A DNA stretch of 64,000 bases from Zhouia spongiae (GCF_022760175.1 NZ_CP094326.1:2840804-2904803), one strand, 5' to 3'; shown: positions 1-64,000, counted from the first letter of the stretch. Notes: generated from the sequence alone by a model not told the origin. Translations and numbers: made by a program.

Positions 1-2
1 TT

Positions 3-137
3 GTAACATATATACAGAATGAGATTTATTCTTTAAGTTTTTTAGTGTTAATAGTTTTATTATTGATTGTAGATAATAAATTATTAATAAAATCACTTAT
101 AGAAAGAATAGAAATAAAATCAATCACTAACAGATAA
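3..137 (+). CDS. C-terminal end of an upstream membrane protein (flippase-like), partial
   Basis: An open frame enters from the left edge and stops at 135-137, two bases before the next ATG. The 44 visible residues contain one strongly hydrophobic segment (about residues 9-23) followed by a lysine- and isoleucine-rich tail. A membrane helix at the extreme C-terminus, directly ahead of a pyruvyltransferase in a polysaccharide operon, fits a Wzx-type oligosaccharide flippase. That identity is inference from context only; too little protein is visible to show a family. Confidence 0.55.
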   Translation, partial: VTYIQNEIYSLSFLVLIVLLLIVDNKLLIKSLIERIEIKSITNR

Positions 138-139
138 AA

Positions 140-1147
140 ATGAAATTTGTAAATAAAAATAGAATAGAAGGACTTAAAAATATAGTAAGGAAAGAGCTTA
201 CTAAGTATGTAAATTCTGATTACGTTTTATTGGATTTACCAAATCATAGAAATATAGGTGATTTATTAATTTGGGAAGGAGAGCTTAGTTATCTTCAAGA
301 AATAAATCATAAATTGATATATAGCTGTAATTTAAACACTTATCAGGAGTCTAAGATATCGGAAGGTAAAGTTATATTATTACATGGTGGAGGAAATTTT
401 GGGGATGTATGGAAAGTTAATCAAGAGTTTAGAAATAATATAATTTCAAAATTTAAGAATAATAGAATAATAATTTTTCCTCAAACAATACATTATAATA
501 ATCAGGGCAACTTGTCTAGGGATGCGGAGTTATATAACTCACACCCAGATTTAATAATATGTGTTAGGGATACAGTATCATACGATTTAGCAAAAAAACA
601 TTTCTATAATTGCACAATTCTGTTGATGCCCGACATGGCGTTCTTTGTTGATCTTTCCTCAAAGCAAACAAAAGTGAAAACAAATAAAACTTTAATAATG
701 AGAAGGTACGATAAAGAATTAGGTAATGTTAAATTACTTAATAAGATTAAGCAAAGCTTGCTATCAGATGGTGATATGTTTGAGGAAAAAGATTGGCCTG
801 GTTTTTATAAAGAGGGTACTTTAATTAGAAGAATTCAGGCTTATTTAATTAGAGCAGAAATAATTGGATCTAAAAAACTATTGAAAATACCATTTCTATG
901 TCAATTAGTAGATGATAACCATGGTTTGAAAAATAGGAATTATAAGAACAAACAAATAAATAAAGGAATCAAATTTATAAATGAGTATGATAAAGTGTAC
1001 TCTACAAGGCTACATGGTTTTATCCTATCCGTTTTATTAAATAAGGAGATTTTTATTTTTGATAATAGCTATGGGAAAAATAAAAACTTTTTTAATACAT
1101 GGTTGAGTGATTTTGAAAAGGTTAAACTAATTGGAGATAAGGGGTAG
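140..1147 (+). CDS. Polysaccharide pyruvyl transferase family protein
   Basis: Probable cytoplasmic enzyme that adds a pyruvate ketal, from phosphoenolpyruvate, to a sugar of a surface polysaccharide. The 335-residue length is normal for the family. The glycine-rich HGGGNFGDVW motif lies at residues 82-91, and a C-terminal TRLHGFILSVLL block near residues 291-302 is the second hallmark, as in the ExoV/EpsO group. It starts two bases after the preceding frame stops and leads a co-directional run of glycan genes, so it is probably translated within that operon. Base composition is extremely AT-rich, like its neighbours. The family is clear; the acceptor sugar cannot be read from sequence. Confidence 0.85.
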   Translation: MKFVNKNRIEGLKNIVRKELTKYVNSDYVLLDLPNHRNIGDLLIWEGELSYLQEINHKLIYSCNLNTYQESKISEGKVILLHGGGNFGDVWKVNQEFRNNIISKFKNNRIIIFPQTIHYNNQGNLSRDAELYNSHPDLIICVRDTVSYDLAKKHFYNCTILLMPDMAFFVDLSSKQTKVKTNKTLIMRRYDKELGNVKLLNKIKQSLLSDGDMFEEKDWPGFYKEGTLIRRIQAYLIRAEIIGSKKLLKIPFLCQLVDDNHGLKNRNYKNKQINKGIKFINEYDKVYSTRLHGFILSVLLNKEIFIFDNSYGKNKNFFNTWLSDFEKVKLIGDKG

Positions 1148-1229
1148 TATATGTATAGGTATAACATTTATAGTGAGAGACGATAGTGCTAAATAAAAAT
1201 TATTCGTTTATATAATAATCTATGATTAT

Positions 1230-2420
1230 ATGAGGAAAAATGTTGTTTTTATCTTTTGCTTCTTTACTATTCAGTTTTTAGCCTCTCAAACATTCTCATT
1301 CAAATATGAAGATATACAGAGAATTAAAAGAAAAATTGCATCTTCTGAATCAGAAAACTATAATGAAGCCTATAATTTACTTATTGAAGTAGCAGATTCG
1401 GTTAGGAATAGTAGGTATTTTCCAAGGGTGACTTCAAAAAAAATTACAGATGTAACTGCTGATATCCATGATTATGTGAGTATGGCAACATATTGGTGGC
1501 CTGATACAACAAAGAATAATAAAGTTCCTTATATTAGAAAAGACGGTGTTGTTAATCTAGAGGTTAAAGTGATTACCGATAATTACAATCTGGTTAGGTT
1601 TTGCCGTTCTATTAAGATACTTGGATTGGCTTATTTTTATTCAGGTGATGAAAAATATGCGAAAAAGGGAGGTGAGATGTTAAGAACATGGTTTATCCAT
1701 CCGGAAACAAAGATGAACCCTAACTTACAACATGCTCAATTTATTAAAGGAGTTAATAATGGAAGGATTGAGGGAATCGTAGACGCTCGTTTTTTTATAG
1801 ATATGATTGATGGGCTACAATTAATGAAAAAGAGTCGTTATATTACTGATGATAATGTTTTAAAAATAGAGGAATGGTTTAAAACTTTTTTAAATTGGAT
1901 GGAAACAAGCGAACAAGGAAGGCAGGGAATGAGTTTAAATAATAATATTGGAACTTCCTATCATTTGCAAAGATTAGTTTACCATGCTTTTATTAATGAT
2001 TCCATTGCAATTAATAAAATATATGAAAATAGCTTGTTAAGATTATTAAAAAAGCAATTCAGAAAGGATGGAAGTCAACCTTTGGAACTTAAAAGAACAC
2101 TACCTTTAGGCTATTCAATAGCTAATTTAGAATATTGGGTTAAAATCTCAAACCTCCTCGAGAGCTTTGAAATAAATATTAATAAGTTTGAAGGAGATAT
2201 TAGGCCAACCATACTGAATGCATACAAATACTTAACGGCTAGTTTTGAAAATAATTCAGTAGCTTTTTCTTCAATATTATTAAGTAGATATTTTGCTAAT
2301 GTTGATGTAAGGGAGTCCAATAAAGAATCACAAAATGCAAACTTAAATATTAATCAGGATGATGTGAAAATAAATTTATCTAGAAAAAATGTTGCCACTT
2401 TTTTAACAATAATTAAATAA
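1230..2420 (+). CDS. Alginate lyase family protein, secreted
   Basis: A 396-residue protein with an N-terminal signal peptide (about residues 1-19, ending ASQT), so periplasmic or exported. It carries hallmarks of the alginate lyase (PL5-like) alpha-barrel family: YVSMATYWWPD near residues 82-93, YIRKDG shortly after, and NNNIGTSYH at residues 237-245, where the family has its catalytic Asn/His region. Members cleave uronate-containing polymers by beta-elimination; in alginate and similar biosynthetic loci such a lyase sits in the periplasm and trims or clears polymer. Its place between a pyruvyltransferase and a glycosyltransferase suggests a role in making or editing this strain's own polysaccharide rather than in feeding. 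Substrate is unknown. Confidence 0.8.
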   Translation: MRKNVVFIFCFFTIQFLASQTFSFKYEDIQRIKRKIASSESENYNEAYNLLIEVADSVRNSRYFPRVTSKKITDVTADIHDYVSMATYWWPDTTKNNKVPYIRKDGVVNLEVKVITDNYNLVRFCRSIKILGLAYFYSGDEKYAKKGGEMLRTWFIHPETKMNPNLQHAQFIKGVNNGRIEGIVDARFFIDMIDGLQLMKKSRYITDDNVLKIEEWFKTFLNWMETSEQGRQGMSLNNNIGTSYHLQRLVYHAFINDSIAINKIYENSLLRLLKKQFRKDGSQPLELKRTLPLGYSIANLEYWVKISNLLESFEININKFEGDIRPTILNAYKYLTASFENNSVAFSSILLSRYFANVDVRESNKESQNANLNINQDDVKINLSRKNVATFLTIIK

Positions 2421-2490
2421 TTAAAAACATTCTAGAGATCGTAATCGTAGTACATGAATAATTTGTGAATTTGAAGTTAATGAATAGTTT

Positions 2491-3411
2491 ATGAAGTTAA
2501 GTGTTGTAATGCCAGTGTATAATGGTTCAGAATATTTGAAGGAGGCTATGGATAGTATTCTTAATCAGAGTTTTTCAGACTTCGAATTTATTATAATAAA
2601 TGATGGTTCTACAGACAATACCTTGCAAATAATAGAATCATATAATGATGATAGAATATTTGTAATAGATCAGGAAAACAAAGGGTTGGCAGTTTCTTTA
2701 AATATAGGTCTTCAATATGCTAAGGGGAAATACATAGCAAGGATGGACGCAGATGATATAGCTCATCCAGATCGTTTTAAGCAGCAGCTAAATTTTTTAA
2801 AAAATAATACAGATGTAAAATTATTAGGAACAGCGGTAACTGTAATTGATAGGTTTGGAAATCAGGTTTGTACAGACATACCATATACCGGAAATAAGTT
2901 TTTAAAAAAATATATGAATAATGTAGGAAATCCATTTAAACATCCTACAGTAGTGTTCGATAGGAAGTTAGCAATAAGTTTGGGAGGGTATAATGAATGT
3001 ATTGGTAAATATTTTGAAGATTATTTTTTATGGAGCCAAATAGCCCGGAAGGGAAAAGTTGAAATAATGGAAGAAAGGTTATTGCAATATAGGATTACAC
3101 CTGGCTCAATAATGAGTTCGATAAAAAGTAATACTTTTTCAAAATTTATGGTTCAAGTTGTGCAACGAGGATTTTTCACGAATGATGATGCAAGAGAAAT
3201 GAGAAAAATTAAAACCTTAGATGATCAAGAATTAAATATTAATAATAAGGTAAATATTTACAATCGGAGAATTAGTCAAACCAAAAACAGACGCATCGTT
3301 AAAATATATAAATTCATTTCCTCAATATTAAATGAAAAAATAGCTTTGAAATTTTTAATATTGATGATGAAATTTAAAATTAATTTAACATATATCAATA
3401 AAGGGCAATAG
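2491..3411 (+). CDS. Glycosyltransferase family 2
   Basis: A 306-residue GT-A fold transferase that would add one sugar from a nucleotide donor to the lipid-linked repeat unit at the cytoplasmic face of the inner membrane. The N-terminus has the family opening SVVMPVYNGSEYLKEAMDSI, then NDGSTDNT near residue 37, and the metal-binding DAD motif at residues 86-88 within RMDADDIAHPDR. An FEDYFLW block near residue 175 matches the usual acceptor-side acidic residue. The C-terminal 70 residues are basic and may sit on the membrane. It follows the lyase gene by 70 bases in the same direction. Donor and linkage cannot be predicted. Confidence 0.9.
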   Translation: MKLSVVMPVYNGSEYLKEAMDSILNQSFSDFEFIIINDGSTDNTLQIIESYNDDRIFVIDQENKGLAVSLNIGLQYAKGKYIARMDADDIAHPDRFKQQLNFLKNNTDVKLLGTAVTVIDRFGNQVCTDIPYTGNKFLKKYMNNVGNPFKHPTVVFDRKLAISLGGYNECIGKYFEDYFLWSQIARKGKVEIMEERLLQYRITPGSIMSSIKSNTFSKFMVQVVQRGFFTNDDAREMRKIKTLDDQELNINNKVNIYNRRISQTKNRRIVKIYKFISSILNEKIALKFLILMMKFKINLTYINKGQ

Positions 3412-3456
3412 TAGTTTTTAATACCATTATTAATTATCGTATTTTAAGAAAGGACA

Positions 3457-4755
3457 ATGGCAAAATTAATATTAATTATAATTGCATTTATATATATATA
3501 TCCTATTTTTTTACAAGCAATACCTGTTCCATTGGATCGTGTCCTTCAGGCTATAGGATTCTTTACGTTTATAGTAACACCTAATTTTAGAATTAAAATT
3601 ATTAGAGCCTCTGGTTTTTGGAAATTTTACTTTTTAACTTTTATAATTTTAATTCTTGTTTTTTTTGCACAGTTAAGAGTCGGAAGTAATGATTTATATT
3701 TTTTTAAAACTATTGCAGATACTTTTCTAAGTTTTTTTTCTTCTTACCTAATAATATGGTTTGGGCATCAATACATTAAAAGATTTAATTTAGCCTATTT
3801 ATTACAACTAATTGTATTCCTTGCCGTTATTCAAAGCTTAATATCATTTTTCTTTTTTACTAATCCAGGTATTTATGAGACTTATTTGTCATTTTTAAAT
3901 GAGACGGCTAACGAAGGTTTGATTTCAAGGATAGGATTGCTAAATAAGAGGTTTATGGGGATTGGTAGTAATTTCTTTTCTGGTGTTATTAAATATGGAC
4001 TTGCGCTTTTCTCGTTAATTATTTTACCTTATTATGATAAGAAATTAATCATATCCAAGAATAAATACTTGTATTGGTTTTGTTTGTTAATGATTTTGGT
4101 TGGAGGGGTTCTTACAGGTAGAACATTCTTTGTTGCAATTGCTCTTGGTTTAGTTATGAAGATGTTTTTGGAAAAAGTAAATATTATTTTATTGCTAAGA
4201 AGAGGTATTAAGCTCATTATTATATTGGCTATTACAATTCCTATTATTCTCTTAGTTGCCAAATCATTTATTGACTTAGATAGATTGAGTGTAGTGTATG
4301 GATTTATTTTTGAGCTTTTTATTAATTTTTTATCAGAAGGAGAAATATCTACTTCATCAACTAATAAAGCTTTAGATATGTATATTTTTCCTGATAATAT
4401 TGAAACATGGTTTTATGGAGATGGAAAAATGTTGATGCCAACTGGAGAATATTATATGGGGACAGATATTGGTTTTATAAGATTGATATTTTATTTTGGC
4501 ATTATATCTACATTATTGTTTTATCTTGTATTAATATATTATGGTAAAATCATTAAAAAGTTGATTAAAATTAAATCATTTAATATATATATAGCTTTTG
4601 TAATGATATGGATCATTATTTTAAACTTAAAGGGAATTGCTTATGGAAATTATTTTTTTGTTCTTCTTCTAGTAGCTGCGATTGTAGAGAAAAATAATCG
4701 TAGAAATATGATTTTGAAAAAGTATAAATCTAAGGTAAATTGTGGTGATGACTAA
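3457..4755 (+). CDS. O-antigen/capsule polymerase-like membrane protein (Wzy type)
   Basis: A 432-residue, very hydrophobic protein with about ten to twelve predicted membrane segments from residue 3 to the end and one larger loop around residues 270-340. This layout, and its place among glycosyltransferases, is typical of the O-antigen ligase/polymerase family, which joins repeat units in the periplasm. No sequence motif firmly separates polymerase from ligase. As the only protein of this class in the visible operon, polymerase is the likelier role. Its last 14 bases overlap the next gene's start, consistent with translational coupling. Confidence 0.75.
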   Translation: MAKLILIIIAFIYIYPIFLQAIPVPLDRVLQAIGFFTFIVTPNFRIKIIRASGFWKFYFLTFIILILVFFAQLRVGSNDLYFFKTIADTFLSFFSSYLIIWFGHQYIKRFNLAYLLQLIVFLAVIQSLISFFFFTNPGIYETYLSFLNETANEGLISRIGLLNKRFMGIGSNFFSGVIKYGLALFSLIILPYYDKKLIISKNKYLYWFCLLMILVGGVLTGRTFFVAIALGLVMKMFLEKVNIILLLRRGIKLIIILAITIPIILLVAKSFIDLDRLSVVYGFIFELFINFLSEGEISTSSTNKALDMYIFPDNIETWFYGDGKMLMPTGEYYMGTDIGFIRLIFYFGIISTLLFYLVLIYYGKIIKKLIKIKSFNIYIAFVMIWIIILNLKGIAYGNYFFVLLLVAAIVEKNNRRNMILKKYKSKVNCGDD

Positions 4756-5956
4756 AAAAAAGATAATCATTTTTTCTTCAAGTTACCCTTATGGTAATAC
4801 TGAAACGTTTCTTCATAATGAAGTATTATTTTTGTCCAAGTATTTTGATATTGAAATTTATCCTTTGTATTTAAAGGATACTAATGATATACCAATCGAT
4901 GGTTTACCTTCTAATGTTATTTATCATGAACCATTCATAAAAAGAAATTATGTTAGAAGATTTCTAAATGGAATATTTAATACAAGCCCGTTATTACCTT
5001 ACCTATCGGATTTGAAAAGTTTATTTTTAAATTCTATTGATAAAAAATACTCCCTTAAAGAATGGATATTACATTTAATCGCATATAGAAGTATTCTTGC
5101 CAGTTCAAGGTTTAAAAATGTGTTTAAGGAATCTATTACATCCAACACGATAATATATTTTTATTGGAATAATTATCCTATTGGTTTATTTAATGTGTAT
5201 AATAAAAATATATTTATTCGAGTGCATGGAGGAGAAGTTAATTTTAAACGCCATGCTAATTATATTCCATTAATTAGACATAGAGTAGTCAGTAAAAAAA
5301 ATATCAAATACTTACCTATTTCTAATGATTCTGCATCTCGGTTGAGGGAAATATCTTCTAATGTTTATTTTGTTATAAACAGATTAGGAGTAAATGATTT
5401 AGGATTAAATCCAACCCCCGACCTTAATGTTATCAATATAGTCAGTTGCTCAAATGTTATTAAGATAAAGAGGGTACACTTAATAATAGAAGCCCTATCA
5501 AAAATAAAGAAGAAGAATATTAATTGGATCCATTATGGAGATGGACCATTGCTTGAAGAACTTAAGTATAAATCAAGATCACTACCTAAAAATATTAAGT
5601 GCTCATTTCCAGGTAGAATAAGTAATAATGAAGTGTTGTCCGGTTACAAATATAAAGGTGTTGATTTATTTATTAATATAAGTGAAACTGAGGGAGTTCC
5701 AGTTAGTATTATGGAGGCTCTTTCTTTTGGGATACCTTGTTTTGCGACTGATGTAGGCGGTACATCGGAAATTATGGATAACACAATCGGTAAATTAGTT
5801 GAAAAAGATTTTAATATCGATGAATTAACACATTTTATATTAAACATAAAGAGTTTGGAATCTGAAAATAATTATAGGGAAAATGCAAGGTTGAGATGGG
5901 GGTCTATGTGTGATTCAAAATTTAATTACAAGAAATTATATAATATATTTAACTAA
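4742..5956 (+). CDS. Glycosyltransferase family 4
   Basis: A 404-residue GT-B fold transferase. The N-terminal Rossmann half begins KKKIIIFSSSYPYGNTETFL, and the C-terminal half carries the nucleotide-sugar site: HYGDGPLLEELK, then ETEGVPVSIMEAL with the EX7E pair at Glu317 and Glu325, then FATDVGGTSEI. These are the hallmarks of the retaining GT4/GT1 families. It overlaps the polymerase gene by 14 bases, and the next transferase starts 16 bases after its stop. It probably adds one residue of the repeat unit; the sugar is unknown. Confidence 0.9.
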   Translation: MVMTKKKIIIFSSSYPYGNTETFLHNEVLFLSKYFDIEIYPLYLKDTNDIPIDGLPSNVIYHEPFIKRNYVRRFLNGIFNTSPLLPYLSDLKSLFLNSIDKKYSLKEWILHLIAYRSILASSRFKNVFKESITSNTIIYFYWNNYPIGLFNVYNKNIFIRVHGGEVNFKRHANYIPLIRHRVVSKKNIKYLPISNDSASRLREISSNVYFVINRLGVNDLGLNPTPDLNVINIVSCSNVIKIKRVHLIIEALSKIKKKNINWIHYGDGPLLEELKYKSRSLPKNIKCSFPGRISNNEVLSGYKYKGVDLFINISETEGVPVSIMEALSFGIPCFATDVGGTSEIMDNTIGKLVEKDFNIDELTHFILNIKSLESENNYRENARLRWGSMCDSKFNYKKLYNIFN

Positions 5957-5972
5957 TTTATCAATAACTTGC

Positions 5973-7115
5973 ATGAAGTGTCTTCATATAGCAAATGATT
6001 ACTCAGGGTCTAAAATTTATTCAAATTTATTTAAGCATTTAGATGATAATGATTTTTCTCAGACAGTGTATACAGCAATTAGGAGAGAAAATCTAATTGA
6101 TAATAATAAGATTGATTTTAGAAACGAAAAATCTCAAATATACTACAGACATATATTAAATATATGGACAAGGGTTAATTTCTTTCATAAAAAAGAAAAA
6201 ATATTCTCCGATTTGCTAAAAGAGTTAGATAATATAGAATCTTTTGATATTATTCATGCACATACATGGTTTAGTGATGGGGCAGTGGCGTACGAGCTAC
6301 ATAAAAAATATAATATACCATATATTATTGCAGTTAGAAGCACAGATATTAAAATATTCTTAAAGTATTTCTTGCATTTGAGAAGATATGGAATTAAAAT
6401 TTTGATGAATGCAAGTAAAATAATTTTTATTTCTCCATCATACCGTAAAATGTTCATTCAAAATCAATTTATAAAGAAACGATTAAAATATTTTGAAAAT
6501 AAAATTTTGATTATTCCTAATGGTATAAATCAATTTTGGTTAAATCATATTAATACAAAAAAAAGTGACTACTTTGGTGTGTTTAAGATTTTATTTATAG
6601 GAACTTTTATTAAAAGAAAGAATGTACACAGATTAATAAAGGCAGTCACAAATCTGAATAAAAGTGGTTTTAAATGTGAATTATTGCTAGTCGGAGGTGG
6701 CGGTAGATATCATTATAAAATATTAAAACTCATTTCCAAGTATAGTTTTATAAGATACCTAGGTGAAGTTTATGATAAAAACAGATTAAAGGATTTACTT
6801 GCAACATCCAATTTATTTGCAATGCCTTCTTATAATGAGACTTTTGGTTTAGTATATGCTGAAGCTCTAACACAAAGTACTTTAATTATGTATGCTCAGA
6901 ATGATGGAGTTGATGGGATATATTCCGAAAAAACGGGAGTTAAAATCAATCCATTTAGTGTGCAATCTATTGAAAGTGGTATTTTAGCTATAGCAGAAAA
7001 TTATAAAGAATATAATTTTAATCCAACTGAAGAGACAAAAGTTAACGATTGGGAAAGAATAGCAAAGCAATATAGAAATATATATAATTTTATATTAAAT
7101 AATGACAACAGTTAG
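5973..7115 (+). CDS. Glycosyltransferase family 4
   Basis: A second GT-B transferase, 380 residues from the ATG at 5973. I chose that start because the protein then opens with MKCLHIANDYSGSKIY, the normal first strand of the fold, and clears the preceding gene; an ATG at 5910 would add 21 unlikely residues overlapping it. The catalytic pair lies in YNETFGLVYAEAL (Glu289 and Glu297), preceded by LLVGGGGRY and followed by a substrate loop near YAQNDGVDGI. The last 14 bases overlap the next gene, so the two are probably coupled. Confidence 0.88.
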   Translation: MKCLHIANDYSGSKIYSNLFKHLDDNDFSQTVYTAIRRENLIDNNKIDFRNEKSQIYYRHILNIWTRVNFFHKKEKIFSDLLKELDNIESFDIIHAHTWFSDGAVAYELHKKYNIPYIIAVRSTDIKIFLKYFLHLRRYGIKILMNASKIIFISPSYRKMFIQNQFIKKRLKYFENKILIIPNGINQFWLNHINTKKSDYFGVFKILFIGTFIKRKNVHRLIKAVTNLNKSGFKCELLLVGGGGRYHYKILKLISKYSFIRYLGEVYDKNRLKDLLATSNLFAMPSYNETFGLVYAEALTQSTLIMYAQNDGVDGIYSEKTGVKINPFSVQSIESGILAIAENYKEYNFNPTEETKVNDWERIAKQYRNIYNFILNNDNS

Positions 7116-7848
7116 CATTATTACACCAACTTATAATTCTTTGGAATATATTAATGAAACCATTGAATCTATAATAAATCAAACATATGAAAATTGGGAG
7201 TTATTAATAACTGATGATTGTTCAGCAGATGGAACTTGGGAGTTGCTAAAAGAATATGCTGAGAAAGATTCAAGGATTAAAATTTTTCAATTAGAATTTA
7301 ATTCTGGACCGGGAGTTGCACGTAATAATTCAATTCAAAATGCTTCAGGAAGATTTATTTCATTTTGCGATAGTGATGATGTATGGAAGCCGAATAAGTT
7401 AGAGGATCAGATTAAGTTTTTATCAGATAATGATCTTCCATTTACGTATTCCTCTTATCAAAAAATGGATGAAAATGGGAATTTAGGCGGTATTATTAAT
7501 GTACCGGAAAAGTTGTCATTTAATGACCTTTTGAAAACTTGCCCTATTGGCTGTTTAACAGCAATTTATGATACCGAAAAAATAGGTAAGGTTTATATGC
7601 CCATTATAAGAAAAAGGCAAGATTATGGTCTTTGGTTGAAAATTTTTAAAGAAATTAGAGAAACCAGAGGTATGCAAGAAGTTTTAGCTTATTATAGAGT
7701 AAGGACTAACTCAGTTTCAAGTAATAAACTTAGAGCAGCAAAGTATCATTTTAAGGTATTGAGAACAGTAGCTAAGGTACCATTTATTAAGGCTTGTTAT
7801 TATTTTGTGTTGTATGCATTTAGTGGATTATTTAAGTATTTAAAATAA
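7102..7848 (+). CDS. Glycosyltransferase family 2, last gene of the polysaccharide operon
   Basis: A 248-residue GT-A transferase opening VSIITPTYNSLEYINETIESI, with TDDCSADGTWELL near residue 39 and the DSD metal motif at residues 90-92 in FCDSDDVWKPNK. The length matches the short GT2 group found in capsule and O-antigen loci. The C-terminus has a hydrophobic stretch (YYFVLYAFSGLF) that may touch the membrane. It is the last visible operon gene before the insertion-sequence debris, so the original operon may have been longer. Confidence 0.9.
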   Translation: MTTVSIITPTYNSLEYINETIESIINQTYENWELLITDDCSADGTWELLKEYAEKDSRIKIFQLEFNSGPGVARNNSIQNASGRFISFCDSDDVWKPNKLEDQIKFLSDNDLPFTYSSYQKMDENGNLGGIINVPEKLSFNDLLKTCPIGCLTAIYDTEKIGKVYMPIIRKRQDYGLWLKIFKEIRETRGMQEVLAYYRVRTNSVSSNKLRAAKYHFKVLRTVAKVPFIKACYYFVLYAFSGLFKYLK

Positions 7849-7857
7849 TTAAGTTCA

Positions 7858-7877
7858 TAAAGGTCTCCTTGCCTTTA
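7858..7877 (+). terminator. Weak stem-loop after the polysaccharide operon
   Basis: TAAAGG and CCTTTA are separated by eight bases, ten bases after the last glycosyltransferase stop, and are followed by an AT-rich stretch. The stem is short, so termination here is only plausible. Confidence 0.35.
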
Positions 7878-7892
7878 CTAAAATTTAACTAA

Positions 7893-8065
7893 CAAACGGA
7901 AACTTATGTTCTGGTATATAGCAGGAATTTTATTAGAGAGCATATTGCCGGCAAGGAGATGTTCATTGATTTTGCAGGCAAGAAACTGCATATTGTAGAC
8001 AAAGCTACTGGAGAAATAATACCGGTAGAGGTATTTGTTGCTATTTTGCCCCACAGCCAGTATAC
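7893..8065 (+). pseudogene. istA: IS21-family transposase IstA, internal fragment (left part)
   Basis: Translating from 7893 gives about 57 residues, including HIAGKEMFIDFAGKK and EVFVAILPHSQY, which match the region around the first catalytic Asp of IS21 IstA transposases. The first 100 or so residues of a normal IstA are absent, and an in-frame stop lies just upstream at 7890-7892. The frame is cut at 8065 by the left end of an IS3-family element. The matching C-terminal part resumes at 9294, so this is half of a broken gene. The internal ATG at 7959 is not a true start. Confidence 0.85.
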
Positions 8066-8124
8066 TGTAAGGCTCCCTAAAAAACGAAGCGTTATAAATT
8101 AGAAAAACGTTTAAATTTAGGGTA

Positions 8125-8391
8125 ATGAAAAAAACAAGACACACCGAAACACAGATCATCAAGATCTTAAAGTCCCAGGAATCCGGACAATCCGTGACTG
8201 ACCTATGCCGGGAACATGGGATCAGCCAGGCCACTTTTTATAATTGGAAGAGCAAATATGGAGGTATGGATGCCAACCAACTTAAGAAGATGAAAGAGAT
8301 GGAGGCAGAACTGTCCCAGTTCAAACGGATGTATGCCGATCTTGCTTTTGAAAACAATGCATTAAAAAACCTGATCGAAAAAAAGCTCTAA
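8125..8391 (+). CDS. IS3-family transposase OrfA
   Basis: An 88-residue DNA-binding subunit. Residues 1-48 form the helix-turn-helix typical of IS3 OrfA (HTETQIIKILKSQESGQSV, then CREHGISQATFYNWKSKYGG), followed by a leucine-zipper-like coiled coil (LKKMKEMEAELSQFKRMYAD). The gene ends in an A-AAA-AAG slippery heptamer at 8379-8385, with the stop at 8389-8391; a -1 slip there would join it to the orfB frame to give the active OrfAB transposase. It binds the terminal inverted repeats of this element. Confidence 0.92.
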   Translation: MKKTRHTETQIIKILKSQESGQSVTDLCREHGISQATFYNWKSKYGGMDANQLKKMKEMEAELSQFKRMYADLAFENNALKNLIEKKL

Positions 8392-9281
8392 GGCCTGTCG
8401 ATAAACGAGCAGCAGTTGGATATTTAGTCAAAGAGGAACACTTAAGCATCCGGCGGGCCTGTACAGCACTCAGTCTAAGCATATCGGTTTACTATTATCG
8501 TTTTAAAGCCAAGACAGAGGATCGGCATATCATAGATGAATTAGAGAAATTGGCGGAGGCTTATCCTACATATGGTTTTAAAAAGATGTATTATTTGTTA
8601 CGGTCCAAAGGATATCTGTGGAACCATAAACGGGTTTATAGGGTTTATGTGATGATGAGCCTGAACATTCGGCGAAAACGCAAGAGAAGGCTCCCTGCAC
8701 GTATTAAAACACCACATATCATACCGGTGGACTGTAATATTACCTGGAGTATGGATTTTATGCAGGATACCTTGATAAGCGGGAAGAGTTTTAGAACTTT
8801 TAATGTGATTGATGACCATAACAGGGAAGCTCTTATGATAGGGATTGACACCTCACTGAGTGCCAGACGTATTGTGAGGGATCTGGACAGACTCATTAGT
8901 TGGAGAGGGACTCCTAAAGTAGTACGAGTGGATAATGGCCCAGAGTTCACTTCAGCTGTATTCGACTCCTGGGCACGTAAACACAGTATCAAAATTTGTT
9001 TCACACAACCCGGTAAACCAACTCAAAACTCTTTAATTGAGCGATTTAATGGCTCTTATAGAAAAGAGGTTTTAGATGCACATTTATTTTTTGAATTAAA
9101 TCAGGTAAGAGATCAAACACAAACATGGCTATGGAATTACAATAATATCAGGCCACACAAGTCCTTGGGATATAAAACCCCAGTCAATTTTGTAAAGCAA
9201 AGAAGCAAAACGCGTTTTGCTTCCCTTATAATCGACCAACACTTAATGGAAAATACTATATTTGAAAGTGCTTCTATTTAG
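8385..9281 (+). CDS. IS3-family transposase OrfB (DDE integrase core)
   Basis: The catalytic part of the transposase, expressed from the -1 frameshift at 8379-8385; the frame is open for 298 residues and ATG-initiated expression is also possible from 8550. It has an HTH_21-like region (AEAYPTYGFKKMYYLLRSKG) and an rve core with all three acidic residues: WSMDFMQD, VRVDNGPEF and QNSLIERFNGSYR. The C-terminal WNYNNIRPHKSLGYKTP block is diagnostic of IS3. The protein looks intact, so the element may still be able to move. Confidence 0.92.
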   Translation, partial: ALRPVDKRAAVGYLVKEEHLSIRRACTALSLSISVYYYRFKAKTEDRHIIDELEKLAEAYPTYGFKKMYYLLRSKGYLWNHKRVYRVYVMMSLNIRRKRKRRLPARIKTPHIIPVDCNITWSMDFMQDTLISGKSFRTFNVIDDHNREALMIGIDTSLSARRIVRDLDRLISWRGTPKVVRVDNGPEFTSAVFDSWARKHSIKICFTQPGKPTQNSLIERFNGSYRKEVLDAHLFFELNQVRDQTQTWLWNYNNIRPHKSLGYKTPVNFVKQRSKTRFASLIIDQHLMENTIFESASI

Positions 9282-9293
9282 GGGAGTCTTACA

Positions 9294-10097
9294 CCACAGG
9301 ATAAGGCTTTGGTCGAAAATGCTGTCCACCTAGCCTACCAACGTATTTATTATCCACTTCGGGAGATGACCTTCTTTTCTCTGGCAGAACTTAACAGGGA
9401 AATACGCAAACTTTTGGAGCGCTACAATAATCTTTTGTTCCAACGTAAGCAAGGCAGCCGTAAAGAACGCTTTCAATCTGTGGAGAGGTCCTATTTAAAG
9501 CCCTTGCCCCAAACACCCTACCAGATTAAAGGGTATAAAAGGGCTAAGGTACAGAAGATGGGGTATGTGTACTTTTCCCCAGACAAGAGCTACTACAGTG
9601 TTCCTTACCGTTATATTGGCAAACACACTATGATACACTATACCCAAGACACGGTGGAGGTATATTACAACCACCGACGTATAGCTCTTCATTGTCGTAA
9701 CCCTTCTAAAGGGGAGTACAACACCAACAAGGGTCATCTCAGCAGCACCCATAAGGCCTACACGCAGTGGAGTCCAGAATATTTTAAGCGGTTAGCCAGT
9801 CCACATGGCAAGCATGTCGTATCGTGTATAGAACGGATATTGGCCGTAACCGATTACCCTGAAACAGGGTACAAGCGTGCCATGGGGGTGGTACAGCTAC
9901 ATAAGACCTATGGGAGCGAACGACTCAACAAAGCCTGTCAAAGGGCTTTACAGGCCGGTGCCATCTCTTACAGGCGCATCAGCAATATTTTGAAAAACAA
10001 CATGGATAAATCAACCCTGTTTGACCAGGATCTTGATCAAGACAAGTCCCATATCCCCAAGCACGGGAACATCCGTGGGGCTTCGGCATATCAATAG
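9294..10097 (+). pseudogene. istA: IS21-family transposase IstA, C-terminal fragment (right part)
   Basis: Directly after the IS3 right end the frame reads PQDKALVENAVHLAYQRIYYPL, which holds the third catalytic residue (the Glu of KALVE) and the start of the IstA C-terminal domain; the rest continues normally to the stop at 10097. Compared with intact IstA proteins, the segment carrying the second catalytic Asp (usually PDN, about 70 residues) is missing between the two fragments, so the transposase must be inactive. The 34-base gap to istB is normal for the family. Confidence 0.85.
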
Positions 10098-10131
10098 AAC
10101 AAATGTTTAACCTTTATAAATTTTTAAGACA

Positions 10132-10871
10132 ATGAACAATCACCAGACCATTGAAAAACTCCAACAGATGAGGCTTAAGGCCATGGCCGGGCTCCACCAC
10201 AGGTACATGAACGAAAACCAATACCAAGACCTTACGGCCGATCAGTACCTGGCCTTATTGGTAGACCATGAATGGGAAGACCGGCAAAACAAAAAAATAG
10301 ACCGGTTGCGAAAAGCAGCACGTTTTAGGCAAAAAGCCTCTTTGGAAGAGATCGATTACGCCCAGCAGCGCAACCTGGACAAGAACACCTTCCACCGGTT
10401 GGGAACACTGGATTTTATCTCCCGGAAGGAGAACATCATCATCACCGGGGCCAGTGGGACAGGTAAAAGTTACCTGGCACAGGCCTTGGGGTACCAAGCC
10501 TGTAACATGGGCCTCAGGGTTAATTATGCCATTACGGCACGGCTATTGAAAAAGTTCAAGCTCAGTAAAGTGGATGGTACCTACCTGAAGGATCTCCAAA
10601 AGCTGCTTAAATGTAATTTGTTGATCCTTGATGATTTTGGACTGCAGGCCTTTGATAATCATGCCAGGGAAACACTCATGGACATTATCGACGACCGTTA
10701 CAATAAGACATCCACCATTATTGCTTCCCAAATCCCAGTCTCTGCATGGTATGACATTATTGGGAGGGGACCATTGCCGACGCAATACTGGACCGTATCG
10801 TTAACTCCTCACACCGTATTGACCTGAAAGGGGAAAGCTTGAGAAAAGGGGTTTTAAACAAAGAAGAATAA
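10132..10871 (+). pseudogene. istB: IS21-family ATPase IstB, frameshifted near its C-terminus
   Basis: This is the AAA+ helper of IstA. It has a Walker A GASGTGKS at residues 106-113 and a Walker B ending in Asp167-Asp168 (LLILDDFG), preceded by the IstB N-terminal domain (KLQQMRLKAMAGLHHRYM). Near 10760 the normal [17 protein letters not shown] is broken: the present frame gives [10 protein letters not shown] and stops at 10827, while the +1 frame continues [19 protein letters not shown] to a stop at 10869-10871. Restoring one G in the G-rich run at about 10759-10766 restores the protein. A sequencing error cannot be excluded, but istA is also broken, so decay is likely. Confidence 0.85.
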
Positions 10872-10903
10872 CTATTTTTTTATATCATTGTATGATCTTT
10901 CCA

Positions 10904-10960
10904 AGTGGCACTATGAGACCGAAATGCGTGGCATGGTCACTCCGAAATAGCCATGTTTTT
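10904..10960. repeat. Right-end repeats of the IS21-family element
   Basis: Two imperfect repeats follow istB: GTGGCACTATGAGACCGAAA at 10905 and GTGGCATGGTCACTCCGAAA at 10929. IS21-type elements carry multiple such transposase-binding repeats at each end, so this is probably the right terminus. No matching left terminus is visible; it is gone with the 5' part of istA. Confidence 0.55.
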
Positions 10961-11199
10961 TTCAGCTTGCGGGTAACTGATTATATCACTCCAAATATAG
11001 TTATTTAACAGGTTTATACCGGATAACAATACTTTTTAATATCGCTTATATAAAAATTAAAGCATAAATATAAAACAAAACCTCCCCAACTCATAGAGGT
11101 GAAATTCCCCCATTTTTCAAAGCAAGCAATAAAAAGGTAATATCCTTTACGCTAATCCGAAATCTACTTATAGATCCCTCTAATAGAGTCTATTTGTAG

Positions 11200-11285
11200 T
11201 AACCTGTACAGTCATTTTAGGATTAAGAAAAAGAGTTGTATAATTATATCAGGATTTATTTAATAACCTGTATAGTTATTTTAGG
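11200..11285. repeat. Pair of 23-base direct repeats in a gene-free stretch
   Basis: TAACCTGTA-C/T-AG-T-C/T-ATTTTAGGA occurs at 11200-11222 and again at 11263-11285, differing at only two positions. The surrounding 10,961-11,463 region is AT-rich with no convincing reading frame. The repeats could be regulator-binding sites or part of a decayed element; function unknown. Confidence 0.5.
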
Positions 11286-11463
11286 ACGGGTCATCAAGCC
11301 GGGTTCCAGTATAGATAGAGCATACCAAAGCCATACCAAAGGCTAGTATAGAGTATGAGAAAAACTTGTATGTTTTTACCAACTTTGTCCAAATATGGCC
11401 GCGAAGAGCATAACCAGCAAACAAATTGTATATAGATAACTTAAAGCAATATTTTAATAAACC

Positions 11464-11805
11464 TTATTTATCTTTCTTTTGTTTCTGTCTTTTTTTAGTC
11501 TTTTTTGTTCTTAAAAACTCTACAATTTCCTTCTTCTCCTTACTCAATACCCTTTCAAAGAAATCAGTAATTGATATCTCGAAATAATCACAAAGAAGAA
11601 GAAGTTTGATCATTCCAAAATTAGGATTAGACTCCATACGCCCCATGTTCAAAGTAACTTTGTATTTCTGAGCAAATTCTATATTAACATCTGATTGAGA
11701 TAACCCTTTTGGTCTTCCTTGAGAAATACCTTTTTCTTCTCTAAGCTCTTTAAGAACCATTTCAATAGAAGTGGTATAATGCAAAATATCTACCTTCTCG
11801 ATCAT
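11464..11805 (-). CDS. XRE-family helix-turn-helix transcriptional regulator
   Basis: A small repressor-type protein, 113 residues from the ATG at 11805. The HTH runs over about residues 14-70: MVLKELREEKGISQGR, LSQSDVNIEFAQKYKVTLN and MGRMESNPNFGMIKLLLLCD, with YFEISITDFFE as the last helix. The tail is extremely lysine-rich. I chose 11805 because the upstream ATG at 11841 would place translation across an inverted repeat that looks like an operator. It is transcribed back towards the IS remnants and stands alone. Targets are unknown; autoregulation through the adjacent inverted repeat is inferred. Confidence 0.8.
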   Translation of the reverse strand: MIEKVDILHYTTSIEMVLKELREEKGISQGRPKGLSQSDVNIEFAQKYKVTLNMGRMESNPNFGMIKLLLLCDYFEISITDFFERVLSKEKKEIVEFLRTKKTKKRQKQKKDK

Positions 11806-11839
11806 GAACTCAAAAGACGGTAATAAATAAAATAATATC

Positions 11840-11857
11840 AACGACGTTTGTGTCGTT
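11840..11857. promoter_or_regulatory. Candidate operator of the XRE gene (AACGAC-N6-GTCGTT)
   Basis: A perfect 6-base inverted repeat with a 6-base spacer lies 35 bases upstream of the chosen start of the XRE regulator, within the probable promoter region. XRE repressors commonly bind such dyads and control themselves. Confidence 0.5.
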
Positions 11858-11880
11858 AAAATATTTTAAATATATTTGAT

Positions 11881-11909
11881 AACCCTTTATGAAGGAAAGG
11901 GTTATTTTT
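11881..11909. terminator. Stem-loop with T-run (AACCCTTT / AAAGGGTT)
   Basis: An 8-base perfect stem with a seven-base loop, followed on the plus strand by ATTTTTG. It looks like a factor-independent terminator, but no gene ends just upstream on the plus strand; on the minus strand it would lie ahead of the XRE gene and might insulate it. Confidence 0.45.
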
Positions 11910-11956
11910 GCAATTCTTCATATAGAAAAAACATTAGAAGCAATTGCTTTGAGTCT

Positions 11957-12083
11957 CGGATTGAAAACTGGTAATTTTTAGACAACGAGATGATAAGTAA
12001 ATTTGCTCACGACCCGGGCGTGGGCTCACTTATCGTTGTCAGGCATACCAGTGCCCCAATCCGGTTTGTTGAGTTCCACGCCC
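11957..12083. ncRNA. Candidate structured RNA: long nested inverted repeat with alternative pairing
   Basis: Paired segments nest in order: CGGATTG (11957) with CAATCCG (12057); ACTGGTA (11967) with TACCAGT (12046); GACAACG (11981) with CGTTGTC (12034); GATAAGT (11992) with ACTTATC (12028); and GCTCACG (12005) with CGTGGGC (12019, one G-U pair). In addition GGGCGTGG (12016) can pair with CCACGCCC (12076), which would compete with the inner stem, as in a switch. No reading frame covers it. Which strand is transcribed is unknown, and it could instead act as single-stranded DNA structure. Confidence 0.5.
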
Positions 12084-12315
12084 AATTATTTATATACATT
12101 AGGCTTTCTCAACTTTTCTTAGCATAGCTTCCTGGTTTTTATTCGAGGTTTTGCAATATGAGATTTCTCCCTAAAGTCGAAATGACATTGGGATTAATTA
12201 AACAAGGGTAGAATGAAACACCAACCAAACAACCTTATTAGTAAACAATTTGCAATAACCAAAGCGCAATACAATGTTGCGTTTACGGTGTATTACATTT
12301 TGTTTGCCAAAAAAC

Positions 12316-12466
12316 CCAAATGGCCTGTTTAAGCTAACCAGCCGCAATGGCTATTTGGTATTTGTTGCAGGAGTGACGAAAGAATGAATTGGGTTGCATT
12401 TTTGCAGCCCCGGTACTTAGAAATGATATACCAGTACTATTTAAGAAATGGTATATCTCCTGCAAC
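12316..12466. other. Cluster of further inverted repeats in the gene-free stretch before susC
   Basis: CCAAATGGCC (12316) faces GGCTATTTGG (12349). GTTGCAGGAG (12364) pairs perfectly with CTCCTGCAAC (12457), enclosing GATATACCA (12425) and TGGTATATC (12449), also perfect. With the long inverted repeat at 11957 this makes the 11.9-12.5 kb stretch unusually rich in potential structure. No gene, IS end or known riboswitch was recognised. Confidence 0.45.
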
Positions 12467-12631
12467 TGACGACTACACATAATCATGGTATCCGGCCATA
12501 TAACGAATCACAAGATCTTAAACATCTAAGGCTGTCCTTCCAAATAAGACCTGTCCTTACGGGGAGCTATTGCTCATGGTAAACGGACTGGTATATAAAA
12601 GAGTTAGGATTCGCTCGGTGTTAAAATTAAA

Positions 12632-12672
12632 GTAAGGCTCCCTAAGAAGTAAAAGGGAAAATTAGAGAGCCT
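12632..12672. repeat. IS3-end-like sequence forming a stem-loop upstream of susC
   Basis: GTAAGGCTCCCTAA at 12632-12645 is identical to bases 2-15 of the IS3 element's left end (8066). AGGCTCCCTAA (12635) also pairs with TTAGAGAGCCT (12662-12672), one mismatch. It could be a scar of a related element or a chance match that now forms a leader hairpin 40 bases before the susC start. Confidence 0.45.
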
Positions 12673-12712
12673 GATACTAACAAAACCTAAGTTTTATAAT
12701 GTACTCAAAACT

Positions 12713-15700
12713 ATGAAAAATACCTTTATAAACAAGATCAGGTTGCTACTTATTGGCATTCTGCTCATTTCCTTAACCCTATTGACATACAATGCCTGGG
12801 GCATGTCAACCAGACTTAACTATATATTAAACTCCCCTCCTCTGGAGGGGTTGAGGGAGAAGCAACATCAGGTTCGGGGTGTGGTTACAGACTCCAACGG
12901 AGTTCCGATTCCGGGAGTTCATGTTCTCATTTCAGGTACGCAAACCGGTACATTTACCGATAATAACGGTACCTATAACATTAGCGCCCACCCCACCGAT
13001 GTTTTAATCTTTTCTTATGTAGGTTTTGATATCATTGAAGAAGCTATCGACAACCGTATAGAAGTGAATATTACCCTTAACGAATCGGTAACTAATCTGG
13101 GAGCGGTAACCGTTAATGCAGGCTATTATACGGTTAAGGAAAAGGAGCGTACCGGAAATATTAGCAGGGTAACAGCAAAAGACATTGAATTGCAACCTGT
13201 TGCTAATCCTCTAGCTGCCATGCAAGGACGTATGCCGGGGGTGTTTATACAACAGAACACCGGAGTGCCCGGCGGAAACTTTAGTATACAAATACGTGGA
13301 CGTAATAGTATTGCCAGTGGTAATGAACCGCTTTATATAGTGAATGGAGTACCCTTGAATACAGATCTTATAACATCTAGCCTTGGAATTAATATTATCA
13401 ATCGTGGGAGCCCATTAAATGGTATAGACCTAAGCGGCGTAGAAAGTATTGAAGTACTTAAAGATGCCGATGCAACTGCCATTTATGGCTCCCGTGGTGC
13501 CAATGGGGTAGTACTTATTACCACTAAAAAAGGAAGTATAGGTAAAACCCGTTTTGGTCTGGACATACAGACTGGCTTGGGAAGTGTAGCCAATAAACTG
13601 GATTTACTCAACAGTAAGCAGTATGTAATGATGCGTGAAGAAGCTTTTGCTAATGATGGGATTGAGCCCACCGTTGCCAATGCCCGCGATCTCTTGCTTT
13701 GGGATGCTGACAGCTATACCGACTGGCAGGAGAAGCTGATAGGTGGGACGGCATACCTGACCAATCTTCAGGGTTCAATATCGGGCGGGAAGGAGCATAC
13801 CACATTTAGAATAGGTGGTGGATTGCGGGAAGAAACCACTGTTTTTCCGGGTGATTTCAAATATCAAAAAGCTTCCGGGCATGTACAACTGAACCATTTT
13901 TCTGAGGACAGACGTTTTAATGCTACATTTTCGGGTAATTATGTTTCGGAGGTAAACGATCTCTTAAATCAAGATTTAACCTCTTTCATCTTTATGCCAC
14001 CAGTTACTCCTATACCATACACTAAAGACGGGAATCTAAACTGGGGGCCTGAAGGGGGAAGTTTTAATAACCCTTTTGCCATTTTAGAGAAAGAATACAA
14101 GGTAAGAACAGAAAATCTGGTAAGTAACCTCACATTAAGTTATGAGTTAACGGAGAGGCTTAAGGTTAAAATAGCTACGGGATATTCCACTGCCAACATA
14201 CGCGAGGTTCAGATTACCCCAATGGCCTCTATAAATCCCACCCAATTGGCATATTCTAAACCCAATGCAAATTTTAACCATCATTTTACCAAATCCTGGA
14301 TTATAGAACCACAGTTGGAATTTAAGCACAGATCAGGGAAAAGCGAATTTAATATACTTTTAGGAAGTAGCTTTCAAAAAAACGATACCGAAGGACAATC
14401 TATTTATGCTACGGACTTCTCTAATGACCTATTATTGGAGAACTTGGATGCTGCCGGCACTACCTTGGTATCCTCACGCTATAACAATTATAATTACCAG
14501 GCAATATTTGGGAGACTAAACTACAACTATAATTCGAAGTATATTTTAAATGTCACTGGGCGCCGAGACGGATCTTCACGCTTTGGTCCCGGAAAGCGTT
14601 TTGCCAATTTTGGCGCAGTAGGAGCTGCATGGGTTTTTTCAAACGAGGGGCTTGTAAAACAGGGATTACCATTTCTGAGTTTTGGCAAATTCCGGGGTAG
14701 TTATGGGATCACCGGTAATGACCAAATAGGAGATTACCAATACCTGGACTCATATTCTTCCGCTCTTTACACATATCAAGGAACTTCCGGCCTATACCCT
14801 ACCCGCCTTTTTAACCCTCTATACAGCTGGGAAACCAATAAAAAGCTGGAAGCTGCTATTGATCTGGGATTTATAAGGGATCGCATCAGGCTTTCCGCCG
14901 CTTGGTTTCAAAATCGATCGTCAAACCAGTTGGTAGCTTATCCGCTTCCAGCAACAACTGGTTTTTTATCCATTCAGGATAACTTAAACGCTCTAGTTGA
15001 AAATACCGGGTTAGAATTAGAACTCAATACATTAAACATAGACAATGACTCTTTTAGATGGACAACTGCTGCTAATATAAGTTTTACTAAAAATACTTTA
15101 TTGAAATATCCGAACCTAGAAAATTCAGCATATGCTCAGGTCTATGAAATAGGTAAATCGCTTAGTTTAATGCGTAAATATCATGCATTGGGTGTAAATC
15201 CGCAAACGGGAATTTATGAATTTGAAGATATCGATGGTGATGGCATGATCAAGCATCCCAATGACTTGCAATCGCTAGTTGAGTTGGATCCTGAATTTTA
15301 CGGAGGAATAGAAAACACCTTTTCATACAAAAACTTACAATTTAATATTCTTTTCCAGTTTGTAAAGCAGACAGGGTATAATCCTCTTTTTCTATCAGGA
15401 ACTGCTCCCGGAGCAATGAGCAATAAACCCATAGAGGTTTTGGAGAGGTGGCAACAACCCGGAGATATAACTCACATACCCCAATTTACGCAAAGCACCT
15501 CTACTGAGGCTTACACAGCATTTAGGAATAGTCGTTCTTATGGTGACAATCGGTTTATAGACGCCTCCTTTGTAAGACTTAAAACCATATCACTTTCGTA
15601 CCTTTTATCAAACGGTTTGCTTAAGAACTCTAAGACCAGTCTTTATATACAGGGGCAAAATCTATTGACCATAACCGGATACAAAGGGTTTGATCCCGAA

Positions 15701-15766
15701 TATACTACCTCACTTAAACTGCCTCCCTTAAAGATGTTTACCATGGGAGTGCAAATCATTTTTTAA
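12713..15766 (+). CDS. SusC/RagA family TonB-linked outer membrane receptor
   Basis: A 1017-residue outer membrane transporter that, with its SusD partner, would import an oligomeric ligand using TonB energy. After an N-terminal membrane/signal segment (about residues 8-30) comes a carboxypeptidase-D-like domain (about 53-118, VRGVVTDSNGVPIPGVHVLI), then the plug (VTVNAGYYTVKEKERTGNIS, IQIRGRNSIASGNEPLYIVN, VESIEVLKDADATAIYGSRG) and the 22-strand barrel ending GVQIIF. A palindromic repeat encodes residues 40-47, between signal and first domain. The downstream SusD, 12 bases away, and a TlpA-type lipoprotein form its operon. The ligand is not evident; no glycoside hydrolases accompany it. Confidence 0.92.
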   Translation: MKNTFINKIRLLLIGILLISLTLLTYNAWGMSTRLNYILNSPPLEGLREKQHQVRGVVTDSNGVPIPGVHVLISGTQTGTFTDNNGTYNISAHPTDVLIFSYVGFDIIEEAIDNRIEVNITLNESVTNLGAVTVNAGYYTVKEKERTGNISRVTAKDIELQPVANPLAAMQGRMPGVFIQQNTGVPGGNFSIQIRGRNSIASGNEPLYIVNGVPLNTDLITSSLGINIINRGSPLNGIDLSGVESIEVLKDADATAIYGSRGANGVVLITTKKGSIGKTRFGLDIQTGLGSVANKLDLLNSKQYVMMREEAFANDGIEPTVANARDLLLWDADSYTDWQEKLIGGTAYLTNLQGSISGGKEHTTFRIGGGLREETTVFPGDFKYQKASGHVQLNHFSEDRRFNATFSGNYVSEVNDLLNQDLTSFIFMPPVTPIPYTKDGNLNWGPEGGSFNNPFAILEKEYKVRTENLVSNLTLSYELTERLKVKIATGYSTANIREVQITPMASINPTQLAYSKPNANFNHHFTKSWIIEPQLEFKHRSGKSEFNILLGSSFQKNDTEGQSIYATDFSNDLLLENLDAAGTTLVSSRYNNYNYQAIFGRLNYNYNSKYILNVTGRRDGSSRFGPGKRFANFGAVGAAWVFSNEGLVKQGLPFLSFGKFRGSYGITGNDQIGDYQYLDSYSSALYTYQGTSGLYPTRLFNPLYSWETNKKLEAAIDLGFIRDRIRLSAAWFQNRSSNQLVAYPLPATTGFLSIQDNLNALVENTGLELELNTLNIDNDSFRWTTAANISFTKNTLLKYPNLENSAYAQVYEIGKSLSLMRKYHALGVNPQTGIYEFEDIDGDGMIKHPNDLQSLVELDPEFYGGIENTFSYKNLQFNILFQFVKQTGYNPLFLSGTAPGAMSNKPIEVLERWQQPGDITHIPQFTQSTSTEAYTAFRNSRSYGDNRFIDASFVRLKTISLSYLLSNGLLKNSKTSLYIQGQNLLTITGYKGFDPEYTTSLKLPPLKMFTMGVQIIF
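12832..12863. repeat. Palindromic repeat inside the susC reading frame
   Basis: CCCCTCC-TCT-GGAGGGG with flanking CT and TTGAGGGAG lies in frame and encodes a SPPLEGLRE-like segment between the signal region and the first folded domain. From general knowledge, GC-rich palindromes of this type are dispersed intergenic repeats in flavobacteria. Its presence inside a gene resembles the coding palindromic elements known from Rickettsia. Confidence 0.6.
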
Positions 15767-15778
15767 AACCAACATATA

Positions 15779-17167
15779 ATGAAAACCATTAATACACAAT
15801 TGTTTCTTTTTTTGAAATGGAAAAACATAGCATTGATACTGATCGTATCTTTATATGCCTGTGAGAGTTTTGTAGAACCAGAACCTCCCAAAAACGAACT
15901 TACAAGAGAGAATATTTTTGTTGATAAGCAAACCATTGAAGCTTCACTTATAGGCATTTACAGCCAGATGACAGAAGGTTTTGGCGGTTTCGCAAACTAT
16001 CAGACAACCTTGTTTGGTGGGTTATGCTCGGATGAACTAGACAACTATTCAACAAGTCCTTCACAATTGGAATTTTATGAAAACAGCCTGATGCCAGACA
16101 ACGTTGATATTATAAGGTTATGGAGTGAACCTTATGAATATATATACCAGACAAACGCTATAATGGAAGGGCTCTATAAAACCGAAAACATTGCCGGAAT
16201 TTTTAAAGATGAAATAAGAGGGGAAGCTCTATTTATACGTGCTTTTTGTCATTTTTACCTTGCTAACTTTTTTGGGAATATCCCCTATATAACCACTACC
16301 GATTATATTGAAAATGCCGTGGCTTCCAGAGACCCCATAAACGAGGTTTATGAACATATCATTAATGATCTAAAAGAAGCCAGCTCTTTGCTTCCTGAAT
16401 CTTATGTGACTGACGGAAGGTTACGTCCAAACAAACATACGGTTCAGGCATTGCTGGCCAGGGTTTATTTATATAATGAGGATTGGAAAAATGCTGAAAT
16501 ATTGGCTGAAAATGTAATAAAGGCTTCTCAATATTATCAGCTGGAACAAGACCTGAACAGCGTGTTTCTAGTAGGCTCCAAAGAAGCTATCTGGCAATTA
16601 TACCCGGTAATCACAGGGCTTAATACGATTGAAGGATATGCCTTTATACTAAGCAGAGCTCCATATAATGTCGCTCTCAACAAGACTGTGTTTGATACAT
16701 TTGACAGTAACGATTTAAGAAAAGATACATGGATAGGGACTCTAACCTCAGGTACCGAAACCTATTACTACCCATATAAATACAAGGTCAATTTTGATGC
16801 AACTCTTTCCGAATATTATATGGTATTTCGCCTTGCTGAGCAGTACCTAATACGGGCTGAGGCCAGGGCTCAGTTAAATAACCTGGACTGGGCGCTTGCC
16901 GACCTGAACAAGATACGGAACCGGGCAGGGCTAGAAAATTTTGAAAGTACATCTAAAGCAATGATACTGGAAGCCATTTATACAGAACGGCAACGGGAGC
17001 TCTTTGCCGAGTGGGGACACCGTTGGTTTGATTTAAAACGTACCGGGAGGGCTAATGAAGTATTGTCTGCCATAAAACCCGGTTGGGAAACAATCGATGT
17101 ACTATTTCCCATACCACAAAGTGAATTACAAAATAATCCGAATATGCCCCAGAATCCGGGGTATTAA
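15779..17167 (+). CDS. SusD/RagB family surface lipoprotein
   Basis: A 462-residue lid lipoprotein for the SusC partner just upstream. The signal ends at the lipobox SLYAC with Cys28, followed by the acidic residues usual for surface export. TPR-like SusD features include EIRGEALFIRAFCHFYLANFFG near residue 150 and the C-terminal SusD signature: RLAEQYLIRAEARAQLNN, LNKIRNRAGL, IYTERQRELFAEWGHRWFDL, and the ending LQNNPNMPQNPGY. It binds ligand at the cell surface and closes the SusC barrel. The short spacing to both neighbours supports one operon. Confidence 0.92.
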   Translation: MKTINTQLFLFLKWKNIALILIVSLYACESFVEPEPPKNELTRENIFVDKQTIEASLIGIYSQMTEGFGGFANYQTTLFGGLCSDELDNYSTSPSQLEFYENSLMPDNVDIIRLWSEPYEYIYQTNAIMEGLYKTENIAGIFKDEIRGEALFIRAFCHFYLANFFGNIPYITTTDYIENAVASRDPINEVYEHIINDLKEASSLLPESYVTDGRLRPNKHTVQALLARVYLYNEDWKNAEILAENVIKASQYYQLEQDLNSVFLVGSKEAIWQLYPVITGLNTIEGYAFILSRAPYNVALNKTVFDTFDSNDLRKDTWIGTLTSGTETYYYPYKYKVNFDATLSEYYMVFRLAEQYLIRAEARAQLNNLDWALADLNKIRNRAGLENFESTSKAMILEAIYTERQRELFAEWGHRWFDLKRTGRANEVLSAIKPGWETIDVLFPIPQSELQNNPNMPQNPGY

Positions 17168-17189
17168 AATCTTACAAAATAAACTAACG

Positions 17190-18584
17190 ATGATAAAAAG
17201 ATATATGTATGTGTTGCTACTGATTACTGCCTGTAATAGCATCACTTCTCAAAATAGGCAAACAACGTCTAACCAAGACGATTTGGCATCTATTAACGAA
17301 GAACAGGTATCATACCCGGAAATAGGCAAACCCATGCCTGATTTTACATTAACTAATATACAATACTATGAAAAGAAAGAAGCTTCATTAAAAGATTTTA
17401 AGGGAAAATGGCTTGTCCTTGATTTTTGGAACCGTTATTGTGTAAACTGTATAAAAGGCTTTCCCAAGATAAACGGACTTCGCAAACAGTTTGACGGAAA
17501 GGTAGAGTTTATCCTGGTAGGACGTAATGATGGGAAACTTTACAGCGGATCTGAAAAGATCTATCAAAGAATACTGGCAAAGTATGATCTTGATTTACCT
17601 TTAGTATATGATGCTTCATTATTTGATAAGTTCGGGGTAACATCCGTACCGCATATTATCTGGATAGATGATAAAGGAATTGTTCGGGCTATTACCGCAG
17701 GCACCGATTTGAACACCGAAAATTTGAATGCATTTCTTGCAGGCGAATCCCCTTACGTATTTCATAAACTAAACAAAAAGGAAGAAAATTTAAAGAAGAA
17801 TTCGTATGATTTTAGCAAACCGTTATTAATAGACAAGAACGGGGGCAAAGCCCATGATTTTTTATATAGATCGCTTCTTACGGGAAAAAACAACACTATT
17901 TATGGAAGTATCTATTCAAGCTTTTTTTATCCTCACATGGGCAATAAGCCTGGATTTAGTGCTATCAATACTCCCTTAAAAGCTCTCTATCAAATTGCAT
18001 ATGGAGATACTATAAGATCAAATCCAGACATAATTGACCAACCTAACAACTATGGTAAGTGGTGGCATACTCCTTTACTTGAGGTCAAGGATAGTAGTGA
18101 CTTTAAAATTAACCCCAAAACCGGAAAAGGAATTTATTGTTATGAACTTATAGTGCCTCAAAGCAAAAAGGCAAACACCCATTACAGACAACAAATCATG
18201 CAACGTGATTTAAAGAGTTATTTTGGATACAAGGTGACTGTAGAAATTAGAAAAATGCCCTATTGGAAAGTAAAAACCACAGACAAAGCACAAAAGGCAT
18301 TAAAAACCAAAGGTGAAAATCCGTTTGTAGCAGGCAACCCAACCAAAATAGAACTCGTTAACCAACCAATGAAACAATTAATCAGGCTTTTATGGGGATT
18401 ACACCAATTAGGATCACCATTTATAGATGAAACCGGGATTGAAGGGAATATTGATATTTCATTAGAAGGGATGCTAACAGATTTTAGCACATTAAAAAAA
18501 GTACTTAAAAAAAACGGAATAGAATTAGAAAAAGGTTTAAAAAAGATGAAGGTTATTGTTATCCAAGACCCTAAAGAAAATTAA
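17190..18584 (+). CDS. TlpA-like thioredoxin lipoprotein fused to a DUF3738 domain
   Basis: 464 residues from the ATG at 17190, chosen because it yields a lipoprotein signal (MIKRYMYVLLLITAC, Cys15); the longer frame overlaps susD. Residues 46-205 form a TlpA/AhpC-type thioredoxin fold with the redox pair CVNC (Cys84, Cys87) in FWNRYCVNCIKGFP and a cis-Pro region TSVPHIIWID. Residues about 225-464 resemble DUF3738 (TIGR03435), including PFIDETGIEGNIDISLEG. It probably reduces or isomerises disulfides outside the inner membrane. It follows SusCD by 22 bases and faces a MauE-cysteine peptide operon, suggesting they share one redox job. The substrate is unproven. Confidence 0.85.
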   Translation: MIKRYMYVLLLITACNSITSQNRQTTSNQDDLASINEEQVSYPEIGKPMPDFTLTNIQYYEKKEASLKDFKGKWLVLDFWNRYCVNCIKGFPKINGLRKQFDGKVEFILVGRNDGKLYSGSEKIYQRILAKYDLDLPLVYDASLFDKFGVTSVPHIIWIDDKGIVRAITAGTDLNTENLNAFLAGESPYVFHKLNKKEENLKKNSYDFSKPLLIDKNGGKAHDFLYRSLLTGKNNTIYGSIYSSFFYPHMGNKPGFSAINTPLKALYQIAYGDTIRSNPDIIDQPNNYGKWWHTPLLEVKDSSDFKINPKTGKGIYCYELIVPQSKKANTHYRQQIMQRDLKSYFGYKVTVEIRKMPYWKVKTTDKAQKALKTKGENPFVAGNPTKIELVNQPMKQLIRLLWGLHQLGSPFIDETGIEGNIDISLEGMLTDFSTLKKVLKKNGIELEKGLKKMKVIVIQDPKEN

Positions 18585-18592
18585 ATAAATCA

Positions 18593-18632
18593 AAGTGGCC
18601 ACCCAAAACTTGTGGAATGGCCACTTCTTTTA
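18593..18632. terminator. Bidirectional terminator between converging operons
   Basis: AAGTGGCCA and TGGCCACTT are separated by a loop of about 15 bases, followed by CTTTT. It sits exactly between the stop of the TlpA gene (plus strand) and the stop of the cysteine-peptide gene (minus strand), and can serve both. Confidence 0.75.
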
Positions 18633-18637
18633 ATTAA

Positions 18638-18877
18638 TTATTGGATTGGTCTTCGCCATTCGTCTACACAACCCTGATTTTGATAATAGGTAAAAGAACC
18701 TAATGTACAAATCGGGTCATTTTCATCTGTGCTGGTACAGTCAAGTGGTTTTTCTACCAATTGATTACAATTGTCCGATCTGTAAGCATCACTAATAGCA
18801 TCATAATTGGACGCTATAGCTCCTCCAATAGCCGCCATAAAGGCAGCTGCGGTTAAAAAACGCTGAATCCTTTTCAT
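18638..18877 (-). CDS. Small exported four-cysteine peptide (DUF6520/NVEALA-like)
   Basis: A 79-residue precursor with an N-terminal signal (MKRIQRFLTAAAFMAAIGGA), cleaved probably near residue 23. The mature part has four cysteines (Cys37, Cys47, Cys57, Cys70) in a polar, acidic sequence ending WRRPIQ. Such peptides are common in flavobacteria as the last gene after MauE-type redox proteins and match the DUF6520 pattern of a conserved leader and variable cysteine-containing tail. Two disulfides are likely after export. It is the third gene of the minus-strand operon, 98 bases after the anchored protein gene. Function is unknown: signalling peptide, metal binder or structural element are all possible. 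Confidence 0.7.
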   Translation of the reverse strand: MKRIQRFLTAAAFMAAIGGAIASNYDAISDAYRSDNCNQLVEKPLDCTSTDENDPICTLGSFTYYQNQGCVDEWRRPIQ

Positions 18878-18975
18878 TGTTTTTAATTTTTAAGGTTAAA
18901 CATATGGCCTGATTTTTACAGGTTATGGCCTTCCTTCCTGATCTTACATGTAAAATATCTTAAGTCCGTTTTTTG

Positions 18976-20034
18976 CTAATTCAAATTGTTTTCATCCAAC
19001 TCATATTTTACTAAAGCATTAGAATACAGCACCATAAATTGACCTCCATGTATCATGTAATCTTTAATGGATTGCCCATGTATATTGCGGATATAAAAGC
19101 TATGTTTATATACTCCCTTTTTTAGATTGTATACATCAATCACGGTGTTTTTTTGAAATTGTTTTTGAGGTTCATTCTTTGCCCGTACCGGAGAATGGTT
19201 GAAGAACCATTGCCCCTGTGAATGACTCCTTCGACTTATTATAGGTGGGAGACTGGCCATGGAACGCTGGCCATTACGCTTTATTTCCCTAATCTTTATG
19301 TTAGCTGTTGTGGTAGTGTCTATGGTATTATACCGGGCAATAACTTCTAAGCTTTTATCCATTACGATATATTGATTGCGGTAATAATATGTATATACAA
19401 GTTTTTGTAGTTGTGAATTGTAATGTATGGTTCCATCAGTACAAAAGAATCCGTCTACCTGTTCTTCCAAAGCTTTTGGGTTTAGGGTGGTAGTTAATGT
19501 ATTGATATTTAGCATCCCTAATCGCCTGCCTTGTTCAGGCACTAATTTTATTACTGCCAGCTTGTAAGTATCTACGGGGATAGCCTCATTAAAGTAATTG
19601 TTTCTCAAATCGATTGCCTTTAATTTCCAATCGTGAATACTTCCTTTAATTAGCATGGGTTTAGTACCATCGGTAAGGAAGATTCCCATATCATTAACCG
19701 TTAGTTGTGTTCTGGCGAGATTAATTTTTATAGAGTCCGGGAGTTGCAAATTGATGGTATCAGTGATATGTAAATTCGAATCAATTTCTAGTATAGATAA
19801 TGGATTACCTTTTTGATGCAGGTAAATATGATGCTTGGTAAGCCCTGCAAACTGGTATTGTTCCTTAGGCAGTTTAAGCTCTTTTTGTACTTCTGAAATA
19901 GCATGTGGCGGAAACAGGCGGATAAAACTACTAGGTAAATGGTTGTTGTAATCGGTGTAAAAAAACAAGCCGAGTACCGTACCACTACTAAAAAGTAGTA
20001 TGAGGAGGATGACTATGAGTGTTCGCTTTTTCAT
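18976..20034 (-). CDS. Membrane-anchored extracytoplasmic protein of unknown function
   Basis: A 352-residue protein with one N-terminal membrane helix (residues 5-27, LIVILLILLFSSGTVLGLFF) and an exported remainder. The body is rich in short beta-strand repeats (HIYLHQKGNPLSILEIDSNL, LTVNDMGIFLTDGTKPM, VIDVYNLKKGVYKHSFYI), suggesting a beta-propeller, but I do not recognise a named family. Its start lies two bases from the stop of the MauE gene, so the two are almost certainly co-translated. In similar flavobacterial loci a protein of this kind lies between MauE/DoxX and a small exported peptide. A role as partner or carrier in that redox path is inference. Confidence 0.65.
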   Translation of the reverse strand: MKKRTLIVILLILLFSSGTVLGLFFYTDYNNHLPSSFIRLFPPHAISEVQKELKLPKEQYQFAGLTKHHIYLHQKGNPLSILEIDSNLHITDTINLQLPDSIKINLARTQLTVNDMGIFLTDGTKPMLIKGSIHDWKLKAIDLRNNYFNEAIPVDTYKLAVIKLVPEQGRRLGMLNINTLTTTLNPKALEEQVDGFFCTDGTIHYNSQLQKLVYTYYYRNQYIVMDKSLEVIARYNTIDTTTTANIKIREIKRNGQRSMASLPPIISRRSHSQGQWFFNHSPVRAKNEPQKQFQKNTVIDVYNLKKGVYKHSFYIRNIHGQSIKDYMIHGGQFMVLYSNALVKYELDENNLN

Positions 20035-20036
20035 GA

Positions 20037-20513
20037 TTATACATAGTTTTTCGAAGCAAGTTGGTCTATTTGTAATTGGTGATTATCGTGTTCGATCTGA
20101 TCGTTGAGTACGATAGCGATGGCTGCAAGCAGCACAAAAGCAATGTTGAAAATTAAATGTTCTGTCCACCCTAGTTGTTCCAGGATTCCTCCACAAGAGC
20201 AGGGCACAAAATCGCTGAAATTTAAAATGGCTATGATATACATTGTAAAGGCTGTCATAAGTCCTAAACTGGCATATAGAGCCACAACCCTGAGTTTATT
20301 GATGGATAATGCGATAGCCAGTATAATTTCTAAGGTTGGTATACCATAAGCTACTAAACCCGAAAAGCTTGTTAACATAGGCGATTGCCCGAGTTGCACT
20401 CTAAAAGTTTCAAATTCTACTAGCTTACTGATTCCTGCATAGGTAAACAGTATAATATACAGAAGACTGATAGCACTAACAGTATGCTGTTTATGTATAG
20501 TTGTAATTCGCAT
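20037..20513 (-). CDS. MauE/DoxX family redox-associated membrane protein
   Basis: A 158-residue protein with four membrane helices (about residues 14-33, 48-70, 74-98 and 118-138). The signature CXC motif VPCSCGGILEQLGW lies with Cys105 and Cys107 at a membrane edge, as in MauE, which is needed for disulfide formation in methylamine dehydrogenase. It would pass electrons between the membrane and periplasmic thiols. It leads the minus-strand operon with the anchored protein and the four-cysteine peptide, opposite a TlpA-type thioredoxin. Electron donor and true substrate are not known. Confidence 0.82.
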   Translation of the reverse strand: MRITTIHKQHTVSAISLLYIILFTYAGISKLVEFETFRVQLGQSPMLTSFSGLVAYGIPTLEIILAIALSINKLRVVALYASLGLMTAFTMYIIAILNFSDFVPCSCGGILEQLGWTEHLIFNIAFVLLAAIAIVLNDQIEHDNHQLQIDQLASKNYV

Positions 20514-20768
20514 GGTGTATTGTTTTTAGTTTATATAATTATTTGCCGGGTTTTGAAACCGGGTTTGAGGGAACTAAAAACTCGATACGATTTGGGTACG
20601 AGGGAATGTATAGGCTAAATTAGAGGTTATAAATGTGGTAGGAGTAAACCTTTTTTGATAAAAAACTGACTTTTTCTGATTTTAAACGTTAAATGTTAGC
20701 GAACCTACTTTAGTGTTTTTAATATAAGGTTGATTTAAATAAAATTGAACAGAGGGTCCGATAATGAT

Positions 20769-22454
20769 TTATTCTGATTGGTTTTTTAATTGACTAATGA
20801 AGTAGCTAGGCCAGATATGGCTTACTTTATGAAATGCATTACTAAAATGCCGGTCATTGTTAAATCCGGCCAGATCTGCCAAATAACTTATTTTGTATTC
20901 GCGTAAAAGCTTGTCTTCCTTAAGTCGGTTAATGATATAATTAATTCGGAGCTCATTAATATAGGCAACAAAATTTTTGCCTTTGTGGTATGAAATTATT
21001 TCGGAGACATACCTATGGTTGGTTTTTATACTTTCAGCTAGTCCCGATACCGAAATGTCTTTCTCAAGAAATTTGTGAGTCTTTTCAAAGGTTTCAAGCT
21101 TTTCTAAAATTTCACGTACTGTTTTTTGCTTGATACCAGGAGGGGTTTTAACCTTTGGAGCTTTTTTCTTGTTCTTTTCCTCTGGCGTATTTAAATCCAT
21201 TAAGGCTTTAAATCGTTTACGATATTTTACCTGCATACGGTAATGATTAAGGATTAAAACTAAAATGGCAAATAGCGTAATACTAATAATCCACCTCCCC
21301 AAATTTTGTTGTCTTTTCTCTTGTTTTAATTGCTCCTCTATGGTTTGCTTTTCAACTATAAGTTGTTTGGTTGTGTAAGTTTTACTATCGTTAATTTTTT
21401 TAGATAAATAGGTGTAGGTTGTTTTTAAAATACTATCTACCTTTAATAATTGATCTACATAATAAAGCCTGTTCTCGGGTTGCCCTTGTGTTTCGTAATA
21501 GTTTATTACTAATTTATAGGCTGGACTTAGGTTAGGGTTAATGTAACCGGTGTTATTAAATATACTATCAACTGCTGCTAAATGAGGTATGGCTTTTTTG
21601 TTTTGATTCAGTTCCCAATAATTCTTTCCGATATAATATTGACACACACTGATATTAGGGAAATCATTTTTTTTCACAAATTCTGGTAATACCTGTCTCA
21701 AAAGTTCAATCGACATTTTGTAATTATTTACATAATAATAATTAATTCCTTTTAAAAGCTTAAAATGAGACTGTAACTTGTTTTGGTTAATCTTTTTATC
21801 GAGTTCCATACCTCGGGAATTGGTCTCTAAAGATAATCCGTAGTTATGTAATCTATTCTGACATAAAGCCAGGTAGTGTAAACTGTTAACATATGCTTGC
21901 TGAATATCTTTAATTTTAAAGAAGTTAAGGCACTTTGTAAATATCTCCTGTGCCTCTTCATAATACCCTAAATAATATTTAACCTGGGCAATGTTGTATT
22001 CAATTTTATGGTTAGTATACGTTGCTCCTAAATGATAAATAAGCTTTTTAGAAATTATAAAATGATCCAGGGCCTTCTTGTAGTTTTTATCGCTATAATA
22101 AACAATACCCTTGGTAAGATAGGATTTGCCTATTAATAAGGTATCCTTATATTTTACAGCCGATAAAATCATACTGTCGGCATACTGCAGTCGGTGTTTG
22201 GGTTTAGAATAATGTAAATAGTTTTTATAAGCATTAACGGTTTCTTTCGGATTCGTTTCTTTAATCGCTTTGTTTAAATAAGCCTTTAAATACCATTCTA
22301 ATTTACTACTGTCCCTTTGTATACTTATCTTTTTATATAATGATTTATAGCTGAAGGAAAAGAAATGCTCCTTAGGTTCTATGTCGCTTATTTGTGCGTT
22401 TAAACTTAAGCTAATAAATACCACGGTGATGATGAAGAGTAGGTTACGATTCAT
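20769..22454 (-). CDS. TPR-containing AraC-family transmembrane regulator
   Basis: A 561-residue sensor-regulator. A signal peptide (residues 1-20) precedes a periplasmic array of tetratricopeptide-like repeats (about 75-330, for example AYVNSLHYLALCQNRLHNYG), a membrane helix near residues 378-397 (WIISITLFAILVLILNHY), and a cytoplasmic AraC-type double HTH (about 455-555; LAESIKTNHRYVSEIISY, ISYLADLAGFNNDRHFSNAF). This architecture is common in flavobacteria. It lies 255 bases upstream of the MauE operon in the same direction, so it may control that operon or the opposing SusCD operon. The effector is unknown. Confidence 0.85.
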   Translation of the reverse strand: MNRNLLFIITVVFISLSLNAQISDIEPKEHFFSFSYKSLYKKISIQRDSSKLEWYLKAYLNKAIKETNPKETVNAYKNYLHYSKPKHRLQYADSMILSAVKYKDTLLIGKSYLTKGIVYYSDKNYKKALDHFIISKKLIYHLGATYTNHKIEYNIAQVKYYLGYYEEAQEIFTKCLNFFKIKDIQQAYVNSLHYLALCQNRLHNYGLSLETNSRGMELDKKINQNKLQSHFKLLKGINYYYVNNYKMSIELLRQVLPEFVKKNDFPNISVCQYYIGKNYWELNQNKKAIPHLAAVDSIFNNTGYINPNLSPAYKLVINYYETQGQPENRLYYVDQLLKVDSILKTTYTYLSKKINDSKTYTTKQLIVEKQTIEEQLKQEKRQQNLGRWIISITLFAILVLILNHYRMQVKYRKRFKALMDLNTPEEKNKKKAPKVKTPPGIKQKTVREILEKLETFEKTHKFLEKDISVSGLAESIKTNHRYVSEIISYHKGKNFVAYINELRINYIINRLKEDKLLREYKISYLADLAGFNNDRHFSNAFHKVSHIWPSYFISQLKNQSE

Positions 22455-22764
22455 TTAAGACTAGGTGTTAATCCGAAAAATTCCTAAAAGTACTAACACC
22501 CTTAGGTCTGGTTATGAAAAACAGGGGACTTTCAAATTTAAAATATATTGATGAAAAAACATGGATTTTTGAAGGAAAATTACATGGTTTAATTTGTGAA
22601 ATTCAACGTATAATTTGCATAAAACCTGCGTAGAACTCTTTGTTTGCAATGGTTTCGAGAACTAGATTTGTTTCGAATTCATAGGTGCAACCTGCTGGTT
22701 TATAGTAGTATGTGCTAAACTTACCCGGGTAAACTTAAAAAGTGTTAATAATAAAAAGTTTACA

Positions 22765-23478
22765 ATGAAACATACGTTAATTTTAATAGTAGCAGTACTA
22801 AGTTTTACAATGTCTTGTACTTCTAAAGAAGATATATATGCAGACTATGAAGTACAATCCAATAAGCTTCATACTGAAAAAATAACAATGAAAGTTCAGT
22901 CAAAACCAATAAATAAGCGCATGGATACTCTAGGAAGTATATATGCAATGGTTTATAAGCAAATTTTAAAATCAATCGATTCCCCTACAGAGGAAGAGAA
23001 GTTACAACATGAAGTAAAAAATAGATTAAAACCATATAAGGAGCTATTGTCTTCGCCTTCAAAAAAAAGTACGACCCAAAAAACATACACCGATATTTTC
23101 GAACAGATTAAACATTCTCAATTGTCTCCTACAGCTAAATCCAGCTTTATTAATTTCATTGAATTACTGCTATTAATGAAAAATAGGGAGGCTTATAAAA
23201 TTTATCAATTTATCGAAGATTATGAAGCTGAATTAATGCAGGTATCAGCTATGGATGAAGAAGATCAACGAGTTGTATTATCTTCAACCACGATGATGAA
23301 AAGTGTCATAAGTACAACAAGCGTAGAAAAAGAGCCTACAGAAGATGACGAGGAAGTCCCGGAGGAAGATAAAGACTGGGACTTATCTATCGGAGTTTTA
23401 TCAACAATTATAAATGGGAGTTTACAAAGTGATTATCGAGCGGTTAATGATACGCTGATAGCAACCTTGACGAGCTAG
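22765..23478 (+). CDS. Lipoprotein of unknown function
   Basis: A 237-residue protein with a clear lipoprotein signal ending FTMSC (Cys18). The rest is mostly helical and charged, with an acidic linker near residues 190-204 (EKEPTEDDEEVPEEDKDW). I recognise no domain. It starts a plus-strand series with an AraC regulator 47 bases later, so the two may be co-transcribed. The 310 bases upstream (22,455-22,764), between this gene and the divergent TPR-AraC regulator, show no other gene and probably hold both promoters. Confidence 0.6.
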   Translation: MKHTLILIVAVLSFTMSCTSKEDIYADYEVQSNKLHTEKITMKVQSKPINKRMDTLGSIYAMVYKQILKSIDSPTEEEKLQHEVKNRLKPYKELLSSPSKKSTTQKTYTDIFEQIKHSQLSPTAKSSFINFIELLLLMKNREAYKIYQFIEDYEAELMQVSAMDEEDQRVVLSSTTMMKSVISTTSVEKEPTEDDEEVPEEDKDWDLSIGVLSTIINGSLQSDYRAVNDTLIATLTS

Positions 23479-23525
23479 TTGAATACGTTGAATGCCTGAA
23501 CTTTTTAACCAGGCAGGAATAGGAT

Positions 23526-24383
23526 ATGGAAGATTTTAAGGTCGATTGCATTACTATCTTGTACAATGATAAACCCTCTAATTGTGATGATGTTAGAATG
23601 CTGTTTGTTTTAGAGGGATTTATTGTAATCAAAATAGGTGATAAAGTAGTTGACCTTATTTATAATCAACTATTAATTGTACCTCCCAAGATAAATCTTT
23701 TGTACAACAGACATAAATGTGTAAAAGGTTATTATATATCCTTTTCATATACATATTATGTTACAAATGGGGTGGATTATTTAGACTCTTTTTTAAAAAA
23801 TTATTTTAGAGCTGAAACATATACAAAGATCCCACTTAGTTATATGTCTTCCATACATCTGGGAAGTCTGGTTTATTATCTGCAATTACATCAAGGAGGA
23901 GATAATACTTATAATGACCTTATCGAACAGGAAATTTATTTATTGAGATTTAATCTTTTGTTGTTAGAATTGACTAACTGCCTACATCAATTTGATAAAT
24001 CTCCTAAAGCCTTGTTTGATAAAAACCGTCGAATTGCTTTTGATTTCTTAAAACTTCTTGATAATTACATAACCTATAATCATAGTGTCAAGTTTTATGC
24101 GGGTAAATTAAATATAACCCCTACACAGCTTTCTAGGGTACTAAAGCGGATTACCAAGAAAACAGCAAAAGAATTTATTCAAAATGCGATAGTACAAAAA
24201 GCGAAGTTTCAATTATTGAATTCAGATTTAAAGCTGAACGAATTAGCTAGTAGATTAGGATTTAGTGACGTTATTATTTTTGGAAGATTTTTCAAGCGTC
24301 ACACGGGTATAACACCATTGCATTATCGAAAAATAAATTATAAAAGAAAAAAACCAAAGCAAAAAAATAATTTAAAACCATAA
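23526..24383 (+). CDS. AraC-family transcriptional regulator
   Basis: A 285-residue soluble regulator. Residues 1-130 form a cupin-like sensing domain (FVLEGFIVIKIGDKVVDLIY, QLLIVPPKINLLY). Residues about 170-272 form the double HTH: VKFYAGKLNITPTQLSRVLK and LNELASRLGFSDVIIFGRFF, then KRHTGITPLHYRK. The start at 23526 opens MEDFKVDCIT and fits normal homologue length. A 93-residue DNA-binding protein follows after only two bases, so they are co-expressed. Ligand and targets are unknown. Confidence 0.87.
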   Translation: MEDFKVDCITILYNDKPSNCDDVRMLFVLEGFIVIKIGDKVVDLIYNQLLIVPPKINLLYNRHKCVKGYYISFSYTYYVTNGVDYLDSFLKNYFRAETYTKIPLSYMSSIHLGSLVYYLQLHQGGDNTYNDLIEQEIYLLRFNLLLLELTNCLHQFDKSPKALFDKNRRIAFDFLKLLDNYITYNHSVKFYAGKLNITPTQLSRVLKRITKKTAKEFIQNAIVQKAKFQLLNSDLKLNELASRLGFSDVIIFGRFFKRHTGITPLHYRKINYKRKKPKQKNNLKP

Positions 24384-24385
24384 AT

Positions 24386-24667
24386 ATGACCCAAATTTTA
24401 CTTACTGCAGAAGATTTAGAACAATTTAAAGACGAATTGATTAACGAAGTTAAAACCCTGGTAAAGGAAGCTATAAAGCCCCCTGCCTCAATTTGGATTA
24501 AATCGGCAGAAGTTCGTGAACTCCTCAAGATTAGCAATTCTACCTTGTGTAAAATGAGAGCTAATGGCTCTATACCCTGTACCAAAGTAGGCAGCATATT
24601 CTTTTACGACCGAAATGCAATAACGAGTCTTTTAAGAGCAAATAACCCATTCGATGCAAAGGGCTGA
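24386..24667 (+). CDS. Small helix-turn-helix (MerR-like/excisionase, HTH_17) protein
   Basis: A 93-residue protein with an N-terminal helical region (residues 1-33) and an HTH_17 domain (about 36-86): IWIKSAEVRELLKISNSTLC, then MRANGSIPCTKVGSIFFYDR. Proteins of this size are abundant in Bacteroidota, often in or near mobile elements, and act as DNA-binding factors. The gene begins two bases after the AraC stop. No integrase or conjugation gene is nearby, so there is no direct evidence that it is an excisionase. Confidence 0.75.
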   Translation: MTQILLTAEDLEQFKDELINEVKTLVKEAIKPPASIWIKSAEVRELLKISNSTLCKMRANGSIPCTKVGSIFFYDRNAITSLLRANNPFDAKG

Positions 24668-24698
24668 GAAATAATACCAATCATTAAATCTATTCGAA

Positions 24699-25748
24699 AT
24701 GAAACCGAAAATTCAAATAAAATCATATAAAAAAACAGCAAAGCAGTATTATAAAATAAAGAATTACAGAAAAGCTGCTCAGGCATATACCCAGGTTATT
24801 GAGAATAATCCTGCCCGGGCAAAACTGTATTATAAACGCGCCAAATGTTATTCCATGTTGTGGTGGAACAGAAAAGCCTTAAACGATTTAAATACCTGTG
24901 TAAAGATAGATCCGAAATACTATAAGGCTCATAGTCTTTTGGGGTATGTTTATACGGAAAAAAAAGAATACCATCTGGCAGAACTCCATTTAGATAGCTG
25001 TATGAAGCTCAATGCCGATTATCCTGCTATGTATAAATTTTTGGCGTACTTAGCCTTTGAGAAAAACGATTGCCAGGAAGCTATAGATTACCTTAGTAAA
25101 GGCCTGGTGTTAAAACCACGAAAACCTCTTTTCTATGATTTTAAAGGCTTTCTTCATGAACAAATAGATGAAAATGAAATTGCTTTAGATTATTATATAA
25201 AGGCCATCGAATTAAAACCAACTTATAAAAGAGCACATTTGCATATGGCAGAATTATTGGTTGATATGGGGAGGTTATCAGAAGCATTGCAGGTGTACGA
25301 TCAATTATTGGTGTTTTATCCGGATAACGATGCTGTTTATATGGATAAAGCAACGGTGTATAAAACTTTAAGTTTGCAAGAAAAGGCTATAGAATGCTAT
25401 AATAAAGCCATTCAGGTGAATAAAAAAAATGCCGATGCCTATTTCAAACGATCTGAATTATGGCTTTTAAAAGAAAACACAAAAAAAGCATTAGAAGATC
25501 TTGATTCGTGTTTATATATTAAACCTAACTATCCGGGGGTATATTATAACAGGGGACTTATTTACCTTAAAGAAAAGAATTACCATAATGCCTTATACGA
25601 TTTAGGGCAGGCCATAAAAAAAAATGAAAGGCCGGCAGACGCATATTATCACAGAAGCCTGATATATAAAGAATTGGGCCAGGTAGTAAAAGCCATAGAA
25701 GATTATCATAAGGCTCATAAGCTCGATCCCGAAAGTTATAAACTATAG
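24699..25748 (+). CDS. Tetratricopeptide repeat protein
   Basis: A 349-residue protein made of about nine TPR units running almost end to end (for example YKAHSLLGYVYTEKKEYHLA, PLFYDFKGFLHEQIDENEIA, GVYYNRGLIYLKEKNYHNAL). No signal peptide or membrane segment is visible, so it is probably cytoplasmic and a protein-binding scaffold. It follows the small HTH gene by 31 bases and may be in the same operon. Partner unknown. It is the last gene before the repeat-dense region. Confidence 0.85.
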   Translation: MKPKIQIKSYKKTAKQYYKIKNYRKAAQAYTQVIENNPARAKLYYKRAKCYSMLWWNRKALNDLNTCVKIDPKYYKAHSLLGYVYTEKKEYHLAELHLDSCMKLNADYPAMYKFLAYLAFEKNDCQEAIDYLSKGLVLKPRKPLFYDFKGFLHEQIDENEIALDYYIKAIELKPTYKRAHLHMAELLVDMGRLSEALQVYDQLLVFYPDNDAVYMDKATVYKTLSLQEKAIECYNKAIQVNKKNADAYFKRSELWLLKENTKKALEDLDSCLYIKPNYPGVYYNRGLIYLKEKNYHNALYDLGQAIKKNERPADAYYHRSLIYKELGQVVKAIEDYHKAHKLDPESYKL

Positions 25749-25836
25749 CCGTATCCAGAATCGCCCACTGCCGACTACCGACTATGAATCGCTTACTGTT
25801 TCACCCCATTACCTATATCAGCGTAACAACATCACA

Positions 25837-25906
25837 CCATAACATGATAACAAGATAACTTCGTCACTTAATAACATCATCACTCGATAACAACGTTAAA
25901 TAATAT
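25837..25906. repeat. Degenerate octamer array (ATAAC-NNN type)
   Basis: Variants such as ATAACATG, ATAACAAG and ATAACATC recur with a spacing of about eight or nine bases. They are preceded by a short run of CACTGCCGACTAC-type repeats at about 25,765-25,785. Similar arrays recur in most large intergenic regions between 25.8 and 50.2 kb. Confidence 0.6.
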
Positions 25907-26090
25907 CCTGCCCTAGGCTGTTGACTGGAGCGTAAAGAAAATGTACAGTGTACATTTTTAGAGAACAGGTCAGACTGCCGCGCTGGGATGTATTTACTAT
26001 TCGTGAGGAGCGTAAAAACCAGACGCTGCTTGAGCCTCGTAGAAAACGAGGCGAGTTGCCATTATGAGTTCTTTTTGTTTAGGTTATAAA
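25907..26090. repeat. Structured repeat copy I (CCTGCCCTAGG block plus variable hairpins)
   Basis: This begins with the CCTGCCCTAGGCTGT block shared with 30543 and, inverted, 49453. It contains a perfect dyad AAAATGTACA-G-TGTACATTTT at 25938-25958 and the core GCTGCTTGAG-CCTCGT-loop-ACGAGG-CGAGTT at 26025-26057. The core stem differs from that of other copies but still pairs. Confidence 0.6.
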
Positions 26091-26191
26091 TAGCTGAGTC
26101 TGCCTGATTAAATTGTTAATGATCGAAGGTTTTCAAGAAATAGCTGTGGCTCAAGTGGAAGTGCGTCTGCGTAGCTGGAAAAGCATGGGGC

Positions 26192-26335
26192 GGAGCGTTA
26201 AAAACAGTCTATCAGACTGTTTTAGTGAACGAGCCAGCCGGCGCATGGAGAGACAGCAGCGGTTTTGCGGCAGCAAAAATTTCCTATAAACCTTCTTGAT
26301 TTTTTGGTTCGTTTTGCATCAAGGCAAAATGAACA
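26192..26335. repeat. Structured repeat module with variable hairpin and 3' stem-loop
   Basis: GGAGCGTTAA is followed by a perfect hairpin AAAACAGTC / GACTGTTTT (26201-26223) and TTAGTGAAC. The same frame with a different hairpin occurs at 25929-25970. It ends in a terminator-like stem GTTCGTTTTGC-ATCAAG-GCAAAATGAAC (about 26,306-26,333), the same 3' stem as in the other repeat copies. Confidence 0.55.
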
Positions 26336-26353
26336 TAAATAACACCATAACAG

Positions 26354-26712
26354 TATAAACTATAGCTAGGTAATAAAAAAGACTGTTTGTTAGCAATTGT
26401 CGAGAGGGTAAATCATATTCCTAACCCGCCATAGTCCTTTACAGGCGGGCACCTCATAAGTGAGAAATGTGTTAAGAATTAACCGCTGTTTGAGTCACGC
26501 CTTAGCGTGGGGAGTTCGTTTAATTTAACATTCGAGCTTCCATGAGGTCGCCGAAAAGGCAAGGCTTGATTTTTTGGTTCGTTTTGCATCAAGAACTGCG
26601 CAGCACATCATGAGAACCTTTAAAAAACAATAGACAAGGTATCGAATACAAATGCTTAGCATTCATGAGTTCCTTATCAAACAATAGAGGTCTCACGAAT
26701 AAAATGAACATA
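26354..26712. repeat. Composite structured repeat, copy A, with 3' extension
   Basis: Modules in order: leader TATAAACTATAGCTAGG; CCCGCC / GGCGGG hairpin; ACCTCAT; ATTAA-CCG; core GCTGTTTGAG-TCACGC-CTTA-GCGTGG-GGAGTT (26485-26517); CGTTTAAT; ATGAGGT; then the TTTTTTGGTTCG 3' element. The outer blocks pair across the core, so the unit folds as a rod. A further conserved block (GAACTGCGCAGCACATCATG onwards) extends to about 26,712. No coding frame explains it. Confidence 0.65.
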
Positions 26713-26803
26713 AATAACACCATCATAATTAAAACCAATATACTTCTGAAACAAATTTAAAACGTTAAATAAAAAACGTTAGTTCAAAATTTCCACATAT
26801 AAA

Positions 26804-26982
26804 AACCCGCCATAGTCCTTTACAGGCGGGCACCTCATAAGTGAGAAATGTGTTAAGAATTAAACGCTGTTTGAGTCACGCTCTAGCGTGGGGAGTTCGT
26901 TTAATTTAACATTCGAGCTTCCATGAGGTCGTCGAAAAGGCAAGGCTTGATTTTTTGGTTCGTTTTGCATCAAGGCAAAATG
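26804..26982. repeat. Composite structured repeat, copy B (5'-truncated)
   Basis: Nearly identical to copy A from the CCCGCC / GGCGGG hairpin onwards, but lacking the TATAAAC leader; the core loop reads CACGC-TCTA-GCGTG. It runs straight into the perfect octamer array at 26983. An open frame of 118 codons across this region on the minus strand is an artefact of the repeats. Confidence 0.65.
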
Positions 26983-27078
26983 AACACCATAACACCATAA
27001 CACCATAACACCATAACACCATAACACCATAACACCATAACACCATAACACCATAACACCATAACACCATAACACCAT
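26983..27078. repeat. Twelve perfect tandem copies of the octamer AACACCAT
   Basis: A 96-base pure octamer array. Elsewhere in the window the same unit occurs only in degenerate form. Pure arrays of this kind change length by slippage, so copy number probably varies between isolates. Confidence 0.9.
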
Positions 27079-27082
27079 AACA

Positions 27083-27395
27083 GTATAAACTATAGCCAGG
27101 TAATATAAAAGACTGTCGTCTTTATGAAGCCATGACAAAGGAGTGCTGTGGCAATTTTTCAAAATAAAATTTCCAATGCCGGGGAGATTGTCCGTGAGAT
27201 GTTTCTTGTCGGGCAAACCGTACTACACGAGGTTTCGTTAGCGATTACGATCCCTTACGTTCATTGCGAATCCACTTTGCCGGCTGTGGTAATCTCAATA
27301 GGTTAGCACTTGATTATGCACAATAATCACCAATAATTAAAACTCACTTAACCATTACCCCTAGACTACTCCCACTACCCACTGCTCACTGCCAA
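27083..27395. repeat. Second long repeat family, copy K1
   Basis: This starts with the same TATAAACTATAGCCAGG leader as the composite repeats but switches after GACTGT to a different body (GTCTTTATGAAGCCATGACA, CATTGCGAATCCACTTTGCC, GGTAATCTCAATAGG) and ends in CCACTGCTCACTGCC-type decamers. A near-identical copy lies at 33051. The CATTGCGA...AATCTC motif resembles widespread bacterial intergenic palindromes. Confidence 0.65.
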
Positions 27396-27408
27396 CTGTT
27401 TCACCCCA

Positions 27409-27582
27409 TCAACCAATCCATTTCCTTAGTTTCTTCAATAATATGGAAACTACAAAACTAACACTAGCACCTATGATAGCAGTTATCACTGTTTCCCATA
27501 GTGCTTCAGACCCAAATAAAGGCAGTACGCTAAAAAGCGTACCGCCGATAATACCATATCGGGTATTAACATCAAATTGCAT
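27409..27582 (-). CDS. Small membrane protein, holin-like (57 residues)
   Basis: An open frame from an ATG at 27582 to a TGA at 27409 encodes 57 residues. It has a hydrophobic segment (about residues 10-23, GIIGGTLFSVLPLF), a polar turn, a second hydrophobic segment (about 29-48, VITAIIGASVSFVVSILL) and a basic tail KKLRKWIG. Its start overlaps the stop of the upstream 89-residue membrane protein by about ten bases, typical of translational coupling. Two helices plus a basic tail is a small-holin-like layout, but the family is not recognised. Confidence rests on the overlap and membrane pattern. Confidence 0.6.
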   Translation of the reverse strand: MQFDVNTRYGIIGGTLFSVLPLFGSEALWETVITAIIGASVSFVVSILLKKLRKWIG

Positions 27583-27841
27583 GCTCCCAGATACTTTTAA
27601 CAGGAGGTATATTCAGATATTCCGGATCCTCATTGTTTTTATCAACGGTAAGCTGACTTACGGAAGTCAGCACACCCCCTGCTACGGTCAGATAACCGGC
27701 AATTGTCGCAATAGTTGCAGGAATGGCAATAGGTGAAGCAACAATCGTTCCTCCAACAGTTGCTAATACCAGTCCGATGGTTCTTAAAACCTTAAAAAAC
27801 TTTGGTGTGGGCGCTTTCGCCCTGGCTATAATAGTATTCAT
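27572..27841 (-). CDS. Small membrane protein, holin-like (89 residues)
   Basis: An 89-residue protein: a basic N-terminus (MNTIIARAKAPTPKFFKVLR), two adjacent hydrophobic stretches (about residues 21-36 and 40-60, rich in Ala, Gly, Ile and Thr), then a polar tail. I do not recognise a named family, though similar small proteins occur beside phage-like lysis genes. It lies 292 bases downstream of the DUF5675 gene on the same strand and overlaps the start of the 57-residue protein. Those 292 bases hold a decayed copy of the repeat 3' extension around 28,050-28,145 and no gene. Confidence 0.65.
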   Translation of the reverse strand: MNTIIARAKAPTPKFFKVLRTIGLVLATVGGTIVASPIAIPATIATIAGYLTVAGGVLTSVSQLTVDKNNEDPEYLNIPPVKSIWEHAI

Positions 27842-28133
27842 TTTTACTTTTTTTAATTAAACATTTTTTAGAGAGAATCTCATTCGTTCGATCACTTCTG
27901 AAATGAAAATATATTTTTCATTCTAGGGACAAAGCACAGACACTCATAACGAATTATAATTTATACTCAATTGGTTTCGAGATTAGCTTGTTCTGGGTTT
28001 CAGTCGATGGGCTCAATCTGACATTCTGTAACGAACAAGCTATAGAAAATCAAAAAACAGGCTTGACTTTTAGATGCTTTTGCGTCAAGAACTGGGTAGC
28101 ACATCATGAGAACCTGGAAAACAATAGGCAACC

Positions 28134-28559
28134 TCACGAATACAAAGGAATAGTTGAAAAATCTTTCGAAACAATCCTCAAAAACAAACTGTCTTTAAAC
28201 TTCCTCGACCGCTCGTAATACAATAACAACCGGTCAAGAGCAATTCTTGAAAAAACACCCCTTGCAATACCTGTCATCTGGGTTACAGGAGCCAGGCAAC
28301 CTTTTAGTTCTTCCAAAGCATCATTCGCCGGATGTATTAGAATGGCATCCCTGTCAGGTACATTACATACCTGTAAATGAGGACCGAAACGATGCGTTGT
28401 TCGCAATTGTAAAGGATATAATCCATCAGGTATACAAGATATATTTCTGATGTTGTCTTTCCAGGGCAACTCGATCATAAAACAGACGAAGTTCCCGTTA
28501 AAGTAGAGAGCACCTTGGGTGCCCTCTTTAAAATGAGATCGTAATAAAATCAGCTCCAT
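28134..28559 (-). CDS. DUF5675 family protein (phage-endolysin-like)
   Basis: A 141-residue soluble protein matching the DUF5675 pattern: MELILLRSHFKEGTQGALYF at the start, FMIELPWKDN, CIPDGLYPLQLRTTHRFG, then HLQVCNVPDRDAILIHPAND. Members occur in phages, phage-derived secretion structures and as stand-alone genes, with a fold related to L,D-transpeptidase/endolysin-like proteins; activity is not established. Its ATG overlaps the TAA of the preceding gene, so both are on one transcript. Together with the two small membrane proteins it looks like a reduced lysis-type set, but no tail, capsid or integrase genes are present. Confidence 0.8.
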   Translation of the reverse strand: MELILLRSHFKEGTQGALYFNGNFVCFMIELPWKDNIRNISCIPDGLYPLQLRTTHRFGPHLQVCNVPDRDAILIHPANDALEELKGCLAPVTQMTGIARGVFSRIALDRLLLYYERSRKFKDSLFLRIVSKDFSTIPLYS

Positions 28560-29314
28560 TATGGTGTGTCGATTCCAATAACATTAAGCGCATTATACGC
28601 CCCATTTTTCAGCGGATACATTTGTCCGTTCACTTCCTGGTAAAAACTGATACCCATAACTTGTAATAGGGGCAAGGTACTATTAGCCGTCACAGAAGCT
28701 ATTAGATCCAGGGCTGCTATTTCCTCGGCGTTCCACGGTAGAATACCGCTCTCACTACCATCAAAAACAAAAGCATTGTTTTCAAAGTCCAGTTCTGACA
28801 TCGCTGCTACCAGTTTAAAGTGGGTTGTACCCTCCGGAGCTTCAATACCAATGTTAGGAGTAAAGGCAGGTAGTTGTATTTGAAGACTTCCTGCTGCTCT
28901 GTCTGTACTAACGGTGTACGGAGTATAGAGGGAGGTATCCAGTTTCCCGTTGATATTAAAATCGAAACCTTTTAACTTACCTAACTCTCCATTTTGTAAC
29001 GCCCTTAATCCACGTTCGTTGGTGGTATCTGTTTTTATGATATCCATTAAGATCTTTAGTAGTCTGCTGGTAACCCTACCGTCTTTAGCCTCCCGCATAA
29101 GGGTACGGAGAGCCATACGTATAAGTTTACCACCCTTTCCGGCTCTGCCAAATTCAGAACCGTTTTCACGGGTACGCTGAAAAGCAGGATCACTCTCAAT
29201 ACGTTTTTTATCGATTCCTCCTTTTTCACGAGCCACGTAGCCATCGGCGGTTTTATAAAAGGTAATATCCCCTAGGGTTCCTTTTAGTTTAATAATTCCT
29301 TTTTGTTTTGCCAT
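28559..29314 (-). CDS. Conserved hypothetical protein, first gene of the DUF5675 set
   Basis: A 251-residue protein. The basic N-terminal region (MAKQKGIIKLKGTLGDITFY, then REKGGIDKKRIESDPAFQRT and GRAGKGGKLIRMALRTLM) looks nucleic-acid or structural-assembly related, while the C-terminal half is acidic and beta-rich (SLQIQLPAFTPNIGIEAPEG, TLPLLQVMGISFYQEVNGQM). Proteins with this opening occur in flavobacteria beside DUF5675 genes, but I know no function. It ends in a TAATG overlap with DUF5675. The AT-rich leader carries a perfect CTACGAG dyad. Confidence 0.65.
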   Translation of the reverse strand: MAKQKGIIKLKGTLGDITFYKTADGYVAREKGGIDKKRIESDPAFQRTRENGSEFGRAGKGGKLIRMALRTLMREAKDGRVTSRLLKILMDIIKTDTTNERGLRALQNGELGKLKGFDFNINGKLDTSLYTPYTVSTDRAAGSLQIQLPAFTPNIGIEAPEGTTHFKLVAAMSELDFENNAFVFDGSESGILPWNAEEIAALDLIASVTANSTLPLLQVMGISFYQEVNGQMYPLKNGAYNALNVIGIDTP

Positions 29315-29340
29315 GATTTAAATTTTTGATGAATGAACTC

Positions 29341-29359
29341 CTACGAGTCTCTCTCGTAG
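29341..29359. promoter_or_regulatory. Perfect dyad CTACGAG-N5-CTCGTAG in the leader of the DUF5675 operon
   Basis: A seven-base perfect inverted repeat with a five-base spacer lies 27 bases upstream of the 251-residue gene's start. It could be an operator or a leader hairpin blocking translation. The rest of 29,360-29,620 is AT-rich with nothing else recognisable. Confidence 0.45.
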
Positions 29360-29620
29360 CGATTGAAAATGAATGTATTACTGCAGTACTTTTTCATTTA
29401 TGACTCGAACTTATAATAAAGAATATTCAATAAAAAAAGTAAGAAACCATAATCGTAGTATTTAGCCGTTTATGTATGAATTAGCCGATGGGTATATTAT
29501 TATATAGAATGTGTTAAAAGGTTTCCGGAGGGTGGAGATTGGTCGATTTACATGCTGATATTTAGGCTTTTACAGTTGGTTTCCTTTATATTTAAAGCAT
29601 GGTTAAAGTATGGATAGAGT

Positions 29621-29821
29621 ATGAGCAAGTATAAAAGAGTATGTATTTATCCAAAAGATATCCAACGTATCACAGGGAAAAGCATCAGAAATTCAAGAAC
29701 AATTTACGGACGTATAAAAGAATATTTTGAAAAAAAACCACATCAGGTCGTTACAGTAACTGAATTTGCTATTTATATGGGGATAAAAATAGATGTCGTT
29801 AATCAATATATATTAGACTAA
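29621..29821 (+). CDS. Small basic protein, probable DNA-binding (66 residues)
   Basis: A 66-residue basic protein (MSKYKRVCIYPKDIQRITGK, RNSRTIYGRIKEYFEKK) with a predicted helix-turn-helix-like end (VTVTEFAIYMGIKIDVVNQY). Proteins of this size and composition are common in flavobacterial genomes, often without annotated function. It is transcribed divergently from the DUF5675 set. The leader contains TATGGATAGAGTATGAG, which resembles a sequence near 11,335. Function unknown. Confidence 0.6.
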   Translation: MSKYKRVCIYPKDIQRITGKSIRNSRTIYGRIKEYFEKKPHQVVTVTEFAIYMGIKIDVVNQYILD

Positions 29822-29885
29822 AGTTACCCCATAACCCCATAACAGCGTAACAACATCACTCCATAACATGATAACTCGATAACAA

Positions 29886-30134
29886 TATAAACTGTAGTTA
29901 GATAATATAAAAGACTGTTTGTTAGCAATTGTCGAGAGGGTAAATCATACTCCAAACCCGCCATAGTCCTTTACAGGCGGGCACCTCATAAGTGAGAAAT
30001 GTGTTAAGAATTAAACGCTGTTTGAGTCACGCCTTAGCGTGGGGAGTTCGTTTAATTTAACATTCGAGCTTCCATGAGGTCGTCGAAAAGGCAAGGCTTG
30101 ATTTTTTGGTTCGTTTTGCATCAAGGCAAAATGA
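29886..30134. repeat. Composite structured repeat, copy C
   Basis: A complete unit: leader, CCCGCC / GGCGGG hairpin, rod with core at 30017-30050, and the TTTTTTGGTTCG 3' element ending in GCAAAATGAA. Octamer arrays flank it on both sides. Copy D follows about 300 bases later in the same orientation. Confidence 0.7.
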
Positions 30135-30186
30135 AGATCATAACAACGTAACACCATAACACCATAATATGATAACTCGATAACAG

Positions 30187-30485
30187 TATAAACTATAGCT
30201 AGGTAATAAAAAAACTGTTTGTTAGCAATTGTCGAGAGGGTAAATCATATTCCAAACCCGCCATAGTCCTTTACAGACGGGCACCTCATAAGTGAGAAAT
30301 GTGTTAAGAATTAAACGCTGTTTGAGTCACGCCTTAGCGTGGGGAGTTCGTTTAATTTAACATTCGAGCTTCCATGAGGTCGTCGAAAAGGCAAGGCTTG
30401 ATTTTTTGGTTCGTTTTGCATCAAGAACTGCGCAGCACATCATGAGAACCTTTAAAAAACAATAGACAAGGTATCGAATACAAAA
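30187..30485. repeat. Composite structured repeat, copy D, with 3' extension
   Basis: Nearly identical to copy C (core at 30317-30350). One arm of the GC hairpin is altered to GACGGG. It continues into the GAACTGCGCAGCACATCATG extension seen after copy A. Confidence 0.7.
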
Positions 30486-30542
30486 GAATAAAACTCCATA
30501 ACATCATAACAGTGTAACACCATATCTCGATAACAAATAAAA

Positions 30543-30724
30543 TCCTGCCCTAGGCTGTGGCAGGCTGGGACCCACTAATTGATTATTACGTAAAATTAGG
30601 TGCTGCTTGAGCCTCGTAGAAAACGAGGCGAGTTCAGCTAATTTAGTAATGGAAATAATAGTGGGTAGCCGAACAGCTAAGGCTAGCGTTTTTTGGTTCT
30701 TTTTTAGGCAATGTAAAAAAGAAT
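30543..30724. repeat. Structured repeat copy G (diverged stems)
   Basis: This shares the CCTGCCCTAGGCTGT start, the GCTGCTTGAG...GAGTT core (30602-30636) and GCCGAACAGCTAAGGCTAG with the inverted copy at 49282-49453. Its stems differ but pair: CCCACTA / TAGTGGG, AAATTAG / CTAATTT and CCTCGT / ACGAGG. The 3' stem is TTCTTTTTTA / TAAAAAAGAA. Confidence 0.65.
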
Positions 30725-30764
30725 AAGGACTAATAAGAAGAAATAGGTCTATGGTATGCATTAA

Positions 30765-30945
30765 GGCTTGATTCTGCGGTTTAGTTTATCCTAAGCGACA
30801 GTCGAAGGGTTTTTTATCAAGAACTGCGAAGCACATCATGAGAACCTTTAAAAAACAATAGACAAGGTATCGAATACAAATGCTTAGCATTCATGAGTCT
30901 CTTATCAAACAATAGAGGTCTCACGAATAAAATGAACACGATAAC
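30765..30945. repeat. Repeat 3' module with inserted GTCGAAG-type palindrome
   Basis: AGGCTTGATTCT...GGTTTAGTTTATCCT then GCGACAGTCGAAGGG interrupts the usual 3' element before ATCAAGAACTGCG. The same hybrid occurs at about 49,862-49,980. The following block (GCACATCATGAGAACC, CAATAGACAAGGTATCGAAT, AATAGAGGTCTCACGAATA) matches the extension of copy A. The remainder of 29,822-31,065 is octamer arrays; no gene is seen there. Confidence 0.55.
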
Positions 30946-31065
30946 ATCATCACTCGATAACAACGTAACACCATAACAGTATAACAACAACATCAAAAAA
31001 AAACAGATAGTTTCATTCAATTTTATAGCTTTGCTAATCGTTTTAGGTTTTATAAAAAAGCAAGC

Positions 31066-32412
31066 ATGAAATACAAACACATTGTACGAAGTCTATTATT
31101 AACCCTACCTACATTTTTATTAGCACAAGAAACAGAATTCAGCGGTCGTATAACACTCGGTGGTTATGCCTCTGTACGCGATTCTTTGCCTTTTTGGATG
31201 GCAAACAATACTTATGGCCGTATGGAAGAAGATACCCGTGTTATGGGACTGGCCGAAGTAAAACTACAACATCGTTTAGGTGTGCAGTCGTTTTTAGAAG
31301 CAGGAACAGGACTGTTGTTTAACGATGCCGCAGCTCCGGTATTAAGAGGCGATAGCTGGTATCTGCAATACCAGAACAAATGGTTTGGTGTCATTGGTGG
31401 GAAAAAACAACGCCCGACTACGTATGGCGGGCTATCAACTTCTGGAGAGAGTATACTGTGGTCTGATAATGCCAGGCCGTTACCGGGGGTATATGCTTAT
31501 ACTACAAAGCCGATAGCGTTAGGGAAGTCTGAAAAGTTTTTAATCGATGCCTATTGGGGAGAGTATCTTATGGATGATGATCGCTATGTCGATAATGCCC
31601 GCGTACATAGTAAAGGCCTCACTTTTATCTATCGGTTTAATCCAAGAACGGAATTATCGATAGGATTGGAACATGTGGCACAATGGGCAGGGACTAGTAC
31701 CACAACAGGGAAGCAACCGTCAGGTTTTAAAGATTATCTAAAAATAATTACCGGGTCTTCTGGAGGAGAAGGTGCAGTAGGTGGAGATCAGATCAATGCT
31801 TTAGGTAATTCTATAGGTTCATACCGGGTACGATTTAAAAAGCAGTACGATCATTTTAATTTGGAGCTCTTCTGGAATTCGGTATTTGAAGACCGTTCCG
31901 GGAGAGAGCTTAATAACCTGCCTGATGGACGATACGGGGTGTACCTGGCAAAAAAACAACCTACAGGTTTGGTACATCATATGCTTTACGAGTTCTATTA
32001 TATGAAAAGCCATAGCGACGGAGCGCCATTCTTTAGTACCGGCGATGATTATTTCAATAATTATGTTTATCAATCAGGCTGGACATACCATCAGCATACC
32101 ATCGGTTCGCCGTTCTTTTTACCATATTCTAATGGAGTAGGCATTGCTAACAATCGTTTTATGGCACACCATTTAGGAATAGGAGGGAACGTTAAGGAAT
32201 TGCCATACCGATTGTTGCTTAGCTATAACAGAAATTATGGCAGACGACCACGGGGTACTATTATGCAAGAAGGTAAGAATGTATTCTCCAGCCGTTTAGA
32301 TCTAAAACTTCCGATACATTTTGCCGAGCTAAAGGTGCTTATGGGAGCTGATTTCGGAGAGACTTTCAAGCCTAAATATGCTGCAGGACTACAATTAGTA
32401 AAGGAGTTTTAG
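31066..32412 (+). CDS. wzi: Capsule assembly Wzi family outer membrane protein
   Basis: A 448-residue protein with a signal peptide (residues 1-20, ending LLAQE) and a beta-barrel built of alternating strands to the terminal LQLVKEF. Family features include FWMANNTYGRMEEDTRVMGL near residue 43, a GGKKQRPTTYGGLSTSGESI region, and FFLPYSNGVGIANNRFMAHH near residue 347. Wzi proteins hold capsular polysaccharide at the outer membrane surface. No other capsule gene is adjacent, but a WecA-type initiating transferase lies 1.1 kb downstream and a polysaccharide operon opens the window. It sits alone between two clusters of composite repeats. Confidence 0.85.
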   Translation: MKYKHIVRSLLLTLPTFLLAQETEFSGRITLGGYASVRDSLPFWMANNTYGRMEEDTRVMGLAEVKLQHRLGVQSFLEAGTGLLFNDAAAPVLRGDSWYLQYQNKWFGVIGGKKQRPTTYGGLSTSGESILWSDNARPLPGVYAYTTKPIALGKSEKFLIDAYWGEYLMDDDRYVDNARVHSKGLTFIYRFNPRTELSIGLEHVAQWAGTSTTTGKQPSGFKDYLKIITGSSGGEGAVGGDQINALGNSIGSYRVRFKKQYDHFNLELFWNSVFEDRSGRELNNLPDGRYGVYLAKKQPTGLVHHMLYEFYYMKSHSDGAPFFSTGDDYFNNYVYQSGWTYHQHTIGSPFFLPYSNGVGIANNRFMAHHLGIGGNVKELPYRLLLSYNRNYGRRPRGTIMQEGKNVFSSRLDLKLPIHFAELKVLMGADFGETFKPKYAAGLQLVKEF

Positions 32413-32467
32413 GAACCTCTTTTAGATCATAACAGCGTAACACCATAACAACATAACTCGATAACAG

Positions 32468-32715
32468 TATAAACTATAGCTAGGTAATAAAAAAGACTGT
32501 TTGTTAGCAATTGTCGAGAGGGTAAATCATATTCCAAACCCGCCATAGTCCTTTATAGGCGGGCACCTCATAAGTGAGAGATGTGTTAAGAATTAAACGC
32601 TGTTTGAGTCACGCCTTAGCGTGGGGAGTTCGTTTAATTTAACATTCGAGCTTCCATGAGGTCGTCGAAAAGGCAAGGCTTGATTTTTTGGTTCGTTTTG
32701 CATCAAGGCAAAATG
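32468..32715. repeat. Composite structured repeat, copy E
   Basis: A complete unit directly downstream of wzi, in the same orientation, core at 32599-32630. It differs from copy C at few positions (for example CTTTATAGGCGGG). It may also provide the transcription end for wzi through its 3' stem-loop. Confidence 0.7.
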
Positions 32716-32769
32716 AAGATCATAACACCATAACACCATAACAACGTAACATCATAACTCGATAACAGT

Positions 32770-33018
32770 GTAAACTATAGCTAGGTAATAAAAAAGACTG
32801 TTTGTTAGCAATTGTCGAGAGGGTAAATCATATTCCAAACCCGCTATAGTCCTTTACAGGCGGGCACCTCATAAGTGAGAAATGTGTTAAGAATTAAACG
32901 CTGTTTGGGTCACGCCCTAGCGTGGGGAGTTCGTTTAATTTAACATTCGAGCTTCCATGAGGTCGTCGAAAAGGCAAGGCTTGATTTTTTGGTTCGTTTT
33001 GCATCAAGGCAAAATGAA
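32770..33018. repeat. Composite structured repeat, copy F
   Basis: A unit about 301 bases after copy E. Its core reads GCTGTTTGGG-TCACGC-CCTA-GCGTGG, so changes fall in the unpaired loop and flank while the stem is kept. It is followed by a degenerate octamer array and then copy K2. Confidence 0.7.
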
Positions 33019-33050
33019 GATCATAACAACGTAACATCATAACTCGATAA

Positions 33051-33330
33051 CAGTGTAAACTATAGCCAGGTAATAAAAAAGACTGTCGTCTTTATGAAGC
33101 CATGACAAAGGAGTCGCTGTGACAATTTTTCAAAATAAAATTTCCAATGCCGGGGAGATTGCCCGTGAGATGTTTTTTATCGGGCAAGCCGTACTACACG
33201 AAGTTTCGTTCGCGATTACGATCCTTTTCGTTCATTGCGAATCCACTTTGCCGGCTGTGGTAATCTCAATAGGTTAGCACTTGATTATGCACAGTAACCA
33301 CCAATAATTAAAACTCACTTAACCATTACC
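33051..33330. repeat. Second long repeat family, copy K2
   Basis: Near-identical to K1 at 27083 over about 260 bases, with small indels and substitutions. As at K1, it follows composite repeats and an octamer array and is followed by decamer repeats, so the whole block order is duplicated. Confidence 0.65.
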
Positions 33331-33437
33331 CTAGACTACTGCCACTGCCACTGCTCACTGCCTACTGCTGACTGCCCACTGCCCACTGCTGACTGCCTAC
33401 TGTCCATTGCTGACTGCCTACTGTCCATTGCTCTCTA
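33331..33437. repeat. Degenerate decamer array (CTGCCNACTG type)
   Basis: Units such as CTGCCTACTG, CTGCTGACTG and CTGTCCATTG follow each other for about 100 bases. Shorter runs occur at about 25,765, 27,370, 34,930 and 50,100, usually just before an octamer array. Confidence 0.7.
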
Positions 33438-33539
33438 AATAACCCTTAAAATTCCCAGAATTTTGAAGACCAGTTCAATGACTTATAAAATATCTCCTTA
33501 CATTTGTTGCAACTAAACTAACTTAACTAAAGTAATTAT

Positions 33540-34646
33540 ATGTTGTGGTATACAATAGGTATCTTTTTAGGGTGCTTTATATTTACGTTACTGACCATCC
33601 CCAAGATCATTAACGTTGTAAAGTATAAAAACCTAATGGACGATCCGGGCTCGAGGAGTTCACACGAGCAAAAAACACCTACTTTGGGAGGAGTCTCCTT
33701 TTACTTGTCGTTTGTCGGTACATTGTTCTTTATAAGAAACTTTGCCGTATACGAAGAGGCCATCTATTTAATGCCGGCTCTTACTATTATTTTTATTTCC
33801 GGACTTAAAGACGATCTGGTGTCTATTAGTCCAAAGGCAAAACTGCTAGCTCAGTTTTGTGCTATTGCCTTTGTGTTGTACAATCCTTCTTTTGCTATCA
33901 CTTCTTTGCATGGGTTTATGGGGATAGGTACAATTCCACAACTGGCGGGAGCAGTACTTTCTGCATTTTTTATGATCGTAGTAATCAATGCCTTTAATCT
34001 AATCGATGGTATCGATGGCCTGGCAGCTATGGTAGGATTGGTTATTTCCGGAGCATATGCATTCATATTTTATACCATAAACCAGGGGTTCTTCGTGTTG
34101 TTATGTCTGGCATTACAGGGGTGCTTATTGGCTTTTCTGTATTATAATTTGTCTGTAAAACGCAAAATTTTTATGGGAGATACGGGCTCTTTATTGGTAG
34201 GCTTTATTATAAGTCTCTTAACGATAAAGCTATTGGCCGTACCGATGGAAGACTCTTTCGCTCTGCCTTTTTTAAGAGAAAACACACCGATTATTATAAT
34301 TAGTATTTTAATAGTACCCTTGCTGGATACCGCCAGGGTGTTTATCGTAAGGATATTGAACAAAAGATCCCCTTTTTCAGCGGACAGAAATCATTTACAC
34401 CATTTGTTTACTGATGGCTTATTGCTCTCTCATAAACGTGCCAGTTTCTTTATCAGTGTGCTGAACCTGTTGTTTATAGGTCTTATAATGATACTGTCAA
34501 ATTATTTAGGCTATAAATTGTTATTACCGGCTTTTTCATTAGCCGTGTTTTTAATTCTGTTGTACTGTATCCCCCTTAAAAAGAATAAGGAGCGTTTTGA
34601 AGAAAAGCCTGAAGCCTTAAAACGTTTAATGGAAAAGAAAAAATAA
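33540..34646 (+). CDS. MraY/WecA-family polyprenyl-phosphate sugar-1-phosphate transferase
   Basis: A 368-residue inner membrane enzyme with about ten to eleven helices that would transfer a sugar-1-phosphate (usually GlcNAc or GalNAc) to undecaprenyl phosphate and so start glycan assembly. Motifs: DDPGSRSSHEQKTPTLGG near residues 38-55, NAFNLIDGIDGLAAM near 150, GDTGSLLVGF near 217 and RNHLHHLFTDGLL near 282. The absence of a peptidoglycan cluster and the WecA-type cytoplasmic His motif favour surface-glycan synthesis over MraY. It stands alone; its natural partners may be wzi and the operon at 0-7.9 kb. Confidence 0.88.
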   Translation: MLWYTIGIFLGCFIFTLLTIPKIINVVKYKNLMDDPGSRSSHEQKTPTLGGVSFYLSFVGTLFFIRNFAVYEEAIYLMPALTIIFISGLKDDLVSISPKAKLLAQFCAIAFVLYNPSFAITSLHGFMGIGTIPQLAGAVLSAFFMIVVINAFNLIDGIDGLAAMVGLVISGAYAFIFYTINQGFFVLLCLALQGCLLAFLYYNLSVKRKIFMGDTGSLLVGFIISLLTIKLLAVPMEDSFALPFLRENTPIIIISILIVPLLDTARVFIVRILNKRSPFSADRNHLHHLFTDGLLLSHKRASFFISVLNLLFIGLIMILSNYLGYKLLLPAFSLAVFLILLYCIPLKKNKERFEEKPEALKRLMEKKK

Positions 34647-34924
34647 TTCAAGTCTTAAAATGAAGTCCTGAGCAGAATAATACATGCTATCAGTGATATC
34701 ACAGATAAAGTCGTAAATAAAGTTTAGTATCCTAACGTGGAAATAAGCAAGACTTTAATAAAATGATCCTGTATTGAACCTGGACAAAAGATGACGATCT
34801 CATAAAGCTTCCTGAAAGTTAAAATAGAGAATAACTGGAAAAGTACTTGCTTACGAGTCATGAACACTTCCGATTTCCGTTTTCATACTTCTTCTTTATT
34901 AAGATAAGATGCGAGTTAGAAGGT

Positions 34925-35022
34925 AAAACTGCCATAGGCTATTGCCAACTGCCAACTGCTTCACACCACAACTCGATAACAACATAACAAGATCACACCG
35001 TAACAAGATAACTCGATAACAA
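34925..35022. repeat. Decamer and degenerate octamer arrays after the YeiH gene
   Basis: TGCCAACTGCCAACTGCTTC is followed by about nine octamer-like units (AACATAAC, AAGATCAC, ACCGTAAC and so on) ending exactly at the stop of the yeiH-like gene. The rest of 34,647-34,924 is AT-rich with nothing recognised. Confidence 0.6.
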
Positions 35023-35961
35023 CTACATAATATACAAAAGAGAGAATAGAGAAATAAACAACCAAAGAGATAAGGCAAGGAGAATCGGCTTCATCCCGGT
35101 AGTTTTTATTTCTTTCAGAGAGATCGTTGTTCCTATAATAAAAAGTGTTACCACGAGCAATCGCTTCGAAATAAGCACTATATACCCGGTAACCGGAATA
35201 GGGAGTATGTGAAAGCTGTTTATAACGATAGCCGTTATAAATAACAAGATAAAGTATGGGATTTTTATCTTTTCTCCTTTGGTTTTAAACATAAACATGG
35301 AAAAAACCGATAGCGGAACAATCCATAAGGTTCGAGATAGCTTTACCGTTGTTGCAATTTTTAAGGCTTCATCTCCGTAATTCATGGCTGCTCCGACTAC
35401 AGAACTGGTATCGTGGATAGCTATAGCACACCAAAGTCCAAAGTCGTGCTGATTTAAATGAAAAAAACGACCGATCACAGGGAAGATAAACAGAGCCACC
35501 GAATTTAACAGAAAAATGACTGCCAAAGCAATACTGATGGTCTTTCCTTTGGCCTTTATAACGGGCGATATGGCTGCAATGGCACTTCCCCCGCAAATAG
35601 ACGTTCCCGAAGTAATTAAATGGCCTAATTGCCTGTCTAACTTAAATCCTTTAGTGAGTAGCAAGCCTAAAGTAACCGTAAGGATGATCGATAAGAAAGT
35701 CAGTTCCAGTCCTTCCAGTCCGGTCTGTATCGTTTCTTTTAAAAACATTCCAAAACCTAAACCAACAACAGATAGTTTAAGAAAGAATTGTATGGCTTTA
35801 TGACTGTAAGTTTCATACGGATTATTAAAGAACAATGTAAATAGAAATCCGAGTATGAGAGCGAGTACACTACTGATTAACCCCGACAAGGCTAACAGGA
35901 TAATAGCTATAAAAAGTAATCTGGTTATGGTAACTTTCATGTCGATCATATTTTCAGACAC
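35023..35961 (-). CDS. yeiH: YeiH/UPF0324 family putative sulfate/anion exporter
   Basis: A 312-residue membrane protein with about nine to ten helices. Conserved UPF0324 segments include FFLKLSVVGLGFGMFLKETI, GHLITSGTSICGGSAIAAIS near residues 112-131 and AIAIHDTSSVVGAAMNYGDE near residues 178-197. The family is annotated as possible sulfate exporter and is often paired with a LysR regulator. Such a gene lies 57 bases upstream on the same strand, so regulator and transporter probably form one unit. The transported ion is not proven. Confidence 0.87.
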   Translation of the reverse strand: MSENMIDMKVTITRLLFIAIILLALSGLISSVLALILGFLFTLFFNNPYETYSHKAIQFFLKLSVVGLGFGMFLKETIQTGLEGLELTFLSIILTVTLGLLLTKGFKLDRQLGHLITSGTSICGGSAIAAISPVIKAKGKTISIALAVIFLLNSVALFIFPVIGRFFHLNQHDFGLWCAIAIHDTSSVVGAAMNYGDEALKIATTVKLSRTLWIVPLSVFSMFMFKTKGEKIKIPYFILLFITAIVINSFHILPIPVTGYIVLISKRLLVVTLFIIGTTISLKEIKTTGMKPILLALSLWLFISLFSLLYIM

Positions 35962-36018
35962 AAAAGTATGGTGAGCATAGGGCTTATGAGCAATTCAATT
36001 AATTATGCCGTATAACTT

Positions 36019-36924
36019 TTAGTTATGCTCTTGCTGAATAAAATTGGCTATATAATCCATTACATCCGACTGAAATCCGGTGCGTGAAACAAAGTAAAAC
36101 CATCTTTCCATAGTAACATCCCTAATGTCAATTACCCTGAGTTTATTGTTTATCAGGTCTTCAGTTACTGAATTAATCGATAACAGGGCGTAGTCATTAG
36201 AATAATATAAATAATTTCTAATAGCTTCTGTACTGCTGAAACTGGCTACGTTATTAAGTTTCTTCTTTTTTGGAATATGCAGGGTTTTATTGATGATCTC
36301 TTTAGTTCCTGATCCGGATTCTCTTCCGACAATCGGGATTTCCATCAAAGTAGACTTATCTATAACTCCATTTTTGAAATCTTTGTTTCTCACGTTGGTA
36401 ACCAGAACAATCTCGTCTTTTATCAGCTTTCTGTATTGCAACTGTGGATTTGTGTTCTTGCCTTCAGTAATACCAAAATCCAGTTGCCGGTCTGTGATTA
36501 AAGTTTCAATAGTTTCAGAATTTCCACTCCTTAGCTCAAAGTCAATGTCGGGGAATTTAGCACGGAACCTGGCAATAACTTTCGGTAGAATGTAATTTCC
36601 TATAGTGGTACTGGCACCTAAATGAATTATATCGGGCAGTATTTTCTGTTGCTTTAAAAAGTGATTTTCCATTTCGGAATAAACATCCAGGATCTTGTTT
36701 ACATAAACCAGAAACAGCTTTCCATCTTCGGTAAGCTCAATAGAATTCCTTTTACGGATAAAAAAAGTGGTCTTATGCTCCAGTTCGATATTACGGATAG
36801 CTTTCGATATGGCCGGTTGTGAAATGTATAACTTTTCGGCAGCCCTGGTAAAACTGCAATAGTGAGCAACAGTTTTAAAAATGGTTAGCTTATTTTTCAT
36901 CTGATTATGATAAAAGCACTTCAT
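36019..36924 (-). CDS. LysR-family transcriptional regulator
   Basis: A 301-residue regulator with an N-terminal winged HTH (about residues 10-70; FKTVAHYCSFTRAAEKLYIS, QPAISKAIRNIELEH) and a C-terminal periplasmic-binding-like effector domain from about residue 98 (IHLGASTTIGNYILPKVIAR). The second Met (start at 36900, MKNKLTIFKTVAH) gives a more typical length and may be the real start. The CysB/CbbR-like effector domain and the adjacent YeiH gene suggest control of sulfur- or anion-related transport. The effector is unknown. Confidence 0.88.
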   Translation of the reverse strand: MKCFYHNQMKNKLTIFKTVAHYCSFTRAAEKLYISQPAISKAIRNIELEHKTTFFIRKRNSIELTEDGKLFLVYVNKILDVYSEMENHFLKQQKILPDIIHLGASTTIGNYILPKVIARFRAKFPDIDFELRSGNSETIETLITDRQLDFGITEGKNTNPQLQYRKLIKDEIVLVTNVRNKDFKNGVIDKSTLMEIPIVGRESGSGTKEIINKTLHIPKKKKLNNVASFSSTEAIRNYLYYSNDYALLSINSVTEDLINNKLRVIDIRDVTMERWFYFVSRTGFQSDVMDYIANFIQQEHN

Positions 36925-37155
36925 TAATATTTATATCAAAGGTGCAAAAAAAGGACGGATAAATTTATATCATTAACGACTGTAAAATTTAACAGCGTTA
37001 TTCATAACAAAATTGGTTCATGGCAGATAGACGCTAAAATGATTCAGGAATATTTAACCTTTAGATAAACATAGTTTAATTCTGTCCTTAAAATAAACTT
37101 AAGGGGCAAATGTAATTTTACATGTTCGCATTATTTGAATTGATGAAATTGTTTT

Positions 37156-40100
37156 ATGAGGTTAATTTTTTATTTTTTTCTTTTCACTGTTTCCGGTTTT
37201 AGTCAATCTTTAAAATTCAAAACCCTGACTACAAAAGACGGATTATCTAATAATTCGGTGAATGATATTATCGGTGATAATAAAGGAAGGTTGTGGATAG
37301 CGACCTGGGATGGACTTAATCGGTATGATAGTAAAGACTTTAAAAGCTATAAACATATCGACAATGATTCTACTTCTCTCGCCGGTAATGTAATTTATGT
37401 TTTGCAAAAAGACGGGGATGGTAAGATTTGGTGTCTTACTGATAATAATACGGTAAGCCGGTTAAGTGAAAAAGGGACTTTTGAAAATTATTCTTTTAAT
37501 GAAGATCCCGTCGATCTTCAGTTATCGAAAGATAATAATCTGGTGGTTGTTACTGAAAATGGGCGATATTATAAGTTTAACAATACAGGGTTTTCAGAAA
37601 TGGAACCGGAACAGGTAAATGCACCCGGTTCGGCCTTATACGAAAAGCTGTTGCAAAATCAATACCCGGATGTTTTTATCAATGAAGCATATCAGGATAG
37701 AAAAGGCAACATCTGGTATGCCACGAGAAAAAGCGGACTTTTTGTAATTAGAAACAAGGAAGTTAATATTCATAATATGCATATTGAACATTATATGTAC
37801 GATCTGTATAACCCTTATAGTCTTGCCGGGAATGAGATAGAAAAGATATATGAGGATGACTTCGGAAATATCTGGTTAGGACATAAAGACGGCGGACTCA
37901 GTATGGCCTTTACGGGTTCTGAACATATAAATACAATAGCTCCGCATCCTGAAACATTTAGGCAGCTACCAGGTGAAACGGTAAGAGCTGTTACCATGGA
38001 TAAAAATAATGAACTTTGGCTGGGGTATTACACCAGGGGACTCTATAAATATAATAAGGATCAAAGAGATTTTGTTAAGGCGCCCCTGAAAAGAGCTGAA
38101 ACCAATAAAGACTGGGAACGGATTCGTAGTTTATATACCGGAAAGGATGGCTCCGTTTGGGTGGGGACTTATGCCGGACTTGTCCGTATTAAAGAAAAAG
38201 ATACCGCCTGCTATAGTGCTGAAGATAACCCCCTTCTGCCGGCTAACAGAATTTATGCAGTAACAGAAACGAAGAACAATAAATTATGGGTGGCATGTTG
38301 GGGAGGAGTGGCCCTTTTTGATGTAAAAGAAAACAAATTTGAAGACTTTAAGGGTAGGGAGAAATTAAAATCATATCACATCAGGGATATTGTCACTTCC
38401 GGCAATGAACTGGCATTGGCTACAGAGGATCATGGCGTAATTCTGTTTAACCCGAATAATGGGAGTAAACGCCATTTAACAACGGCTCAGGGGCTATCCG
38501 GAAATAGTATATATGACATTCATAAAGATCAGTCGAGCGGTTATTACTGGATAGCAGCTCTGGGAGGCGTAACAGTTTTTGATCCTCAAAAAGGAGTGGT
38601 AAAGGTTATTTCTGAGAAAGAAGGATTGCCGAGTCACATGGTATATAGTGTAATCCCGAATGGCAGGCATATATGGATAAGTACAACCAAGGGAATCGCC
38701 GCAATTTATAAAGACAATTACAAGGTAAATGTTTTAAACCCGGAGGAAGGGTGGCAGGCACCTGAGTTTTCCGAGGGAGCATATTATCAGGATGCCAAGG
38801 GGGTGTTGTATTTCGGTGGAATTAACGGACTTAATTATTTTGCTCCTGAACTCATCGGATTCAATAAAACACTACCCGCGCTTACCTTCGAAATAGACGG
38901 AATGAATAATGATAAAATGTATATTGAAAAATCATATGCAGAAAATCATATCAGCCTGAATATAGTTCCGGTTTCGTATCGGAAAAATTTTGAGAATGAG
39001 GTATTATACAGATTAACAGGTCTGGACAAAGATTGGAAAGTATTTAAAGGAAACCCTGTTCTGTACAAAGACTTGTCGCCGGGGGCATATACACTGGAAT
39101 TGAAAAATAGCACGAGTAATTCCGGAATGCCTGAATCTCAAGTGAAAGTCATTATTTCGCCCCCATTTTATAAGTCGTCCTGGTTTGTTTGGGTTTTGGT
39201 AACGGGAGGGCTTCTGTTCGTAACGCTTGGTTTTTTATATAAGATCCGTAAAGATAAAATCTACAAAGAAAAGCTTAGGGCAAAGATCAATGAGCGAACG
39301 GCTGTTATTGACAGCCAGAAGAAAGACCTTATTAAGGTAAATAAGGTGCTGGAAGATCAGAATCGTAAAATATACAGACAAAAGGAAGAAGTGTTGGCAT
39401 TACACCATCAGTTAAAAAATGAAGATTTTGAGATCGAGAAATTTAAAACGTTTGTACTGGCCGGGTTTAAAAAACCTTTAATGCAAATACTGCAACAGAG
39501 CCAGGATGACAGTATTCCGTCTGAAGTACAGACATCTCTTGTTCATCAAACCCGGATAATGATGGACGCATTAATAGAATGGGATTTTTTGGCACAGGTG
39601 AATCATATTGATGTTTCTGAAAAATCACTGGTAAAGGTCAATACCGTATTAATTGACTTAACCAAAAATCAGGAACAACAATTACTGAAATCGGGTATAA
39701 ATTTAAGTTACCAGATACATGTCGGGGAAGCATGGGTAACTATAGACTTGTTACAATTTAAACTCTTGTTCAAGTATCTTTTTAACGACCTTATTAAATA
39801 TAGCAATCGGGGCAGTAACATATGTTTAGCTTGTTTTCTTAAAGATGAAAAGCTGGTGTTGCATATAAATTCTGATAGTGAATTATTACAGGAAAATACG
39901 GAAGGTCTAAAACGCTATAGCCCTTATTACAATGCAGTAAAAAAACTGTTATTGCAGTTAGCAGGGAATATAGCTGTAAAAACGTCAAAGGAAGCTGGTG
40001 TTACGATGGTATTGGAAGTTCCTTGCTCTGTTTCTAAACCAGGAAAAGATTCAGTAATACAATGGAACCACCTGGGAATGATTGACGAGTTGCCAAACGA

Positions 40101-40866
40101 TAAACAAAATATTCTGATATTGAGTAAGGAGGTTAATTATAAGATTTTAGAATCTTTATTAAACGGAGAGGGATACCACCTGATTTTTGAGAACAGCATT
40201 GAAAAAATAACTTCTGCCTTCGCAAACCTTAATATCGATCTGTTGGTTATGTACGATGTAAAACTAAATGGCGAAATTTTACAGTTTTTAGAGGAACAAA
40301 AGAAAACTAAAAAATCAGCCCGTTGTCCCATCCTTTTTATTTCAGAAGAAATAGGCTATTTTCAAATGGAGCAGGCTACCGAATTGGGGATTGATACGGC
40401 AATTCAATTGCCGGTGAGCAAAAGTTTCATCCAGGCAAAATTCACCAACCTGCTGAGGGGGAGAAAAGCCTTGCTGGAAGAAAAAAGTAGCTTGACGTGG
40501 TTCGCAAAACATAAAGAGGATCAGTTGCTCTCGCCCAACGAAAAGCTGGTTAAAAAAGGCCTTTCCTGTATGCATGAAAGTATGCATGATCATACCTTTA
40601 ACATAGAGCGTCTTCAGGAGAAACTAGAGATATCAAGAGTTAAATGTTATCGCGTGTTTAAAGAAGTGCTTAATCAATCACCTTCCGATGTACTTATTAA
40701 CTTAAGGATGCAAAAAGCACAGTACCTGCTGGACCAAAATACTTTAAACATATCTGAAATCAGTTTTGAATGTGGCTTTGCCAATCCGAAATATTTCAGC
40801 AGACAATTTAAAAAGCACTTCAATTGCAGTCCCAAAGTATATAAAGATCAAAAGAAACCAGCCTGA
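37156..40866 (+). CDS. Hybrid two-component-like sensor regulator (HTCS) with degenerate kinase
   Basis: A 1236-residue SusR-like protein. Signal peptide (1-17), periplasmic two-component propeller repeats (about 20-570; LTTKDGLSNNSVNDIIGDNK, GRLWIATWDGLNRYD), Y_Y_Y domain (about 590-670), membrane helix 676-696, dimerisation/kinase-like region, ATPase-like region, receiver-like region and AraC HTH (about 1135-1232). The phosphorelay looks dead: where SHEFRTPL is expected the protein has LAGFKKPL, with Ala769 at the histidine position, and the ATP-binding glycine boxes are not visible. A receiver-type Asp (Asp1034 in VMYDVKLNG) remains, but its N-terminal acidic partners are lost. It probably controls the SusCD operon directly downstream, signalling without a phosphorelay. 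Confidence 0.88.
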   Translation: MRLIFYFFLFTVSGFSQSLKFKTLTTKDGLSNNSVNDIIGDNKGRLWIATWDGLNRYDSKDFKSYKHIDNDSTSLAGNVIYVLQKDGDGKIWCLTDNNTVSRLSEKGTFENYSFNEDPVDLQLSKDNNLVVVTENGRYYKFNNTGFSEMEPEQVNAPGSALYEKLLQNQYPDVFINEAYQDRKGNIWYATRKSGLFVIRNKEVNIHNMHIEHYMYDLYNPYSLAGNEIEKIYEDDFGNIWLGHKDGGLSMAFTGSEHINTIAPHPETFRQLPGETVRAVTMDKNNELWLGYYTRGLYKYNKDQRDFVKAPLKRAETNKDWERIRSLYTGKDGSVWVGTYAGLVRIKEKDTACYSAEDNPLLPANRIYAVTETKNNKLWVACWGGVALFDVKENKFEDFKGREKLKSYHIRDIVTSGNELALATEDHGVILFNPNNGSKRHLTTAQGLSGNSIYDIHKDQSSGYYWIAALGGVTVFDPQKGVVKVISEKEGLPSHMVYSVIPNGRHIWISTTKGIAAIYKDNYKVNVLNPEEGWQAPEFSEGAYYQDAKGVLYFGGINGLNYFAPELIGFNKTLPALTFEIDGMNNDKMYIEKSYAENHISLNIVPVSYRKNFENEVLYRLTGLDKDWKVFKGNPVLYKDLSPGAYTLELKNSTSNSGMPESQVKVIISPPFYKSSWFVWVLVTGGLLFVTLGFLYKIRKDKIYKEKLRAKINERTAVIDSQKKDLIKVNKVLEDQNRKIYRQKEEVLALHHQLKNEDFEIEKFKTFVLAGFKKPLMQILQQSQDDSIPSEVQTSLVHQTRIMMDALIEWDFLAQVNHIDVSEKSLVKVNTVLIDLTKNQEQQLLKSGINLSYQIHVGEAWVTIDLLQFKLLFKYLFNDLIKYSNRGSNICLACFLKDEKLVLHINSDSELLQENTEGLKRYSPYYNAVKKLLLQLAGNIAVKTSKEAGVTMVLEVPCSVSKPGKDSVIQWNHLGMIDELPNDKQNILILSKEVNYKILESLLNGEGYHLIFENSIEKITSAFANLNIDLLVMYDVKLNGEILQFLEEQKKTKKSARCPILFISEEIGYFQMEQATELGIDTAIQLPVSKSFIQAKFTNLLRGRKALLEEKSSLTWFAKHKEDQLLSPNEKLVKKGLSCMHESMHDHTFNIERLQEKLEISRVKCYRVFKEVLNQSPSDVLINLRMQKAQYLLDQNTLNISEISFECGFANPKYFSRQFKKHFNCSPKVYKDQKKPA

Positions 40867-41042
40867 AAGTTAGCCTCAGATTAGGGCAATGTTAGCAAAA
40901 AGTTATTGAAACAAATGTGTGATAATTAAGGAGGATTTGTGTGAGTTTTTGAAACATAGATGAACCTTTTTGAAACTATTTGACCCCTCTCGGCGGTCAT
41001 CTTGAGATACATTCGCTCCAGAATCAAAACCAATTTATCACA

Positions 41043-44000
41043 ATGAAAAAACACTATTTGTTTATGTTGCTATTATATGTCGGAATGGTTTCCGGAGTGG
41101 CGGCACAAACTATTTTAAAAGGAACTGTTGTTTCTAAAACCGACAGCGCCCCCGTTCCGGGAGCGACTGTTATTGCAAATGGGCAAAGTCAGAATGGAGT
41201 AGCTACCGATTTTGACGGCAAATTTACATTAAGCGTAAATGAGGAAGAAGGTACCATAACGGTTTCGTCTATCGGATTCAAGACAATTCAGCTCGTTTAT
41301 TCCGGAGACCAGGAGTTTTCTCTAGAACTAGAGGAAGAGGTGAGTGCCTTAGATGAGGTAGTTCTTATAGGGTATGGAACCGCCAAAAAGAGCGACATTA
41401 CCTCGGCTATTTCAACGGTGGAGAATATCGAATCGATTTCCAGCCGGCCGGTTTCAACGCTGAGCGATTTCCTTCAGGGGAATGTTCCGGGGGTTACGGT
41501 ATTACAACAAGGTGGTGATCCTTCTCAAAACGGACGAATTGTTATAAGAGGGTACGGGTCTTTTGCAGATGAAGCTCCACTGACCGTTGTTGATGGAGTG
41601 CCTTATTACGGACCTGCAATAAATCCTAACGACATCGCTTCGGTGTCGATTTTGAAAGACGCCGCAGCGGCAGCTATTTATGGAGCACAGGCGGCATCGG
41701 GGGTAATTGTGATTGAAACTAAAAAAGGGAAAAAAGGAAAGCCGAGAATTAATTTTGACCTTTACAGTGGAATCCAGTCAGCTTCTAATTTACCAACGCC
41801 TCTTAATGCTCAGCAACAGGCAGATGTATACAATAGAGCTGCCGATAATTCCGGTGCTCCAAGACAGTCTGCTCACAATGCAGAGCAAAATCCGTGGGGA
41901 CAGGTAACCCGAACAAACTGGATGGATGCCATTTTTAGAACAGGAGCCATTTATAATGCAAATATGAATATAAACGGAGCTTCTGATAAGGTGAACTATA
42001 TGACTTCTTTCGGTTATAATAAGAAAGAAGGATTGTTATTAGGTACTTTTTCAGAACGTTTTTCTTTCAGGGTTAAAACAGATATAGATTTAACGGATAA
42101 TATTACTATTGGAGAAAATGTATATTATTCGAGAAGCGAAGCGGTAGGTACGAATTCAACAAGTTCATATTCAGGAAGTATTATCAATGCTTTGTATATG
42201 CCGTCAGCAGCTCCGGTTCGTGATGAGAATGGAAACTTTAGCGGAGTGGTACCGGAAAGGCTGTCGAATTTTGCGGGGGCTTACGGAGATGTTTATAACC
42301 CTGTGGCATTATTGTTACGTCCTGATATCACGAATCCGGTGAATTACCTGAATGCAAATGTATATCTTAATTACAATATTGCCAATGGACTAAAGTTTAA
42401 GACAAGCTATAGCTATAGCAGTACCAATACCAAGTATAAGAAATTCTCGCCGAGAATTCCTGAATTAGGAAGAACAAACCTCAATAATTACTTATATCAG
42501 AGTTATTCGGATACCAATCGTTGGGTGTGGGATAATCAGTTGAGTTATAAGAAAAGCTTTGGAGACCATAACCTCGACCTTACAGCTATTTATTCATCTC
42601 AATTTACAGATTACGAGTATTTTTTCCAGCAGGGAGAAGGGTTTAGCAATGAAGAACCTTTTAACCAGTATATGTCAAATGCTTCAGTGATCAGGACTCC
42701 GGAAACGGATGTATACGAAGATGCTTTAACTTCTGCTATCGGAAGGGCCATGTATAATTATAAGAACAAGTATTTTTTATCAGGAAGTATCCGCAGGGAT
42801 GAAACCTCGCGTCTTGCAAAAGAAAACCAGGCGGATTATTTTCCATCGGCTTCCGCAGCGTGGAAGATATCAGGTGAAGATTTCTTCGATGTCGCCGCTG
42901 TTAATAGCCTGAAATTAAGAGCTTCCTGGGGGCAGATAGGTAATATTAACTCTGTTGGTTACTATTCATTTGATGTGCCTCTTAACACGACTACCGTTAT
43001 TTTGGGAGCAGACGGTTCCCTCGACGATAAGGGAACTTATGTGGGAAGACAGTCGAATCCGAACCTTAAATGGGAAATATCAGAGTCATTGGATTTTGGT
43101 ATTGATGCAAGTTTATTTAATAATAAACTCTCTATTGTAGCCGATTATTTCGAGAAGACGACAAAAGGAATGATCATCCCCGGTCTGGAAGATCTTCATC
43201 AGGGAACTACGGCTGCCGATGTAAATGGTGGAGAAGTAAAAAATACAGGTTATGAGGTGGCAGTTTCTTATAAGGATCAGGCAGGTGATTTACGCTATAG
43301 CATTAGTGCCAATGCCAGTTTCCTCGATAATAAATTGGTTAACCTTGATGGTTACAATAGTAGTGGTATCGATTACATAGCACATTCAGATAATGTAAGG
43401 AGTACTTTGTATCCGTACAGGTCTGTAGTTGGAAGAGAACTGTATTCAACATATCTGATACCGTACCTGGGAATCTTTCAGTCGCAGGATGAGATTGATG
43501 CACATAGTAAAGACGGCGCATTGATACAACCGAACGCAGTACCGGGCGACTTTAAATTTCAGGACACTAATAACGACGGTAAAATAGATAACAACGACCG
43601 TGTTTTTATGGATAGCTATCTGCCTGAGGTTACTTATAATGTGGGGCTGAATTTTGAATATAAAGGATTTGATCTGAATATGATATTACAGGGTGTTGGT
43701 GGTGTTAAGGTGTTCAATGCGTATAAGTTTACCGCATACAATGCTTCACAACAGGGCTATAACCTCGATAACAGGGTATTGAATGCATGGACTCCGGAAA
43801 ATACAAGTACAGATATTCCGAGATTGTCTACACAGGATAATAACCAGACCTATGGTACAACTTCCAGCTGGTATCTTGAAGATGCTTCATATTTGAGATT
43901 TAAAAATATAACACTGGGTTATACAGTACCACAAAAAGCCATAGGGTCTTTACTGGAGAATTCATCTTTAAGAGTCTACCTCTCGGCTGAAAACTTATTG

Positions 44001-44111
44001 ACGATCACCAATTATAGCGGGATGGATCCGGAAGTCGGAGGCAAGGGACTGGATGTCGGAAAATATCCTCCTGCAAGGACCATAACTGCCGGTTTATCAT
44101 TATCACTTTAA
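41043..44111 (+). CDS. SusC/RagA family TonB-linked outer membrane receptor
   Basis: 1022 residues from the ATG at 41043; an upstream TTG would only add residues ahead of the signal peptide (MKKHYLFMLLLYVGMVSGVA). A carboxypeptidase-D-like domain follows (about residues 24-100, LKGTVVSKTDSAPVPGATVI), then the TonB-plug region (VVLIGYGTAKKSDITSAIST, RIVIRGYGSFADEAPLTVVD, ASVSILKDAAAAAIYGAQAA) and a barrel ending TAGLSLSL. It lies 176 bases after the HTCS and 20 bases before its SusD partner. The downstream GDPD-phosphatase and metallophosphoesterase suggest a phosphorylated ligand, by inference. Confidence 0.92.
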   Translation: MKKHYLFMLLLYVGMVSGVAAQTILKGTVVSKTDSAPVPGATVIANGQSQNGVATDFDGKFTLSVNEEEGTITVSSIGFKTIQLVYSGDQEFSLELEEEVSALDEVVLIGYGTAKKSDITSAISTVENIESISSRPVSTLSDFLQGNVPGVTVLQQGGDPSQNGRIVIRGYGSFADEAPLTVVDGVPYYGPAINPNDIASVSILKDAAAAAIYGAQAASGVIVIETKKGKKGKPRINFDLYSGIQSASNLPTPLNAQQQADVYNRAADNSGAPRQSAHNAEQNPWGQVTRTNWMDAIFRTGAIYNANMNINGASDKVNYMTSFGYNKKEGLLLGTFSERFSFRVKTDIDLTDNITIGENVYYSRSEAVGTNSTSSYSGSIINALYMPSAAPVRDENGNFSGVVPERLSNFAGAYGDVYNPVALLLRPDITNPVNYLNANVYLNYNIANGLKFKTSYSYSSTNTKYKKFSPRIPELGRTNLNNYLYQSYSDTNRWVWDNQLSYKKSFGDHNLDLTAIYSSQFTDYEYFFQQGEGFSNEEPFNQYMSNASVIRTPETDVYEDALTSAIGRAMYNYKNKYFLSGSIRRDETSRLAKENQADYFPSASAAWKISGEDFFDVAAVNSLKLRASWGQIGNINSVGYYSFDVPLNTTTVILGADGSLDDKGTYVGRQSNPNLKWEISESLDFGIDASLFNNKLSIVADYFEKTTKGMIIPGLEDLHQGTTAADVNGGEVKNTGYEVAVSYKDQAGDLRYSISANASFLDNKLVNLDGYNSSGIDYIAHSDNVRSTLYPYRSVVGRELYSTYLIPYLGIFQSQDEIDAHSKDGALIQPNAVPGDFKFQDTNNDGKIDNNDRVFMDSYLPEVTYNVGLNFEYKGFDLNMILQGVGGVKVFNAYKFTAYNASQQGYNLDNRVLNAWTPENTSTDIPRLSTQDNNQTYGTTSSWYLEDASYLRFKNITLGYTVPQKAIGSLLENSSLRVYLSAENLLTITNYSGMDPEVGGKGLDVGKYPPARTITAGLSLSL

Positions 44112-44131
44112 CGAAATAAAAAGACAGATCG

Positions 44132-45745
44132 ATGAAACGAGCATTAAAAAAAAATAAACGTATGAAAAACAAATATATAAAGTTAATAGCACTTTTTTTG
44201 GGTGTTCAGACGGGCGTAGTTTCGTGCTCAGACGATTTTACGGATTTAGACCCCCAGGGAAGTACCTCTTATGAGAATTTCTGGAAAACAGAACAAGATG
44301 CTACAGAGGCAACCAACAGCTTGTATTTTTACATGAAAGACGAGGATATGTTCTCCAGAGGTTTCTTTTGGTATATCAATGCTTCAGATGATATGGTTAC
44401 CGGACGATTGAACGCTACTGCCGATAACATTAAAAGTTTTAACCTCACAGGTGATGAAGGATATACATATTGGATGTATCCGCAGAGCTATAAGATAATA
44501 AGGAGGGCCAATGATGTGCTTAAGAATGTTCCGGAAATGGATATTAACGGGGAATTGAAAAACAGAATCTTAGGGGAGGCCTATTTTATGAGGGCTTTCC
44601 ATTATTTCTGGTTGGCACATACCTATGGAGATGATGGACAGAATGGGGGAGTGCCGATAGTTACCGAAGAAAACATGGATGATGAAGCCGGCAGCTATCA
44701 ACGCCCCGCAAGTGTTGTAGAAAACTATCAGCAGATTGTCGATGACCTGAAAAAAGCAGCAGCGCTGTTACCGCTTTTTACTGAATATGCAGAAGGAGAT
44801 TATGGGAGAGCCCATAAAGATGCGGCCCTGGCGTATATAGCAAAAACGTATTTGTACTGGGCCCAGTATGATGCATCTAAATATGCCGATGCTGTTACAT
44901 ACTGCGATGCAGTTACCAATTCAGGATCCGGTCGAGCACTGATAGATACCGGCCATCCGGAAGAAGATTTTCGCCTGTTGCACAGTCACCTGAATAATTG
45001 GACCAGTGAATATATTTGGTCGGTTGACTCTGGAGTTGAAGGAGGAAGTAAGTTGCCCGGGGTTATGTTGGAAAATAAAGGCTGGGGGTTGTATAACGGT
45101 TGGGGGTATTATACCCCAACGGAAAGCCTCTATGAAGAGTTTGAGGAAAACGATCAGAGGAGAGAAGTAACCATTTTAAAATTTGGAGATGAATTCCAGT
45201 TTTTTGGAGAAAACAGACGATACCAGTCAGAAAATTCACTTTCCGGATTTCAATTTAATAAGTATATGTATGAATACCGGTTCGAAAACCCGATAGGAAC
45301 TTATATCAACTCTAATGGTAATGATCCTTCAACTATTTATAATGTCCCTATTCTACGTTATGCTGAAATACTGCTTATTAAAGCCGAAGCATTAATAATG
45401 CAGGGAAAAAATGGAGATGCCCCACTAAATATGGTAAGGAAAAGAGCCGGGTTAGGACCGGTGGTCAATGCTACCATGGAAGACCTTAAGCATGAAAGAC
45501 GTGTGGAGTTCGCAGGTGAATTTGCCAACAGGCATTACGACCTGGTGCGTTGGGGAGATGCCGCCGAGGTGTATAGTAAACCCTTATATGGAAGGATACA
45601 TACTGACAGGTCAGACCCTGATTCGGCATATACCCTGGAAGTAGTCTGGCCTGCAAGAAGTTTTGATCCTGCTTATATGCATGTATGGCCGATACCGAAC
45701 GAGGCTATTATCTCTTCGGGGATCGAGCAAAATACAGGTTGGTAA
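44132..45745 (+). CDS. SusD/RagB family surface lipoprotein
   Basis: A 537-residue lipoprotein; the ATG at 44162 (MKNKYIKLIALFLGVQTGVV) is the likelier start, placing the lipobox VVSC at Cys22. The SusD pattern is clear: RILGEAYFMRAFHYFWLAHT, YAEILLIKAEALIMQGKNG, MVRKRAGLGPV, KHERRVEFAGEFANRHYDLV, and a C-terminus IPNEAIISSGIEQNTGW. It captures ligand for the SusC transporter just upstream. A strong terminator 43 bases after its stop separates it from the phosphatase genes, so those may be made from readthrough or from their own promoter. Confidence 0.92.
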   Translation: MKRALKKNKRMKNKYIKLIALFLGVQTGVVSCSDDFTDLDPQGSTSYENFWKTEQDATEATNSLYFYMKDEDMFSRGFFWYINASDDMVTGRLNATADNIKSFNLTGDEGYTYWMYPQSYKIIRRANDVLKNVPEMDINGELKNRILGEAYFMRAFHYFWLAHTYGDDGQNGGVPIVTEENMDDEAGSYQRPASVVENYQQIVDDLKKAAALLPLFTEYAEGDYGRAHKDAALAYIAKTYLYWAQYDASKYADAVTYCDAVTNSGSGRALIDTGHPEEDFRLLHSHLNNWTSEYIWSVDSGVEGGSKLPGVMLENKGWGLYNGWGYYTPTESLYEEFEENDQRREVTILKFGDEFQFFGENRRYQSENSLSGFQFNKYMYEYRFENPIGTYINSNGNDPSTIYNVPILRYAEILLIKAEALIMQGKNGDAPLNMVRKRAGLGPVVNATMEDLKHERRVEFAGEFANRHYDLVRWGDAAEVYSKPLYGRIHTDRSDPDSAYTLEVVWPARSFDPAYMHVWPIPNEAIISSGIEQNTGW

Positions 45746-45787
45746 TTTTAGTTAGTTGTTTTTATTTGATTTAATGTTTAACAGTTA

Positions 45788-45814
45788 AAGATGCCGCTTT
45801 GACGGCATCTTTTT
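45788..45814 (+). terminator. Factor-independent terminator after susD
   Basis: AGATGCCG-CTTTGA-CGGCATCT followed by TTTT: an eight-base perfect stem and a T-run between the SusD gene and the GDPD-phosphatase gene. Confidence 0.85.
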
Positions 45815-45830
45815 CATTGATAAATCTGAA

Positions 45831-47633
45831 ATGAAATTTATTCAAAATATATTTTTCTTTATTGTTTTAGGCCTGGGAGTCCTACAGGCACAGTCACCGG
45901 AAATAACCTGTAAGGTTCATTCTCATAATGATTATGAACAACCTGTTCCGTTCTGGAAAGCATATGCAGCAGGTGTTCATTCTATTGAAATAGATGTTAT
46001 TAATAAAAATGATACCCTTTTTGTAGCCCATGAAGCTGCTACCATTGTAAATAAACACACGATAGAAACCCTATATTTAAGACCTTTACGTACAGCTTTA
46101 AAGAACGGTATTACAGTAAATCATCCCTTACAGTTTTTAATAGATATAAAAACTGAAGCCTACAGTACTCTGGATCACCTGGTAAAGATATTGGGCAATT
46201 ATCCGGATCTTACAGAAAATAAAAAGATTCGGTTTGTAATCTCCGGTGGTAAGCCAAAAGCTGGAGACTATACCAAATACCCCGATTTTATATGGTTTGA
46301 CCATCAGGAGTTAACCGGACTCTCTGACCGGAATTCATGGAATAAGGTAGCACTTGTAAGTGTAGATTATAAAGATTATTCCGTTTGGAATGGAAAAGGA
46401 AGAATGACAGCCGGTGATCTTGAACGTGTGAAGAATGTAATTCAGACAGCCCATAGTTTAAATAAACCTTTTCGTTTCTGGGGAGCACCTGATTCTAAAT
46501 CGGCATGGAAAGCATTCACAGGCTTAGGAGTAGATTTTATAAATACAGACAAACCATTTGAAGCCACCAGGTATCTTAATAGTTTATCGAAGAGGATCGG
46601 TTTTAACCCGAAGGTATCGGAGATTTACAAACCTCAATTTGTACACGACAAGAAGAACCATAAGGTTAAAAATATAATTTTGCTAATAGGAGACGGTAAT
46701 GGTCTGTCTCAGATTTCAGCTGCTGCCCTGGCAAATGGAGGAAATTTAACCCTGACACAATTAAAGAGTATAGGATTCCTGAAAACGCAGTCGGCCGACG
46801 ACTTTACTACAGATTCTGCCGCAGGGGGAACAGCAATTGCAACGGGCGTTAAAACATACAATCGGGCTATAGGCGTAGCACCCGATGGTAAACCGGTGAA
46901 GAACATAAGCGAGATATTGATAGAACAAGGTTTTAAGGTGGGTTTGATCACTACCGATGAAATTACAGGAGCAACACCATCTGCTTTTTATGCGCACCAG
47001 AAAGATAGGTCGCATACACAAAAAATAGCGTCGGACCTTGTAAAAAGTGATATATCGTTATTTATTGGAGGGGGAGCCAAATATTTTTCAGGTGTAAAAG
47101 AAATGCCGTTTAGCCTTAAAAACTCAATGGCAAACATAACAGCCGAAGACGATAGAGTAGGCGTTCTCGTAGCTGAAGGTGGTTTACCGGGAGTAAAAGA
47201 AGGAAGAGGAAACTTTTTAGCCGAGGCAACCCAACGCGGATTATCCTTTCTAAAGAGTAAAAAGAATCCGTTTTTGCTAATGGTAGAAGGATCGCATATT
47301 GACAGTTATGGACATTTTAACGATACCGATGGTATCATAGCCGAAGGAATCGATTTCGATAAAGCCGTAGCACAAGCAATAAAATTCGCAGATGCAGATA
47401 AAAACACGCTGGTAATCGTTACAGCAGACCATGAAACTTCCGGATTCTCAATCCCTCAGGGAGATGTACATACCGGAGCCATAGAAGGCGATTTTACAAC
47501 TCACGATCACACAGGAGCCATGGTTCCGTTATTCGCATATGGCCCGCAGTCTGATAAACTACAGGGAGTTTATGAAAACAGTGAGTTATTAGGTAAAATT
47601 CTTGAAATCTTAAAAATGAAGACGAATGAATAG
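45831..47633 (+). CDS. Fusion of a glycerophosphodiesterase-like domain and an alkaline phosphatase
   Basis: A 600-residue exported enzyme with signal peptide 1-20. Residues 24-255 resemble GDPD/PI-PLC-like TIM barrels: KVHSHNDYEQPVPFWKAY, SIEIDVINKNDTLFVAHE and a late FINTDKP. Residues about 275-598 are an alkaline phosphatase with the metal Asp288 in LLIGDGNG, the nucleophile Ser329 in TDSAAGGTAIATG, and metal residues in TADHETSGF and HTG...THDHTGAMVPLF. Together these could split a phosphodiester and then release phosphate from the product. It overlaps the next gene by eight bases. Confidence 0.88.
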   Translation: MKFIQNIFFFIVLGLGVLQAQSPEITCKVHSHNDYEQPVPFWKAYAAGVHSIEIDVINKNDTLFVAHEAATIVNKHTIETLYLRPLRTALKNGITVNHPLQFLIDIKTEAYSTLDHLVKILGNYPDLTENKKIRFVISGGKPKAGDYTKYPDFIWFDHQELTGLSDRNSWNKVALVSVDYKDYSVWNGKGRMTAGDLERVKNVIQTAHSLNKPFRFWGAPDSKSAWKAFTGLGVDFINTDKPFEATRYLNSLSKRIGFNPKVSEIYKPQFVHDKKNHKVKNIILLIGDGNGLSQISAAALANGGNLTLTQLKSIGFLKTQSADDFTTDSAAGGTAIATGVKTYNRAIGVAPDGKPVKNISEILIEQGFKVGLITTDEITGATPSAFYAHQKDRSHTQKIASDLVKSDISLFIGGGAKYFSGVKEMPFSLKNSMANITAEDDRVGVLVAEGGLPGVKEGRGNFLAEATQRGLSFLKSKKNPFLLMVEGSHIDSYGHFNDTDGIIAEGIDFDKAVAQAIKFADADKNTLVIVTADHETSGFSIPQGDVHTGAIEGDFTTHDHTGAMVPLFAYGPQSDKLQGVYENSELLGKILEILKMKTNE

Positions 47634-49134
47634 ATCAGGGTATCTTTTTGGTTTGTTTGTGATTGTTGCCCATATGGTGGTCGGGCAATCGTATAAGATA
47701 TCCGGAAGGGTATACCACGACGAAAACCGGAATGGCAGTTTTGAAGAAGGAGAAAAACTTCTTGGAGGTGTTTTTATAAGTAACGGGAGAGACATCGTTT
47801 CAACAGACACAGACGGAGTTTATAAAATTAAGCCGTTAAAGAATAATCCGATATTTATTATAAAACCAAAAGGTTATATTTCACCGCGTACCCCGCAAAA
47901 CAATCTTAAGTTTTATCATTTATATCAGGAGCTGAATAAAAACAGGCAGTTTGATTTTCCTTTGTATGAGAATAAAGAAAAAGATACTGTGCATGTAGCA
48001 TTGCTGGGAGACCCCCAGGCAGATGTAATCGATGATATTCATCACGTCAATAAATTAGTCACCGAGGAGCTGGCCAAAAGCCGCCCCGACATCATCGTTC
48101 CGCTGGGGGATCTTTCCTTTGATAACCTTCGTATTTTTAAACCGCTTTCTGAAACTCTGGGATTGGTAGATGTACCTGTTTATTACGTTATAGGAAATCA
48201 CGACCTGAATTTTGGAGAAAAGGAGTTTTCTGACCGGGATAAGACTTTTGAAGCCTCTTTCGGCCCCTCATACTATGCTTTTGAATTCGGTAATAACCTG
48301 TTTTTAGTACTCAATAACAATTTTCCGGTGAATGACCGCGAATACATCGGTAAATTTGATACAGATCAATTAACATTTGTAGCCGGAGTTGCCGATAAAT
48401 TAGGCCCCCGGTATAAAGGAGTGAAAGTTTTCAGTCATATTCCGCTCGAATACACCCAAAATAAAGAAGCCCTTATAGAGTTGATCACTCCATTTGAGAA
48501 GGTGCTGGTCGTAACCGGGCATACACATACGCAGTACCATCATTACTTTGAAAGAAAAGATCAAGCAGCTATTCATCAGCTTGTAGGAGGAGCTGTATGC
48601 GGAGCATGGTGGCAAGGTGCACATGATATCGATGGAGTTCCTTTTGCCATGATGCATGATGGTACTCCAAAAGGTTACTGGCGTTTAAAAACAAACGATG
48701 ATACCTATAAACTTCGTTATAAAGTTTCGGGAGCCCCAAAGGAAAAGCAAATGAATATATGGGTGCCGGAACATAAAGAATGGGATAAGGAAATGAATGT
48801 TTTAAATGAACCATATATCTATGCAAATGTTTTTGCAGCCGATAGTAAAACAGACGTTCAGTTGTCTTTTGATGGCAAAACCTGGCACCGTATGGAGCAT
48901 TACCCCGGAGTATCTCCCGAACTAAAGCGTTTTTATCTGCTTCAGGAGCTGGGGAGATATAACGGACAAAAGCTGTCCAAAGCCCCGAAGCCTGTTACCA
49001 AAAGTAAGCATTTATGGAGATTTAAAATTTCCGACCGGCTTAAAGCAGGTACCTATTTAATAAAAGTCAGGGCAGACAATACCTTTCTTGACCTCCACGA
49101 AGAAGAAGTGCGTGTTTTCAGAAAAGAAAAATAA
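47626..49134 (+). CDS. Calcineurin-like metallophosphoesterase with N- and C-terminal accessory domains
   Basis: A 502-residue exported enzyme: signal peptide (1-20), an N-terminal beta-sandwich (about 23-100, GRVYHDENRNGSFEEGEKLL), a calcineurin-like catalytic domain and a C-terminal domain (about 350-500). Metal-site motifs are all present: GDPQAD with Asp129, PLGDLSFD, GNHDLNF, FSHIPLEY and GHTHTQYHH. This is the MetallophosN-Metallophos-MetallophosC arrangement found in Bacteroidota surface loci. Its ATG lies eight bases inside the upstream gene, so the two enzymes are co-translated and probably act on related phosphoesters. Confidence 0.88.
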   Translation: MNRSGYLFGLFVIVAHMVVGQSYKISGRVYHDENRNGSFEEGEKLLGGVFISNGRDIVSTDTDGVYKIKPLKNNPIFIIKPKGYISPRTPQNNLKFYHLYQELNKNRQFDFPLYENKEKDTVHVALLGDPQADVIDDIHHVNKLVTEELAKSRPDIIVPLGDLSFDNLRIFKPLSETLGLVDVPVYYVIGNHDLNFGEKEFSDRDKTFEASFGPSYYAFEFGNNLFLVLNNNFPVNDREYIGKFDTDQLTFVAGVADKLGPRYKGVKVFSHIPLEYTQNKEALIELITPFEKVLVVTGHTHTQYHHYFERKDQAAIHQLVGGAVCGAWWQGAHDIDGVPFAMMHDGTPKGYWRLKTNDDTYKLRYKVSGAPKEKQMNIWVPEHKEWDKEMNVLNEPYIYANVFAADSKTDVQLSFDGKTWHRMEHYPGVSPELKRFYLLQELGRYNGQKLSKAPKPVTKSKHLWRFKISDRLKAGTYLIKVRADNTFLDLHEEEVRVFRKEK

Positions 49135-49194
49135 GAAACATAAAAGATTATATACAGGCCACAGGTGCATCACCTCCTAAGTCATTCCTTTCCC

Positions 49195-49245
49195 TCTTTG
49201 TGAAGCTACGGCGATGGAGCGGCTGTGGCAATGCTCTCGATTATT
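49195..49245. repeat. Short repeat related to the K1/K2 family
   Basis: CTTTGTGAAGCTACGGCGA, GGAGCGGCTGTGGCAAT and GCTCTCGATTATT resemble the opening of K1 and K2 with different stem sequences. It lies directly ahead of the terminator after the metallophosphoesterase gene. Confidence 0.45.
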
Positions 49246-49292
49246 AAGTAAACTACCTCGTGGGCTTGCCCCGAGGTAGTTTACTTTTTTTT
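49246..49292 (+). terminator. Strong terminator after the metallophosphoesterase gene
   Basis: AGTAAACTACCTCG and CGAGGTAGTTTACT form a 14-base perfect stem around a short GC-rich loop, followed by a run of eight T. The T-run also forms part of the 3' stem of the inverted structured repeat H beside it. Confidence 0.85.
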
Positions 49293-49453
49293 CATTGATA
49301 AAAAAGTAACAAAAAAAATCTAGCCTTAGCTGTTCGGCCATCCGCTAGTATTTCGAACACTAAATTATCTGAACTCGGCACTTTGCCTCAAACAGCAGAT
49401 AATTTTACGTGTTCTGCTAAAAGCGAGTCCCAGCCTGCCACAGCCTAGGGCAG
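49282..49453 (-). repeat. Structured repeat copy H (inverted orientation)
   Basis: Read on the minus strand it has the same conserved blocks as copy G: CCTGCCCTAGGCTGTGGCAG, the core GCTGTTTGAG-GGCA-AAG-TGCC-GAGTT (49396 to 49372), GCCGAACAGCTAAGGCTAG and a 3' stem GTTACTTTTTT / AAAAAAAAGTAAAC. The stems AAATTATCT / AGATAATTT, AACAC / GTGTT and GGCA / TGCC differ from copy G yet pair. Confidence 0.65.
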
Positions 49454-49602
49454 GTGTTTTTTAATAGATATGATTCTAGAATTGAGAAGATAGATAAAAG
49501 GTAAAAGACAAGTATGAATACTAACGATTCCTTTTATAGAGACTGCCATACTTCGACTGCCGCTCAATACAGGCTAGGCTTTTGCAAAGCTCATAGTGAA
49601 CC

Positions 49603-49650
49603 ACAACTCGATAACATCATAACAAGATAACAGGATAACAACTAAAATCA
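49603..49650. repeat. Degenerate octamer array
   Basis: AACTCGATAACATCATAACAAG-type units lie between repeat H and repeat J. A GTCGAAG-type palindrome on the other strand (near 49,555) and nothing coding is seen around it. Confidence 0.5.
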
Positions 49651-49720
49651 ATAAATACTTCTGAAACAAGTTTAAAGCGTGAAATAAAAAACGTTAGTTC
49701 AAAATTTCCACATATAAAAC

Positions 49721-49980
49721 CCCGCCCTCCGTAATTTCATCGGGGCTCCATAGCTGAAATCTACGTAAAGAACAAAAAGCTGTTTAAGCTCCGATGGTAA
49801 ACGGAGTGAGTTCTTTTTGTTTAGTAGATGAAGCGTAATGGGGTGATAGAAATTAATGCAGGCTTGATTCTTTGGTTTAGTTTATCCTGAACGACAGTCG
49901 GGGTTTTGCATCAAGAACTGCGAAGCATATCATGAGTCCCTTATCAAACAATAGAGGTCTCACGAATAAAATGAACATAA
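49721..49980. repeat. Structured repeat copy J with hybrid 3' module
   Basis: CCCCG / CGGGG hairpin, then outer stem AACAAAAAG / CTTTTTGTT around the core GCTGTTTAAG-CTCCG-loop-CGGAG-TGAGTT (49779-49812), then the hybrid 3' module with CCTGAACGACAGTCG and ATCAAGAACTGCG. It is a further paralogue with its own pairing stems. Confidence 0.6.
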
Positions 49981-50220
49981 AACACCATCACATCATAACT
50001 CGATTACAATGTAACACTATAACTAGGCAATATAAAAGACTGTTTGTTAAAGCAATAGCTGAGCGGGTAAATCATATTCCGACCTCGCCATAGGCTATTG
50101 CCGACTGCCAACTGCTTCACACCGTAACTCAATCACAACCTAACATCATAACTCGATAACTAGATAACTCGATAACACCATCTCTTGATAACACCATCAC
50201 TTGATAACCCCATCACCAAT
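49981..50220. repeat. Octamer and decamer arrays before the adhesin gene
   Basis: Octamer-like runs (49,981-50,030 and 50,116-50,215) flank a TATAAAAGACTGTTTGTT leader fragment and a GCCGACTGCCAACTGCTTC decamer run. The remaining 50,221-50,623 is plain AT-rich sequence that must hold the adhesin promoter; I see no gene. Confidence 0.55.
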
Positions 50221-50623
50221 TGATATCCGGCAAATTATACAAATCCATTACTATATAACTGTTCTCTGCATTTAGATCTTTTCTTAACTTACCTCTCACT
50301 AAGTACCCCTGCGTAAAATCTGCATCGATTACTTACTGTATGGGCCGTTAGTTTAAAGTATCTTGCACCCGGTACAATTAAACAAATTATGATTAGCTAA
50401 CATTCTTATTTGAAGGAATATATCAGCGATACAACTTAACCCGGATCCCCATCTAACAAAAAGACATTGACCTGCGAAACTATTTAGATAAATTATACCT
50501 AAACCAATGGGAACATACATTACCATTTTATCTATCGCGAGGGAATATAAAGTTCTTGATCCCTCTTTTTCTTTTCTAATACTTCAGATGAATTATTTAA
50601 ACGACATTAAACCTTAATTATTT

Positions 50624-53600
50624 ATGAAACAGCTTTACTTATCTAAACTCTTATTATCCAAATTCCTGCTGCTTTTTTGTTTTTTGATAAGCAGGCATGG
50701 ATGGACACAAACTACTTATGACTTTTCAACAGCCCCTCATATCACCGGTAGTACAAGTAGTAATCCATGGAATACAGAAGCCTATATTACAATAAATGGA
50801 ATAGACTTTAAAATGACTACAGGCGGTAATGGATCTTTTGAACATCAGCATTCAGGAGGAAACGGGAACAGTGCCTGTTTGAAAAAAGGATCAGCAGGGG
50901 GAGATAACTTTTCATTACAACGGGTTGACGGGCAACCTTTTAACATACGGGGATTTTGGTTAAAAGAAGAAGGGATAAATAGTTATAATGATATAGAGGG
51001 TATAACGCTTCCTCCCTTTTATATAATAACGTATTACAAATCCGGAGGAGGTACAGAAACATACCAGGATAATACCCCGCTAGGGAGTGGTTATTCAACA
51101 ACTTCTGTTACAAACATAACCACAAATCTTGATGTTACTTCTATAAATATATATTTCCAGGCAAACCTTAATTTTTGGATCGACGATATAAAAATCGGGA
51201 ATTTAGGAGGGAATACGACTCCAACAGCCTCTAATTTTACAGCAGCTAACGGCCCTTATGAAAATTTAACTTACACCTTTTCTACGGCCAATTTTGGATA
51301 TAATGATAATGATGGCGATCCTCTGAACCACTTGTTGATAGAAACATTGCCGGGTGCCGGAACCTTATATGTAGATGCCGATAATGATGATGCCTATGAT
51401 GCCGGCGAGGAAGTAAGTGCCAACGACCAAATCAGCAGAACTAATTTAGATGCCGGAAACTTACAATATATCCAAAACGGGAGTACAAATACCTCATTCC
51501 GGTTTGAAGTGAATGACGGAGCGGTTTATAGTTCGGGAAACTATGTAGCAACTTTAAATGTAAGCCCTGTTCCTAAGGTAACCTTGAGCGTGAGCCCGGG
51601 TTCCAGGGCAGAGAATGTAACAGCTAATTCAACAGTAACCGCAACACTTTCTAATACGTATGGTGCAAATACCACGGTTAGTTTAGGTTTTAGTGGTACC
51701 GCTATGCATTTGATTGATTATACCCGGAGTGCTACTTCGATTGTGATACCTGCCGGAAGCACTTCAAGAACCATGACATTAAAAAATATTCCTGATGTCA
51801 TTTATGAGGGAAATGAAACCGTTCTTATCGATATCATTGCAGTTAGTAACGGAACAGAAAACGGTACCCAGCAGGTTACCTATACGATTATTAATGATGA
51901 TTCCCCACCTAAAGCTACTCTGGAAATTCTGGAAGATTATAATCCAATAACGGACGAAAGTGGCGGACAGGCATATGTTAGAGGTAAAATAGATGCACCT
52001 GCCGGAGTGACGGTCTCTATTCCTTTAGCTTTTTCCGGTACTGCTACCGGAGGCGGAACCGATTACAGTATTACAGGAAGTACGATTACGATAGTCCCGG
52101 GACAGATGATGGATAGCATACGGCTGACATCCCAATTTGATGGTATAGAAGAAGGCGATGAAACGGTGTTCATCGAAATGAACACACCTACGAATGCGGT
52201 TGAAGATGGTACCCAGCAGCTAACCCTTACAATTCAGGATGAGGATGCGGTACCGCCCTCAGGATATAGTGTTTTAATAGACCAGGCTGAAATCGATACA
52301 TCAAATGAGACTGCTGTAAGTTTTACCTTTTCAGGTGCCGAGGTGGGAGCTACGTACGATTATTCTTTTTCCAGTACCGGCGGCGGTACCCATGTAACCG
52401 GTACAGGAACCATAAGCACCGCTACCGACCAGCTAACAGGGATCGACCTAAGCGGATTGGGGGATGGTACTATAACATTGTCTGTTACCTTAACCGATTC
52501 TTTTGGTAATACAGGGGGCGTGGTTACGGATACCCGTACGAAGGATGCTACAGCTCCTTCCGGATATAATGTATCGATAGACCAAAGTCCTGTTAATGAT
52601 AGCAATCAATCGGCAGTCAGCTTTACTTTTTCGGGTGCCGAGGTGGGAGCTACGTACGATTATTCTTTTTCCAGTACCGGCGGCGGTACCCATGTAACCG
52701 GTACAGGAACCATAAGCACCGCTACCGACCAGCTAACAGGGATCGACCTAAGCGGATTGGGGGATGGTACTATAACATTGTCTGTTACCTTAACCGATTC
52801 TTTTGGTAATACAGGGGGCGTGGTTACGGATACCCGTACGAAGGATGCTACAGCTCCTTCCGGATATAATGTATCGATAGACCAAAGTCCTGTTAATGAT
52901 AGCAATCAATCGGCAGTCAGCTTTACTTTTTCGGGTGCCGAGGTGGGAGCTACGTACGATTATTCTTTTTCCAGTACCGGCGGCGGTACCCATGTAACCG
53001 GAACAGGAACCATAAGCACTGCTACCGATCAGCTAACCGGGATTGACCTAAGTGGTCTGGGAGATGGTATCGTTACCTTGTCAGTAAGCTTGACAGATAT
53101 TTTTGATAATACGGGAAGTACAGTAATTGATACAGAAAACAAGGATACTGCAGCACCGTCAGCGTATTCGGTTTCGATAGACCAGAATGGTATAAAAACA
53201 ACCAGTCAATCGGCAGTCAGCTTTACTTTCTCGGGTGCCGAGGTGGGAGCTACATACAATTATTCTTTTTCCAGTACCGGCGGCGGTACCCATGTAACCG
53301 GTACAGGAATCATAAGCACCGCTACCGATCAGATAACCGCGATTGATTTAAGTGGTCTGGGAGATGGTACCATTACCTTATCGGTAATTTTGACAGATAC
53401 TTCAGGAAATAGCGGAAGCGTAGCAACAGATACGGAAATAAAAGATACCACTGCTCCATCAGGATATGCAATAACCATAGACCAAAGTCCTGTTAATGAT
53501 GGGAATCAATCGGCAGTCAGCTTTACTTTTTCGGGTGCCGAGGTGGGAGCTACATATGATTATTCTTTTTCCAGTTCCGGCGGCGGTACCCATGTAACCG

Positions 53601-56600
53601 GTACAGGAACCATAAGCACCGCTACCGACCAGGTAACAGGAATCGACCTAAGCGGATTGGAAGATGGCACCATTACCTTATCTGTATCCTTGACAGATAC
53701 TTTTGATAATATGGGAAGCCCGGCAACAGATACAGCAGCAAAAGATACGATGGCTCCATCCGGATATACTGTAAGTATCGATCTTTTAGGAATGCCAAAG
53801 ATCAATGCAGCTAATGTCTCGATGATAGAATTCTTGGCATCGGGATTAGAAGTAGGGAGCACTTTACATTATTCTTTTACCAGTGATGGAGGAGGTACAC
53901 CACTTTCCGGTACGGAAACTGTAACTTCGACGTCGGAACAGTTTGATAATGGCGGAGCAGGTTACAATCTATCAGGTTTAACCGATGGGACAGTTACATT
54001 AACCGTATCCTTAACAGATCCGTCAGGAAATCGAGGTACAGATGTAACCGATAGTGAAAGTAAGGATACCGTGGTTCCTTCAGGTTATTCAGTTGCCTGG
54101 GATGATAGCCTGATTAATGCAGCCGAAGCGGGTTCTACTTCATTTACTGTTCTTAATGCTGAAGTGGGAACAACAATGAATTACTCCGTTTCGAGTAGTG
54201 GTGATGGTAATACCGCAACGATTACCGGAACATCTGCTGTAAATAATATATCTCAAAACATAGGCGTAGATGTAAGCTCGTTACCTGACGGTACTTTGAC
54301 CGTTCAGGTTACCCTTACGGATGACGGGAATAACGCAGGAAGTCCGGAAACAGATAATTCGGCTGAATTAGATCAGACGGCGCCTGATGGTTATACCGCG
54401 ATCTTTGATCAGGATCCGATAGACAGATCAAACCGTAGCTCAGTAAGTTTTACTTTTGCCGGAGCTGAAGTGGGATCAACTTATAACTATTCGTTCTCAA
54501 GTTCAGGAGGCGGTACTGATGTAATAGGATCGGGGACGGTAACTACAACCACGGATCAGATATCAGGTATTGACCTAAGCGGGCTGGGTGATGGATTAGT
54601 AACACTTACAGTGAGTTTATCCGATACAGCGGGGAATATGGGGTCGGCAACTACCGATACCGTTACCAAAGATACGAATGACCCTCCGGCTGCGAGCGAT
54701 GTATCTATAGGGGGAACATTGACAATAGGAGAGCTGTTGACAGGAAACTATATCTATACAGACCCTGATGGGGATGCAGAAAGCGGGTCAGCATATAAAT
54801 GGTACCGGTCTGACGATAACGGGGGTACGGATAAAATGATGATTTCGGGCGCTACTGCCCAACAGTATACCCTACAGGATGCAGACCGGGGAAAATATAT
54901 CAGTTTTGAAGTAATACCAAACGATGGCATTGATGCAGGCATGGCAGTAGAAAGCACTTTGGAGGGTCCTGTTAAAATAGATCAGGTCATTAATTTTTCA
55001 AGTATCCCGGATAAGGTGTATGGGGATGCTTCATTTACTCTGGGTGATGCCCGGACCGATCAGGGCTTGACAGTGACTTATACCGCAGATGATCCGGGAG
55101 TGGTGAGCATTTCAGGGAATCAGGCAACCATCCTTAAAGCAGGCAACACACAAATTACAGCAACTCAAGGTGGCGACGGGGTAACGAATGCAGCTGTTTC
55201 TGTAATCCGAACCTTAACTGTCGATCAGGCAGTCTTAACGGTAGTTGCAGAAGACAAAACCAAAATGTATGGCGAAACCGATCCGGACTTAACAGTAAGT
55301 TATGCAGGTTTTGTAAACGGTGATGATGAAACTGTTTTAGGGGGTACCTTATTAGTAACCCGGGGATCAGGAGAAGATGTTGGGACTTATGTCATTACGG
55401 CTTCCGGACTTAGTTCATCTGACTACATTGTTAACTATGTGGATGGTGCTTTTGAAATCACGCAGATAGCTTTAACGGTAACAGCAGAAAATAAGAGTAA
55501 AATATATGGCGAAACCGACCCGGCCTTTACAGTAATTTATGACGGTTTCGTGAATGGAGATGATCAGACAACTCTTGGCGGCACGCTTAACTTAAGCAGG
55601 GTTGCCGGTGAAAATGTCGGTAATTATACAATCACAGCCACGGGCTACATCTCTTCGAATTATACGATTACCTATGTAGACGGCAGCCTGGAAATCCTTC
55701 CGGCGACATTAACTATTGTTGCAGCTGGCGGACAGACCAAGGTGTATGGGGAAGCTGACCCTGAGTTTAATTATACACCCGCAGGGTTTGCCAACGGAGA
55801 TACAGCAGGGGTCTTAACGGGGAGCCTTACCAGGGAACCAGGAGAAGATGTGGGGGTTTATGAGATCGAACCGGGTAACTTGTCCGCTGGTGCCAACTAT
55901 ACGCTGGTATATACAGGAGCCTTGTTTGAAATTACCCCGGCCGGTCAGCTGATCAGTTGGAACCAGGATTTAAGTTTTGGATGTGATGATTCCGATCAGA
56001 TTACACTAACGGCCACTTCCGACAGCGGACTACCGGTGCAGTATGTAGTAGCCGATACAGAAATAGCGACTGTAAACGGTACAACCCTTACGATCCATCA
56101 ATCGGGTACAACCACCATTACAGCCTACCAGGAAGGAGACCTGAATTATAATGTAGCCGCTGATGTTGTAAATACCCTGCTCGTGAGCCAGTCGGGAATT
56201 ATCCGTCAGCAATGGGACGATGTATTGGTTTTTGATAACAGCAGCGAAAGTTTTGTCAGCTGGCAATGGTACAAGAATGGGGAAGCGGTTTCCGGGGCTA
56301 CTAAACAGTACTATACTGAAGAAGGAGGATTGAACGGTATTTATTATGCAGAGGCTACCGATGGTAATGGTAATGTTATTACGAGCTGCCCGCTTACTGT
56401 CAGCGGAACCACTTACAGTAGAAAGATGGCTGTTATGCCAAACCCGGTAGGAGGTCTGGCAGATGTTACCATACGATTAGATTATAGCCAGGCAACTCTG
56501 GACGGAGCACGCATAGGTATTTACGATCTTGCAGGAAGAGAACTGTCCGGTTCCGAGACCGTTACAGGAGAGACCATGATGCAGGCTCCTCAGCAACCGG

Positions 56601-56668
56601 GACTGTATATAGTGGTATTAACCCTATCCGGAGGTACCCGTAAGTCAGTTAATCTATTAGTACGATAA
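50624..56668 (+). CDS. Giant repeat-containing surface protein with type IX secretion sorting domain
   Basis: A 2014-residue probable adhesin. Signal peptide (about 1-29), an N-terminal beta-sandwich (30-190), a cadherin-like region (195-310), two Calx-beta-like domains (about 320-545), then eight repeats of about 100 residues (546 to about 1360), each opening APSGYNVSIDQ and containing SFTFSGAEVGATYDYSFSS. After these come an Ig-like segment, three MBG-type domains (about 1540-1780, KMYGETDPDLTVSYAGFVNG), further Ig-like modules and a T9SS type A sorting domain (MPNPVGGLADVTI...KSVNLLVR). Repeats 1-3 are almost identical in DNA. It would be exported by the type IX system and fixed to the surface. 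An OmpA-type gene follows 19 bases later. Confidence 0.88.
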   Translation: MKQLYLSKLLLSKFLLLFCFLISRHGWTQTTYDFSTAPHITGSTSSNPWNTEAYITINGIDFKMTTGGNGSFEHQHSGGNGNSACLKKGSAGGDNFSLQRVDGQPFNIRGFWLKEEGINSYNDIEGITLPPFYIITYYKSGGGTETYQDNTPLGSGYSTTSVTNITTNLDVTSINIYFQANLNFWIDDIKIGNLGGNTTPTASNFTAANGPYENLTYTFSTANFGYNDNDGDPLNHLLIETLPGAGTLYVDADNDDAYDAGEEVSANDQISRTNLDAGNLQYIQNGSTNTSFRFEVNDGAVYSSGNYVATLNVSPVPKVTLSVSPGSRAENVTANSTVTATLSNTYGANTTVSLGFSGTAMHLIDYTRSATSIVIPAGSTSRTMTLKNIPDVIYEGNETVLIDIIAVSNGTENGTQQVTYTIINDDSPPKATLEILEDYNPITDESGGQAYVRGKIDAPAGVTVSIPLAFSGTATGGGTDYSITGSTITIVPGQMMDSIRLTSQFDGIEEGDETVFIEMNTPTNAVEDGTQQLTLTIQDEDAVPPSGYSVLIDQAEIDTSNETAVSFTFSGAEVGATYDYSFSSTGGGTHVTGTGTISTATDQLTGIDLSGLGDGTITLSVTLTDSFGNTGGVVTDTRTKDATAPSGYNVSIDQSPVNDSNQSAVSFTFSGAEVGATYDYSFSSTGGGTHVTGTGTISTATDQLTGIDLSGLGDGTITLSVTLTDSFGNTGGVVTDTRTKDATAPSGYNVSIDQSPVNDSNQSAVSFTFSGAEVGATYDYSFSSTGGGTHVTGTGTISTATDQLTGIDLSGLGDGIVTLSVSLTDIFDNTGSTVIDTENKDTAAPSAYSVSIDQNGIKTTSQSAVSFTFSGAEVGATYNYSFSSTGGGTHVTGTGIISTATDQITAIDLSGLGDGTITLSVILTDTSGNSGSVATDTEIKDTTAPSGYAITIDQSPVNDGNQSAVSFTFSGAEVGATYDYSFSSSGGGTHVTGTGTISTATDQVTGIDLSGLEDGTITLSVSLTDTFDNMGSPATDTAAKDTMAPSGYTVSIDLLGMPKINAANVSMIEFLASGLEVGSTLHYSFTSDGGGTPLSGTETVTSTSEQFDNGGAGYNLSGLTDGTVTLTVSLTDPSGNRGTDVTDSESKDTVVPSGYSVAWDDSLINAAEAGSTSFTVLNAEVGTTMNYSVSSSGDGNTATITGTSAVNNISQNIGVDVSSLPDGTLTVQVTLTDDGNNAGSPETDNSAELDQTAPDGYTAIFDQDPIDRSNRSSVSFTFAGAEVGSTYNYSFSSSGGGTDVIGSGTVTTTTDQISGIDLSGLGDGLVTLTVSLSDTAGNMGSATTDTVTKDTNDPPAASDVSIGGTLTIGELLTGNYIYTDPDGDAESGSAYKWYRSDDNGGTDKMMISGATAQQYTLQDADRGKYISFEVIPNDGIDAGMAVESTLEGPVKIDQVINFSSIPDKVYGDASFTLGDARTDQGLTVTYTADDPGVVSISGNQATILKAGNTQITATQGGDGVTNAAVSVIRTLTVDQAVLTVVAEDKTKMYGETDPDLTVSYAGFVNGDDETVLGGTLLVTRGSGEDVGTYVITASGLSSSDYIVNYVDGAFEITQIALTVTAENKSKIYGETDPAFTVIYDGFVNGDDQTTLGGTLNLSRVAGENVGNYTITATGYISSNYTITYVDGSLEILPATLTIVAAGGQTKVYGEADPEFNYTPAGFANGDTAGVLTGSLTREPGEDVGVYEIEPGNLSAGANYTLVYTGALFEITPAGQLISWNQDLSFGCDDSDQITLTATSDSGLPVQYVVADTEIATVNGTTLTIHQSGTTTITAYQEGDLNYNVAADVVNTLLVSQSGIIRQQWDDVLVFDNSSESFVSWQWYKNGEAVSGATKQYYTEEGGLNGIYYAEATDGNGNVITSCPLTVSGTTYSRKMAVMPNPVGGLADVTIRLDYSQATLDGARIGIYDLAGRELSGSETVTGETMMQAPQQPGLYIVVLTLSGGTRKSVNLLVR
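52334..53001. repeat. Perfect 300-bp tandem repeat inside the adhesin gene
   Basis: Sequence from 52334 to 52701 is identical to that 300 bases downstream, so a perfect 300-base period spans about 668 bases. Flanking repeat units have diverged. Because 300 is a multiple of three, gain or loss of a unit keeps the frame and changes adhesin length. Confidence 0.92.
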
Positions 56669-56687
56669 TCAGTGTAGCATTAAAAAA

Positions 56688-58010
56688 ATGAAATCAAACA
56701 TGAAATTAAAGATATGTTTAGCACTGTTTATCGGTGCATTCACAACAAGCCGGGCACAGGAGGTGACGGTGAAAATTAACGGAGGATTACAAGGTGTAGA
56801 TTATTCAAGCCCGCAGGGCAGCGGTAATATGAAGCCGGGAGGCGGATTAGGTGTAGGTTATACCTATTATTTTTCTAAGAACTGGGGTCTGGGCACAGGC
56901 CTGGACTTTAACCTGTATCGAACCGATTTTCAGTTACATGATAACACAACAATTACTTCTTATGAAGTAGACGATCAGGGGTCAGCTTTTGAATACCGTG
57001 TTACCCCAAATGGTTATAAAGAAGAGCAACGATTATATGGACTATCGATACCACTCATGCTCGCATACAGATCGGATACACCGGGTACTACCGGATTTTA
57101 TTTTGGAATAGGCGGAAAAGTGGTTTTCCCGTTACAACATAAAGTGGATGCAAGTGCAGTAAGTACACAGTTAAGTGGTTATTATCCCGATATAAATTTA
57201 GAAATAGATGATCTGCCAGATCATGGTTTTGGTGAGTTGACTGATTACAACGGAGCGGCCGACAATGATCTGAAGACGGCATTTACAGCAAGTGTAGAGG
57301 CAGGGCTTTATTTTAAACTTAAACCCCATATGAACTTATACACAGGGGTGTATGCCGATTATGGGATTACGGACCTTCATAAATCTGGACAGTCAAACAT
57401 AGTGTCTTATAGTGCAGAAGGGATCGATGAGGTTAGCTCGCAAGGAGTTATGGCAAACCAGAACTTGTTGGACAAAAGCAAGCTGTTTGCTGTGGGGGTA
57501 CAGGTAAAATTAGGCTTTTCGTTAAACAAGGAAAAGAAAACGCCGGAGCCCGAAACGGTAGTTTCTGTAGTCGAAGAAGAACAGGTATACGAAGAGAAAC
57601 ATACAGCCCCCGTTCGACCTATTGAGCCACCTAAGGCGAAAGTCGATACGGGTCTTACAACTGAAGAACGTACTACAATAGCAAGTCCTTTGTCGTTTGG
57701 TAGTATTGACAATACGGAAGTAAGTCTTGAAATGGCAACCCGATTAGACCGCATAGCCGGAATTTTAACCACCCATGATGAATTAAAGGTAACGATAACG
57801 GGACATACCTGTAATGTAGGAAGTGAGGCCCTTAATAATCGCATCGGTCGGCAAAGAGCAGATGCTGTGGCAGAATATCTTCAAAATAAAGGCATTAGTA
57901 AAAGCCGTATGATGGTGGAGTCAAAGGGAGAGAAAGCTCCTTTATACCCTAACAATTCATCCGCCAATAGAAGTCTGAATAGAAGAGTAACAATAACTAT
58001 TACCGAATAA
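56688..58010 (+). CDS. Outer membrane beta-barrel protein with OmpA peptidoglycan-binding domain
   Basis: A 440-residue protein: signal peptide (1-23), an eight- to ten-stranded barrel (about 25-280; GGGLGVGYTYYFSKNWGLGT, FYFGIGGKVVFPLQ), a linker rich in Glu and Pro (about 285-330), and an OmpA_C domain (about 335-440; VTITGHTCNVGSEALNNRIG, RQRADAVAEYLQ, NRSLNRRVTI). It lies 19 bases after the giant T9SS protein and is surely in its operon. By analogy with flavobacterial adhesin-partner pairs it may anchor or present the adhesin while gripping peptidoglycan; this is inference. Confidence 0.85.
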   Translation: MKSNMKLKICLALFIGAFTTSRAQEVTVKINGGLQGVDYSSPQGSGNMKPGGGLGVGYTYYFSKNWGLGTGLDFNLYRTDFQLHDNTTITSYEVDDQGSAFEYRVTPNGYKEEQRLYGLSIPLMLAYRSDTPGTTGFYFGIGGKVVFPLQHKVDASAVSTQLSGYYPDINLEIDDLPDHGFGELTDYNGAADNDLKTAFTASVEAGLYFKLKPHMNLYTGVYADYGITDLHKSGQSNIVSYSAEGIDEVSSQGVMANQNLLDKSKLFAVGVQVKLGFSLNKEKKTPEPETVVSVVEEEQVYEEKHTAPVRPIEPPKAKVDTGLTTEERTTIASPLSFGSIDNTEVSLEMATRLDRIAGILTTHDELKVTITGHTCNVGSEALNNRIGRQRADAVAEYLQNKGISKSRMMVESKGEKAPLYPNNSSANRSLNRRVTITITE

Positions 58011-58060
58011 AGAATGGTTGCGAATACGGAATAGTAAAAGATAATATATCCGTTATAACG

Positions 58061-58102
58061 ATAATGGCTCTAAGATTGTAAAACCTTAGAGCCATTATGT
58101 TT
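58061..58102. terminator. Bidirectional terminator between ompA-like and aquaporin genes
   Basis: ATAATGGCTCTAAG and CTTAGAGCCATTAT form a perfect stem with a short loop, followed by GTTTTTAA. It lies between the convergent OmpA-type and aquaporin genes. Confidence 0.85.
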
Positions 58103-58174
58103 TTAATGAACCGGGATTATAACTGTTGTATCCGGATAGATGTAAAACAGGCTTGTTAACCTGCTGCTGTATTA

Positions 58175-58864
58175 TCAATCTTTATTCGGTGCAAGGTATT
58201 TATAAACGAGTCCTGCTATAATGGCACCCATGATAGGTGCTACCCAAAATAACCATAACTGTTCGATAGCCCATCCGCCTACAAACAAAGCCTGACTTGT
58301 ACTACGGGCAGGATTTACAGAAGTGTTGGTAACTGGTATGCTGATGAGGTGAATAAGAGTTAATGCCAAACCGATAGCCAGTCCGGCAAAACCGGAAGGT
58401 GCATTTTTATGTGTAACTCCTAAAATCACGATGAGGAACATGAATGTCATAACGACTTCGCTTATGAATCCGGATGCCATCGTAAAGCCCATAGGTGAAT
58501 GTTCTCCGTACCCATTGGCGGCAAAACCATCTGACAGGCTAAATCCGTCGGCACCACTGGCAATAAGATACAATATTCCGGCTCCTGCGAGTCCCCCTAA
58601 TACTTGCGAAATAATATATCCGGGAATGGCACTTGCTTCAATTCTGCCTCCAACAAATAAACCGATGGTCACTGCCGGGTTAAAGTGGGCTCCGGAGATA
58701 TGTCCGAATGCGTACACTCCGGTTAAAACGGTTAAACCAAATGCCAGGGCAACTCCGGCAAAACCTATTCCGAGGTCAGGGATTCCCGCAGCTAATACAG
58801 CGCTGCCGCATCCCCCCAGAACAAGCCAAAATGTTCCGATAAATTCAGCAATGAATGTCTTCAT
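58175..58864 (-). CDS. aqpZ: Aquaporin Z
   Basis: A 229-residue, six-helix water channel. Both NPA boxes are intact: HFNPAVT (Asn62-Ala64) and VNPARS (Asn184-Ala186). Arg187 and His172 match the narrow selectivity filter of water-specific aquaporins rather than glycerol channels. The N-terminus ([20 protein letters not shown]) is typical of bacterial AqpZ. It is transcribed alone from the minus strand, converging on the adhesin operon. Confidence 0.95.
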
Positions 58865-59096
58865 AAATTTAAGATGTAAAATGGTTAGACTAATAATTAT
58901 GACCCATAATCTGTTTACGAGGTCACTCCAAGATAACTAAAAATATTATAAGTTGTTATATTTTAGTAATATAGGTTAAGATTTTACTCAGTCATCTAAA
59001 TTTACCCCGTATAGCTATCGGGAGTTACGGAGCTTGCCCTTGTGAAACACTCCTAACGGAATTTCATGGGGCAGGGGGGAGTTCTCTTTTAAATAT

Positions 59097-60149
59097 TTAT
59101 GAAACGGTATCCTTATAAATTTCGACGATGGTAATCAATAAACCTGCAAGCATCGGTCCGATAATAATTCCACTGATGCCGAACAGTCCGATCCCTCCCA
59201 GTGTGCTGATGAGGATCAATAGATCCGGAATCTGCGTGTCTTTACCTACGAGTACAGGTCTAAGGAAATTATCGACACTACTCACAACTCCTACACCCCA
59301 AATCAACAATCCGGTACCATAGATCACGTCTCCTGTCATAATTAAGTAAATGCCTGCCGGAACATATACAATAGCGGTACCTACACTGGGAATAAGCGAC
59401 ATAATGGCTGCGACAGATCCCCAAAACGCAGCACCCTCTATTCCGGTAACCCAGAATCCTAAAGCTACCAATGCGCCTTGTATAATTCCGATTGAGATAG
59501 CTCCTTTAATGGTTGCCCTGGAAACTTCTTTGACCCTGTTGATGATCAGGTTGAATTCGCTATCGGTCAGGGGAATATAATGATGCATTTTATTTAAAAT
59601 CCCTTTTCCTGACTGTAAGAAATAATAGATCGCGTAAATCATGACAAACAGGTTGATAAACAGGGAAAATGTTTCCTGGGTAAATGCAGTAAGGGCATTG
59701 ATGACAATACCGCTTAATCGCTGCATGAATTCAGATAATTTGGAAAATATATCCTGGGTATGAGGTGTTAATTCTTTTTTAAAGGGCAACCACTCAGGCA
59801 ATGAATTCTCTACATGTGATGATTGTGATAATTGTTGTTTTATATATGGAAAAATATGCTCCGATAATACGGTGCCCTGGTGAATGATTTGCTGTAGTAA
59901 CAGCATAGTGGGTACCACTATAATTAATAAGAATAAAAATATTGTTAAGATGGAGGAGAGTGTTTTGCGTTGTCGTGTTTTGTTGAGCAGCCAATTGTAT
60001 GTTGGAAACAAGAGCCCTGCAAATATTATAGCCAGGACTATGGCAATAATATAATCTTTTATAAGGACAATAAAAATGAATAAGGCGGTAACCATTAACA
60101 GGCTAACAAACCCCTGATGCCTCCTGTTCTTAAAATTGTTGTTTTCCAT
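59097..60149 (-). CDS. AI-2E family transporter
   Basis: 350 residues from the ATG at 60149 (MENNNFKNRRHQGFVSLLMV), preferred over an upstream TTG at 60206. Hydrophobic helices lie at about residues 14-60 and 68-90, and a cluster of five from about 195 to the end. The conserved C-terminal part GSVAAIMSLIPSVGTAIVYV and LRPVLVGKDTQIPDLLILIS marks the AI-2E transporter (PF01594) family. Members include a proposed autoinducer-2 exporter and Na+/H+ antiporters, so the substrate here is open. It is a single gene, 230 bases downstream of aqpZ's start on the same strand. Confidence 0.88.
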   Translation of the reverse strand: MENNNFKNRRHQGFVSLLMVTALFIFIVLIKDYIIAIVLAIIFAGLLFPTYNWLLNKTRQRKTLSSILTIFLFLLIIVVPTMLLLQQIIHQGTVLSEHIFPYIKQQLSQSSHVENSLPEWLPFKKELTPHTQDIFSKLSEFMQRLSGIVINALTAFTQETFSLFINLFVMIYAIYYFLQSGKGILNKMHHYIPLTDSEFNLIINRVKEVSRATIKGAISIGIIQGALVALGFWVTGIEGAAFWGSVAAIMSLIPSVGTAIVYVPAGIYLIMTGDVIYGTGLLIWGVGVVSSVDNFLRPVLVGKDTQIPDLLILISTLGGIGLFGISGIIIGPMLAGLLITIVEIYKDTVS

Positions 60150-60331
60150 GTTGTGTTTTTTATTATCCTCTTCCTTGTATGAGCGCTCTTCTGTAACAAT
60201 GTACAAAGTAGCGAACTGATAAACAACAGAAATGTTTTATTTTCGGGCAACGCCTAGAGGCCGGTTGTTGAATTGATTTATATATGAAACAGGAGCACTA
60301 TTGATAATATTTTATGCAAGAGAGATGAAAG

Positions 60332-60362
60332 AAAAAACCTCGTTCAGCACGAACGAGGTTTT
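60332..60362 (-). terminator. Factor-independent terminator after the third susCD pair
   Basis: AACCTCGTTC-AGCAC-GAACGAGGTT with flanking A- and T-runs. It lies about 105 bases after the SusD stop on the minus strand and would end the SusCD transcript. Confidence 0.85.
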
Positions 60363-60467
60363 AATCAACCAAATTAATTAACCATTCGAATTTATTGTTT
60401 GAAAGTTAATGTAACGGTACATATTGTTTATAGATGCATTACCAGTTTATGGAATGCATATAAATGC

Positions 60468-62234
60468 CTACCAACCCGGGTTTTGTTCTAAATTAGGATT
60501 GAGTACAAGGTCATTTGATGGAATAGGATATAAATAATAATAATCAGGGAAACCTCCAGGGGGTACACCATGAATAGTAACATACCCTTCTGAAGCACCA
60601 TTCTGAATAGTCAGACGATTCCCATAGTCAGCATTATTAACCCAACGTCCTAGTTTTTCTTCATCGGTATAGTCCATTTTTTTCCATCTTCTCAGGTCAT
60701 CAAATCGATAACCTTCTCCCATTAGTTCGATAGCTCTTTCTCTTCTAATCTCCCAAAGAGTCGGATTTACTGAGACATCAATAGTAGGATCATTTGGTTC
60801 TGCACCTACCGCTAACGGAGCAACTCCACCACGAGCTCTAAGTTTATTGATAGTGATATCAGCTACGGTCTGATCAAAGTCTCCTAATTCATACATAGCC
60901 TCAGCATAATTAAGCATTACTTCACCGATTCTAAATATCGGAGCATCTGTAATATCTTGATTTTGAATTCGTAAATATTTGTTGAAATATTTGAATAATT
61001 TATAGCCGGTAAAGCCCGCATTAAATCCTTGTCCATTATTAAACTGCCTGAAGTGTGGAGATTCTCTTACGATAAGTCCTTGCCAGTTCATAGAAGGTAG
61101 GGTTTTACGATTATCGTCAGAAAGGGTCTCCATCAAATCAATATATTCTCGATGATTAACATCTCCGGTATGTTCCCATTCAAGGGAGTTTTGTCCGATA
61201 GGTACCGTATTTACCTTGAATGGAGGTACAATGGTAAAATACATTCTACGATCTCTGTTTCTGAATTCAGTATATGGGTCCTGATCATTAACGAAGAGTG
61301 GACTTGTCCATCGGGTTTCACCATCGGTGAGTAAATACATGTCGGCAGCCTTTTTGGTAAGATCCCAATTACCTGCAGAATTACGATGACGAGAAGTAAG
61401 AATATGAGTCTGTTGAGCAGTAACATATTCTTTATATAGAATAATACCGCTTATGTCTGCTAACGATTCACTATTAAATACTTCATCATAATTATTGTGT
61501 AGTATAGGGTATTTATCTAAAAGCTTTTTAGACGCATTTGCCGCTGCGGTAAGATATTTGGTTTCATCACCTAATTGGTGATATTTACGCCATGTGCCTT
61601 CAAACAATCCAAATCTTGATAAAAGAGCATTTATAGCATCGATACCTATAGTATTAGGGCCATCACCTTCTGTTTTGATGTTGGCAACTGCATAACTTAA
61701 ATTGTCTAAAATATTCTGAGCCACCTCATTACGTGGAGTTCTTGTAGCATACAACTCTTCAGATGATTCAGTAAGAGCATTTTCAACCCAAATCACTCCT
61801 CCATATTTCTTTAACAGATCAAAATATTCGTATGACCTGAAGAAGTAACCAACGCTTCGCCAATGTTTTTTTTCATCTTCAGTCAGCTCAGACTCTTCAA
61901 TATTGTCCAGCATCAGGTTTACTCTGCGAATTCTCGAGTATGGTCCTGAGTAACTATCATCGGTGGTAGGCACACTAATGAGCTGTCTAATCCAATTAGA
62001 CATACCATTGTTATTGCTTCGGAGCATTAAATCTCCATCCCACTCCTGATTTACAGGCGTAAGATTGTAGCCTGGAAAGGTATTATAAAAACCCCAGGCA
62101 TACGTTTTAAAATTAGAATAAGAAGTAAAAGTTGTTTCAACTACTAATTCATCTTTTGGTAATTGTTCGAGGGTGTCTTTGCTACACCCGGCAAATACTA
62201 TTGCTGCTAGTAAAATAATATATATATTTTTCAT
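60468..62234 (-). CDS. SusD/RagB family surface lipoprotein
   Basis: 588 residues from the ATG at 62234 (MKNIYIILLAAIVFAGC, lipidated Cys17); an upstream ATG at 62261 would overlap the SusC stop. SusD features: WRSVGYFFRSYEYFDLLKKY, RIGEVMLNYAEAMYELGDFD, INKLRARGGV, REERAIELMGEGYRFDD-like IRRERAIELMGEGYRFDDLR, and the end IPSNDLVLNPNLEQNPGW. It lies 13 bases after its SusC partner. No catabolic enzyme is visible on this side, so the ligand is unknown. Confidence 0.92.
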   Translation of the reverse strand: MKNIYIILLAAIVFAGCSKDTLEQLPKDELVVETTFTSYSNFKTYAWGFYNTFPGYNLTPVNQEWDGDLMLRSNNNGMSNWIRQLISVPTTDDSYSGPYSRIRRVNLMLDNIEESELTEDEKKHWRSVGYFFRSYEYFDLLKKYGGVIWVENALTESSEELYATRTPRNEVAQNILDNLSYAVANIKTEGDGPNTIGIDAINALLSRFGLFEGTWRKYHQLGDETKYLTAAANASKKLLDKYPILHNNYDEVFNSESLADISGIILYKEYVTAQQTHILTSRHRNSAGNWDLTKKAADMYLLTDGETRWTSPLFVNDQDPYTEFRNRDRRMYFTIVPPFKVNTVPIGQNSLEWEHTGDVNHREYIDLMETLSDDNRKTLPSMNWQGLIVRESPHFRQFNNGQGFNAGFTGYKLFKYFNKYLRIQNQDITDAPIFRIGEVMLNYAEAMYELGDFDQTVADITINKLRARGGVAPLAVGAEPNDPTIDVSVNPTLWEIRRERAIELMGEGYRFDDLRRWKKMDYTDEEKLGRWVNNADYGNRLTIQNGASEGYVTIHGVPPGGFPDYYYLYPIPSNDLVLNPNLEQNPGW

Positions 62235-62247
62235 AACTGTCATAAGA

Positions 62248-64000
62248 TTAGAAAGAAACATTTAAGCCAAATGCATATTGTTTAAGGTAAGGATATGTTG
62301 CACCTTGACCTAAATTATCTAACTCCGTGTTTAATCCGTCAGGAAGATGATCATGATTTAAAAGATTTTCTCCCGATACATACAGTCTTACACTATTCAG
62401 GAATGAATTTTCTAAATATGCTTTTGGCAATGAATACCCCAGAGTTATGTTCTTAAGGCGGATGTATGAGCCGTCAGCAAGATATTTTGTCTGAACCCTT
62501 CTGCTGTAACCGTAATTACCTGCACCTCTGGGATAATTTCTTGGGTAGTATGCATCTGAGTTTTCAGGAGTCCAATAGTCAAGCTGGTGATCATATACTA
62601 TAGAAAACTCTCCATTATAAGGCCATACTACATCATTACTGATCCATCGGTCTCGTTTACCTACACCCTGAATAAAAAAGGAAACATCAAAGTTTTTATA
62701 AGATGCTCCTGTTCTAATTCCGTATTGATATCTACGGGTGTTGTTTCCTATTACTTTTCTGTCTCCCGTTCCGGTTTGTATATATCCATTGGTATCGACA
62801 ATCGGATTTCCATTCTCGTCTAATTCTGTATAAAGGGTGTTATTACCATCGTTGATAATTCCGTCTCCATTGAGATCTTTATATTTAATGTCTCCCGGAT
62901 TAGGATTAACACCTTCAACACGAACCACCCCTTCTTTTAAAGTCCCATTTTGCAGGTCGTTATCCAATGTTCCTTCTTCAAAGTCATCTACAGAATAATA
63001 ACCGTCAGTAACATAACCCCAGATTTCGCCCCATTTTTTACCAATATAGTGCTGTCCCAAAAGACCTTCTTCGTTGTCAAATTTGGTTATTTCACTTTGA
63101 TTGTCGGATATGTTTACATTAAAGTAATAGCTAAAATCTTTGATTTGATCTTTCCAGTTTAGCTCAAGTCCCCAACCCTTAGTTTCAAGATCTGCTGCAT
63201 TAGCCAATGGAGCCGAAGTTCCTAAATTTGATGGAAGTTCAGCACCTTGAGTAAGCATGTCTTTTGTCTTTCTTGTAAACAGATCGAAAGATCCGTTTAA
63301 TTTATTGTCGAAAAGAGCAAAATCAAGTCCGAAGTTTAGTGTTTGTACTGTTTCCCAGGTAAAATTACTACTCACTAATTGTGGAGGAGCCAGGGTTACA
63401 TAGCGGATACCTGTATTAGGATCTATCCATCCTGAGTTTCCGGCAGATAACCCGGGTACTGCAGGGTATAGGTTAACTGATCCATCAGGGAATCTAATGT
63501 CCTGATTTCCTATTTCACCTAATGAAGCTCTGAATTTAAAAAGTGATATAGTGTTTCGAATTGGTTCCCAGAATTCTTCTTTAGCTATATTCCAGCCTAG
63601 AGAAGCAGAAGGGAAGAACCCCCATCTGTTATTTTTCGGGAACCTGGAAGAACCATCATAACGACCGTTCAATTCGATAAAGTACTTGTTTTTGTAATCG
63701 TAGTTTAACCTACCGAAAACTCCCATGACAGACCATTCACCAAATGAATCATCGGCTGTTAAAGTACCCGTTGCTTGCGAAATTGACGGAAGACTAGGGT
63801 CAATCAGATTTGTTTTTCGTGTCCAGTTGCTTTCCGATTTATTATTCTCATGATTGAAACCGGCCAATAAAGATATGTTATGATTGTTATAGGATTTTTT
63901 GAATGTGCTGTAGAGGTTTATCCCATTATAGCGAGTATTACCATTTTCGATACGGTAAAAGGTGTTATCCGGACTAACGGTATTTAAGGTGTATCGTTGG
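62248..64000 (-). CDS. SusC/RagA family TonB-linked outer membrane receptor, 5' end outside window
   Basis: The C-terminal 583 or so residues of a SusC-type receptor. The frame is open from the stop at 62248 to the window edge, well beyond the internal TTG at 63867. Visible hallmarks: YFIELNGRYDGSSRFPKNNR, WGFFPSASLGWNIAKEEFWE, FRASLGEIGNQDI, DLNGDGIINDGNN, YIRLKNITLGYSLPKAYLEN and the terminal YAFGLNVSF strand. Plug and N-terminal domains lie outside the window. It forms an operon with the SusD gene 13 bases downstream. Confidence 0.92.
   Translation of the reverse strand, partial: QRYTLNTVSPDNTFYRIENGNTRYNGINLYSTFKKSYNNHNISLLAGFNHENNKSESNWTRKTNLIDPSLPSISQATGTLTADDSFGEWSVMGVFGRLNYDYKNKYFIELNGRYDGSSRFPKNNRWGFFPSASLGWNIAKEEFWEPIRNTISLFKFRASLGEIGNQDIRFPDGSVNLYPAVPGLSAGNSGWIDPNTGIRYVTLAPPQLVSSNFTWETVQTLNFGLDFALFDNKLNGSFDLFTRKTKDMLTQGAELPSNLGTSAPLANAADLETKGWGLELNWKDQIKDFSYYFNVNISDNQSEITKFDNEEGLLGQHYIGKKWGEIWGYVTDGYYSVDDFEEGTLDNDLQNGTLKEGVVRVEGVNPNPGDIKYKDLNGDGIINDGNNTLYTELDENGNPIVDTNGYIQTGTGDRKVIGNNTRRYQYGIRTGASYKNFDVSFFIQGVGKRDRWISNDVVWPYNGEFSIVYDHQLDYWTPENSDAYYPRNYPRGAGNYGYSRRVQTKYLADGSYIRLKNITLGYSLPKAYLENSFLNSVRLYVSGENLLNHDHLPDGLNTELDNLGQGATYPYLKQYAFGLNVSF

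Follow-up and report, generated by a model that had tools for sequence, protein, structure and literature searches.

The closest described counterparts of the repeats studied here are the stem-loop MITEs ERIC/IRU, Correia/NEMIS, RUP and CIR, each of which is listed for one genus or one group of relatives; a role in mRNA processing or stability has been proposed for ERIC and NEMIS (PMC2229807). Like these, the present elements are ~100-200 bp long, intergenic and non-coding, form a long stem-loop, and in some lineages have inverted ends and target duplications. They differ in that their core is present in two phyla, where its stems have been rewritten and its loops retained, and in that the vehicles carrying it have unrelated ends. 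As MITE/ERIC-like repeats they belong to a known kind, from which they stand out by the conservation of the core between phyla and by the number of vehicles, several, that carry it. Mobile repeats usually diverge past recognition outside one genus.

REP/REPIN sequences are likewise repeated intergenic palindromes, but the rod described below is much longer than in REP/REPIN-RAYT systems and has internal loops. A RAYT/Y1 transposase (TnpA-REP) was rejected as a partner, as PF01797 is absent from the Zhouia spongiae genome. By description, pneumococcal BOX elements are comparable in being modular, non-coding and structured, with tandem growth possible, but they belong to another phylum. Integron attC sites are also imperfect DNA hairpins, recognised by their unpaired bases and not by stem sequence; unlike these, the present element has Bacteroidota carriers without an integrase, and other carriers in which it is flanked by target duplications. 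Inspection of the alignments by eye revealed no R-box pair (RYYYAAC/GTTRRRY), as CGTTAARAA faces TTTAG and not TTAAC. The comparison with Rfam that an earlier sequence-only reading of this DNA had proposed returned no match in Rfam 15 at gathering or permissive thresholds, including to HEARO (for comparison with the TnpB/IscB omega-RNA). We found no description of the family in the open-licence literature, and since only that literature was covered, this is weak evidence of novelty.

The window analysed is a stretch of 64,000 nucleotides of the Zhouia spongiae genome (GCF_022760175.1, NZ_CP094326.1:2840804-2904803). Pattern matching located all ten repeat copies that the sequence-only reading had placed there. 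The motif GCTGYTTRAG, with at most one mismatch, matches 25 times in the window against 10.4 expected (0 of 100 shuffles reach 25), and the ten listed copies are the structured ones among these. The copy at 26025 is present but damaged, with only its inner hairpin pairing well (27.7 bits with model R2). The span of 25907-33018 that had been assigned to the family does contain the repeats, but also holds simple 8-mer spacer repeats and ordinary genes, at 28134-28559 (DUF5675 protein) and 31066-32412 (Wzi-like capsule protein). The features identified are as follows.

25992-26103, plus strand: damaged copy; core hairpin at 26025-26057, outer stems lost
26424-26595, plus strand: copy, subtype A (TCACGC); 3' hairpin broken by a module of ~110-130 nt (AACTGCGCAGCACATCATGAG...)
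26805-26985, plus strand: copy, subtype A; 3' hairpin intact
28060-28140, plus strand: remnant of the 3' end of the element (GGCTTGACTTTTAGATGCTTTTGCGTCAAGAACTGGGTAGCACATCATGAG), beside the DUF5675 gene
29956-30135, plus strand: copy, subtype A
30256-30426, plus strand: copy, subtype A; 3' hairpin broken by the same module as in the 26424-26595 copy (AACTGCGCAGCACATCATGAG...)
30543-30724, plus strand: copy, subtype B (CCTCG), the reference for the anatomy
30571-30576, plus strand: 5' arm of helix H1 (CCCACT) in copy B; partner AGTGGG near 30661-30666
30594-30602, plus strand: 5' arm of helix H3 in copy B; no other helix of the family is as regular
30602-30634, plus strand: conserved internal-loop motif GCTGCTTGAG...GAGTT flanking the apical hairpin CCTCGTAGAAAACGAGG
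30689-30724, plus strand: T-run and 3' hairpin (TTTTTTGGTTCTTTTTTA...TAAAAAAGAA) in copy B
32538-32717, plus strand: copy, subtype A
32839-33018, plus strand: copy, subtype A
49276-49455, minus strand: copy, subtype C (GGCA/TGCC), inverted
49724-49865, plus strand: copy, subtype D (CTCCG/CGGAG)

A covariance-model search, which had been suggested for this family, identified 20 copies in the whole 4.04-Mb Zhouia spongiae genome, with the damaged 26025 copy on top. The model used for the genome (R1) was built from an alignment of eight of its copies. Thirteen of the 20 copies lie at 2.834-2.891 Mb, inside and just ahead of the window, and the remainder at 1.37, 3.09, 3.32 and 3.88 Mb. Bare flavobacterial copies are frequently arrayed in tandem; the local arrays in this genome have units of ~300-400 bp, and an array in Flavobacterium sp. 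14A has a unit of 213 bp. Such covariance models make the family searchable.

RNA and DNA folds of the element converge on a single rod. The family core reads CGTTAARAA / GCTGTTTGAG...GAGTTC / TTTTAGC, and its parts surround variable stems. In the outer helix, the loop of the 5' hairpin pairs with a stretch ahead of CTAAGGC, as GCTGT/ACAGC, GGTTT/AAACC, CCTTT/AAAGG or AATTTC/GAAATT depending on the subtype. Inward of this helix the rod comprises H1, H2, H3, the GCTGYTTRAG...GAGTT motif and a variable apical hairpin, and is followed by a T-run and an A/T-rich 3' hairpin, which an extra module of 110-130 nt breaks in some copies. The RNA fold is stable (z -2.9 to -4.9), and the single-stranded DNA fold of one Desulfobacterales copy reaches -48.9 kcal/mol (z -8.4). 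Of 63 copies in which the 3' part starts with CTTGAN and a T-run, 57 have an exact complement within the next 54 nt, a pairing that crosses the 3' hairpin. We rejected a true pseudoknot, as no nucleotides are left over to cross stem 1, and the crossing stems are therefore treated as alternative pairings. Together with the T-run they look RNA-like, which we counted against a DNA reading.

The structure of the element is under constraint. The subtype stems TCACGC/GCGTGG, CCTCGT/ACGAGG, CTCCG/CGGAG and GGCA/TGCC pair as had been claimed, as do the outer stems, and the proposal that compensatory change reflects selection for structure was borne out by covariation in both the single-genome and the larger alignments. 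Among the eight Zhouia spongiae copies, 94% of the cells are paired and 18 of 26 pairs have changed on both sides; the covariation score is 0.585 versus 0.201 in shuffles (0 of 500 reach it), and the signal is lost when the partner is slid by 1-3 columns. The flavobacterial structural alignment, comprising 79 distinct rows, has two-sided changes at 26 of 26 pairs and 93% of its cells pair; this alignment was fitted to the structure and is biased towards it, and none of its shuffles comes near the observed covariation. H3 is 95.5% paired in the cross-phylum core alignment. Because the stems change while pairing holds, something appears still to read the shape of the element, probably on a folded DNA strand. 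Covariation alone is no proof of RNA; in this family, the pattern of pairing speaks for DNA.

We detected matches in 40 of 249 Flavobacteriaceae genomes, in 18 of 296 genomes of a Bacteroidota sample (an undercount, given strict filters) and in 14 of 148 Desulfobacterota genomes. Scanning GTDB genomes for an exact pattern yielded at least 120 stretches. About two-thirds of the GTDB matches listed are from Bacteroidota and neighbours, including Flavobacterium, Tenacibaculum, Mesonia, Sphingobacterium, Bacteroides, Draconibacterium and Breznakibacter, as well as Melioribacteraceae; about one-third are from Desulfobacterales and related MAGs. The lone matches in MAGs of Alkaliphilus and of a gammaproteobacterium could reflect contamination. 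No records of the element were found in the annotated phage and plasmid collections searched. An upstream CGTnAR motif, which lies outside the search pattern, accompanies 73 of 91 matches on the Bacteroidota side and 36 of 37 on the Desulfobacterota side, compared with 2.4% by chance. In these two sets H3 is paired in 82 of the 91 and in all 37 matches; in five viral-contig matches without the motif, H3 is unpaired. As the motif recurs in both phyla, it is evidence of homology independent of the search pattern, and sequence comparison thus establishes the cores of the Bacteroidota and Desulfobacterota elements as homologous.

The elements have transposed as DNA in three lineages: Breznakibacter, Desulfobacterales and one flavobacterium (G250). 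The sequence-only reading had anticipated neither the spread of the family over Bacteroidota and Desulfobacterota nor its carriage by at least three different transposon-like vehicles. They are short (<600 bp), non-coding and multi-copy, and in each of these lineages are bounded by terminal inverted repeats. In Breznakibacter xylanolyticus (G535), the core is embedded in MITEs spanning 314-544 bp, whose ends read GGCTCTATG...ATAGAGCC, and 8-bp target duplications are exact in 18 of 28 cases and within one mismatch in 24 of 28, compared with 5.6% by shuffled pairing. The transposase of IS1595 is present in this genome, but its ends differ, and it was rejected as the mover. The Desulfobacterales element is an end-to-end hairpin of ~189 bp with inverted ends GATGNNNTCGTAAAAAG; 6-bp target duplications are exact in 14 of 28 cases (3.2% expected), and one 3-Mb Desulfobacterales MAG contains more than 80 matches to these ends. 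We found no autonomous partner with the ends of this element. The three G250 copies share a MITE of ~400 bp with ends GGATCA...AAAAGTTGTGTG, and 8-bp direct repeats (TTAAAAGA and TTTAAAAT) flank two of them.

These 8-bp duplications and inverted ends are like those of ISL3-family insertion sequences and their derived MITEs, and the ends in G250 are similar to those of ISL3 in Zhouia spongiae, an insertion sequence with five full copies in that genome. Unlike the repeats, this insertion sequence (1417 bp) is without the core. As a general partner ISL3 was rejected: it is present in Zhouia spongiae and as a remnant in G250, and its transposase is absent from G535 and the Desulfobacterales genome G536. 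Around bare flavobacterial copies, including those of the window, we saw no terminal inverted repeats, and flanking direct repeats were no more frequent than expected; without target duplications at these copies, a transposase does not account for movement within the Zhouia spongiae genome, which we counted against the DNA reading.

Given the target duplications in three lineages, the scarcity of G-U pairs, the lack of a conserved promoter and the mixed orientation of the copies, the choice between RNA and single-stranded DNA, which the sequence-only reading had left open, now leans to DNA. Structured RNA tolerates G-U pairs, which are common in it. Helices H1-H3 contain 37 G-U against 80 mismatched cells, whereas the stems of 41 control tRNAs (acceptor and T stems, same sequences) contain 31 against 10 (Fisher P ~1e-6), the element alignments including decayed copies. 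H3 alone has 9 against 23 (Fisher P ~6e-5 relative to tRNA stems), and when H3 was extracted independently the counts were 8 against 29. Plain decay of Watson-Crick pairs would give a similar proportion. A promoter-like TAnnTTTG occurs in only 2 of 122 upstream stretches of 60 nt, no more than elsewhere.

The scarce G-U pairs, the missing promoter motif and the evidence of transposition together speak in favour of selection acting on a DNA hairpin. On balance, we consider it somewhat probable that the elements are non-autonomous, MITE-like DNA repeats built around a rod-shaped imperfect hairpin, whose folded strand is read by a putative protein. A single DNA strand would fold, for example while DNA is being replicated or transferred, or in a cruciform. 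The putative protein would bind the folded DNA at the loops CGTTAARAA/TTTTAGC and GCTGTTTGAG/GAGTTC and may help the repeat to persist or spread. The transposases that move the repeat would differ between lineages, with ISL3-like ends in one genome. In Zhouia spongiae, tandem duplication of units of ~300-400 bp adds further local copies. If the lagging strand were involved, a replication-strand bias might be expected; we found none, the Zhouia spongiae copies holding one direction over both replichores, which counts against the DNA reading.

The many rewritings of the stems, with pairing and loops kept in two phyla, imply that some factor recognises the fold, and its identification would explain many intergenic repeats of flavobacterial and Desulfobacterales genomes. 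We tentatively suggest, as a broader proposal that is itself rather doubtful, that the core is a structural module (folded single-stranded DNA or RNA) read by a putative widely conserved protein, and that, as a hairpin that parasitises transposable elements or travels as their passenger, it has made its way into at least three unrelated transposon vehicles across two phyla. The absence of a protein-coding partner in the window, noted from the sequence, was confirmed, and clustering of open reading frames near elements revealed no conserved neighbouring protein, but only polysaccharide genes, genes of integrative elements and other such unrelated genes.

Alternatively, the elements may encode a structured non-coding RNA, either trans-acting or an mRNA processing or stability element, ferried by transposable elements; we regard this as unlikely, though it is the strongest of the alternatives. 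The rod-like fold with its conserved internal loops and stability as RNA, the strong covariation, and the ERIC and NEMIS precedents (PMC2229807) are all consistent with it. It accounts best for the T-run, for the hairpin at the 3' end and for gene runs that hold copies in the same direction, such as the operon-like run of G098, which has several copies between its genes. Bacteroidota copies also show a mild link to transcription, which we counted against the DNA reading: the upstream gene is co-stranded in 47 of 70 places. In Bacteroidota, convergent gaps are favoured over divergent ones (23 versus 8). Desulfobacterales copies show neither trend. Against an RNA stand the excess of mismatches over G-U pairs, the lack of a conserved promoter or Rfam match, and the variable orientation to adjacent genes, antisense and convergent places included.

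Returning to the DNA hairpin as the favoured object of selection, the pairing could in principle be kept without structural selection, by template switching that copies one arm onto the other, keeps quasi-palindromes perfect and mimics compensatory change in one step. G-U intermediates are few and Watson-Crick double changes many, in agreement with this process, but the mismatched internal loops have been kept in two phyla instead of being corrected, and the variable stems retain their length and register, making this explanation improbable.

An integron-like system, with the element as the folded site at which gene cassettes recombine, is suggested by six co-oriented, near-identical elements between toxin-antitoxin, Fic and ATPase genes in G477, where two ATPase units are 95% identical from element to element, but is very improbable: the integron integrase (TIGR02249) is below cut-off in 12 of 12 Bacteroidota genomes examined and above it only in the Desulfobacterales G536 and G538, with no element within the surrounding 2-3 kb; Desulfobacterales copies carry target duplications, which to our knowledge integron cassettes do not make; the genes between elements in G098 are core sulfur and methionine genes; and elements differ in place around one conserved gene module (G182 versus the window).

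The places judged for genomic context number 111 after de-duplication (31 Desulfobacterota-side, 70 Bacteroidota and 10 Breznakibacter), and no copy among them lies inside an open frame; a rougher context table flags two G103 copies as within a called frame. Neighbouring genes include those for capsule and polysaccharide and those of integrative elements, besides the sulfur and methionine genes of G098. The module shared by G182 and the window consists of small genes with DUF5675 among them, and contains full elements in G182 but only the 3' remnant in the window.

The gaps between the hairpin elements are filled by degenerate 8-mer spacer repeats, ATAACNNN, for example ACACCATA (window 25820-33070 and 49600-50200). 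We counted 57 ATAAC motifs in 7.8 kb, where extrapolation from the window's first 25.7 kb would give only about 11. Other repeats accompany the elements at the following window positions:

26595-26710, 30425-30540, 30830-30940 and 49900-49970: module AACTGCGNAGCACATCATGAGAACC...GAATA
27108-27360 and 33080-33331: 216-nt direct repeat (95%, family D7)
33350-33450: simple repeat CACTGCCCACTGCTGACTGCC (family D9), downstream of the array

The first of these is a second small repeat module, lodged within the A/T-rich 3' hairpin of some element copies and found again in other genomes (loci L027, L062 and L078). The 216-nt direct repeat, which comes after the last element in two arrays, is separate from the hairpin element.

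The array on contig C2 of genome G477 (locus L263, 4193-13464) looks cassette-like: elements in the same direction alternate with genes for HigBA-like proteins, Fic, DUF4143 and DUF234 ATPases, the last of which are duplicated within the array, and short tandem repeats precede several elements.

The flavobacterial genome G102 encodes several dispersed, near-identical tyrosine recombinases of 304 aa. Integron integrase genes exceed the curated cut-off in the Desulfobacterales MAGs G536 (contigs C70, C160 and C299) and G538 (contig C28).
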